Below, in pieces: positions 1-36,839 of a DNA stretch of 36,839 nucleotides (within the stretch, counting starts at the first letter, position 1; each line of letters begins with the position of its first letter). The position numbers and the translations under genes were made by a program. The DNA lies in assembly GCA_016285645.1 (NCBI GenBank), contig JAEERC010000006.1, positions 1 through 36,839 of the forward strand. The letters run 5' to 3'. The DNA comes from Clostridiaceae bacterium (GTDB taxonomy: Bacteria; Bacillota; Clostridia; Oscillospirales; Acutalibacteraceae). The notes beneath the pieces are model-generated. The model saw only the letters and a list, made by a program, of their open reading frames with translations, ran no database searches and had not been told where the DNA came from.

Positions 1-720
1 CATGGCGTAGTGGTTTGTGTAGGCGAGAGGAATGGAGTCAATGCCCTGATACATCTGCACAAACTCGTGGGCGTATGTGCCTATGGGAGTGAGATTGTAT
101 TTCATGGCGAGATATACATTCGAAGTGCCCACGCAGTTCTTCGTCTCGGTCGTGAGACGGCGCACGGCAACATCCTCCCACTCGCGGGAGAGGCGCCTTC
201 TGCAGCCGAACTCGGCAAATTTGAATGTATATTTGCCACTGTTGAAATCGGCTATCTTCCGTTCAAGGCGCTCCTTTGCGGAAGCGAGAAGTTTTTCGTA
301 ATCGTAAGTGAAACGGAAATAAACCTCGTTTACGATTTCGAGCAGATATATCTCAAACTGCATTGCCGAGAACAGCGGGCCGTCAACGACAATCTTCAGT
401 TCGCCCTCGTCCGTAAGGTCAACGCTGACATAATCGCGTATCGGTCTCCACAGTCTTAAAAATTCAACATAGTCGTTTTTGATAAAGCGGATTGACCTGA
501 GATAGTTGAGTTCATCCTTCGTGAATCTCAGCGAGCTGAGGTGGTCAATCTGCTCGTTTATTTCATTTACCATTTCGGGGGTGAAAACAATGCCCTGATT
601 GCGGCATTTGAAATAGTACTGACCGCACAGGTCGGTGTGCTTGTGGAATATGACCTGGTCCATATTGAACTTGTAGAGGTCCGTGTCAAGCAGGGATATG
701 ACTATGGGTTCGAGTTTCAT
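1..720 (-). CDS. pncB: Nicotinate phosphoribosyltransferase, N-terminal 240 residues (cut by window edge)
   Basis: The frame runs off the left edge, so the C-terminal half is missing. The enzyme joins nicotinate to PRPP to form nicotinate mononucleotide in the Preiss-Handler salvage branch and is cytoplasmic. The visible part carries family hallmarks: LLDTDLYKFNM at residues 10-20, FGCRRRLSRE at 171-180, CVGTSNVYLA at 196-205, and GTYAHEF at 214-220 with its conserved His218. The ATG at 720 is preceded by AGGAGG with 8-nt spacing. It is the last visible gene of the minus-strand NAD operon, 45 nt after nadE. The assignment is by recognition of motifs, and the length cannot be checked here. Confidence 0.93.
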   Translation of the reverse strand, partial: MKLEPIVISLLDTDLYKFNMDQVIFHKHTDLCGQYYFKCRNQGIVFTPEMVNEINEQIDHLSSLRFTKDELNYLRSIRFIKNDYVEFLRLWRPIRDYVSVDLTDEGELKIVVDGPLFSAMQFEIYLLEIVNEVYFRFTYDYEKLLASAKERLERKIADFNSGKYTFKFAEFGCRRRLSREWEDVAVRRLTTETKNCVGTSNVYLAMKYNLTPIGTYAHEFVQMYQGIDSIPLAYTNHYAM

Positions 721-765
721 AAATAAGTCCTCCTCGTTACTCCGGCTTCCGCCGGCTTTTTAATA

Positions 766-1515
766 TTACTCCTTGATTGCTACATTTATTCCGGGGTTGA
801 ACGCAGGCATAAGTTTCAACTTGAAAAGATTGGCTTTGTGTTTTTTATCTATCCGTTCTTTGGTGACCGGATTGTCAATTTCACCTGTGCGGATGTAGCG
901 GTCAAGTTCGGCATAGGTGAAGCCGAGATTATCCTCGTCCGTTTTGCCGCAAAGGCCGTCCGACGGCACCTTGTCAATCAGTTCCGGGGGAAGGGCGAGC
1001 AGTCTGCCTATCTTTTTGACCTCGTCAACCGTGAGGTTTGAGCAGGGGCTGAAATCGCCCACACTGTCGCCGTATCGCGTGGAATAGCCGACCCAGTCCT
1101 CCGAAAGATTGCAGGTGTTCACAACTCTGCCGTTATGACTCTGGGAAACGGCGTAGAGGGTGGACATCCTTATACGCGGCGGAAGGTTCTGCCTTGTCTG
1201 TTCGCTGATTTCGAACGGCAGATTCCCGAGCACACCGTCAACGGCGTCCTTTATGTTTATTATGTAGTGTTTTATCTGAAGCGTGTTTACAAGCAGTTCT
1301 GCCTTGTCTATGTCGGGCTGTTCCCCGTTTGGCAAAAGCACACCTATAACGCGCTCCCGCCCGAGCGCCTCAACGCAGAGAGCGGCAACAACAGAGCTGT
1401 CTTTTCCGCCGGATATGCCTATCACCGCGTTGCAGCCCTTGCCGTTTTCCTCAAAAAAATCGCGTATCCACTGCACACAGCGGTTTTTGACCGCTTCAAC
1501 ATCAAACTGATACAT
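766..1515 (-). CDS. nadE: NH3-dependent NAD+ synthetase
   Basis: This 249-residue protein adenylates nicotinate adenine dinucleotide and amidates it to NAD+, the last step of NAD synthesis. The PP-loop SGGKDSS sits at residues 35-41, and the family signature around GKTDEDNLGFTYAELD lies near residues 190-205. There is no N-terminal nitrilase/glutaminase domain, so it is the short form that uses free ammonia. The ATG start has GGAGG about 6 nt upstream. It lies 18 nt after the radical SAM gene and 45 nt before pncB, consistent with one transcript. Its presence with pncA and pncB gives a route from nicotinamide or nicotinate to NAD, except for nadD, which is not in this window. Confidence 0.95.
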   Translation of the reverse strand: MYQFDVEAVKNRCVQWIRDFFEENGKGCNAVIGISGGKDSSVVAALCVEALGRERVIGVLLPNGEQPDIDKAELLVNTLQIKHYIINIKDAVDGVLGNLPFEISEQTRQNLPPRIRMSTLYAVSQSHNGRVVNTCNLSEDWVGYSTRYGDSVGDFSPCSNLTVDEVKKIGRLLALPPELIDKVPSDGLCGKTDEDNLGFTYAELDRYIRTGEIDNPVTKERIDKKHKANLFKLKLMPAFNPGINVAIKE

Positions 1516-1533
1516 ATTGAACCTCCGTAATAA

Positions 1534-2418
1534 TTAAAAAATAAGGCTTGCTTTACTGTCCCATTTTGAATATAAATGGCCGTTGGGTCTGAGAATCAGA
1601 TACTTCACGGCAGTTTTATTCTCGTTTTGCGACATGGAGTCATCGTCAATAACAACCGAGAAATCGTAATAATCATATCTGTCCGAGCCGTATTCGAGCG
1701 TATCAAGATACTTGCCGTTTTTCACTATATCTTTCTTAAGGTCCGAAATCAGGTCTGTTGTTTTTGCAGTAACATGGTCTTTTACCCACTGACCCTGTTC
1801 AGATTGATAATCCGGCGCCCACAGAGCCCTGAATGTGATCTGATCCGCTCCGAGATTTTTGCAAACGGAAATGATGCTTTCAACGGTAAACGGGTTGTTA
1901 ATCAGAATATCATCATTCATGTTAAGACAGAGACGCAGATTGATATTTCTCTTTTTTATTGAATTGCACAGCGTGGCGATATCAAGGTTTTTATCCGGTG
2001 TGTTGATCATTTCAATATTTCTGCCGCTGTCATCAAGGCAGGCTACGGATATCGCAATTGTTGTAATGCCCACGGATGTTTTCAGAAAATCAAGGTAATC
2101 ATCATCAATAAGGGCGCCCGTGGTCTGCATCTCAATATTGAGAAAAGGATATTTTATGCTTCTGTTTATTTCACTGAATATTTTAAGAAAATCTTTGTTT
2201 TGCTGCGGCTCGTTATTACCCGTGAGCATACAGGTGTTGCATCCGTTTTCCCTCGCGTATTCGATTCTCTTTTTAATATCCTCAGAGTATTCATAATAAT
2301 TGCTGATTCCCGAAAACCTGTCCTCATAATCCGCGGAATGCATTTTACTGCAGCAGAAACTGCAGTCGTTGATACATTTTTTCGCGGGAACGCATACCGA
2401 TAAACTCTGAATATTCAT
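1534..2418 (-). CDS. Radical SAM protein embedded in the NAD salvage operon, substrate unknown
   Basis: A 294-residue protein with a radical SAM cluster motif CINDCSFC (CX3CX2C) starting about 16 residues from the N-terminus, which would bind a 4Fe-4S cluster and S-adenosylmethionine. The segment CMLTGNNEPQQNKDFL (around residues 63-78) occupies the place of the GGEP-type SAM-binding motif. The remainder looks like a partial TIM barrel with few cysteines, so I see no SPASM auxiliary cluster domain. The ATG at 2418 has GGAGA upstream. An 88-nt gap separates it from pncA, and only 18 nt separate it from nadE. The operon position suggests a role linked to NAD or pyridine metabolism, but I recognise no specific reaction and assign none. 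Confidence 0.85.
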   Translation of the reverse strand: MNIQSLSVCVPAKKCINDCSFCCSKMHSADYEDRFSGISNYYEYSEDIKKRIEYARENGCNTCMLTGNNEPQQNKDFLKIFSEINRSIKYPFLNIEMQTTGALIDDDYLDFLKTSVGITTIAISVACLDDSGRNIEMINTPDKNLDIATLCNSIKKRNINLRLCLNMNDDILINNPFTVESIISVCKNLGADQITFRALWAPDYQSEQGQWVKDHVTAKTTDLISDLKKDIVKNGKYLDTLEYGSDRYDYYDFSVVIDDDSMSQNENKTAVKYLILRPNGHLYSKWDSKASLIF

Positions 2419-2506
2419 ATTTGATTCTCCATTATATTTTCTTTAATTGTTTTTAAGCGTTTTCAGTGAAAATACCGTTTTATTCAGGCAAATTTCCTGT
2501 CAACTG

Positions 2507-3031
2507 TTATTTAACTTCAATCTGGCAGCTGCGCATTGTTTCGAGAGCCGCCTCGTGTTTCGCCGGGGTAACACCCGCGCAGCAGGCGGAATCAACGCTT
2601 ATTTCCGCCTCGGGGAAGGCGGCTTTTATAAGCAGAGCGTTGCTGATAACGCAGATATCCGTGCAAAGCCCGATAAGCTGGACGCTGAATTCCTCGCCGT
2701 CTGCCGCCTCGCGGAGCAGCCCGGGCAGGTCAACCGAGCCGAATGTTATTTTTTCAACGGGGGTAAAGTCCTTGCCTTTGAGAGCGTCCGCTATTGTCGC
2801 GTCAAGTTCCCAGCCGGGCGTGCCCTTTATGCAGTGCGGCACGGGGAGGTGTCTGCCCTCGGATGTCTGCATATAGTTTTCCGAGTGTGTGTCAAAGGTT
2901 ACGAAAATGTCGCCGTCAAATTCGCGGATTTTCCGCGCTGCGGCGGGCACAATCGCTACTGCCTCGGCAGAGCCGAGCGCGCCGTCAACAAAGTCCTTCT
3001 GCATGTCAACCGTGATTAAAAATTTTTTCAT
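2507..3031 (-). CDS. pncA: Nicotinamidase
   Basis: This 174-residue isochorismatase-fold hydrolase would convert nicotinamide to nicotinate and ammonia, feeding pncB. The catalytic Asp is in VDMQKDF (residue 9). The metal-binding residues are in FDTHSENY and RHLPVPHC. The catalytic Lys region is VEKITFGSVD, and the nucleophilic Cys is in GLCTDICVISNA. Length is normal for short bacterial PncA proteins. The start ATG lies 20 nt after the nrtR stop, so the two are almost surely co-transcribed. Other cysteine hydrolases share the fold, but the NAD operon context makes nicotinamidase the best call. Confidence 0.9.
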   Translation of the reverse strand: MKKFLITVDMQKDFVDGALGSAEAVAIVPAAARKIREFDGDIFVTFDTHSENYMQTSEGRHLPVPHCIKGTPGWELDATIADALKGKDFTPVEKITFGSVDLPGLLREAADGEEFSVQLIGLCTDICVISNALLIKAAFPEAEISVDSACCAGVTPAKHEAALETMRSCQIEVK

Positions 3032-3051
3032 TTTTTATTCTCCCTTCGGAT

Positions 3052-3867
3052 TTATTGTTTTTTTCTGTAAAGCATTGCGGGGCGGTGTCCGGCGCCCGAG
3101 GTCTGTTCGCCCGTTTCCTCAACATAATCGGCGATTTTGCGGCGGAAATTCGCGGGCAGAAGGGAGGTGTTCATAACGGTTTCCTGAACCTTCTGCAGTG
3201 ATGTAAGCGTGAATTTTTCGGGCAGAAAATCGAAAAGAATGTCAATGTTGCGGGCAACCGAGCGAAGCGCGGAAACGGCGGTTGCTATTATGGAGGCGTG
3301 GTCAAACGCGAGCAGCCCCGAATCGATTATTTCGAACCTGCTGTTTCCGAACAAGCCCGATGTTTTTCGAAGAACCGCGCTGAGCTTTTCCCCGCCGTTA
3401 ACAAGAGTCAGGCGGTAAAGCCCGTCCTCTTTTTTCTCAAATTCAATGTCGAACCATTTCGCGTCAACCGCGTCGTCACCGCCGCGCTCATTTATTGTTT
3501 CCTCGCTTATAACGCAGGTGAAGGCGTGCGAAATAACCCACCCTCTCGGATCTCTGCCGGGCTCGCTGAACACGCCCACGGGCATAAGCGCGGCAGGGGT
3601 CACATTTGTTTCCTCCGTAATTTCGCGAAGCGCGCACGCCTCTATTGTCTCGCCGGGGTTCAGGAACCCTCCGGGCAGTGCCCAGTGCCCGAGATACGGG
3701 TGCCCTCCGCGCTTTATAAGGAGCAGTGAAAGGCTGTGAACCGGGTCCTGGCGGTAGTTTGAGTCCGGGAGCGCCCGCACGGTAAACGCCGCTATGTCCG
3801 CCGTTACCGAAGGCCGTGGATAATCCGTGATTTTGTATTCCTTTAAAAACTCATTTTCGGATTGCAT
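3052..3867 (-). CDS. nrtR: NrtR-type Nudix-related transcriptional regulator of NAD metabolism
   Basis: This 271-residue protein has an N-terminal Nudix domain (about residues 20-150) and a C-terminal winged-helix part. The latter contains LLPANFRRKI and HRPAMLYRKK, which is the NrtR architecture. NrtR proteins sense ADP-ribose or related ligands and repress NAD salvage genes. The Nudix box around GGFLNPGETIEACALREITE keeps the REITEE glutamates but has Asn where the consensus Gly stands, so hydrolase activity is uncertain. I chose ATG 3867 because GAGAGGTGG lies just upstream. A longer frame would begin with TTG at 3894, about at the predicted transcription start. It heads the pncA-rSAM-nadE-pncB operon and probably represses itself. 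Confidence 0.88.
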   Translation of the reverse strand: MQSENEFLKEYKITDYPRPSVTADIAAFTVRALPDSNYRQDPVHSLSLLLIKRGGHPYLGHWALPGGFLNPGETIEACALREITEETNVTPAALMPVGVFSEPGRDPRGWVISHAFTCVISEETINERGGDDAVDAKWFDIEFEKKEDGLYRLTLVNGGEKLSAVLRKTSGLFGNSRFEIIDSGLLAFDHASIIATAVSALRSVARNIDILFDFLPEKFTLTSLQKVQETVMNTSLLPANFRRKIADYVEETGEQTSGAGHRPAMLYRKKQ

Positions 3868-3897
3868 CTGATGCCACCTCTCTGTTATTTTCAATCA

Positions 3898-3920
3898 GAT
3901 AATATCACAATGATAATAAC
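3898..3920. promoter_or_regulatory. Candidate NrtR operator palindrome
   Basis: Imperfect inverted repeat with arms GATAATATCA and TGATAATAAC separated by CAA. Eight of ten arm positions are symmetric. It covers the spacer and the -10 box of the nrtR promoter, the expected place for a repressor site. That NrtR binds it is an inference from position and symmetry. Confidence 0.6.
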
Positions 3921-3927
3921 AAGTCAA
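3899..3927 (-). promoter_or_regulatory. Sigma-A-type promoter of the NAD salvage operon
   Basis: On the minus strand TTGACT (3927-3922) is followed after exactly 17 nt by TATTAT (3904-3899). The predicted transcript starts near 3892, giving a short leader of about 25 nt before the nrtR ATG at 3867. Confidence 0.75.
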
Positions 3928-3977
3928 GAGTTTTTTGATATTTTTTTCATCATTTCAAAAATTTTTTTCAAAAACTT

Positions 3978-4006
3978 AAAACCTGAACCCTTCGGCATGT
4001 GTCTTA
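3978..4006 (+). promoter_or_regulatory. ECF-type promoter, copy 1
   Basis: AAAACC (3978-3983), 17 nt, GTCTTA (4001-4006), preceded by an A/T-run tract. The AAC-type -35 and GTC-type -10 are characteristic of extracytoplasmic-function sigma promoters. The element recurs at 4250-4278 with identical spacing and shared flanking bases (CTGA, CCC, CGG, ATGTGTCTTATT, GTGAA, GGGG). A 6-bp hairpin GGGGAT/ATCCCC follows. It precedes the small ORF at 4069. Confidence 0.55.
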
Positions 4007-4068
4007 TTGGTGAAGGGGATAAGAATCCCCGGCGGTAATCCTGAGCCATAGGAAAGAAGGGTTGCTTA

Positions 4069-4212
4069 ATGAACATCGATGATCTTATCAGGGAATCCCT
4101 CAGGGCGGCGGCGGATGAAACTAAGCTTCCCGATGAGAAGAAGGTTGAAATTCTTCTCAACACGCTGACCGTGTTCCTGAAAAAACAGATTGAACCGGAC
4201 GAGGAGCGCTGA
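4069..4212 (+). CDS. 47-residue protein between two ECF-type promoters, function unknown
   Basis: A short, acidic, probably helical protein beginning MNIDDLIRESLRAAADETK and ending KKQIEPDEER, with no membrane segment and no cysteines. The ATG at 4069 has a GGAAAGAAGG purine tract 7-17 nt upstream. It sits about 60 nt downstream of the first ECF-type promoter copy and ends just before the second copy, so it may be the first gene of the same stress regulon as the LRR protein and the sigma factor. I recognise no family. The ORF could be spurious, but its spacing and ribosome binding site favour translation. Confidence 0.5.
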   Translation: MNIDDLIRESLRAAADETKLPDEKKVEILLNTLTVFLKKQIEPDEER

Positions 4213-4249
4213 AAAATTTTTTAAAAAATCAAAATTTTTCAAAATCTTT

Positions 4250-4278
4250 AAAACCTGACCCGTCCGGTATGTGTCTTA
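4250..4278 (+). promoter_or_regulatory. ECF-type promoter, copy 2, upstream of the LRR/sigma operon
   Basis: AAAACC (4250-4255), 17 nt, GTCTTA (4273-4278), the same layout as the copy at 3978-4006, again preceded by runs of A and T and followed by a GGGG/CCCC hairpin. The next start codon is at 4458, leaving a leader of about 170 nt. Since an ECF sigma gene is the second gene downstream, autoregulation is the natural inference. Confidence 0.55.
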
Positions 4279-4457
4279 TTTGTGAAAGGGGCGGGAAAAA
4301 CACCCCGTAAAATCTTTCTCGCAGGCAAAAACCCGAACATAAATCATCCTTTTATTCATTTTCGGCTTGACGGGATAACGGAGCATATTTATAATTATAT
4401 GTATATGCGGCTTATCCCTGATAATAATACTTATTAATATTTGGGAGGAAAACTCAG

Positions 4458-7400
4458 ATGAAAAAACTTTTTGAAAAATCCACGGCATTACTGCTTGCCG
4501 CTCTCCTGCTTTTCGGCTCGGCGGCAGCTGGCGCGGACGGTTTCGCTCAGGCGCTTGACGCGCTGAATATAAGGGCGCACGCCGTGTCGCTCAGCGACCT
4601 CACTTACGAGATAAACGGCGATGAGGTCACAATAACGGGCTGCAACTATGAGGCGAATGGCGAGCTCGAAATCCCCGCCGAGATTGAGGGGAAGCCCGTA
4701 ACGGCTATAGGTGATAACGCCCTCTGCTATAACAGTATAACAAAAATTACAATTCCGGCTACTGTCACAAGTATAGGTGAATTTGCTTTTCCTTCAGATC
4801 TTGAAAGTATAACCGTAGCCGAAGACAACCCCGCTTACCATTTGGCGGGCAACTGCCTTATTGAAACGGAAAGCAAAACTCTGGTTCTCGGCTTCAGCAA
4901 CAGCGTTATTCCCGATGACGGCAGTGTCACAACAATAGGCAATTATGCGTTCAACTATTGTAAGAAACTTACAACCGTAACAATTCCCGACAGTGTCACA
5001 ACAATAGGCAATTATGCATTCTGCAGTTGTGACGGACTTACGGAAATTACGATTCCCGACGGTGTCACAACAATAGGAGACAGCGCGTTCAGCAGTTGTG
5101 ACGGACTTACGGAAATTACAATTCCCGGCAGTGTCACAACAATAGGAAAATTTGCTTTTAATGGTTGTTCGGATCTCGCTGATGTTTCCCTGCCCGAAGG
5201 TCTTCAAAAAATAGGCGAAAACGCGTTCAACTATACTAAGGTCAAAGATGTTGTCATACCCGCAAGCGTAATCGAGGTTTACTGTTCATCTTTTGAATTC
5301 CGCGAATTTTCAACTATCACGGTCGCCCGCGGCAATACCGCTTACCGCTCGGCGGGCAACTGCCTTATTGAAATCGAAACGGGAGCACTTGTCGCGGGCT
5401 GCAACAACAGCGTTATTCCCGCCGACGGCAGTGTGACCGCAATAGGCGGCAGCGCGTTTTCGGGCTGCTCTGAACTTGCGGAGGTCACAATACCCGAAGG
5501 CGTCACTTATATCGGAATGTATGCGTTCTTCGGCTGCAACAAACTCAAATCCGTAACAATTCCCGGCAGCGTGGTGACTGTAGACAATTATGCGTTTGAC
5601 GACTGCGACGGAATAGAAAGAGTCATTATTTCAGAGGGCGTTCAGACCATAGGTTACAGTGCTTTTGCCGGCTTGGGCAATGTTACCGATATCGTGATTC
5701 CCGCAAGCGTCACAAATATAGGCAGGTACTCATTCTCAAGAGGATATAACACAGATTATGAAAGAATTACGGTTGCCGAGGGCAACACCGTTTACCATTC
5801 CGACGGCAACTGCCTTATTGAAACGGAAAGCAAAACATTGATTTTCGGCTGCAAAAACAGCGTTATTCCCGCCGACGGAAGTGTCACCGCAATAGGCGAT
5901 TCCGCGTTCTCGGGCTGTTCTGAACTTACAAGTATCACCATACCGGAAAGTGTTACATATATAGGAGAGCGTGCGTTCAGTGGATGTTCGGGTCTCACGG
6001 AAATTACAATTCCCGGCAGTGTCACGGCAATAAGCAATTATGCGTTCAGTGAGTGCGCAGGTCTGACGGAAATTACAATTCCCGGCAATGTTAAGGAAAT
6101 CGGTGACTGGGCTTTTGAATGGTGCACGGGGCTTACCGCTGTAACAATGCTTGGCGGGGTTGAAATAATCGGCATGTGTGCCTTCTATTGTTGCAAAGAA
6201 GCGGCAACCATTATTATTCCCAACAGCGTCACTTCAATCGGAGGGGGTGCCTTCAGTGGCTGCACTGTAGCTGCAAATGTCTTCATTCCCGACAGTGTCA
6301 CGGAAATAGGAGCAGATGCTTTCTATGAGGTTCGCAATATTTTCTACTCCGATAATATGACAGCGCAGGGCTCGCCCTGGGGAGCGAGAAGCGTCAACGG
6401 CTTTACCGAAGGCAATTTTGTATATACGGACAGCACAAAGAAAGAACTTATCTGCTGCTCCCCTGCCGTGAAGGGCAGTTTGAAAGTGCCCGCGGGCATC
6501 GAAACCATAGGTGACAGAGCGTTCTATGACTGTGAATTAATTACCGAAATAATCCTTCCCGACAGCGTGAAGACAATAGGAAACGGCGCGTTCCTCTGTT
6601 GTTCTGCTCTTGAAAAAATCACTCTCCCCGAAGGAATTAAGACAATACCGACCGAGGCGTTCTCTTCCTGTAACGAACTTAAAGAGATAACAATTCCCGA
6701 AAGCGTTACCGAAATCGGAGCAAATGCTTTCACAGAATGCAAAAGTCTTGAGACAGTTGAAATCCCCTCAGGGGTGACAATAATCGGAGACATGGCGTTT
6801 GATGACTGTTTCGGTCTCAAAAGCGTTAAAATGGGCGATACAATCGAAAAAATAAATCTGGGAGCATTTAATCGCTGCTTCAGTCTTGAAAGCGTTACAA
6901 TTCCCGAAAGCGTAACGGAAATAGGAGCAGGTGCGTTCGGCGGATGCATGTCGCTCGGGAGCGTTGTTATCCCGGGTAATGTCAAAACGATAGACTCTTA
7001 CGCGTTTGCCTATTGCTATTCACTCTCCGATGTGGTTATTTCCGAAGGTGTTGAGACCATAGGCGAAGCCGCGTTTTCCGATTGTTTTGTAAAGAACCTG
7101 ACCTTACCGCGCAGCGTTAAAACCGTAGGTAAGCAGATATTGAATTTCAACGAACCTACATATGAGTATTCTCCCGAACGGATTGCAGATATGAAAGCCG
7201 TAATTGAGCAGTTCCGGGCTGAACTTGAGCAATTGACTCCCGAGGAAAGGGAAATAAGATTATATGAAGTCAGACATGATTTAAAATATTATGAAATAAT
7301 ATTTGATGTTTTTGAAAACAATGACCCAAAGAACTTCACAACCGATGTATGGTTCGGCGGCTCAAGCGCGGACAGGCAGGCGGTGACAATCGATCAGGAA

Positions 7401-8153
7401 AACGATATGCTTCTCAACGCGACCTGGCACTACACACTCAAAAACAACTCCGGCGTTTCCGTGGAGTTTGAGGACGGCGCCTTCACTCAGGACGACATAA
7501 ACCTCGTTGTTGAGGAGGTGAATGATTCATCCGTTACCCACGCTTTCACCATGCACGGAGTAAAAGAGGAAAATATCAAACATATCTATAATATCTATAT
7601 TCAAAACGGCAACGGCGAGCATGTTCAGCCAAAAGGCAAGAAAGTTACTGTAAGAATCCCCATTCCGGATGGTTTCAATCTTAACGAGAACTATTACATC
7701 TATCACAAAAAAGCGAATGTTGAGAAGCCGGAACGCTTCCTGAAAAAAGATATCATAGTTGAAAACGGATTTTTTGTAATTGAAGTAGAATCATTCAGCG
7801 AATTCGCAATAATTCAGGGCGGCGAGCCGGAGGTAATGATAAACGGCTTCGTAAAATCGGTTGATGTTGACTACAAAACAACCGTGAACTTCTCCGCCAC
7901 CGCTTACGACCTGCCCGACGGAGCGTCGGTTCACTGGTATATAAACGGCAAAGATGAAGGCAAGGGCGAAAAATACACCGCCGAAAAGGCAAAAGCCACC
8001 TACACGGTGCAGGTAAAAGTCATCGGCGCCGACGGTGAGACCGTTGCCGAATCCGAAAAAGAAACCGTGAATGTAAACACCGGCTTCTTCGCGAAACTCA
8101 TCGCGTTCTTCAGAAATCTCTTTAATCTTCTTCCCGTAATCACACAGGAATAA
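4458..8153 (+). CDS. Secreted BspA-type leucine-rich-repeat protein (1231 aa)
   Basis: The protein starts with a signal peptide (KK, then a Leu/Ala-rich core, ending near residue 27). It continues with about 850 residues of BspA/LRR_5-type repeats of roughly 23 residues, consensus IGxxAFxxCxxLxxITIPxS. Three larger islands interrupt the repeats, each containing GNCLIE and NSVIP. After residue 898 a charged helical stretch leads into a beta domain (about 950-1120), an Ig-like domain (about 1125-1205), and a short amphipathic tail FFAKLIAFFRNLFNLLP. No LPXTG motif or S-layer domain is visible, so the tail may mediate retention at the membrane. The start ATG has GGGAGGAA upstream. It is followed 30 nt later by the tethered sigma factor, suggesting that the two form one operon. 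Such LRR proteins often bind host or bacterial surface ligands; the ligand here is unknown. Confidence 0.9.
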   Translation: MKKLFEKSTALLLAALLLFGSAAAGADGFAQALDALNIRAHAVSLSDLTYEINGDEVTITGCNYEANGELEIPAEIEGKPVTAIGDNALCYNSITKITIPATVTSIGEFAFPSDLESITVAEDNPAYHLAGNCLIETESKTLVLGFSNSVIPDDGSVTTIGNYAFNYCKKLTTVTIPDSVTTIGNYAFCSCDGLTEITIPDGVTTIGDSAFSSCDGLTEITIPGSVTTIGKFAFNGCSDLADVSLPEGLQKIGENAFNYTKVKDVVIPASVIEVYCSSFEFREFSTITVARGNTAYRSAGNCLIEIETGALVAGCNNSVIPADGSVTAIGGSAFSGCSELAEVTIPEGVTYIGMYAFFGCNKLKSVTIPGSVVTVDNYAFDDCDGIERVIISEGVQTIGYSAFAGLGNVTDIVIPASVTNIGRYSFSRGYNTDYERITVAEGNTVYHSDGNCLIETESKTLIFGCKNSVIPADGSVTAIGDSAFSGCSELTSITIPESVTYIGERAFSGCSGLTEITIPGSVTAISNYAFSECAGLTEITIPGNVKEIGDWAFEWCTGLTAVTMLGGVEIIGMCAFYCCKEAATIIIPNSVTSIGGGAFSGCTVAANVFIPDSVTEIGADAFYEVRNIFYSDNMTAQGSPWGARSVNGFTEGNFVYTDSTKKELICCSPAVKGSLKVPAGIETIGDRAFYDCELITEIILPDSVKTIGNGAFLCCSALEKITLPEGIKTIPTEAFSSCNELKEITIPESVTEIGANAFTECKSLETVEIPSGVTIIGDMAFDDCFGLKSVKMGDTIEKINLGAFNRCFSLESVTIPESVTEIGAGAFGGCMSLGSVVIPGNVKTIDSYAFAYCYSLSDVVISEGVETIGEAAFSDCFVKNLTLPRSVKTVGKQILNFNEPTYEYSPERIADMKAVIEQFRAELEQLTPEEREIRLYEVRHDLKYYEIIFDVFENNDPKNFTTDVWFGGSSADRQAVTIDQENDMLLNATWHYTLKNNSGVSVEFEDGAFTQDDINLVVEEVNDSSVTHAFTMHGVKEENIKHIYNIYIQNGNGEHVQPKGKKVTVRIPIPDGFNLNENYYIYHKKANVEKPERFLKKDIIVENGFFVIEVESFSEFAIIQGGEPEVMINGFVKSVDVDYKTTVNFSATAYDLPDGASVHWYINGKDEGKGEKYTAEKAKATYTVQVKVIGADGETVAESEKETVNVNTGFFAKLIAFFRNLFNLLPVITQE
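4690..7130 (+). repeat. In-frame LRR-coding repeat array
   Basis: About 69-bp imperfect tandem repeats encode the LRR units. Blocks around 4920-5150 are nearly identical, with the phrase GTGTCACAACAATAGG recurring three or four times. Larger modules of some 450 bp, each with the GNCLIE/NSVIP island, recur around 4810, 5330 and 5780, which points to segmental duplication inside the gene. Confidence 0.85.
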
Positions 8154-8183
8154 CCAACACTAACCCGATACGGAGGGCTTGAC

Positions 8184-9716
8184 TTGGCAATTGACAAAGC
8201 GCTGCTTACGCAGGAGGTCATAAAACTTCAGAACGGAGACGGCAAAGCGTTCGAGACGGTCTATAACATGACCAACGAAACGGCTTATTTCACCGCGCTC
8301 AAAATCGTGCGCAACGAGGACGACGCGCAGGATATTCTTCAGGACAGCTACATAAAGGTTCTTGAAAAAATATCCACGCTCGACAACCCCGAAGTGTTTA
8401 TGAGCTGGTTCAATATGATTGTTGCCAACAACGCCCGCAACTTTCTCAGAAAGCAGAACCCCGTGCTTTTCAGGGATGAGGAAACGGAAACATTCTACCT
8501 TGAAAGCGATCGCTCCCTCGAAGGGAATATAGAGGAATACATCCCCGAAAGCGATGTTGAAAAGCGCGAGCTTATGAAGGATGTCAACGACCTTGTTGAC
8601 AGTTTAAGCGACGAAAAAAGAACGGCAGTCATCCTTTACTACTATAACGAAATGCCGGTAAAGGAGATTGCCGAGGCGCTGAATTTAAACGAAAACACTG
8701 TTAAAAGCCGCCTTTCGCAGGCGAGGAAAGAACTCGCGAAGGGCGTAAAGGAACTCGAAAAGAAAAACAAGAAAATGCTCGGCATCGCGCCTATGCCTCT
8801 GGTTTCCTGGGCTCTCAAAGGCGCGGGCGCCGCGGCGGGAAGCGCTTTCGCCTCCGGCGGAGCGGCTACGGCTACTCTCGCCGCCGTCACAGCGGCAGGC
8901 GGCGCCGCCACGGCGGTTGCGGGCGCAACGGGCGGCTTAGCGGCGAAAATAGCGGGCCTTACTGTGCTGCAGAAGATTATAGCCGGAACGGCGGCGGTGG
9001 CAGTGGTAGGCGGAATCGGAGCGGGGGTTACACAGGCAGTTAAAAACACCCCCGAACCCGAAAACACCTCCGTTGTTACAGAGACGGATATATCTTCCGA
9101 AACCACACAGTGGCAGGGGGACGAGACCCTTTCATCGCAGAATTACATTTTGCCCGAAAGCACTGTGACACAGCAGAGCGGGGAGGTTTCGACCGCCCCA
9201 CCGGAAGAGGTTACAACAGTGGCTCAGACTCAGCCCGCAACCTCAGCCCCTCCCGCGTCAACAACGGCAAAGCCGACTACGGGCACATCCAAAACCACAA
9301 AGCCCACCACCACAAAACCGACCACCACAAAACGCGAAAAGGAAACAACAACCGCGACCGAGCCGACAGAAACCACAACAACCACCACCCGCCCGACTAC
9401 CACCCGGCACACGACTAATCCGCCTACACGGGCGAGAACAACATCAAGGTCGACTACAACCACAACCACTACTACCACTACAACGACTACTACAACCACA
9501 ACGGCGAAAGCGACACTCGTTCTGACATTCGAGTCATATGATACCGAAAAACGGACTGTGGTGACTGAATATGTGGATGTCGGGACAGAAATAACAGACA
9601 GCTATCTGCTCGGCTTTATGCCGTCGGAATACACAGCCGAAAACTATGATGTTCAGTACGCAACACCTTTTACGGCGGAAAAAAAGACTTACGAAATTTT
9701 GATTTATGTAGATTGA
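8184..9716 (+). CDS. ECF sigma factor fused to a membrane anchor, Thr-rich stalk and external domain
   Basis: Residues 15-90 form sigma region 2 (DDAQDILQDSYIKVLEKI), and residues 135-195 form sigma region 4 (VDSLSDEKRTAVILYYY, then NENTVKSRLSQARKEL). An Ala/Gly-rich stretch (212-260) leads to a hydrophobic segment at about 262-285. Next come a Thr/Pro-rich stalk (about 330-440) with runs of threonine, and a C-terminal beta-like domain of about 65 residues. The single obvious membrane span would place the sigma part inside and the stalk outside. Typical ECF proteins have under 200 residues, so the extension is unusual. The TTG start at 8184 is chosen because GGAGGG lies 6 nt upstream. It follows the LRR gene by 30 nt. 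Release by proteolysis or direct sensing by the external domain are both possible; neither is shown. Confidence 0.85.
   Translation: MAIDKALLTQEVIKLQNGDGKAFETVYNMTNETAYFTALKIVRNEDDAQDILQDSYIKVLEKISTLDNPEVFMSWFNMIVANNARNFLRKQNPVLFRDEETETFYLESDRSLEGNIEEYIPESDVEKRELMKDVNDLVDSLSDEKRTAVILYYYNEMPVKEIAEALNLNENTVKSRLSQARKELAKGVKELEKKNKKMLGIAPMPLVSWALKGAGAAAGSAFASGGAATATLAAVTAAGGAATAVAGATGGLAAKIAGLTVLQKIIAGTAAVAVVGGIGAGVTQAVKNTPEPENTSVVTETDISSETTQWQGDETLSSQNYILPESTVTQQSGEVSTAPPEEVTTVAQTQPATSAPPASTTAKPTTGTSKTTKPTTTKPTTTKREKETTTATEPTETTTTTTRPTTTRHTTNPPTRARTTSRSTTTTTTTTTTTTTTTTTAKATLVLTFESYDTEKRTVVTEYVDVGTEITDSYLLGFMPSEYTAENYDVQYATPFTAEKKTYEILIYVD
9235..9510 (+). repeat. Low-complexity ACN (Thr) codon repeats
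   Basis: Runs of ACA, ACC and ACT codons encode the Thr/Pro-rich stalk of the sigma fusion. The reverse strand gives a poly-Val open frame that is a composition artefact. Confidence 0.85.
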
Positions 9717-9741
9717 GAAAAAACAAATAAACCGAAAAAAC

Positions 9742-9771
9742 ATCAGCCCTTCCCGCTCGGGAAGGGCTGAT
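9742..9771. terminator. Bidirectional Rho-independent terminator
   Basis: A 13-bp perfect stem (ATCAGCCCTTCCC paired with its complement) with a GCTC loop lies between the convergent sigma and lipoprotein genes. An A-run on the left gives a T-run on the minus strand, so it ends the minus-strand lipoprotein transcript well and probably also the plus-strand one. Confidence 0.85.
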
Positions 9772-9815
9772 TGATTGTATTATGGATTTTTACTGTTCTG
9801 ACCGTTTTACCGCTT

Positions 9816-11930
9816 TTACTGGGAAAGCTTGATGGTGGCTTTTGACACGAAGGATGCCGCCGAGCTTGTGGAGCCCGTAACGCCTTCAAAGTTGCCGTCG
9901 GATGAAGCCGTTGAGCCGCAGAACGCTAAGGAGCCGTCCTTGAGCACGCAGCCCGCCTGAATCTTGTCGGCGTTCGAGCCGCCGAGCGGGAGCACTGCCC
10001 ATTTTGTGCCGTTTTTGTTGGTTGAATAGACGAAGGCGTCATAATCGCCCGTGCCGGGCATACCCGAGAAATCGCGGTTGGTGGAGCTTGAATAACCGAA
10101 AAGAATGTAGCCGTTGGGAACAACTATGATATCGCTTATAAGGTCGGAATAGTAGCCCACGAAGGTTGTAAGCCATTCAACATTGCCGCTGCTGCCGAGC
10201 GCCACCATGGCGCCGTCAGCCGTGCCGGCGTTGCCGCCGTTGAATACGGATGTGAACGTGCCGAGACAGCCGAGGTTGTTGTTTTCGGTCGGAGGAGCCG
10301 AACTGTAATGACCCGCCACAATGCAGCCGCCTTTGTTGTCCGCGGCAATTGAGGTCATATTCGTTCTCGCCGAGGAGCAGATGGTCTGCCTCCATTTATA
10401 TGAGCCGTCGGAACCGTATTTTATAACAAGCGCCTTTTCGCTGCCGACATCCGCGTTGGGAATGGCGGCAAAGTCGTAATCCGCTTTCTTTATATCGCAG
10501 ACGATGAATATGTCGCCGTTGTCAGCCACGGAAATATCGTCAACCGAGGCGTATTTTGAACTGGACATACTCTTTGCCCAGGATATACCCGAGCAGGCGG
10601 CGTCCATTTTAATAAGCACCGCGGCGGTCTGCGCGCTTGTTGAAATTTTTGAGATTGAGGAGAAGTCGCCGTTTGTGGATTTTATTGAGCCGCCGATGAG
10701 CACTCCGCCGTCGGAAGCTTTTGCAATTGAAAGGAACAGGTCGGATTCAGTGCCGCCGAGAAGTTTTATCCATTCTCTCGAGCCGTTCGCCTTGTATTTA
10801 ACAATCATACAGTCGCCGTTGCCGTTCTGGGTTGAGGAGGAGAAGTTTTTAGCGCTGAATTTTGAGAGATCGTCGGCGAACGAATAGCCGACCGCGAGTA
10901 TGGAGCCGTCGCCCATAACGGCGAGGTCTTCAAAATAAACGCCTCTGTCGCCGTCCGTAAAGGAGTCGCTCCACTGTTTTTTGCCCTGCGCGTTGAATTT
11001 CGCTATTGTCGCAACGGAGGTGCCGTCCTTGAGGTAAGTGCCCACAGCGACCATTCCGCCGTCGTCGGTCGCCTCAATGCCGGAAAGGGAGGCGGTGTTT
11101 TTCTCATAGCCCGCCATCCAGTCGGAGGTGATGCCGACTATCTTCTCGTTGCCGAGTATAGCCGAGGTTGTGGAAACCGTAGTGCCCGAACCCGAGCCGC
11201 CGGAACCGCCCGATCCGCCCGATCCGCCTGAGCCGCCCGAACCGCCCGAACCGCCCGAACCGCCGGATCTTTTGGTTGTTGACCTTGTGGTTGAGGGCTT
11301 CGCGGTTGTGCCGTTTACCACGGTAATATCGGGCGCGGCTGTGGTTGTAACGGGGTTGCGGTATTTCTGGTTTTCACTGTCGGAGGATTTAGCCGAGTCG
11401 ATTTTCGCGACGGGCTCGCCTTTTTCATCCTCAACAATATAGACATCCTCTTTTTCGGCAAATTCCTTAACCTTCTCAAGGTCCTCGTCGCTGAGTGAGC
11501 CGAGGTCGCCGTTGAATTCGGTAGCCGCTTCCTCGCCGAGAGCGTCATTAACAAGCGCAACAACGCTGCCGTCGGAAACATTTACAAGCGAAACCGTTTT
11601 CTGCACGGTGAAGGTGCCGTCGTCATTCTTTTCAAAATAGTAGCCGAGTTCTTCCGCCTTTGCCTTTACAAGCGCGATATCATCGGCGGAGAGCTTGGTA
11701 AGGTCGCCGTCGAATTTGGCGGGCGCCTTGTCGCCGAGCGCCGCGTTGACAAGGTCGATAATCTCTTCCGCGGTCAGGTCAACCTTGGTGTCGGGAACAC
11801 CTTGGGACCATTCGTTTGCGCCGACGGTGGTGTTCTCTGCGCCCGAGCCTTTTTTACACGCGGTAAACGCGGTAACAACAAGTGCGAGGCTCATCATTAA
11901 GCACAATGCCCGGACAATGTTGGATTTCAT
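9816..11930 (-). CDS. Large surface lipoprotein with duplicated N-terminal module, Thr/Gly-Ser linker and propeller-like domain
   Basis: The N-terminus is a lipoprotein signal ending FTAC (Cys near residue 25). Two related segments of about 70 residues follow (DLTAEEIIDLVNAALGDKAP and the match beginning SDGSVVALVNDALGEEA). Next come a TTR/STTKRS tract, a linker of about eight GGS units (near residues 225-255) and about 440 residues of repeated beta strands. These contain GGMVAVGTY, GSILAVGYS, GGVLIGGS and NGYILFGYS, resembling a beta-propeller. No enzyme motif is visible. AGAGGA precedes the ATG at 11930. It is transcribed convergently to the sigma fusion, and both proteins have Thr-rich stalks, so they may belong to the same envelope system. 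Confidence 0.8.
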   Translation of the reverse strand: MKSNIVRALCLMMSLALVVTAFTACKKGSGAENTTVGANEWSQGVPDTKVDLTAEEIIDLVNAALGDKAPAKFDGDLTKLSADDIALVKAKAEELGYYFEKNDDGTFTVQKTVSLVNVSDGSVVALVNDALGEEAATEFNGDLGSLSDEDLEKVKEFAEKEDVYIVEDEKGEPVAKIDSAKSSDSENQKYRNPVTTTAAPDITVVNGTTAKPSTTRSTTKRSGGSGGSGGSGGSGGSGGSGGSGGSGSGTTVSTTSAILGNEKIVGITSDWMAGYEKNTASLSGIEATDDGGMVAVGTYLKDGTSVATIAKFNAQGKKQWSDSFTDGDRGVYFEDLAVMGDGSILAVGYSFADDLSKFSAKNFSSSTQNGNGDCMIVKYKANGSREWIKLLGGTESDLFLSIAKASDGGVLIGGSIKSTNGDFSSISKISTSAQTAAVLIKMDAACSGISWAKSMSSSKYASVDDISVADNGDIFIVCDIKKADYDFAAIPNADVGSEKALVIKYGSDGSYKWRQTICSSARTNMTSIAADNKGGCIVAGHYSSAPPTENNNLGCLGTFTSVFNGGNAGTADGAMVALGSSGNVEWLTTFVGYYSDLISDIIVVPNGYILFGYSSSTNRDFSGMPGTGDYDAFVYSTNKNGTKWAVLPLGGSNADKIQAGCVLKDGSLAFCGSTASSDGNFEGVTGSTSSAASFVSKATIKLSQ
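11191..11266 (-). repeat. 9-bp tandem repeat encoding the Gly-Gly-Ser linker
   Basis: About eight copies of a 9-bp unit (CCCGAACCG-like on the plus strand) encode the GGS linker of the lipoprotein. Copy number in such a tract could vary by slippage without breaking the frame. Confidence 0.85.
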
Positions 11931-11968
11931 TTATCCTCTACCCCCTGATTATAAATTTTTGCAGTTTT

Positions 11969-11997
11969 ATGGTAGCATAAACGGGTTTTAAAATCAA
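11969..11997 (-). promoter_or_regulatory. Sigma-A-type promoter for the lipoprotein gene
   Basis: On the minus strand TTGATT (11997-11992), 17 nt, TACCAT (11974-11969), about 40 nt ahead of the ATG at 11930. The -10 box is a weak match. Confidence 0.5.
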
Positions 11998-12058
11998 TCG
12001 AACAGGGTCAAAGTTAACAAACATTACAATTAAAATTCACAATTTTTTTATAAACTGC

Positions 12059-12087
12059 TTTATATCGGACAGAATTTAAGTTATAAT
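12059..12087 (+). promoter_or_regulatory. Promoter for nth
   Basis: TTTATA (12059-12064), 17 nt, then a perfect TATAAT (12082-12087), about 50 nt upstream of the nth start. Confidence 0.55.
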
Positions 12088-12141
12088 GCAATAAGGAAAT
12101 ATATTCATTACATTCAATAAACCGATACGGAGATGAAGAAA

Positions 12142-12780
12142 TTGACCGAAAAACAGCGCGCCGCCGCGGCGACCGAAGCACTCAAAAAAGAATACCCCGA
12201 AGCGGTGTGTTCTCTCGATTACACCGACCCTCTGCAGCTGCTGGTGGCGACACGCCTTTCAGCCCAGTGCACTGACGCGAGAGTGAACCTTGTAACGCCG
12301 GAGCTCTTTGAAAAATATCCCGATGTAAACGCCTTCGCGCACGCGGAACTTGCGGATGTGGAAAGCGTTGTGCGGCCATGCGGGTTCTTTCACACAAAGG
12401 CGGCGGATATAATTGAGATGAGCCGTCAGATAATCGAGCGCTTTGACGGCAGAGTACCCGACAACATCGACGACCTTATCTCCCTTCAGGGCGTGGGCAG
12501 AAAAACAGCCAATCTCATTGTCGGCGATATCTACGGCAAGCCCGCCGTTGTTGCCGACACGCATCTTATCAGAATAACCAACCTCCTCGGTCTTGTCGCG
12601 ACAAAGGACCCGAAAAAAGTCGAGTTTAAATTAAAGGAACTTCTCGATCCCGCCGAAAGCAACGATTTCTGCCACAGATGCGTGCTTCACGGCAGGGCGG
12701 TATGCGTGGCGAGAAGACCCGCCTGCGAAAAATGCTTTATGTATGAATTCTGCAGGAATTCTCCCAAAAAACAGCGATGA
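12142..12780 (+). CDS. nth: Endonuclease III (DNA glycosylase/AP lyase)
   Basis: It removes oxidised pyrimidines from DNA and nicks the abasic site. The helix-hairpin-helix LQGVGRKTANLIVGD carries the catalytic Lys, and VADTHLIRI carries the catalytic Asp. The C-terminal 4Fe-4S loop is intact as CX6CX2CX5C (CVARRPACEKCFMYEFC). Length (about 212 residues) is typical. An ATG at 12133 touches its own GGAG (12129-12132), while the TTG at 12142 has 9-nt spacing, so I favour TTG. The alternative adds three residues. It is in the same direction as ogg, 264 nt upstream of it, so the window holds a pair of base excision repair genes. Confidence 0.95.
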   Translation: MTEKQRAAAATEALKKEYPEAVCSLDYTDPLQLLVATRLSAQCTDARVNLVTPELFEKYPDVNAFAHAELADVESVVRPCGFFHTKAADIIEMSRQIIERFDGRVPDNIDDLISLQGVGRKTANLIVGDIYGKPAVVADTHLIRITNLLGLVATKDPKKVEFKLKELLDPAESNDFCHRCVLHGRAVCVARRPACEKCFMYEFCRNSPKKQR

Positions 12781-12851
12781 TTTTTGCCGCCGTCCGCGCG
12801 GAATCTGTAAGGAAAATATACTGACTGTATATTCGCTTTTGCACGCCTTTC

Positions 12852-12971
12852 GGTGGAAAACTATGTGGATAATGTGTATAACTATTGCCGAAAATGCGTA
12901 AAATCAGCAGAAAAGCCCTGTGGAAAAGCAATTTTAATTCTTTTTAAGAATTTTACAGCGAGTTATATACA
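12852..12971. other. Cluster of DnaA-box-like 9-mers
   Basis: The gap between nth and ogg holds two abutting perfect matches to the DnaA box read on the minus strand: TGTGGATAA (12864-12872, TTATCCACA) and TGTGTATAA (12873-12881, TTATACACA). Nearby are TGTGGAAAA (12919-12927), GGTGGAAAA (12852-12860) and, in the opposite orientation, TTATATACA (12963-12971), each an apparent near match. An A/T-rich stretch lies at 12928-12956. No dnaA, dnaN or rpmH gene is in the window, so a chromosomal origin is not supported by context. A DnaA-titration or regulatory cluster is possible. Confidence 0.5.
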
Positions 12972-13044
12972 CTTTCTGTCAAGCCCCTTTTTTGTTCCAA
13001 TTAGGTGACAAAACGGTTACAAATCTGTAATAAACGGTGATAAT

Positions 13045-13875
13045 GTGAAAAGCAATTTTGAAGTGAAATTTGAAGGCAAAAATGCAGTTCTCACGTGCGA
13101 GGGTTTCAGCGCCGCGCTGAGTGTTGACTGCGGTCAGGCGTTTCGCTGGAGCGCGGATGAAAACGGCGTGTGGCAGGGTGTCGCGTACGGTAAAATCCTC
13201 AGGTTCTCTCAAAGCGGAAACACGGTGACATTTTTTGACACTTGTAAAGAGGATTTTGAGAATATCTGGAGAGGATATTTCGACCTCGACCGTGATTACG
13301 AGGCGCTCAAAAAGAAATACCTCGCCGATGAAAATCTCAAAAAAGCCGTCGCTTACTGCGGCGGAATCCGCATTTTAAAGCAGGAGCCGTGGGAGGCACT
13401 CTGCTCGTTCATAATTTCGCAGAACAACAACATTCCGCGCATAAAAGGCATTGTCAGCCGCCTCTGCGCCCTGCTCGGCGATGAGATTGAACAAGGCGTT
13501 TATTCCTTTCCGTCGCCCGAAAGTACAGTTGAATGCGGAGCAGACGGACTCGCTCCGATTCGCGCGGGCTTCAGGGCACAATATATTTATGACGCCGCCC
13601 TTAAAGTTTCGCGGGGCGAAATAGATTTTGAGAGAATCAGCCGGCTGCCGCTCGATGAGGCGGAGACGGAACTTGAAAAAATAAAGGGTGTCGGCAAAAA
13701 GGTCGCCGACTGCACGCTGCTCTACGGTCTGGGGCGCGTTGACGCCTTCCCCGTGGATGTGTGGGTAAAAAGAATTATGGCTGAGATGTACCCCGATGGC
13801 TTACCCGCCTGCGCCGAAGGAACCGCCGGAATAGCCCAGCAGTATCTTTTCCACTGGCGCAGAAACGCTTTCTGA
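13045..13875 (+). CDS. ogg: 8-oxoguanine DNA glycosylase (OGG1 family)
   Basis: This 276-residue enzyme excises 8-oxoguanine from DNA. The N-terminal OGG-type domain contains CGQAFRWS (around residues 30-37). The central ISQNNNIPRIKGIV is typical of the family. The helix-hairpin-helix IKGVGKKVADCTLLYGLGRVD carries the catalytic Lys, with Asp in AFPVDVWVKR. The GTG start at 13045 has only a weak GGTGAT upstream. It is followed 13 nt later by a secreted propeller-like protein, probably in the same transcript. A cluster of DnaA-box-like sites lies immediately upstream. Confidence 0.93.
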   Translation: MKSNFEVKFEGKNAVLTCEGFSAALSVDCGQAFRWSADENGVWQGVAYGKILRFSQSGNTVTFFDTCKEDFENIWRGYFDLDRDYEALKKKYLADENLKKAVAYCGGIRILKQEPWEALCSFIISQNNNIPRIKGIVSRLCALLGDEIEQGVYSFPSPESTVECGADGLAPIRAGFRAQYIYDAALKVSRGEIDFERISRLPLDEAETELEKIKGVGKKVADCTLLYGLGRVDAFPVDVWVKRIMAEMYPDGLPACAEGTAGIAQQYLFHWRRNAF

Positions 13876-13888
13876 ACGGGGTGACGCT

Positions 13889-14725
13889 ATGCAGAGTATT
13901 ATAAGGATTCTTTCGGTGTTTTTAACCGTGCTTCTGCTTCCTCTCTTCGCGCTGACGGAGTTTGTCGATTCGTTCTCCGCGGGGGAGAGAACCGAGCAGA
14001 GCAAAACCAACATTACTGGCATAGGCGCGTATTTCCGCTCGCAGGGTGTGACGACGGACGGCGAATATCTCTATTTCAGCTCCAAATCAACGCTTTACAA
14101 AACGGATATGAGCGGCAAAAACTATGTTGATATCAATCTCTCCGCCGTTCCCGCCGAACTCGGCGACAATTACGGCATAAAGCATATCGGCGGCATAAGT
14201 TACTACAACGGCTTTATCTATGCCGGTATGGAGGACAGCAAAGTCTGGCGGCATCCGGTTGTGGGCGTATATCTTGCAGAAACGCTGGAATTTGTTGAGT
14301 ATTTCGAACTTGACAGCGCCGTGCATACAAGGGGGCTTCCCTGGGTGAGCGTTGACGGCGAAACGGGTCTGCTCTACGCCTTCGACCACTCGAAAACTCC
14401 CGAAAAAATCGTTGTTTACAACACGGAAAACAATATGGAAAAAACAGCCGAAATCCCGCTTGAGGAGACGGTAAAAAGCGTTCAGGGCGGCGAGTTTTAC
14501 AACGGCACCCTGTATGTGTCCGCAAACGATGAAACGCAGGCGATTTACGGCGTGAATGTCGAAAACGGCAAAACTGAAAAAATCACCGACCGCAACCTGA
14601 CAAAGGGCAGTGAAGGCGAGGGGATGACTATAATCGGATCGGACGGCGAAGCGTATATCCTCGCTTTTGATTTAGGTCCGCTCTTTGTAAACACAAACCT
14701 CAGGAAATATCCGTTAGGCGAATAA
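13889..14725 (+). CDS. Secreted beta-propeller-like protein, function unknown
   Basis: A 278-residue protein with an N-terminal signal peptide (hydrophobic core around residues 5-22, LSVFLTVLLLPLFALTEF). The body is made of beta-strand units such as GVTTDGEYLYFSS, GGISYYNGFIYAGM and GGEFYNGTLYVSAN, typical of a small propeller. No lipobox and no catalytic motif are evident. It lies 13 nt downstream of ogg and is followed by a terminator, so it is probably the last gene of the ogg transcript. The functional link to DNA repair is unclear and may be chance. Confidence 0.7.
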   Translation: MQSIIRILSVFLTVLLLPLFALTEFVDSFSAGERTEQSKTNITGIGAYFRSQGVTTDGEYLYFSSKSTLYKTDMSGKNYVDINLSAVPAELGDNYGIKHIGGISYYNGFIYAGMEDSKVWRHPVVGVYLAETLEFVEYFELDSAVHTRGLPWVSVDGETGLLYAFDHSKTPEKIVVYNTENNMEKTAEIPLEETVKSVQGGEFYNGTLYVSANDETQAIYGVNVENGKTEKITDRNLTKGSEGEGMTIIGSDGEAYILAFDLGPLFVNTNLRKYPLGE

Positions 14726-14730
14726 AAAAG

Positions 14731-14758
14731 CAACCCGTGCTCTTCTGAACACGGGTTG
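14731..14758. terminator. Bidirectional terminator
   Basis: A 9-bp stem CAACCCGTG/CACGGGTTG lies just after the propeller gene. AAAAAAG on its left gives a T-tract for the minus strand, so it may also terminate the convergent aldo/keto reductase operon. Confidence 0.65.
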
Positions 14759-14832
14759 TCGTGTATTCTCAAATATCAATTGAATATAACAAAAGTATAT
14801 GATAGAATAAAACAGATATGTACAAGCTTTTG

Positions 14833-15747
14833 TCACGGCAGACAGAAGCCCGCTGAACGGTAGATTTCATACCAGTCTTCACGGGTCAACTCAATCTGAG
14901 CGCCCGCCGCTGTTTCACGCATTCTTGCGGGGTTTACGGAGCCCGATATAAGCTGGATTTTCGCGGGATGTCTGAGAATCCACGCCGCAGCCAGAGCCGT
15001 GGGAGTTGAAGCGTATTTCTGCGCGAGTTCATCGAGTTTTTCATTGAGCGCGGGGTATTTTTCGCGGTCTCCTATGAACGGACCCTTGAAGAATCCGCCC
15101 TGGAACGGCGACCACGCCTGAATGGTGATTCCCTTTATACGGGTGTATTCGAGGGCGCTGCCGTCGTGCATAACCGATTCATCGTTTTTCATATTTACAT
15201 TCAGCCCCGAGGTAACAAGCCCCGATTCGGGAACGGAAAACTGAAGCTGATCGGCGATAATCCGCTGTCTGACGGCGGTTTTAAGCAGTTCAATCTGCAT
15301 GGGGTTGTGGTTGGAAACACCGAAATAACGCACCTTTCCCGCGCTTTCGAGCGTGTCAAACGCCTCTGCCACCTCCTCCGGTTCCATAAGCGAGTCCGGT
15401 CTGTGAAGCAGGAGAACATCTATATAATCCGTGTTGAGCCGTTTTAATGAAGCGTCCACGGAGTTTAAAATATGTTCCTTCGAAAAATCGAAAAAGCCCT
15501 TTCGTATTCCGCATTTTGTCTGAATTGTTATCTTTTCGCGCAGTGAGGGGTGCTCTTTTAAATAATCGCCGAACAGTTCTTCGCATTTTCCTCCGCCGTA
15601 GATGTCGGCGTGGTCGAAAAAGTCGATTCCGAGCCCGAGCGCCGTGTCTATAACCTCGCCCGCGCCGCTTTTCGCGTCTGTCAGGCGCATACAGCCCATC
15701 GCCACAGCCGGGGCGGGGAGTACTCCGCCGAGCATTATCTTTTTCAT
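14833..15747 (-). CDS. Aldo/keto reductase
   Basis: A 304-residue NAD(P)H-dependent oxidoreductase of the AKR superfamily (YdhF-like). The tetrad is visible: Asp and Tyr in FFDHADIYGGGKCEE (residues about 44-58), Lys in IQTKCGIRKG, and His in LLLHRPDSL. The region AWSPFQGGFF fits the phosphate-binding loop before the nucleotide site, and LISGSVNPARMRE lies at the usual C-terminal cofactor position. AAGGAGG lies upstream of the ATG at 15747. It follows the alpha/beta hydrolase by 15 nt in one operon. The substrate is unknown. Confidence 0.92.
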   Translation of the reverse strand: MKKIMLGGVLPAPAVAMGCMRLTDAKSGAGEVIDTALGLGIDFFDHADIYGGGKCEELFGDYLKEHPSLREKITIQTKCGIRKGFFDFSKEHILNSVDASLKRLNTDYIDVLLLHRPDSLMEPEEVAEAFDTLESAGKVRYFGVSNHNPMQIELLKTAVRQRIIADQLQFSVPESGLVTSGLNVNMKNDESVMHDGSALEYTRIKGITIQAWSPFQGGFFKGPFIGDREKYPALNEKLDELAQKYASTPTALAAAWILRHPAKIQLISGSVNPARMRETAAGAQIELTREDWYEIYRSAGFCLP

Positions 15748-15762
15748 ATTGTTCCTCCTTGC

Positions 15763-16422
15763 TTATTCCGGTATGACCGAAAGAATATAGTCCGCTATTT
15801 TCGTGCTGTTCATAATATAGCCCGAGTGACCCGCTTTCGGGAATATTTTCAACTGCGCTCCCGGGACAGTTTCTGCTATATGTTTTGTGTGCGACAGTTT
15901 TATAACATCTTTTTCGCCCGCCGTCACATAGGTCGGAACCGATATCGCGCCGAGTATTTCGTCGGTAATATCCGGCTCGCGCATCATTATTCTCATTTTG
16001 TCGCTGCGGTCTATGTGGCTCCAGAATTTAAAGAATTTCATCGGCAGGTCCTTTGTGCTGCCGGGGTTGAGACTCGCCCCGCTTACAATGAGAGCCGAGA
16101 GCAGGCCGGGATGGGCGGAAGCGAGAAGGATGCCGGTTATTCCGCCGTCGGAAAAACCGTAGAACACGGGCTTTTCCAGCCCGAGCTGTGTTATGAACTC
16201 GAACATATCTTGCGCCATATCCTCATAGTGCAGGTTCCTGACCCTGTCGCTTTTACCGTGGTCGCGCGTGTCCGGGCAGTAAACCGTAAAATGCTTTTCG
16301 AGCACTTTCACGGCGCTTTTGAATATTTTATGGGTCATACTGTTGCAGTGCGACATAACAAGCGGCCTGCCCGAGCCGGACTTTTCATAAAACAGGCGCA
16401 CGCCGTTTACCGTAACATACAT
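15763..16422 (-). CDS. Alpha/beta hydrolase
   Basis: A 219-residue serine hydrolase without signal peptide. The nucleophile elbow is GFSDGG (around residues 88-93), the oxyanion region is VMSHCNSM, and the Asp and His of the triad fit TAGEKDVIK and PKAGHSGY. The ATG at 16422 is chosen over the GTG at 16431 because GGTGGG lies 5 nt upstream of it. It is the first gene of a two-gene minus-strand operon with the aldo/keto reductase. The substrate is not predictable. Confidence 0.88.
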   Translation of the reverse strand: MYVTVNGVRLFYEKSGSGRPLVMSHCNSMTHKIFKSAVKVLEKHFTVYCPDTRDHGKSDRVRNLHYEDMAQDMFEFITQLGLEKPVFYGFSDGGITGILLASAHPGLLSALIVSGASLNPGSTKDLPMKFFKFWSHIDRSDKMRIMMREPDITDEILGAISVPTYVTAGEKDVIKLSHTKHIAETVPGAQLKIFPKAGHSGYIMNSTKIADYILSVIPE

Positions 16423-16445
16423 AATTCCCACCGCCTTTCAAATAC

Positions 16446-16474
16446 AATTTATCATAATTCAAACTGAAATACAA
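16446..16474 (-). promoter_or_regulatory. Promoter of the hydrolase/reductase operon
   Basis: On the minus strand TTGTAT (16474-16469), 17 nt, TAAATT (16451-16446), about 24 nt upstream of the ATG at 16422. Confidence 0.5.
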
Positions 16475-16521
16475 TCTTTTTTACAGAAAAGAAAAATGTA
16501 CATTATAAAGGGGAGTGCCGG

Positions 16522-19155
16522 ATGCGCAGACTCAGGGTGATAATCAGTATTCTTATGTGTCTGGTTACGGGCGGAAACTTTTTTCCGCAGATATGGAATT
16601 TTCTCAGAGCGGGAGACCTTGATATGATTAAAAACGACCACACAAAATCATTTGCTGCCGAATTCACCGAACTTGTGCCCTACGCGAACAACGACAGGGA
16701 CCGCCTCAGCTGGCAGGAGGGAATGGTCACGGGCAACGGCGAAAACGGAGCGGTCATTGCGGGTTCGCCCTATGGCGACACGATTATTTACCAGAACATT
16801 AATTTCATTATGCCCTCCGCCGACCCGAGATACACTCCCGACGAGGTCACCTCCCAGCTTGAGGAGGCGAGGCAGGCGGTTATAAACGGCGATGACACCT
16901 GGGATATCCACGGCAGAAACGCCTCGTATTTCTACGCCTTCCATCCCGGCCCCGTACTCAGGTTCAGCAGTCAGAAACACGCCTACGGCAGTTACATCCG
17001 CTGGATGGATTTTGAAACGGCTGAGGTCGGCGTGAAATATACCGACATTCTCGGCACCTGGGAGAGGGCGACCTTCTCCTCGAGGGAGGACAATGTAACG
17101 GTAACAAAAATAGAAAAATCCTCGCTCGGCGCGAAAATCAATATGACCCTCTCGCTCGACGACTGCTGGTCGTTAAGGGGCTTCGGCGGCGGTAACGAGA
17201 AGGATATGCGCTACAAGAAACTCGTTGATGAAAACGCGGATTACATAGCGCAGATAGCTCACTACCCCTCCTATGAGAACAGCGAACTCAAGGACGGCGG
17301 CTACTGCGGGCTTATAAGAGTCATAGCGGTCGGCGGCAAAAAAGAGAGAGTTGTGCTCGATGAGACAAACGACTCCGAAAACCTTGCGAAGGATAAAAAC
17401 CCCGCTGTAAAAATCACAGGCGCCTCAGCGGTTTATCTTATAGCGAAATCCGACCGCACCTTCAATATGGGCGCGTTTGAGGATTTTGAAGGTGCCGAAA
17501 AATACGCCCTTCTTGATGAACTGAATGAGTACACAAAATCAGTCGAGAATAAATATAAAACAGACGGCGTTTTCGATTATGAAAAGGCGCTTGCCCCTCA
17601 CGCGGAGAAGCAGTCCGCTCTTTTCAACACGGTAAAATTCGACCTGGGCGACGATGAAAACGAAGCGGTCGCAAACGAATATTTAATCCGGCTTCAGCGC
17701 GAAAGCGACACCCTTATTCCCGCCATGGTCGAGCGCGCTTACAACCAGGGCAGATATATCCAGATTTGCTGCGCGGGCACATCCTTCCCGCGGCTCTACG
17801 GAATGTGGACGGGCGAGTGGAACCCGGGCTGGCGCGGCATTTACACAATGGACGCGAATGTCAACCTTCAGTCCTCGGGTATGAACACGGGCAATATGTA
17901 TATCGCGGGCGAGAGTTATATCAAATTCGTTCTGAAGCAGATTCCCGACTGGGAGGAGAACGCCGCGAAAACCTACGGTATGACCGACGCCATACAGGTT
18001 CCCGTAAACACCGACGGCGACAGGGCTATGATGGTCGAGTACAACCGCTGGTATCCCTTCCAGTACTGGAACGCGGGAGCGAGCTGGATGCTGCTGCCGA
18101 TATATGAGTTCTGGAAATGCTACGGCAACAGGGAGATTGAGTATAACGGCGAAACGCTCGACCTTGAAAAGGATATCCTCCTGCCCCTGCTTACAAAACA
18201 GGCGAATTTCTGGGAGCAGATCTGCACCCCCGAATATTTCACGGATAAGGACGGCAATGCCCGTTATGAGCGCGGAAAAACCGCACTTGAAGAGGGCGAG
18301 AAATATCTTATTATTCCCTCATATTCACCGGAGAACGCGCCGCTCGGTTACAATTCGCCTATCACCGCGAACGCCACAATGGACATCTCCGCCGCCAAGG
18401 ACGGGCTGAGAATGACAATCGAAGCGGAAAAGGCGGTAAAGTCACAGGGCTGGGAGGAGAGAATCGAAAAATGGGAGGCGCTTATGAGCCTGCTTCCCGA
18501 TTACAAGTTCGATGAGAGCGGAGCGCTCTGCGAATGGGCGATGAACGAATACAGCGAAAACAACAAGCACCGCCACATAAGCCACCTCTACGCCGCCTGG
18601 CCCGCCTTTGAGACGCAGACGGATGAGCAGCTTGCCGCCGCCTGCAATCAGGCGATTGAGAACCGCAACCGCGAAAACGAGGGCGAGGACGACACCGCCT
18701 CCCACGGCTGGGTTCACAAGGCGCTTGTCGCGGCGCGCCTCAAAAACGCAGAGTCCGTTTACCATTCACTTTATATGCTTATGGCGGATAACCTCTACTA
18801 CACCTCGCTTATGACCGACCACTACACGCACGGCGGCTGGGGAGTGTTCTGCACGGACACGGCAATCGGAACGGTGGGCATTATTGATGAAATGCTCCTC
18901 TACTCAAACAGCGGCGTAATTGAAGCCCTGCCCGCCCTGCCGGACGAATGGAGCGAGGGCAGCATAAAAGGGCTCAGGGCGAGAACGAACGCCGAGGTTT
19001 CAATCGAATGGAATGAGTCAACCGTAAAAATCACCGTAACAAGCGACGAGGCGCAGACAATCGATGTGGGTGTTTACGGCGGAAAGACGGAAAAACTCAC
19101 CTTCGGAAAAGGCGAAATAAAAGAGATAATATTAAACAGACAGGTGAAACAATGA
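16522..19155 (+). CDS. GH95-like glycoside hydrolase, exported
   Basis: This 877-residue protein resembles GH95, a family known for alpha-1,2-L-fucosidases and L-galactosidases. An N-terminal hydrophobic segment (residues about 5-22) suggests export. Family landmarks are GNGENGAVIAG near residue 73, LYGMWTGEWNPGW near 423, SPENAP near 601 (holding the likely acid Glu) and HRHISHLYAAWPA near 681. The usual Asn-x-Asn active-site segment is present as DANVN, but its surroundings (YTMDANVNLQSSGMN) carry extra residues relative to the family pattern, so substrate specificity may differ. The ATG has GGGGAG upstream. Its stop overlaps the metallophosphoesterase start (ATGA), indicating translational coupling. 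Confidence 0.82.
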   Translation: MRRLRVIISILMCLVTGGNFFPQIWNFLRAGDLDMIKNDHTKSFAAEFTELVPYANNDRDRLSWQEGMVTGNGENGAVIAGSPYGDTIIYQNINFIMPSADPRYTPDEVTSQLEEARQAVINGDDTWDIHGRNASYFYAFHPGPVLRFSSQKHAYGSYIRWMDFETAEVGVKYTDILGTWERATFSSREDNVTVTKIEKSSLGAKINMTLSLDDCWSLRGFGGGNEKDMRYKKLVDENADYIAQIAHYPSYENSELKDGGYCGLIRVIAVGGKKERVVLDETNDSENLAKDKNPAVKITGASAVYLIAKSDRTFNMGAFEDFEGAEKYALLDELNEYTKSVENKYKTDGVFDYEKALAPHAEKQSALFNTVKFDLGDDENEAVANEYLIRLQRESDTLIPAMVERAYNQGRYIQICCAGTSFPRLYGMWTGEWNPGWRGIYTMDANVNLQSSGMNTGNMYIAGESYIKFVLKQIPDWEENAAKTYGMTDAIQVPVNTDGDRAMMVEYNRWYPFQYWNAGASWMLLPIYEFWKCYGNREIEYNGETLDLEKDILLPLLTKQANFWEQICTPEYFTDKDGNARYERGKTALEEGEKYLIIPSYSPENAPLGYNSPITANATMDISAAKDGLRMTIEAEKAVKSQGWEERIEKWEALMSLLPDYKFDESGALCEWAMNEYSENNKHRHISHLYAAWPAFETQTDEQLAAACNQAIENRNRENEGEDDTASHGWVHKALVAARLKNAESVYHSLYMLMADNLYYTSLMTDHYTHGGWGVFCTDTAIGTVGIIDEMLLYSNSGVIEALPALPDEWSEGSIKGLRARTNAEVSIEWNESTVKITVTSDEAQTIDVGVYGGKTEKLTFGKGEIKEIILNRQVKQ

Positions 19156-19991
19156 AACTTGAAAAATCAACGCTCGAAATCGTGCTTGAGCGCCCCGTAA
19201 AACTGCTTCATGTAACCGACACGCACCTGACCCTGGTCGATGAGCGCGACAACGAGCGCAAGCACGCGCTCGCAAAAAGGCTCCGTGACCCGGACAAGGA
19301 AAAATATCTGTGTGAGCAGCTTGACTACGCGAGGGAAAACTGCGACCTGCTTGTTCACACGGGCGACCTTATGGATTTTGTTTCCCACGCCAATGTTGAG
19401 AAAGCGCGCGAGGTGGTGTCGGATGAAAAAGTGTTTTTCATCGCGGGCAACCACGACTACTCACAGTATGTGGGCGAGGCGTGGGAGGACAAGGCGTACC
19501 GTATGAACAGCTATATGGAAATTGAGCGTATGGGCGGTCTCGGAGTGCCGATGCTTTTCAATTCCCGCGTTGCCGGCGGCGTGAACATAGTAGGCATTGA
19601 CAACAGTTATTATCTTTTTGAGGACTGGCAGATTGTCCGACTCAAAAAAGAGGTTGAAAAAGGTCTGCCTGTAATTCTCACTTTTCACGACCCGCTGTTT
19701 GAGCAGTCGCTCTATGATTATCACTATGAGCACTCGCCCGAGGACTGCACCTATATTGTGGGCTGCGATGAGGAGCATCTGCTTCGCTACAGCGAGTTCA
19801 GGGCATATCAGCAGCGCCCGGACGAGCCGACTCTCAGAATGATTGACTATATAAAGAGCGAGCCGTTGATAAAGGCGATACTCACGGGGCACCTGCATTT
19901 CAGTTTTGAGAGCAGACTTACCCCGACGCTCACCCAGTATGTAACGGGCGGCGCCTACGACGGCACCTGCCGCGAACTGACTATTGTCTGA
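19152..19991 (+). CDS. Calcineurin-like metallophosphoesterase
   Basis: A 279-residue cytoplasmic protein with all metal-binding motifs of the family in order: DTH (near residue 22), VHTGDLMDF (about 68), AGNHDYS (about 98), LTFHDPLF (about 177) and ILTGHLHFS (about 245). The start codon overlaps the GH95-like stop by four bases. The substrate is unknown. Coupling to a glycosidase gene suggests a phosphorylated or phosphodiester-linked glycan product, but that is inference. Confidence 0.88.
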   Translation: MKLEKSTLEIVLERPVKLLHVTDTHLTLVDERDNERKHALAKRLRDPDKEKYLCEQLDYARENCDLLVHTGDLMDFVSHANVEKAREVVSDEKVFFIAGNHDYSQYVGEAWEDKAYRMNSYMEIERMGGLGVPMLFNSRVAGGVNIVGIDNSYYLFEDWQIVRLKKEVEKGLPVILTFHDPLFEQSLYDYHYEHSPEDCTYIVGCDEEHLLRYSEFRAYQQRPDEPTLRMIDYIKSEPLIKAILTGHLHFSFESRLTPTLTQYVTGGAYDGTCRELTIV

Positions 19992-20020
19992 AAACCATCC
20001 CTTGTGAAAGGAAGATTCTT

Positions 20021-20488
20021 TTGGAAACGGTAACATTGAAAAAATCGCTCTCGTTTGACTGCCCGGACGGCTTTCACGTTATGAGCAGGGACGAGCTTAA
20101 AAAGCTTTATCTTGACAGCTACCGCAACAGGGCGGGCGTGTGGGATACTAAGCGCCACCTGATTGTTTCGGTTTTCCGCAACAAGCCGCTTAAACTGTTC
20201 TACAAAATGTCGGATGAAAAGGCGGCGGCCGACGGCATCCGCAATCTTTTCAGAAAGAAAATGCCCGAGTATAAGGAGGGCAAAAGCGTTGAAACGGCAA
20301 TAGCGGGGCAGAGGGCGAGCGGCTTTGACTACACCTACCGCGTAAAGGGAGTCGCGCAGGAGGCAAGCGTGTATGTGTTCAAACATAAAGGTTATGTTTA
20401 CACAGTATATTGTTACGCCCGCGCTCCGCTTACAAAGGATGACGCGAAAATTCTCCGCGGTATTCTCGACTCAATGCGGACTCTGTGA
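20021..20488 (+). CDS. 155-residue protein, PsbP/DUF1795-like pattern, function unknown
   Basis: No signal peptide is apparent. The sequence alternates strands and helices, with FDCPDGFHVMSRDELKK near the N-terminus and ASVYVFKHKGYVYTVYCYA near the C-terminus, ending in a helix. This recalls the PsbP-like fold seen in small bacterial proteins, but the match is by pattern only. TTG at 20021 is the start, with AAAGGAAG about 7 nt upstream. It lies 29 nt after the metallophosphoesterase and just before a terminator, so it closes the GH95 operon. Confidence 0.65.
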   Translation: METVTLKKSLSFDCPDGFHVMSRDELKKLYLDSYRNRAGVWDTKRHLIVSVFRNKPLKLFYKMSDEKAAADGIRNLFRKKMPEYKEGKSVETAIAGQRASGFDYTYRVKGVAQEASVYVFKHKGYVYTVYCYARAPLTKDDAKILRGILDSMRTL

Positions 20489-20503
20489 CACATATAATAA
20501 ATA

Positions 20504-20529
20504 ACCCGGCAGGAATTTTCCTGCCGGGT
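20504..20529. terminator. Bidirectional terminator
   Basis: A 10-bp stem ACCCGGCAGG/CCTGCCGGGT with an AATTTT loop lies between the convergent GH95 operon and the GH92 gene. The plus side is followed by ATCTTTCTGTTT. Confidence 0.75.
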
Positions 20530-20539
20530 ATCTTTCTGT

Positions 20540-22756
20540 TTAACCGGGTTTATCCGTCATTTCAAAAACAAGTTCTCCGCCCGAGGTCAGCGCTTCGTGG
20601 GTGATAAAGAAATCCGTTATTTTTTCGGAATCCAGTTTGACGGATGAAATATATATGTTTTTATCGCTGTTGTTTTTAACCGTGATTTTAAGTTCGTTTC
20701 CGTTTTCGAAGCGGATAACGGCTGAGTCGACACAAGGCGAGCCGATATAATATTTATCCGTGCCCGCGACGGGGTAAATTCCGATTGCCGAAAGCACATA
20801 CCAGCTGCTCAGCGTGCCGCCGTCGTCGTTGCCGTCAAGCCCGTCAATATCCGTGCTGAAGCGGTTTTCAAGAGTCCAGCGCACCCATTTCTGAGTGAGA
20901 TCCGCCCTGCCCGCGTCAATGAAAAGATAGGGCGTGTGTATGTCGTGCTGGTTTCCTATCCAGTAGCCCGCGCCGGGGTCAAGCGCCGCTCTCGAGGGCG
21001 AGGCGCTCTTCATGAATTTTTCAAGTTCCGAAACAAAGTATTCCCGCTGTCCGAAAAGTTCAATCAGCCCCTTCACATCCTGCTGGGCGCTCCAGCGCCA
21101 GTGGTTCACTCCGCCCTCGCAGAACGCCCTGAAATATTTTGTGCCGAAAATGTCGTCAAAGAACGAGGTGATAAGCGTTGTTACCTTCTGAAAACTTCCG
21201 TCCGCGTTTCTCGGCATAAACGCCTTGCTCTCATCATCCCATATATTTTTGTAATAGCCGGCGCGTTCGGAGAAAACAGCCGCCTCATCACCGTGACCGA
21301 GAGCCGCCGCCAGCCGCGCGAGAGCGTCGTTTTCCCACGAGAACTCAAGCGTTTTGGAAACGGAATAGCGGTCTATGACATCGTCGGGAATATACCCGTA
21401 TTCGTTGTAGGCGTTAATCTCGTTTTTGAGGTCGCCGTCGCCGATAAGCCCCTGCGCGCAGTCCGCCATATAGGAGTACGCCTTTTCGGCGTCAAAATCG
21501 AAGCCCTTGAAATAGCTTTCGGCAAGCACTATATTCGCGGGGTTGCCGAACATCGAGCCGGAATAGCCCGCGCCCATAGGCCAGCGGGGGAGCACTCCGC
21601 CCCTGTCCGCCATATCCAGCAGACTTTCAACGCAGTCGCGCTGAATGTCGGGAGCGATGAGGGAGTAAAGCGGATGGGTAGTTCTGCAGGTGTCCCAGAG
21701 CGACATGTCCGTTCTGTATGTATAGCCGTCAGCGGAATGAACCTGCTTGTCAAAGCCGAGATATTCGCCGTTTGAGTCGGTGAAATCCGTGGGCATAATC
21801 ATTGAGCGGTAGAGGGCTGTGTAAAAGATTTCCTTGATGTTGTCACCGGCGCTTATGTCAATTACCGAAAGGCGCTTTTCCCATTCATTAACCGTGCCCG
21901 CGAGCACCTCGTCAAAGCTTCCCGCAGCTTCCGTCTCAAGGTTTTCCCTCGCGTTTTCTTCGCTTATAAAACTTATGCCGGTTCTGAAATTGACCTCTTT
22001 TTCGCCGAAGGTCACGGTCGCTCCGGTATCGCCCGCCGTTATGGATTCGGGCTGTGAGTCAAACCTCGCGTATAAATAAACGGGCAGACCCTGATATCTT
22101 CCGCTGAATGTGCCGAAGAGCACCGCCTCAGCCGTAAGCGATTTTCCGTCCTCACCCACGGTGACGGCGGCGTTTTCAACTCTGCCCGAGCTTATGCAGG
22201 AGGAGGCGTCAATATATACGGCGGCGTCTTTTTCGCTGTTGAAGGTGAACCTGTAAACCGCGCAGTGATTTGAAGCGGTCATTTCGCACAGCGCCCCCGC
22301 CGCGGGCAGATAAACCCCGTAATAGCCGGGGTAAGCCGACTCGCTTTTGTGCGAATAGGCGAGGCAGGAGGGCTTTTTGCCGTTTACGCAGGGCGTTACG
22401 CGGAACATTCCGTAATCGCGCGCTCCCGTGCCGGAAAGGCGGCTGTGGCTGAAGCCGAGAATATGCCCGTGCTCATAGTAGTAGCCCGAGGTGTTTGTCT
22501 TGATTGCCGCCGTGCCGCCGACGGCGCAGGTGTCGGGCCCCACTCTCACGCATCCGAAGGGCGCGCAGGCGGCGGGGCTGAGCATAGCGCACGCCCAGGG
22601 AATTCCGCCCGTGCCGATGAACGGGTTTACATATTGAGTGTATTGCCCTGTCTGCTTTTCGGGCATCTCTTTTTTGATTACAAAGCCCGAGGAAACGCTC
22701 GAAAACAGCATTTCAACAGTCAGAAACAAAGATACTATCAAGCGCAGAATACGCAT
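20540..22756 (-). CDS. GH92 family alpha-mannosidase-like protein, exported
   Basis: This 738-residue protein has a signal peptide (core LRLIVSLFLTVEMLFSS) and GH92 landmarks through its length: YVNPFIGTGG near residue 42, GYYYEHGHILGFSHSRLSGT near 92, LWDTCRTTHPLYSL, PRWPMGAGYSGSMFGNPAN, GYWIGNQHDIHTPYLF and DGNDDGGTLSSWYV, then YYIGSP. GH92 enzymes are calcium-dependent exo-alpha-mannosidases that trim host N-glycans. The linkage acted on cannot be told here. GGAGG precedes the ATG. It is 28 nt downstream of the sulfatase and probably shares its transcript. Confidence 0.93.
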   Translation of the reverse strand: MRILRLIVSLFLTVEMLFSSVSSGFVIKKEMPEKQTGQYTQYVNPFIGTGGIPWACAMLSPAACAPFGCVRVGPDTCAVGGTAAIKTNTSGYYYEHGHILGFSHSRLSGTGARDYGMFRVTPCVNGKKPSCLAYSHKSESAYPGYYGVYLPAAGALCEMTASNHCAVYRFTFNSEKDAAVYIDASSCISSGRVENAAVTVGEDGKSLTAEAVLFGTFSGRYQGLPVYLYARFDSQPESITAGDTGATVTFGEKEVNFRTGISFISEENARENLETEAAGSFDEVLAGTVNEWEKRLSVIDISAGDNIKEIFYTALYRSMIMPTDFTDSNGEYLGFDKQVHSADGYTYRTDMSLWDTCRTTHPLYSLIAPDIQRDCVESLLDMADRGGVLPRWPMGAGYSGSMFGNPANIVLAESYFKGFDFDAEKAYSYMADCAQGLIGDGDLKNEINAYNEYGYIPDDVIDRYSVSKTLEFSWENDALARLAAALGHGDEAAVFSERAGYYKNIWDDESKAFMPRNADGSFQKVTTLITSFFDDIFGTKYFRAFCEGGVNHWRWSAQQDVKGLIELFGQREYFVSELEKFMKSASPSRAALDPGAGYWIGNQHDIHTPYLFIDAGRADLTQKWVRWTLENRFSTDIDGLDGNDDGGTLSSWYVLSAIGIYPVAGTDKYYIGSPCVDSAVIRFENGNELKITVKNNSDKNIYISSVKLDSEKITDFFITHEALTSGGELVFEMTDKPG

Positions 22757-22784
22757 TCGTCCATTCCTCCGCCGTTATGATTTG

Positions 22785-24113
22785 TCAGGTAAGCGTATAG
22801 TTTTTCGCGTATTTCTTTTCCCAGTTTTCCTCTATGGTCTCGCGCCAGCGAATCGCTTCTTTTTTCATCTCCCCGCAAAGTTCGGGCATCTCGTCCGCGA
22901 GGTTATTTTTTTCGCCGGGGTCGCTGTTCAAATCGGAAAGGAAGACCTCCGCCCGCGGCTCGGCGCTTTCAACAACTCTGCCGTTGAGCACCAGTTTGTA
23001 GTCACCCTTGCGTAAGGCTGTCTGCCCCTCCATTTCCCAGAAAAGGCTGTCGTGGCATTTTTCCTCACCGCCTTCGAGGAAGGGAAGAATGCTCTCGCCG
23101 TCGAGGTCATATTCGGCGGGGTCACCGCCGCACGCCTCTAAAACAGTCGGGAAAAGGTCGGTTGAGATGTGCGGCTTGTCCGATACTCCGGGCTTTATTC
23201 CGCCCTTCATATTTATAAGCGCGGGCACACGGATTCCGCCCTCAAAAAGGCTGAATTTGTGCCCCGTGAATTTTCCGCTCGAGCCACCGTAGTAAAAATC
23301 CTCGGTTCCGTCGAGCCAGTTTCTGCTCTCGCGCGAGGGTCCGTTATCGCTCTGGTAATAGATAATCGTGTTTTCCCTGAGCCCGAGTTCGTCGAGAGCC
23401 GCCGTTATTTCGCCCACGCCGTCGTCAACCGCGCTGAGCATAGCCGCCAGAATGCGTCTGTCCCACGGAAGGTCCGGGAAGCGGTCAAGGTATTTTTCGG
23501 GTGCGTGCATGGGATAATGCGGGGCGTTGTACGCGACATAGAGAAAGAACGGTTCGTCCTTATGCCGCTTTATGAAATCCACGCTTTTTCGTGTGATTCT
23601 TTCGGTTAAGTATTCGCCGTTCGCGTAAACCTCGTTCTCGTTTTCCCACAGGTCGTGAGTCGGGTTGCAGCCACCGTCCGCCATACCGTAATAGAATATG
23701 TGAGAATAGTAGTCGAGGCAGCCCGCGAGGAAACCGCTGAACTCGTCAAAGCCGTTGTCGTTAGGTCTGCATCCGGGCTTTAATCCGAGGTGCCATTTGC
23801 CGCAGATGCCTGTGGAGTAGCCGAGCTTTTTGAGTGCCGCCGCGATTGTGGGCACTTCGGCTGTAAGTCCGCTCGCTCTTCTGTGACCCGCGAGAATGGC
23901 GCGCACACCGGCGTTGGCGGGGTATCTGCCCGTGAGAAGGGCGGCTCTGGAGGGCGAGCATACGGGCGATGCCGCGTACATTGAACGGAACAGCATTCCG
24001 TCCTCCGCAAGCGAGTCTATGTTCGGAGTTTTCAGTTCTTCGGCGCCGAGGCAGCCGAGGTCGCCGTAGCCCTGGTCGTCGGTCATTATGAAAATAACAT
24101 TCGGGCGGCTCAT
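22785..24113 (-). CDS. Type I sulfatase, Cys-type formylglycine site
   Basis: A 442-residue sulfatase. The metal site begins IMTDDQGYGDLG, the modified Cys52 lies in VCSPSRAALLTGR (CXPSR), and later motifs include GKWHLG, APHYPMHAPEK, YYQSDNGPS and SLFEGGIRVP. The Cys must be oxidised to formylglycine. In anaerobes this is done by an anSME, and one is encoded divergently next door. ATG 24113 is chosen because GGGAGGAAGG lies just upstream. No signal peptide is seen, unlike the GH92 protein downstream, so desulfation may occur inside the cell. The substrate is probably a sulfated host glycan. Confidence 0.93.
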   Translation of the reverse strand: MSRPNVIFIMTDDQGYGDLGCLGAEELKTPNIDSLAEDGMLFRSMYAASPVCSPSRAALLTGRYPANAGVRAILAGHRRASGLTAEVPTIAAALKKLGYSTGICGKWHLGLKPGCRPNDNGFDEFSGFLAGCLDYYSHIFYYGMADGGCNPTHDLWENENEVYANGEYLTERITRKSVDFIKRHKDEPFFLYVAYNAPHYPMHAPEKYLDRFPDLPWDRRILAAMLSAVDDGVGEITAALDELGLRENTIIYYQSDNGPSRESRNWLDGTEDFYYGGSSGKFTGHKFSLFEGGIRVPALINMKGGIKPGVSDKPHISTDLFPTVLEACGGDPAEYDLDGESILPFLEGGEEKCHDSLFWEMEGQTALRKGDYKLVLNGRVVESAEPRAEVFLSDLNSDPGEKNNLADEMPELCGEMKKEAIRWRETIEENWEKKYAKNYTLT

Positions 24114-24128
24114 TTTTGCCTTCCTCCC

Positions 24129-24157
24129 TTGCATTATCGATATATTTTCATTATACT
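24129..24157 (+). promoter_or_regulatory. Promoter of the anSME gene
   Basis: TTGCAT (24129-24134), 17 nt, TATACT (24152-24157). The predicted start of transcription near 24164 leaves a leader of about 22 nt. Its -10 box overlaps the -10 of the divergent sulfatase promoter. Confidence 0.7.
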
Positions 24158-24177
24158 ATCGTTAAGAATAAAGTCAA
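24150..24177 (-). promoter_or_regulatory. Promoter of the sulfatase-GH92 operon
   Basis: On the minus strand TTGACT (24177-24172), 16 nt, perfect TATAAT (24155-24150), about 37 nt upstream of the sulfatase ATG. It shares bases 24152-24155 with the opposing anSME -10 box. Confidence 0.75.
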
Positions 24178-24185
24178 CGGGAATA

Positions 24186-25262
24186 ATGCTTATGAAGAAA
24201 TTAATTTTGCTTGTCAAACCCGCCGCGGGGCTGTGCAATATGGATTGCGGCTATTGCTTTTACAGACCCGTGAGCGAGGGCAGGGAAAACAGAATAATGA
24301 CCCGTGGCACGGCGGATCTGCTTATCGAAAAAATCGAAAAGTTTTCGCCGTCGGAGGTTTCCGTTATGTTTCAGGGCGGCGAGCCGACTCTCGCGGGGCT
24401 TGATTTCTATAAGTATTTTGTAGGGAAAATACATGAGAGAATCAAGGCGCCCGTATTTTACTCGATTCAGACAAACGCCCTTCTCATTGACGACGCCTTC
24501 GCCCGCTTCCTTAAAGAAAACGAATTTCTCACAGGCGTGTCGCTCGACGGAGCACGGAGAACAAACGACAGATACCGCCTTGACAGCGGGGGCGAAAGCG
24601 TTCTGCCGCGGGTGCTTGACGCTGTGTCGCTTCTCAATAAGCACAAAGTCGATTTCAACATTCTCTCGGTTGTTGACGACAAAAACGCCGCCGATATCGA
24701 AAGCACATACGCCTATTTCAAAAAGCACCGTTTCGGCTATCTGCAGTTCATTCCCTGCATAGACGGGGGAGGCGGGATATCGCTCTCGGCGGAGAGCTAT
24801 GAAACATTCCTCAAAAAACTGTTTGATCTGTGGTATGACGATTATATGAGCGGCAATTATATTTCCGTGCGCCATATTGACAATTACATAGGCATTCTCG
24901 CGGGCAGGGCGCCCGAAAGCTGCGCCATGTGCGGCACCTGCGGGCACTATTTTGTTGTTGAATCGGACGGCTGCATATATCCCTGCGATTTTTACTGCGG
25001 GGATTCATACAAAGTAGGTACACTTTATGATGACAGCCCGTTTGAAATAATCGAAAAACACAAGGCGTTCATTGAAGAGTCTCTGCTTATTCACTCACAC
25101 TGCAAAACCTGCAAATACTACGCGCTTTGCCGCGGCGGCTGCAGGAGAGACAGAATAAACAATTATAGCGAAAACATTTACTGCGGCTCCTATTACAATT
25201 TCTTTGAATACGCCCTTGAGCGTATGGCGGCGATTGCCCGTTCGTTACAGAGAAAAGCATAA
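24186..25262 (+). CDS. Anaerobic sulfatase-maturating enzyme (radical SAM/SPASM)
   Basis: A 358-residue radical SAM enzyme that would oxidise the active-site Cys of sulfatases to formylglycine. The cluster motif is C17-x3-C21-x2-C24 (LCNMDCGYC), preceded by LLVKPAA. MFQGGEPTLAGLDF is the SAM-binding GGEP segment. The C-terminal SPASM part carries CGHYFVVESDGCIYPCDFYC and HCKTCKYYALCRGGCRR. The sequence closely follows the clostridial anSME pattern. Start ATG 24186 is assumed; ATG 24192 is equally possible, and GGGAA is the only ribosome-binding tract. It is divergent from a CXPSR sulfatase, its likely substrate. Confidence 0.93.
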   Translation: MLMKKLILLVKPAAGLCNMDCGYCFYRPVSEGRENRIMTRGTADLLIEKIEKFSPSEVSVMFQGGEPTLAGLDFYKYFVGKIHERIKAPVFYSIQTNALLIDDAFARFLKENEFLTGVSLDGARRTNDRYRLDSGGESVLPRVLDAVSLLNKHKVDFNILSVVDDKNAADIESTYAYFKKHRFGYLQFIPCIDGGGGISLSAESYETFLKKLFDLWYDDYMSGNYISVRHIDNYIGILAGRAPESCAMCGTCGHYFVVESDGCIYPCDFYCGDSYKVGTLYDDSPFEIIEKHKAFIEESLLIHSHCKTCKYYALCRGGCRRDRINNYSENIYCGSYYNFFEYALERMAAIARSLQRKA

Positions 25263-25282
25263 TGTTATTGTTATAAATAAAA

Positions 25283-25301
25283 AAGCAACGGCGTGTTGCT
25301 T
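25283..25301 (+). terminator. Weak terminator after anSME
   Basis: A 7-bp stem AAGCAAC/GTTGCTT with a GGCGT loop lies 20 nt past the stop. The right arm also forms the -35 region of the next promoter. Confidence 0.45.
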
Positions 25302-25325
25302 GTATTCGCGCCGCTTTTGTATTAT
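25296..25325 (+). promoter_or_regulatory. Promoter of the HTH/zinc-ribbon regulator
   Basis: TTGCTT (25296-25301), 18 nt, TATTAT (25320-25325), about 28 nt ahead of the ATG at 25353. Confidence 0.55.
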
Positions 25326-25352
25326 GATTGATACAGAAAAGGAGATGCGCTT

Positions 25353-26117
25353 ATGAATACAAAGGATGTTATATACGAACTCAGAACAAAAAACGGGCTT
25401 TCACAGGATGAACTTGCCGAAAAGGTTTTTGTAACCCGCCAGGCGGTATCGCGCTGGGAGACCGGCGACACCGTTCCGAACACCGAAACGCTCAAACTGC
25501 TCTCAAACACTTTCGGCGTTTCAATCAACACTCTTCTGGGCTCGCCCCGCAAGCTTGTGTGCCAGTGCTGCGGAATGCCGCTTGAGGACGAGATGATAGG
25601 CAGAAACAGCGACGGCTCGCTCAACGAGGAATACTGCAAATGGTGCTACGCCGACGGAACCTACACATACAGCGATATGGATGAACTCATTGATGTCTGC
25701 GTAAAGCATATGGCGGGCGAAAACTTCACCGAGGAGCAGGCGCGCGCCTATATGAAAGGGCTGCTGCCCACTTTAAACTACTGGAAAAAGTATGACGAAC
25801 TCGGCGACAACGGGGAGTTTGACGAGTTCAAGCAAAAACTCATTGAGGAGATAAACGCCCTCAATATTGAAGGCATGCCGAAACTTGAAAGTTTAAACGC
25901 CCTTGTCGGCAAATTCGTAAACCTCGAATACCGTCTGCCGAACGGCGAAATGGTGAAGTTCCTCGACGACGGCAAAACCTATCTCGGCAATCAGCTTGAG
26001 TCTGAGTTTGACCCGAAGGTTTGCTTCGGAGTGCTCGCCGATATGGATTTCATTCTCATCTGCACCTATGAGGAGCAGGGGAAAAACCCGGAACTTGTGC
26101 TTTACAAAAAGAGATAA
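25353..26117 (+). CDS. XRE-type HTH regulator with zinc-ribbon domain
   Basis: A 254-residue protein. Residues 4-62 form a Cro/CI-type HTH (LSQDELAEKVFVTRQAVSRWE). Residues 69-108 form a putative zinc ribbon, CQCCGMPL followed by YCKWCYADGTYTYSD, of the kind often seen in clostridial stress or oxidation proteins. The C-terminal 120 residues are uncharacterised and end in a beta-rich part (FGVLADMDFILICTYEE). AAAGGAGAT lies ahead of the ATG. The phosphatase gene starts 39 nt downstream on the same strand. The effector is unknown; the zinc ribbon may sense metal or redox state. Confidence 0.82.
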   Translation: MNTKDVIYELRTKNGLSQDELAEKVFVTRQAVSRWETGDTVPNTETLKLLSNTFGVSINTLLGSPRKLVCQCCGMPLEDEMIGRNSDGSLNEEYCKWCYADGTYTYSDMDELIDVCVKHMAGENFTEEQARAYMKGLLPTLNYWKKYDELGDNGEFDEFKQKLIEEINALNIEGMPKLESLNALVGKFVNLEYRLPNGEMVKFLDDGKTYLGNQLESEFDPKVCFGVLADMDFILICTYEEQGKNPELVLYKKR

Positions 26118-26156
26118 ATTTACCCGATGTAAAACCGAAGGTGTGCGCGTACATTT

Positions 26157-27506
26157 ATGAACGATATGAATTTACTGTTTTCCAAAATGGTGGGAACGCT
26201 GGCTGTTGTTTTGCTGATTGCCGGCTTTATCGGCGGCAGCGACATCATTTCAAAATGGATGGACAGGCAGCAAAACCGCAGAAAATATGCCATTCTCGCG
26301 GGAATTGTAGGCGGACTTTTCGGCATTTACGGCAACATATCCGGCTTTGAGTTAAACGGGGCGGTTATTTCCGTGCGCGATATCGGTCCTATGCTCGCGG
26401 GCTTTCTCGGAGGGCCTGTCGGCGGTATTATTGCCGGTCTTCTCGCGGGGCTTCACCGCCTTATGCTCGGCGGCATAACCGCGAAGGCATGTGTTGTCGC
26501 CACCTGCTGCATAGGTATTATGTGCGGAGTTATTTCAAAGTTTAAACACGATGTTGTCGTAAAGCCCTACTGGGCGCTTCTCATAAGCGCGGTCATGGAA
26601 ACATTCCACCTCGGCGTGGTGCTTATTATGGTAAAACCGTTTGAGACCGCTTTCGGCATAGTAAGGCAGATAGCCGTTCCCTTTGTGGCGGTGAACGCTC
26701 TCGGCTTTGCTATGATGATAGCCATTATGAGCTACACCGAAAGGCAACGCAATATGGCAATTGAAAGAAGTCGCCTGCAGTCGGAACTTGAGGTGGCAAA
26801 TGTAATTCAGCACTCTCTCCTGCCGGATATTTCCGGCACTTATCCGGGGCGCGCGGAAGTTGATGTGAGCGCCTGTATGGAAGCGGCAAAGGAAGTCGGC
26901 GGCGACTTTTACGATGTGTTTTTTGTTGAAAAGGATAAAATCGCTTTTGTAATAGGCGATGTTTCGGGCAAGGGCGTTCCCGCCGCGCTGTTTATGGCAA
27001 GCTCCAAAATCACGCTTCAGAACTGCATACGCGATATTCCCGAACTATCGTCGGCTGTTGAAACGGCGAACAACTCCATCTGCGCGAGAAACGAGGCGGA
27101 TATGTTCGTCACTCTCTGGGTGGGCGTTCTGGACCTTAAAAGCGGAGAACTTACCTATGTGAACGCCGGGCACAATCCGCCCGTCACGGTTATCGGAGGC
27201 AAGGCGGATTATCTCAGATCAAAAAGCGGCCTTGTTCTGGGCGGAATGGAGGGCGTTCGCTACAAAGAGCACTCCGTATCGCTCGGCAAAGGCGATATTG
27301 TATGCCTCTATACCGACGGCATAACCGAGGCGAACAATCCGAACACGGAACTTTACGGCGAGGAGCGGCTGCTTTCCTGCTTTGAAGATACCCGGGGCGC
27401 GGGCGCAGTTCAGCTTGTGGAGAGAATAAAGAATTCCGTTGACTCTTTCGCCGCGGGCAGCAGCCAGTTTGACGATATGACAATGCTCTGCTTCAGATTC
27501 ATATAA
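26157..27506 (+). CDS. LytS-type 5TM sensor fused to SpoIIE/RsbU-type PP2C phosphatase
   Basis: This 449-residue membrane protein begins with about six hydrophobic segments in the first 195 residues. They include a 5TM-LYT signature (GNISGFELNGAVISVRDIGPMLAGFLGGPVGGI; positions about 60-92). A helical linker follows (ERSRLQSELEVANVIQHSLLP). A SpoIIE-type phosphatase domain (about 225-449) holds metal-binding Asp in GGDFYDVF and GDVSGKGVPAALFM, plus LYTDGITEA and FDDMTMLCF. RsbU-like phosphatases activate partner-switching modules by dephosphorylating anti-anti-sigma proteins. No kinase or STAS partner is encoded in the window. Five-TM LYT domains in LytS sense cell-envelope or small-molecule signals. 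No clear ribosome binding site precedes ATG 26157. Confidence 0.88.
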   Translation: MNDMNLLFSKMVGTLAVVLLIAGFIGGSDIISKWMDRQQNRRKYAILAGIVGGLFGIYGNISGFELNGAVISVRDIGPMLAGFLGGPVGGIIAGLLAGLHRLMLGGITAKACVVATCCIGIMCGVISKFKHDVVVKPYWALLISAVMETFHLGVVLIMVKPFETAFGIVRQIAVPFVAVNALGFAMMIAIMSYTERQRNMAIERSRLQSELEVANVIQHSLLPDISGTYPGRAEVDVSACMEAAKEVGGDFYDVFFVEKDKIAFVIGDVSGKGVPAALFMASSKITLQNCIRDIPELSSAVETANNSICARNEADMFVTLWVGVLDLKSGELTYVNAGHNPPVTVIGGKADYLRSKSGLVLGGMEGVRYKEHSVSLGKGDIVCLYTDGITEANNPNTELYGEERLLSCFEDTRGAGAVQLVERIKNSVDSFAAGSSQFDDMTMLCFRFI

Positions 27507-27507
27507 C

Positions 27508-27553
27508 AATATATAAAAACGGTCACACTTTGCTGTGACCGTTTTTATATATT
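27508..27553. terminator. Strong terminator after the phosphatase gene
   Basis: A 20-bp perfect stem (27508-27527 with 27534-27553) with a 6-nt loop and long A/T flanks directly follows the phosphatase stop. Confidence 0.85.
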
Positions 27554-27564
27554 CGGAAAAAGAA

Positions 27565-27592
27565 AAATCCGGCGTTTTCAAACGCCGGATTT
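27565..27592 (-). terminator. Terminator of the aconitase X operon
   Basis: Inverted repeat around AATCCGGCG/CGCCGGATT. On the minus strand it is followed by TTTTTCTTTTT, the proper orientation for the aconitase X genes that end at 27626. Confidence 0.8.
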
Positions 27593-27625
27593 GTTGCTAT
27601 TATATGGCTTTTCCGCCGACGGTTG

Positions 27626-28090
27626 TTACTCAACCGTTACGGTGCCGTCCTCGTCAACCGTTATTTTCATACCGTCCTGCACATAGTCGAGGAATTCCTG
27701 ACCGAGGCAGTCAACCGTGACCATCGGCGTGTCGCAGAAGTTGGCGGCGAGAATCGCGCCCGCGGCAGCGAGGGAGTCTATATGCTCCGAGAAGAGCAGG
27801 CAGGCGGGGCTTTTGCCGAGCGATTTCGCGCAGTAGAGCACCATTCCGCCCGTGGTGGAGCCGATAGTCTGCGGAAGGCACAGCGCCTTGTTGAGCATCG
27901 GCTTTCTGTATAAATCCTTGTTGTTCTGGTCATCGCATTCGGTCTGCTTGTATTTGTTGCCGAGAATCGGGATTTCGCCGAACTGGAGCGCTCCCTGGAA
28001 GGAGGCGAGTGTGTTGAAACCGCCGCGGGATACAAGGGCGTCAGCCGTGCATTTGCCGGCGACTACGGGTCTGCCTTTGAACTGTTTCAT
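27626..28090 (-). CDS. Aconitase X swivel domain subunit
   Basis: A 154-residue protein corresponding to the small (DUF126-type) swivel domain of aconitase X. Visible features are FKGRPVVAGKCTADALVSR at the N-terminus and LPQTIGSTTGGMVLY in the middle, the Ser-containing substrate-binding loop. It begins one base after the stop of the large subunit, and its AAAGGAGGT site lies inside the end of that gene, so the two are translationally coupled. It has no activity alone and would pair with the large subunit. Confidence 0.85.
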   Translation of the reverse strand: MKQFKGRPVVAGKCTADALVSRGGFNTLASFQGALQFGEIPILGNKYKQTECDDQNNKDLYRKPMLNKALCLPQTIGSTTGGMVLYCAKSLGKSPACLLFSEHIDSLAAAGAILAANFCDTPMVTVDCLGQEFLDYVQDGMKITVDEDGTVTVE

Positions 28091-28091
28091 C

Positions 28092-29378
28092 TCATTTTAC
28101 CTCCTTTGTGATTATGTCAAGAATCTGCTCGCTTCTGTAATAGCGGGAGGTCGTGTAGGTTCTGAGCTTGTTGGAGCAGGTTATAACATTCTTTGACTTG
28201 CAAAGCGGGTTGTTCATATACATAAGCGGGCATATATAACTGAGAATTACGCCGCAGTCCTTGAGAACTTTCGCTTTTTCGGTTTTGTTGAATTTTTCGA
28301 TTACGCCGGGGGCGGAGGTGAACACCGTGGGCACGGACACCTTTTTGAGCCCGTTCTTTTTAAGCCCTTCGGCAACATTGTCCGTCCACTCGTTCAGCTG
28401 GGCGAGCGAGAGATGCGGGCAGCCCACAAAGCAGAGCTGCGGCTTGCCGTCGGGGTTCTTCCACATTACGGGATATTCGTTTTGCACTCTTTTGAGTTCC
28501 GCGTCGTCAATCACATAAACCTTCGCGTTTTCCGCGATGAGCGCCTCGCCCTGTTCCTTCGCCTCGGGGGTGAGGTTCGCTATATGGTAGAGACCTACGG
28601 CGCCGTTTGACGCCGTTGCCGCGCCGAAATCCTTGAGATATGCGCAGGCGTCGCCGTCGAGTTCTGTGCCGAGCCATTTGTCCAGCCCTTTGACATAGGG
28701 CACATCCTCCATAACCTTCATACCGATTGCGGAGCCGAGAACCTGTGCCTCGGGCTTTTTGGTTGTGTTTACCTCCACAACCCAGGTCGCCTTTCTGCCC
28801 TCGTCCGTGAGCAGACCGAAATAAGGAACAAAGCCCGTGATTGAGCCGAAAAGCTCAATTATGCCGGAGTTTCTGTTGCAGCGCGCGCCGAGCACGGAGT
28901 TGGCGTAAACGACGGCGGAGGACTCGGCCCAGGAAAGAATTTCACCCTTTGCGGGCTTGTTGCCGACCTCGTCAAGATAGCAGGCGCAGGTGTAGGAGTT
29001 CTTGTCGATTAATCCGAGTTTTGTAAGCTGGGCGTCGTAACTGTCCTGCATGGAGTACATAAGCTTGTTGAAAACGATATTTTCAAGAAAACCCGCGGGA
29101 ACATTGGGGTCAATCGGTTTCGGGTCAACGGAGAATTTCTGCTTGGAAATCGCGTTGCCTTCAATGAGCGTGTCCATAAGGTCGTAAACGGGCTTCATAA
29201 CCTTTAAGCCGAAGCTCGTTACAAGGTGACCTTTTTCGCTTGTGACAGGCACCATCTTTTCGGCTCCGAACGCCTCGCCGTACATAACAAGGGTTTTCAT
29301 AACCTTGGCGACGGCGTCGCCCCTTGAGCCGTTAAGCAGGGTTTCCTGTTCGGGAGTCAGAGTCATTTTGTAATCCAT
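28092..29378 (-). CDS. Aconitase X catalytic subunit
   Basis: A 428-residue protein of the aconitase X (DUF521) catalytic family, beginning MTLTPEQETLLNGSRGDAVA. ANSVLGARCNRNSG is the conserved core, and GCPHLSLAQL and LRTYTTSRYYRS lie toward the C-terminus. Cys residues in these segments are expected cluster ligands. Bacterial aconitase X enzymes of known function dehydrate cis-3-hydroxy-L-proline, and archaeal ones act on phosphomevalonate. The split-subunit form here, without neighbours for either pathway, leaves the substrate open. A good promoter lies upstream at 29419-29447. Confidence 0.88.
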   Translation of the reverse strand: MDYKMTLTPEQETLLNGSRGDAVAKVMKTLVMYGEAFGAEKMVPVTSEKGHLVTSFGLKVMKPVYDLMDTLIEGNAISKQKFSVDPKPIDPNVPAGFLENIVFNKLMYSMQDSYDAQLTKLGLIDKNSYTCACYLDEVGNKPAKGEILSWAESSAVVYANSVLGARCNRNSGIIELFGSITGFVPYFGLLTDEGRKATWVVEVNTTKKPEAQVLGSAIGMKVMEDVPYVKGLDKWLGTELDGDACAYLKDFGAATASNGAVGLYHIANLTPEAKEQGEALIAENAKVYVIDDAELKRVQNEYPVMWKNPDGKPQLCFVGCPHLSLAQLNEWTDNVAEGLKKNGLKKVSVPTVFTSAPGVIEKFNKTEKAKVLKDCGVILSYICPLMYMNNPLCKSKNVITCSNKLRTYTTSRYYRSEQILDIITKEVK

Positions 29379-29418
29379 AGCCGTAACAGATCCTTTCTAA
29401 ATTAAGATTAACAATATT

Positions 29419-29447
29419 ATTTTATCATTTACGCAAATATTTTTCAA
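29419..29447 (-). promoter_or_regulatory. Promoter of the aconitase X operon
   Basis: On the minus strand TTGAAA (29447-29442), 17 nt, TAAAAT (29424-29419), about 40 nt upstream of the ATG at 29378. Confidence 0.75.
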
Positions 29448-29563
29448 TAAGAAAATTGTCGCTTTCCATATAAGCGTAAACAGAAAAAGGAGACCGCAGT
29501 CAAGCTATGACCGGCAAAAAATCAAAGGGGTAAAACGGCGACTACAGAACCTCAAAAAGCAAA

Positions 29564-29572
29564 TGCTACAAT
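29564..29572 (+). promoter_or_regulatory. Extended -10 promoter element
   Basis: TGCTACAAT, an extended -10 box (TGnTACAAT), 43 nt ahead of the ATG at 29615. No good -35 is seen 17 nt upstream, which is acceptable for an extended -10. Confidence 0.45.
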
Positions 29573-29614
29573 GTGGTCACAACAGCAAAAGAAAAAACGA
29601 AAGGAGAAAGAGTT

Positions 29615-29809
29615 ATGTCGAAAAGCTATTACGGGTGCTGCGGATTCTGCAAATATATGAATCTTTACAGCGGTTACACCTTCTGCTACTCAACAACCTT
29701 CAACTGCGAAAAGTATGACAGACAGGTGAAGGCGGGAGAGAAATGCTGCAGCAAATTCGAACCCGATTCAAACCGTTCAGGCAGCATGATCGAAAAATAC
29801 GACAGATAA
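29615..29809 (+). CDS. 64-residue Cys-rich protein, function unknown
   Basis: A small protein beginning MSKSYYGCCGFCKYMNLY, with further Cys in FCYSTTFNCEKY and EKCCSKFEP, seven or eight Cys in all. The pairs CGFC and C-x(n)-C suggest a metal-binding knuckle. The ATG at 29615 is preceded by AAAGGAGAAAG at good spacing; a longer frame with 14 extra residues is less likely. It is followed 46 nt later by a membrane protein with a zinc-ribbon start, in the same direction. Both may be co-transcribed. Confidence 0.75.
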   Translation: MSKSYYGCCGFCKYMNLYSGYTFCYSTTFNCEKYDRQVKAGEKCCSKFEPDSNRSGSMIEKYDR

Positions 29810-29855
29810 AACAAAAAGGTTAAACACCGAAAAAAATAATAAAGGAGAAATAAAA

Positions 29856-30371
29856 ATGAACAACAATTATGAAAACAATGTAACGGAAATCAGAAAATGC
29901 CATTCCTGCGGCAGGGAGTTCCCCGAGAATCTCGGCTATAACGCCTTCCATATGATTACTTACAAAGAGTACTGGTTTGACAGCGTTGAATGCCTCCATT
30001 CCTGGGCAGTTACCAGAATTGTCACGCTTGCGATAACACTTATTCTCGGCATTGTCGCCATGGTCTGCATGATAGGCGAAATGGGAGCAACCGGAGCGGT
30101 CTTTATCACTCTTCCGTATATGATAAGATATGCCGCGCTCAAATTCAGTGATTTGTTTGACGGCGGCAACGGAGGCGAGTTTTTAACCATTATGCTTGTG
30201 CTCCTTTCAACAATCACTGTGGTTTATCCTCTTTATAAATTCATCAGAGAACTTGTTGAATATATTTCACTCGCAAAATACCAGGGCAATCCCGCCGTTG
30301 AGCAGTACAAGGAATATCTAAACAATTCACAAAACGCATATTATAATCAGTATCCCACATATCAGCAGTGA
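29856..30371 (+). CDS. Membrane protein with N-terminal zinc-ribbon-like motif
   Basis: A 171-residue protein. CHSCGREFPENLGYNAFHM at residues 15-33, with SVECLHSW near 43-50, looks like a split treble-clef or zinc ribbon. Hydrophobic segments near residues 53-72 (IVTLAITLILGIVAMVCMI) and 108-127 (FLTIMLVLLSTITVVYPLY) are membrane spans. The tail is rich in Asn, Gln and Tyr. AAAGGAGAAA precedes the ATG. It ends 7 nt before a terminator. I recognise no named family. Confidence 0.75.
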   Translation: MNNNYENNVTEIRKCHSCGREFPENLGYNAFHMITYKEYWFDSVECLHSWAVTRIVTLAITLILGIVAMVCMIGEMGATGAVFITLPYMIRYAALKFSDLFDGGNGGEFLTIMLVLLSTITVVYPLYKFIRELVEYISLAKYQGNPAVEQYKEYLNNSQNAYYNQYPTYQQ

Positions 30372-30378
30372 TAAAGCG

Positions 30379-30413
30379 AAAACTCCGCCCTAAACGGACG
30401 GAGTTTTCTTTTT
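30379..30413 (+). terminator. Rho-independent terminator
   Basis: A 9-bp stem AAAACTCCG/CGGAGTTTT followed by CTTTTTG directly behind the membrane protein gene. Confidence 0.8.
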
Positions 30414-30445
30414 GTATGATTATGCCTTTTCAGATGTGTTCGGTT

Positions 30446-32917
30446 TTAATCCCCGCACAGCGGCAGGCGCAGAATCGCCTTGAACAGGTCGCCGTCAATT
30501 ATCAGCTGAAGGTTTCCGCCCTGAAGGGCGGCGAGATTGTTGGCGATTGAAAGCCCCAGCCCGCTGCCTCCGTCCGTGCGTGAGGAGTCGCCGCGTACAA
30601 AGCGCTCCATAAGCTCCCCGGCGGGAATATTGAGTTCCGTCGCCGATATGTTCTTTATTTCGAGCACCCCGTATTCCGCATCGCGTGTGAGAGTGAAATA
30701 TACTCTTGAGCCGGTCGCGGAATATTTTGACGCGTTTGAAAGAAGATTTTCGATTATTCTGCAGGTCTTTATTCCGTCCGCGTTTATCATGACCGGCAGT
30801 TCGGGCAGAATTATTTTGAAATCAAGATCCGCCTTTTCAAAACTCTCAGCCATTTCGCCCGCGACCTGGGCGGTTAGTTCGCGCAGATTGATTCTTTCAA
30901 TGTTCATCTGAATCGCTCCCGAGCTCGCCTTTGACGCCTCAACGAGGTCCTCAACAAGCACCTTGAGCCTCTGTGAGCGCTCCGAAAGCACCTCAATATA
31001 TCCTTTAGCCGTTTCGTCCTCTATGTCGCATCTGCTCAAAAGGTCGGTGTAGTTTATAATTGAAGTGAGCGGCGTTTTGAGGTCGTGCGACACATTGGTT
31101 ATCAGTTCCGTGCGCATTCTCTCGTCCTTCACCGCCTTGTCAACGGCTCTTGAAAGCTGCTCGCCCGTGAACTGCATATTATTGCCGAGAACTCTCAGCG
31201 ATTCGGGGAAGCCGTTTGTGTCAATATTAAAATCGCCCCTGCTTGTGGAATCGATAATTCTGTCAAGATTTTTCGCGTAGGAGAGAACCTTTGCCGCAAT
31301 GAAAGCGCAGAACGCAATCAGGAGTACGGCGCATATAAAACTTAAGCCCGTATAACGTCTCGCGAAGCCGGCGACCGCCGCGGCAAGCAGCAGAATAATC
31401 AGAACTGCCGCGCATATCATTATCACAACACTTCTGCCGAGTTTGCGCGGTTTGTAGGCGAGCAGTGAGAACAGCTTGCGTATTTTGCGGAAAAGCCAAA
31501 GAACGGGTCTTAATATGATAAAGTTTTTAAGCCATTTTCCGCCGGATTTTTTTAATCGGATTACGGAGAACAGCCAGCATTCAAAGACGAAGAAAGCGAG
31601 AGCGCAGCATATTCCCGCTCCGGCAAGGGCGAGATTGCCGGACTGAAGTTCGCTGAGACTTGAACCGATGAACTCTCCGCCAAACAGATAGACCGCCGTG
31701 CAGCCCGCCGCCCCGGTAACAAACAGCCCGAAGAATATGAGGGCGAGAAGAACGCCGATATCGCCGGGTATTCTGTCATAAAACATAAGGCGCACATTGT
31801 CGTTTTCATCTCTTTTTCCCGAGAGAACAGCCGAGATTACAAGCAGGATGATTGAAAGCACAAACAGCGCAACAGCCGCCGCAGCCGCGGCTTTTACAGG
31901 CACGCGGTTATTGTCCCAGGCGTATTTCTGAGGCGTCACCGTATCTTTGTTATAAAAAATATAAACTGTTGAGTTGTCGGGCCAGAATTCACTGTCAAGC
32001 GAAAACATAAGATTTACCGGAGTTGAGTAATAATCGCTGTAATATCCGTTGTCTGAAAAGCACTCAATGCCTTTTGATGTTATGCCTTCGGGAGTGACGG
32101 CAATATATATCAGGGCGGGGTTCTTCTCAAAATATTTATCCGCTCCGCCCGCCTTTTCAACGGCAGCCGTGAAGGGGGCAATATTCTTTTCGGCAATGTT
32201 GGTTATTACCCTGCTGTTTCCTTCAACTCTGATATAGTATGAAAATCCCGTGAGGCGGCTGAACATATCCTCGGCGTATGAGCAGTCGGCGTTTTCAATA
32301 TTTTTGACCTGCTCGTCAAATAAACGGGTTATTTCTTTTTTTGCCACCGCCTCGCTGAGACCGCTGTTTTCAAGAAGAACGTCCCATTCCTCGTGATTTA
32401 TCTTATTAATGTTGTAACGGTACTCGCGGTCAAACGCCTCATCGCGCACGAGGGACTTGTATTTGATTATTTCCCTGCTGTCGGTCAGTGTCAGCACTTT
32501 TTTTGCGGTTTCTATATTGCCGGCGGAATAATCGTCGGGATTCATCTCGTAATCGCGCACGGTGTACTGAAGTTCCTCTTTGATTATCGACGCCTGATTG
32601 TTAAGATACGATTCGAGTATGACAGGTATCGTCTTGTCGCAGTTTGCCTTTATAATCTTCGCGCTGTTCGCAAGGTCGAGAGTGTTCGCAATATTTACGG
32701 CGTCCGTGACCGCCTCGTCGAATTTTTTGCCGAAATCGAGAGTTTCGGTATAAGCGAGCCGGTTGGCTTCAAAAATATTATACTTCCCCGCCGTGTGAAT
32801 CCTCATTGCCGTATAGAGCGTGAAGCACGCGGAAAACATAAGACTTACAACGCTGAGTATTACACATACCGCTTTGACTGCGGGTTTTACATTACTGCTT
32901 TTCAATTTTGTATCCAA
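30446..32917 (-). CDS. Large sensor histidine kinase
   Basis: An 823-residue kinase. A first membrane span (about residues 14-36) is followed by an extracellular sensor of about 310 residues with no recognised fold. Five further hydrophobic segments lie between about 350 and 555. The H-box ITNVSHDLKTPLTS has His near 611, followed by the HATPase domain ending SGLGLSIANNLAALQGG. The TTG start at 32917 has AAGGTGG about 9 nt upstream and lies inside the response regulator gene (26-nt overlap), so the pair is co-translated. More membrane segments than usual separate sensor and kinase. The ligand is unknown. Confidence 0.9.
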   Translation of the reverse strand: MDTKLKSSNVKPAVKAVCVILSVVSLMFSACFTLYTAMRIHTAGKYNIFEANRLAYTETLDFGKKFDEAVTDAVNIANTLDLANSAKIIKANCDKTIPVILESYLNNQASIIKEELQYTVRDYEMNPDDYSAGNIETAKKVLTLTDSREIIKYKSLVRDEAFDREYRYNINKINHEEWDVLLENSGLSEAVAKKEITRLFDEQVKNIENADCSYAEDMFSRLTGFSYYIRVEGNSRVITNIAEKNIAPFTAAVEKAGGADKYFEKNPALIYIAVTPEGITSKGIECFSDNGYYSDYYSTPVNLMFSLDSEFWPDNSTVYIFYNKDTVTPQKYAWDNNRVPVKAAAAAAVALFVLSIILLVISAVLSGKRDENDNVRLMFYDRIPGDIGVLLALIFFGLFVTGAAGCTAVYLFGGEFIGSSLSELQSGNLALAGAGICCALAFFVFECWLFSVIRLKKSGGKWLKNFIILRPVLWLFRKIRKLFSLLAYKPRKLGRSVVIMICAAVLIILLLAAAVAGFARRYTGLSFICAVLLIAFCAFIAAKVLSYAKNLDRIIDSTSRGDFNIDTNGFPESLRVLGNNMQFTGEQLSRAVDKAVKDERMRTELITNVSHDLKTPLTSIINYTDLLSRCDIEDETAKGYIEVLSERSQRLKVLVEDLVEASKASSGAIQMNIERINLRELTAQVAGEMAESFEKADLDFKIILPELPVMINADGIKTCRIIENLLSNASKYSATGSRVYFTLTRDAEYGVLEIKNISATELNIPAGELMERFVRGDSSRTDGGSGLGLSIANNLAALQGGNLQLIIDGDLFKAILRLPLCGD

Positions 32918-33581
32918 TTCCCCACACCACCTTTAAGTATTTCGGGTTTTTGGGATCGATTTCGATTTTCTCCCTTATTTTGCGAATATGAACGGTAACG
33001 GTTTTTTCACCCGGCAGCGTCGGCTCGTTCCATACCGCCTCGTAAATCTGATCCGTTGAGAACACTCTGCCGATGTTTTCCATAAGGAACTCAAGTATTT
33101 TGTATTCCGTGGCGGTCAGGCGCACTTCATCACCGTCAACGGTCACCTGCTTTGTTTCACGGTCGAGCGAGAGCCCTCCCGTTACGAGGCGCGAATCCTT
33201 TTTCTCCAGACTTCCGAGCGTCACATACCGCCTTATCTGCGACCTGACGCGCGCTGTCAGTTCAAGCGGATTGAACGGCTTTGTGATGTAATCGTCCGCC
33301 CCGAAGTTCAAGCCCGATATCTTGTCGGTGTCCTCGCTTTTCGCCGAGAGGATGATTACCGGAATGTTGTATTTTTCGCGTAGCTTGAGAGTCGCCGCCA
33401 TGCCGTCCATCACGGGCATCATTATATCCATAAGAATACAGTGAATTTCGTTTTGCTCGACAATCTGAAGCGCCTCTTTGCCGTTTTGCGCCTTGAGCAC
33501 CTCATAGCCCTCGAGTTTGAGATAAATCTCGAGCGAGTCCACAATGGGCTTGTCGTCATCGCAGATCAGAATGCGGTACAT
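32892..33581 (-). CDS. OmpR/PhoB-family response regulator
   Basis: A 229-residue two-domain regulator. The receiver has acidic residues ICDDD (8-10), phosphoacceptor Asp52 in LMDIMMP, and the Lys in YITKPFNP. The C-terminal winged helix contains LTATEYKILEFLMENIGRVF and VTVHIRKIREKI. It is upstream of, and overlaps, the histidine kinase gene, its likely partner. The pattern resembles VanR-type regulators of Gram-positive envelope responses. The target genes are not evident in the window. Confidence 0.94.
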   Translation of the reverse strand: MYRILICDDDKPIVDSLEIYLKLEGYEVLKAQNGKEALQIVEQNEIHCILMDIMMPVMDGMAATLKLREKYNIPVIILSAKSEDTDKISGLNFGADDYITKPFNPLELTARVRSQIRRYVTLGSLEKKDSRLVTGGLSLDRETKQVTVDGDEVRLTATEYKILEFLMENIGRVFSTDQIYEAVWNEPTLPGEKTVTVHIRKIREKIEIDPKNPKYLKVVWGIGYKIEKQ

Positions 33582-33725
33582 AAAAAACCTCCGTTCATAT
33601 TCAGCGGGGAATCAATCCCGGCTGACCCGTTGTCTGTATTAAACCACCCGTAAGTAAAGAAACGGGAAAGAAAATTGTTAAGATTCGGTAAATTTACCGT
33701 TCAATCTGAAAAACTGTACAGATAA

Positions 33726-34331
33726 TCACTCCGACAGCACCGCCTTGACAGCGCCAAGACAGTGTATTCTTACAACGCGGTTATTGTCTGTTTCCGATAT
33801 TATTTTAAGTTGTTCGATATATGGAAGAACAAATTCCGGTCTGCGTTTGCCGAGCACACGAAAAATCTCAGGCGCTTCCGTTCTGACCTTTTCGTCCTCA
33901 TCAAACAGCAGTTTTTCAAACATCGGCATATGGTTTTCATAAATATCCGGAGTGTTCACGGCAATATTTTCAGACGCCCATATAAAACTCAGCCGCACCT
34001 TCGCGCCCGGATCGGAGGCGAAGCGGAACATACTCTCCCAATACGGCTCAACAGTGCTGAAGCAACCTCGCCCTATTCTTCCCAGGGCATTGACCGCTCG
34101 TTCACGCAGAAGCGGCACGGAACTGTCAAAAAATGAAACTATAGAAGGAACCGTGTCCTGTGTTGCGAGCGGATGCTCAAGACCCGCCTCACCGAGCAGC
34201 CACATCGCCTTTGCCTTTATTCTGACGGAGCCGGAGTCGAGCAGAGCCGAGAGATACGGTATGCTCTCTTCCCACCTGAGCCTGTCTTTTGTCAATGCCG
34301 TGAGTTCTTTATATATTTCCGATTCGTTCAC
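33726..34331 (-). CDS. HEAT-repeat protein, possible immunity protein
   Basis: A 201-residue all-helical protein of about five HEAT-like repeats. LLRERAVNALGRIGRG and DEDEKVRTEAPEIFRVLGKR are clear units. The GTG at 34331 is preferred over a TTG at 34361 because GGGGAG lies 8 nt upstream and the preceding gene stops at 34336. HEAT-repeat proteins of this size often occur among toxin-immunity genes in Firmicutes. The tight link with an Imm32-like gene supports that reading, but no toxin gene is visible. Confidence 0.75.
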   Translation of the reverse strand: MNESEIYKELTALTKDRLRWEESIPYLSALLDSGSVRIKAKAMWLLGEAGLEHPLATQDTVPSIVSFFDSSVPLLRERAVNALGRIGRGCFSTVEPYWESMFRFASDPGAKVRLSFIWASENIAVNTPDIYENHMPMFEKLLFDEDEKVRTEAPEIFRVLGKRRPEFVLPYIEQLKIISETDNNRVVRIHCLGAVKAVLSE

Positions 34332-34335
34332 TCCC

Positions 34336-34554
34336 TCATCTCCCCGAAGCCCGTTTTTCAATTATCAGTTGCGCGGAGCCGTCCTCGAGCGAGTTGAACC
34401 GGTCATAGTGAATATGGCTGCCCTCCGCCTCACCGGCAAGAGCGGTCAGTTGCTCCGCCAGCGACAGCAGACCATCTCTGTTCGCGGAGACGGTGACCTC
34501 ATCGCCGTTTGTTTTTACCTCAATTTCATATCCTTCACGCCATTTTATATCCAT
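34336..34554 (-). CDS. Small protein resembling Imm32-type immunity protein
   Basis: A 72-residue protein beginning MDIKWREGYEIEVKTNGDEV. It contains SANRDGLLSLAEQLTALA and GSHIHYD, then NSLEDGSAQLIIEK, a pattern I associate with immunity protein 32 in polymorphic toxin systems. The match is from memory and not verified by search. The ATG at 34554 has CGGAG upstream. Its stop (34336-34338) is 4 nt before the HEAT-repeat gene start, so the two are in one operon. Confidence 0.6.
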   Translation of the reverse strand: MDIKWREGYEIEVKTNGDEVTVSANRDGLLSLAEQLTALAGEAEGSHIHYDRFNSLEDGSAQLIIEKRASGR

Positions 34555-34568
34555 AATTAATCTCCGTA

Positions 34569-34706
34569 TCATATATTCCGCGTGAGGCGTCGGTTATTCA
34601 TCTCCGCCGCGGTCGGAATACAGTTTTTCTCATAATCGGTTTCGTTGTGAACAAACAAAACCGCCCCGTTGCTTACTACATTATCACGCGCAGGTGAAAA
34701 ATTCAA
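34569..34706 (-). CDS. Possible 45-residue ORF upstream of the immunity-like genes
   Basis: An open frame from a TTG at 34706 encodes LNFSPARDNVVSNGAVLFV and then HNETDYEKNCIPTAAEMNN, ending 14 nt before the Imm32-like ATG. The composition is protein-like, but no ribosome binding site is evident. It could be the remnant of a toxin C-terminus or of another gene, or chance. I recognise no family. Confidence 0.3.
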   Translation of the reverse strand: MNFSPARDNVVSNGAVLFVHNETDYEKNCIPTAAEMNNRRLTRNI

Positions 34707-34714
34707 TAAAACAC

Positions 34715-34743
34715 TTGATTTTTACAGCGAAGTCATATATAAT
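34715..34743 (+). promoter_or_regulatory. Promoter of the tRNA-Ser gene
   Basis: TTGATT (34715-34720), 17 nt, perfect TATAAT (34738-34743), followed by an inverted repeat ATCGCT/AGCGAT. The predicted start is about 35 nt before the tRNA. Confidence 0.75.
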
Positions 34744-34784
34744 ATCGCTTGCAATTTAATAGCGATGTCAATTTGACACAACAC

Positions 34785-34876
34785 GGAGAGTTGTCCGAGC
34801 TGGTCGAAGGAGCACGATTGGAAATCGTGTAACCGTTAAAAGCGGTTCGAGGGTTCGAATCCCTTGCTCTCCGCCA
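34785..34876 (+). tRNA. tRNA-Ser(GGA)
   Basis: A class II tRNA of 92 nt including encoded CCA. The acceptor GGAGAGT pairs with GCTCTCC, with discriminator G. The anticodon stem CACGA/TCGTG encloses loop TTGGAAA, anticodon GGA at 34820-34822. The long variable arm (around ACCGTTAAAAGCGGT) is typical of tRNA-Ser. The T-arm is GAGGG-TTCGAAT-CCCTT. Confidence 0.95.
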
Positions 34877-34878
34877 AC

Positions 34879-34910
34879 AAAAACACCGAGACTTTTGTCT
34901 CGGTGTTTTT
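34879..34910 (+). terminator. Terminator 1 of the tRNA-Ser locus
   Basis: A 14-bp stem AAAAACACCGAGAC/GTCTCGGTGTTTTT with loop TTTT directly follows the tRNA CCA. Confidence 0.85.
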
Positions 34911-34918
34911 GCTTTGAT

Positions 34919-35071
34919 GGGATTCGAAGCCTGAGAGGGTGAGCGGCGTTAAGAAAACAGTCCGGCGGACTGTTTTCAGCCGCGAAGTCCGAGGCGGGTA
35001 CTGTTGCGAAGCAACGGTCGCCGAGGATGCAAGGATTTGCGCAGCAAAGACTTATCCCTTGCTCTCCGCCA
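34919..35071 (+). repeat. tRNA-3'-end repeat element, copy A
   Basis: The 153-bp element starts GGGATTCGAA, the inverse complement of part of the tRNA T-arm, and ends with an exact copy of the last 18 bases of tRNA-Ser (35054-35071, ATCCCTTGCTCTCCGCCA). Inside are a perfect 11-bp hairpin with arms 34953-34963 and 34967-34977 and loop GGC, and a second hairpin GTTGC-GAA-GCAAC at 35003-35015. The end segments GGGAT and ATCCC could pair to close the structure. It is followed by terminator 2. Confidence 0.75.
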
Positions 35072-35073
35072 AT

Positions 35074-35109
35074 AAATCAGTTCGCCCGTCAGGGCGGGCT
35101 GATTTTTTT
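35074..35109 (+). terminator. Terminator 2 of the tRNA-Ser locus
   Basis: A stem of about 14 bp (AAATCAG to CTGATTT with an inner CGCCC/GGGCG and two G-T pairs) with a GTCA loop and a T-run lies directly after the second copy of the tRNA 3' end. Confidence 0.85.
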
Positions 35110-35116
35110 GTATTGA

Positions 35117-35230
35117 GGGATTCGAACAGCGAGGGGAGTTGAGGCAGAGCCGAAACCAAACACTCCGGTGGAGTGTTTGCCGAGTCGCAACGAGCGAAGC
35201 GAGGCGATAATAATCCCTTGCTCTCCGCCA
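35117..35230 (+). repeat. tRNA-3'-end repeat element, copy B
   Basis: A 114-bp relative of copy A. It starts GGGATTCGAA and ends with the same 18-base tRNA end (35213-35230). Its main hairpin (35158-35166 with 35170-35178) differs from that of copy A by an exchanged base pair, AAACAGTCC to AAACACTCC with GGACTGTTT to GGAGTGTTT, and loop GGC to GGT. A GCGAAGC motif follows in both. It is followed by terminator 3. Confidence 0.75.
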
Positions 35231-35233
35231 TGA

Positions 35234-35272
35234 CAGACAAGGAGTTTTTACAATTCCTTGTCTGCTTTTTTT
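35234..35272 (+). terminator. Terminator 3 of the tRNA-Ser locus
   Basis: A 10-bp stem CAGACAAGGA/TCCTTGTCTG with an 11-nt loop and CTTTTTTT after it lies directly behind the third copy of the tRNA 3' end. Its sequence is unrelated to terminators 1 and 2. Confidence 0.85.
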
Positions 35273-35380
35273 ATCCCGAAAATATCAATTTTCTGCAAAA
35301 AAGGCGACGATTTGGCGACCAAATTTTTTTATAAATATCCCGATGCCTCTCAAGGCAGTTTGACAGCACTAATAATTAAA

Positions 35381-35410
35381 GCCCGTATCACTGCGATACG
35401 GGCATTTTTT
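35381..35410 (+). terminator. Terminator-like hairpin in the gene-free stretch 35273-35559
   Basis: A 9-bp stem GCCCGTATC/GATACGGGC with loop ACTGC, followed by ATTTTTT. No gene lies just upstream on the plus strand. The rest of the stretch is A/T-rich, and I see no ORF or RNA in it. The hairpin may be left over from an integrated element. Confidence 0.65.
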
Positions 35411-35559
35411 GTTGTTGAATATTGCTTGGAAGAAAAAATTTGGTTGCACAGCTTTTCGTGAATGATTGTATTATATCGCTATTTCATGTTAACGGGTTGC
35501 AGTCTATGCGGTCAATGTTAAAATATTATCTCATTATTATTCTTCACCTGTGTATTCTT

Positions 35560-35754
35560 TTAACTCGAATTTAGACTCTTTGATATTAAATATAATAACG
35601 GTTTTCCATATATTGCTCCGGGCATAGAGTGTGACTCATCAAGACCATATAACTCAATTGCTTCCTCAACAGACCGTTCTGTGCCCAAATACACAAATTT
35701 TATTGGTTTACCGTTTTCAACTGTAAGTTCGACATCAGTTTGTTTTATAATCAT
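35560..35754 (-). CDS. 64-residue hypothetical protein
   Basis: A small acidic protein beginning MIIKQTDVELTVENGKPI and containing FVYLGTERSVEEAIELYG and SMPGAIYGKPLLYL. No signal peptide, membrane span or Cys. ATG 35754 is chosen over a TTG at 35781, and the purine tract GAAAGAAG precedes it. It starts 10 nt after the stop of the larger hypothetical gene and is probably in the same operon. I recognise no family. Confidence 0.55.
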   Translation of the reverse strand: MIIKQTDVELTVENGKPIKFVYLGTERSVEEAIELYGLDESHSMPGAIYGKPLLYLISKSLNSS

Positions 35755-35764
35755 AAAACTTCTT

Positions 35765-36523
35765 TCACTCACCTTCTGCAACTATTTGTTCTCTGCTGAA
35801 CGGCGGCTTCTTTTTGTCAACCGATATTTTACCCCAGGGGCCATCAATAAATTCATTTAAAAGCTTATCATATTTTTTGTAATTCTCGGGATGTATCGCA
35901 AAAATATATGACCTTTGGGTTCCGCGATGAAATGTCAATACAATTATTTTTGCGTTATGAGAGTTATCATTGAATTCGTTTACTTTTTTGTGCCAAGCAT
36001 CTTCTTTGCGTCGTGCCTTGTGACAATAGTAAACAACATCGGCGCCTTCATCATAATATTCTCTTAACTCGTCCAGCAAAGCATATTTGTCGGCAACATT
36101 TCGGGGTGGCGTTTTTCCTTCTCTATATGTACCGTTATCAGGATCAGCAAAAATCAGATTTGTTTTATTGTTTAACAGGGCTTTCTTTGCTCTTTTATGC
36201 CACTCCCTGCGCTCGTCAAAATCCGAAGTCAGAAATTCATTGAAGAAAACTGCATTGAGAATAACACCACTTTTTTCAATATCAAGAACAGATTTTTTAT
36301 CTTTTTTTGCTATTTCTTGAAGATCTTTAAAAACTGATTCATCATATTGCCTGTCGCCATTTTCTCTTGTATCTTTTAGATAGTCTGTAAACTTTCCGTC
36401 ATTGGATTCGTCATTTTCGGTTCTGTACCAATTAACTCCGATATTTATTCCTTTGCTTGACAGAAAACGGAGCAAGCCGTATTTTCCGTAATCACCGATG
36501 TCTGCAACATATTGATCTTTCAA
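35765..36523 (-). CDS. Conserved hypothetical protein with DYGKYGLLRFL and DPDNG motifs
   Basis: A 252-residue soluble protein beginning MKDQYVADIGDYGKYGLLRF, with NWYRTENDESNDGKFTDYL, LIFADPDNGTYREGK, VVYYCHKARRKEDAW and VLTFHRGTQRSYIFAIHP. Charged, conserved-looking clusters (DPDNG, YCHKARR, HRGTQRS) suggest an enzyme, possibly a nuclease or phosphoesterase, but no known catalytic pattern is certain. I recall related proteins in phage or mobile contexts, unverified. The TTG at 36523 is the start, with AAGGAGG 7 nt upstream. GC content is clearly lower than in the genes left of the tRNA. Confidence 0.7.
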   Translation of the reverse strand: MKDQYVADIGDYGKYGLLRFLSSKGINIGVNWYRTENDESNDGKFTDYLKDTRENGDRQYDESVFKDLQEIAKKDKKSVLDIEKSGVILNAVFFNEFLTSDFDERREWHKRAKKALLNNKTNLIFADPDNGTYREGKTPPRNVADKYALLDELREYYDEGADVVYYCHKARRKEDAWHKKVNEFNDNSHNAKIIVLTFHRGTQRSYIFAIHPENYKKYDKLLNEFIDGPWGKISVDKKKPPFSREQIVAEGE

Positions 36524-36535
36524 AGCGCAGCCTCC

Positions 36536-36640
36536 TTAAGTTTTGCCTTTACTGTTTTTCAGCCACTCACGATGAGTACTTCGCCAAGTTGTTATTATGC
36601 ATGCTTTGATGAAATTGGGACAACTGTCAGCCGAAATCAT
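36536..36640 (-). CDS. Possible small ORF upstream of the hypothetical gene
   Basis: A 34-residue frame from ATG 36640 ends KNSKGKT just before the AAGGAGG site of the next gene. The frame stays open upstream (NFGQLSEEEAKA) back to a stop inside the LysR-type gene end, with an AAGGAG but no standard start near it. It may be a gene whose start was lost, or a fragment. It includes IKACIITTWRSTHREWL. No family recognised. Confidence 0.3.
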   Translation of the reverse strand: MISADSCPNFIKACIITTWRSTHREWLKNSKGKT

Positions 36641-36686
36641 AGCTTTAGCTTCTTCTTCCGACAGTTGACCGAAATTTCTCCTTGTA

Positions 36687-36839
36687 TCATTTTACATTTA
36701 ATCTGAATGTTTCTTCTATCTGTCTGACAAATCTCTCCGCAATCGGTGTGTGCGTCTGGAACTTATTCCACACAAGATAAAGCTTCGTCTCAAGCTTCGG
36801 CGACAGCGGCCTGAATACAAGACCGCTTTCCGGAGAAAC
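36687..36839 (-). CDS. LysR-family regulator, C-terminal 50 residues (cut by window edge)
   Basis: The frame enters from the right edge and ends TFRLNVK. The segment FRPLSPKLETKLYLVWNKFQ followed by TPIAERFVRQIEE is typical of the last strand and helix of the LysR substrate-binding domain. The N-terminal HTH lies outside the window, so the target cannot be inferred. Confidence 0.65.
   Translation of the reverse strand, partial: VSPESGLVFRPLSPKLETKLYLVWNKFQTHTPIAERFVRQIEETFRLNVK

Follow-up and report, generated by a model that had tools for sequence, protein, structure and literature searches.

The tRNA-Ser(GGA) gene of the window (the whole stretch of DNA that was analysed, 36,839 bases) is followed by two short units that have entered the T-loop of the gene one after the other, and units of the same anatomy lie behind many other tRNA genes of one large gut and rumen family of Clostridia. 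Insertion at the window site is precise, serial and gene-restoring. Our best explanation, which we hold tentatively and at slightly less than even confidence, is a family of gene-free, non-autonomous elements that are site-specific for T-loops (also for tmRNA and the 3' end of rpsI) and whose movement in trans would probably involve a folded, single-stranded form.

The 3'-terminal 18 bases of the tRNA (ATCCCTTGCTCTCCGCCA) have three occurrences in the window, all on the plus strand, so that the two further copies reported in the preliminary description are the only ones (Table 1). Terminator-like hairpins start at the 2nd, 3rd and 4th base past the three copies and enter T tracts. Their sequences are mutually unrelated, as had been claimed; T1 and T3 are listed inverted repeats and the mismatched T2 was read by eye. 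The claim that both inter-copy segments open with the inverse of the T-arm is likewise correct: each starts with GGGATTCGAA, which is reverse-complementary to a stretch of the T-arm (at 34919 and 35117). The hairpins of the two units (CAGTCC/GGACTG and CACTCC/GGAGTG) do differ by one exchanged pair, which had been read as a compensatory change, but this is weak evidence when taken alone as units A and B are different unit types, long and short, with further hairpins predicted in unit A; strong covariation comes instead from a 104-row alignment (see below). An Rfam search of positions 34500-35500 of the window returned only the tRNA at the gathering score, and the phage and plasmid records searched gave no match. 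The pattern at this locus is not due to chance, because the same anatomy is found behind many tRNAs in many genomes and because this site carries zero, one or two units within the genus.

Table 1. Features of the tRNA-Ser(GGA) locus and its two units (positions in the window).
Feature	Positions	Strand	Basis or remark
tRNA-Ser(GGA), target gene	34785..34876	+	ARAGORN; insertion point in T-loop (between ggttcga and atccc), by alignment of empty, one-unit and two-unit sites
Functional tRNA 3' end, nt 59-76; copy 1 of 3 of the 18-base repeat	34859..34876	+	
T1, terminator-like hairpin, came with unit A	34878..34911	+	Inverted repeat; missing at one-unit and empty sites
Unit A arm, reverse complement of tRNA nt 50-63, one mismatch	34919..34932	+	
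Unit A core hairpin	34943..34983	+	Closing stem GCGGC/GCCGC, internal loop GTTAAG/CA, 10-bp stem, triloop; R1 match; covariation
Unit A second hairpin	34993..35022	+	Predicted fold
tRNA 3' end, copy 2	35054..35071	+	
T2, terminator-like hairpin	35074..35105	+	Sequence resembles terminator in unit behind tRNA-Gln of the same genome
Unit B arm, exact 12-base reverse complement of tRNA T-arm	35116..35127	+	Inverted-repeat pair
Unit B core hairpin	35157..35179	+	Weak R1 match, 26.7 bits
tRNA 3' end, copy 3, displaced native end	35213..35230	+	Site alignment
T3, native terminator-like hairpin	35234..35264	+	Inverted repeat; directly behind tRNA in G007 (L050)

Three genomes of the genus carry zero (G007, locus L050), one (G039, locus L044) and two (the window) units at this tRNA gene. 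At the empty site, T3 and the flank come straight after the tRNA. An alignment of the three sites shows that the unit junctions are clean and lie in the T-loop, and that the native terminator is always last; the single unit in G039 has its core hairpin deleted. This comparison indicates that T3 is the native terminator, that the type B unit inserted first, and that unit A arrived later and closer to the tRNA, which bears out the earlier suggestion of serial integration that rebuilds the tRNA end. Behind tRNA-Gln(CTG) of the window's genome there is a unit that is 87% like unit B, including its terminator, and that is preceded by the tRNA-Gln 3' end. A hairpin repeat (TTACGARC...GAGTAACAAGGTTCT...AGGTTCTT) was also observed, inserted within tRNA-Gln 3'-end copies (L002, positions 1400-1710).

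To search for related units, a covariance model (R1) was built from 16 core hairpins, including that of unit A, which matches R1 with 67.2 bits at positions 34941-34986. A model search of related Clostridia had been proposed in the preliminary description, and it did recover matches, many of them behind tRNA genes. Within the family, 106 of 300 genomes matched at E <= 1e-4, covering 60 of 135 genera, and under a stricter threshold about 78 genomes matched below 1e-6, with another at 1.0e-6. Across the phylum, a single genome in 398 matched at E <= 1e-6, the window's own, in a sample whose listed members include one other genome of the family (matchless) and four other genomes of the order. A DNA search matched 29 of the 45 genomes of the genus, some via the tRNA-Ser end alone. 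An exact-pattern scan of public genomes identified at least 119 stretches and, among the matches listed, eight are, going by their record titles, from outside Clostridia (four from Bifidobacterium, and one each from Sphingomonas, Rhodobacterales, another alphaproteobacterial MAG and Treponema), some of which may be chance matches or binning errors. We considered and set aside a spread across phyla: in Sphingomonas, what matched is probably a terminator hairpin that fits by chance, since relatives carry other hairpins at that place. Two Bifidobacterium genomes, B. biavatii (G341) and B. goeldii (G342), have 27 and 31 R1 matches at E <= 0.01; the few hairpins read are dispersed at sites other than tRNA genes, and in one of them a similar loop pattern is combined with a different stem.

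The complete chromosome of Ruminococcus sp. FMBCY1 has 10 R1 matches at E <= 0.01, and each of them adjoins copies or remnants of the 3' ends of genes. Seven lie directly behind a tRNA, namely tRNA-Leu (two genes), tRNA-Thr (two units) and tRNA-Arg (three units), while two are flanked by tRNA-Leu-type ends with no adjacent tRNA and one is flanked by rpsI-type ends. As this chromosome is complete, draft assembly is not the general cause of the units.

Among 135 matches (in the 119 scan stretches listed and one viral contig), 71 are within 300 nt behind a tRNA or tmRNA gene. A same-strand upstream tRNA was found for 77 of the 114 non-redundant matches in the searched loci, at a distance of at most 500 nt in 75 and at most 200 nt in 65, and units accompany 23 kinds of tRNA when counted within 700 nt. 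The preliminary description had named the tRNA 3' end as the target. Most copies are indeed tied to gene 3' ends, but insertion takes place within the T-loop region (nt 54-61), and tmRNA and the 3' end of rpsI are further targets. We read eight rpsI-like loci. In seven, the order by eye is the rpsI end, a terminator, a short inverted arm, the core, a copy of the rpsI end and a terminator; the arms are 6-8 nt long (mismatched in three) and the core is in the other orientation. The rpsI copies reach the stop codon and are degenerate in one locus (L165), and another locus (L210) has no intact rpsI gene on its upstream side.

Units without a close tRNA number 49, five of which were too short in sequence. 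The 44 that were tested include tandem second units and two units behind a tmRNA end (L070 and L111, by eye). Across the core, 26 have a direct repeat (12 nt or longer), and 13 have an inverted match of 9 nt or more; shuffled sequences (one shuffle each) gave none. The expectation that copies are tied to the 3' ends of tRNAs or other genes holds for most units, while 15 of these 44 have neither an arm partner nor a repeat and show no target.

Several other arrangements were observed around these loci. In a mirror case (L132 and L147), the core is behind the 5' half of a tRNA-Pro, with the promoter region and then a complete tRNA-Pro after it. At three loci (L060, L061 and L064), another body that differs from the units described here (GGGGTGAGAAG...GGGGTCCCCGAAAAGTCC) is present behind tRNA-Val or tRNA-Ala and shares the anatomy of repeated tRNA 3' ends and terminators. 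Past the terminators of some unit-bearing tRNA loci (L101, 1720-2284; L102, 3300-3540; L020; L052) there are arrays of small unlike hairpins with a constant spacer, for example ATATCAC, GATGAAATC or GTGAAGT, and the arrays in L101 and L020 precede a four-helix-bundle-like gene (named by eye).

Arms and 3'-end copies were characterised statistically in the 65 units that are at most 200 nt behind a tRNA. The arm is about 10-20 nt long and is located between the foreign terminator and the conserved core. In 62 of the 65 units it is complementary to the T-arm and acceptor of its own tRNA with a score above all 20 shuffles of the unit (the exceptions are L069, L110 and L161), and 47 of the 65 best arm matches are free of mismatches. 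The mean score of the arm is 13.6 with the tRNA it sits behind and 8.6 with other isoacceptors. In just 36 of 65 units does the own tRNA outscore all others, because the T-arms of different tRNAs are alike. An exact copy (at least 12 nt) of the tRNA 3' end occurs within 420 nt in 48 of the 65 units, and the displaced 3' ends are degraded in some units. Comparing the terminators behind both ends of these 48 units over 25 bases, 10 pairs are nearly the same (24 or 25 bases), 36 pairs share 13 bases or fewer, and the remaining two share 21 and 17.

The units, roughly 115-200 bp in size and gene-free, fall into classes. Class A (32 units) has an arm from nt 50-52 and a copy from nt 59 (exactly nt 59-76) in 18 of the 25 copies found, and class C (20 units) has an arm from nt 54 and a copy from nt 61 in 10 of the 12 found; since both classes were defined partly by the arm start, the start of the copy is their sole independent trait. 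Class E (eight units) is defined by its core, with an arm from nt 54 in seven of eight units and a copy from nt 55 in four of eight. Five units are unclassed. The positions at which arms and copies start in each class indicate that the arm bridges the insertion point, whose position seems to depend on the class. In classes A and C, the arm and the 3'-end copy overlap by just 7-8 bp or so.

Nearly the same core can be found at different targets in one genome. In G229, tRNA-Leu(TAG) and tRNA-Met carry type E cores that agree at all 71 nt, and the one at tmRNA has three differences, two of which form a compensating pair. The 3'-end copies at the three genes are each gene's own, although the tRNA-Met unit (L110) is weak, with an arm that does not exceed its shuffles, one change in the copy and one difference in the triplet before the core. 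In G014, a block of terminator, arm and core with two alignment differences precedes AACTCTCCGCCA at tRNA-Ser(GGA) and AACCCTCCGCCA at tRNA-Ser(CGA). In G141, units at tRNA-Pro and tRNA-Trp have matching arms, and the tRNA-Trp unit has a second repeat between its core and its own end. The flanks thus follow the target. The second repeat in G141 (about 145 bp; L314, L315 and L316) is inserted and in tandem behind cores, with TCAAGTCC at its ends.

We surveyed the neighbourhood of the units for a mobility enzyme by clustering 619 ORFs within 3 kb of the cores and inspecting the 25 widest clusters, among which no recurrent mobility gene was present in more than three loci. The two widest clusters (20 and 16 loci) have a median distance of 0 and are mostly open frames over the units themselves; these are followed by an ABC-type ATPase (8 ORFs in 7 loci) and by rpsI and its neighbour (7 and 6 loci). 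Serine-recombinase ORFs are located 403 bp (L252) and 490 bp (L238) from a core. Their cluster of three ORFs was rejected as a systematic partner, as the third member (L190) joined it through a SpoVT-like tail alone. Several recombinases per genome can be expected in bacteria of this kind. Genes were likewise rejected as regular cargo on the grounds that 48 of 65 units close with a copy within 420 nt. The candidates, named by eye, were a methyltransferase-like ORF behind the unit in L057 and L099 and a peptidase-like ORF between units in L102. In L099 (16300-18800, minus strand) the methyltransferase-like ORF comes after a left end of class C at tRNA-Ser(GGA), and the 19.5 kb piece holds no further copy of the tRNA end. 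Four-helix-bundle ORFs occur near cores in three loci. The corresponding family (PF05635) was found in 11 of the 18 high-copy genomes examined and in 5 of the 18 copy-free ones, which is not decisive. The high-copy set comprised 18 of the 21 genomes with at least five matches (the best E in G177, G199 and G323 being 3e-6 to 5e-5) and the copy-free set 18 of 20 listed matchless genomes, with 174 more matchless genomes beyond that list.

The units could instead be relics or minimal satellites of tRNA-specific islands. They would then have ordinary tyrosine or serine integrase sites, with an attP that bears a terminator as well as the tRNA 3' end, and a larger island would supply the integrase that moves them. 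Islands commonly use the 3' ends of tRNA, tmRNA and rpsI genes, and the portion of the Islander literature available to us describes islands that restore the target and displace its end (PMC4383910). An element of this kind would be expected to bring its own terminator, in keeping with the terminators being nearly the same at both ends in just 10 of 48 units, and the two serine-recombinase ORFs close to cores also point in this direction. Against this, the units are tiny, with conserved folded cores and target-matched inverted arms, near-identical cores are found at different tRNAs with different 3' ends, and beyond L252 and L238 no integrase gene was recurrent among the 25 widest clusters. 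We regard such an origin as rather unlikely, with an appreciable chance of being correct.

The covariation of the core bears on whether the units act as DNA or as RNA. In the R1 alignment of 104 distinct rows, 94.6% of the cells are paired and 12 of the 15 pairs show double changes (202 double-changed cells). G-U pairs make up only 15 of 1460 paired cells in the core, compared with 81 of 717 when the acceptor stems and T-stems of 61 tRNAs at these loci are counted (consensus pairs). They are thus about 10 times rarer in the core (Fisher p ~2e-26), with the caveat that the rows are related, not independent, and selected by a model that was built mostly from Watson-Crick pairs and so favours such matches. 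When counted in minimum free energy structures the contrast is small (core 5.4%, terminators 8.1%, the 60 nt behind the core 7.7%; 22 tRNA pairs parsed). As the helices covary yet nearly lack G-U pairs, the evidence favours a folded DNA strand as the best fit for the cores, short of proof. The preliminary description had left the choice between a structured mobile element and an RNA element; the structure and its recurrence are confirmed, and the rarity of G-U pairs favours folded DNA. The internal loop of the core is asymmetric (6 versus 2 nt), which a folded strand would explain and a dimer site on duplex DNA would not. A k-turn was considered by eye for the ACAGA/GA loop and dropped, since type E alone fits.

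An element acting at the RNA level, whose transcript folds, pairs through its arm with the tRNA or its gene and is copied back behind tRNA genes by a reverse transcriptase, would suit the class A copies, which cover exactly nt 59-76 in 18 of the 25 found, and the fact that copies end at CCA; nt 59-76 is the stretch copied during retroviral tRNA priming. The scarcity of G-U pairs relative to the tRNA stems of the same loci argues against it, as do the class C and E copies, which mostly start at nt 61 and 55, and the rpsI copies, which stop at the stop codon and not at an RNA end. We consider this explanation unlikely. It is also improbable that the units are resident regulatory or protective structures of tRNA loci, immobile now and under selection, with arms matched via template-switch correction of imperfect palindromes. 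The arms are well kept (47 of 65 without mismatch) and the core covaries, which would suit such structures, but the distribution is patchy (106 of 300 family genomes, and zero, one or two units at one locus within the genus) and displaced 3' ends decay in some units. Single-strand transposition of the IS200/IS605 kind, in which the arm would serve as a lengthened guide sequence next to the hairpin base, is quite improbable, for although the internal-loop hairpin, the guide-like arm just 5' of it, the conserved short site (TTCRA), the lack of genes and the somewhat higher frequency of Y1_Tnp in high-copy genomes (12 of 18, compared with 6 of 18 copy-free genomes) recall such elements, Y1_Tnp is unmatched in 6 of the 18 high-copy genomes (with strong R1 matches in G117, G158, G208 and G285), the arm of 10-20 nt is longer than the roughly 4 nt of known guides, and IS605-type insertion leaves no copy of the target end. 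The Y1_Tnp counts, taken from drafts that do not include the window's genome, neither show nor exclude a helper role.

Under our preferred reading of non-autonomous elements moved in trans, what moves would be single-stranded DNA, folded and probably circular. Its arm would pair with the 3'-end copy, and the short duplex so formed would imitate the T-arm of the tRNA. A recombinase supplied in trans, by the host or another element, might then swap this mimic with the real T-arm, much as folded single-stranded sites are used by integron cassettes and CTX phage. The proposal of such a mimic is based on the arm together with the scarcity of G-U pairs and the asymmetry of the internal loop. The split target stays whole, as the 3'-end copy and a foreign terminator come directly behind it and the native end with its terminator is pushed downstream. 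Several points count against this reading. No mobility gene was recurrent among the ORF clusters inspected, the folded stem of classes A and C would be short, given their overlap, and from a classical site-specific recombinase one would expect each element to have a single fixed attachment core and not one per target. The 29 units whose own tRNA is not strictly the best match, the three units with no arm above their shuffles, the 15 without a visible target and the small G-U contrast in minimum free energy structures weigh in the same direction. Arm and 3' end may be re-matched to a new target by rewriting at insertion, or later by gene conversion selected for a working tRNA. That the core is fixed while the ends are rewritten for each target, with both the direct 3'-end copy and the inverted copy across the insertion point gained at insertion, is possible but doubtful. 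If the ends are rewritten, one small folded DNA could use many tRNA genes, tmRNA and some protein genes harmlessly.

The units resemble several known systems. Integron attC cassettes, CTX phage sites and IMEX sites act as folded single strands whose paired ends form the recombination site and whose structure is kept over sequence. The folded strand proposed here, with paired ends that would form the site, amounts to a resemblance to these systems; we know of no integron integrase or dif site for these units, and the last base of the core GTTAAGA does not fit the attC R' box (GTTRRRY). MITEs, REP/BIME and PATE sequences are short, non-autonomous, palindromic and dispersed, whereas our units sit in T-loops with a target-specific arm and 3' end. 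Their arms follow the target tRNA in place of element-own terminal inverted repeats that are constant across sites, and no autonomous transposon sharing the unit ends was seen among the ORFs within 3 kb of cores. IS110 and IS200/IS605 elements choose their target by base pairing; the arm of our units differs in place and length, and no matching protein is established.

Islands at tRNA and tmRNA genes share more with the units. To our knowledge, a conserved folded core with a target-matched inverted (antisense) arm has not been described from tRNA-site islands, and the arm sets the units apart from them. Both involve a gene that is split and restored, a displaced 3' end that forms a direct repeat, and tandem stacking; a restored target with a displaced 3' end is seen at the window site and in the 48 of 65 units with a copy. 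In the parts of these papers available to us, Islander islands split and restore tRNA genes (PMC4383910), and the ssrA islands of Dehalococcoides, which are arranged in tandem and leave behind a repeat of 20 bp, are inserted in the middle of the T-loop (PMC3146451); our units, too, insert in the T-loop. Such islands carry genes, in many cases for integration, whereas our units, of about 115-200 bp, are too small to hold an integrase gene and have one core at many targets. No motif of this kind is mentioned in the available portion of a survey of structured RNAs in human microbiomes (PMC8040213), and two further papers, as far as their accessible parts go, treat other phenomena at tRNA genes (PMC5217627, PMC10589994). 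Searches of the open literature by title and opening abstract lines, a scope outside which most subscription papers and bioRxiv preprints fall, yielded no paper describing such elements.

These units add a very small class of insertion to those found at tRNA genes, present in about one third of the sampled genomes of one large gut and rumen family of Clostridia, and they account for the unusual direct repeats and extra terminators that follow tRNA genes in this family. If their ends are truly rewritten at each insertion, they would represent a new way for DNA to choose, and to spare, its target.
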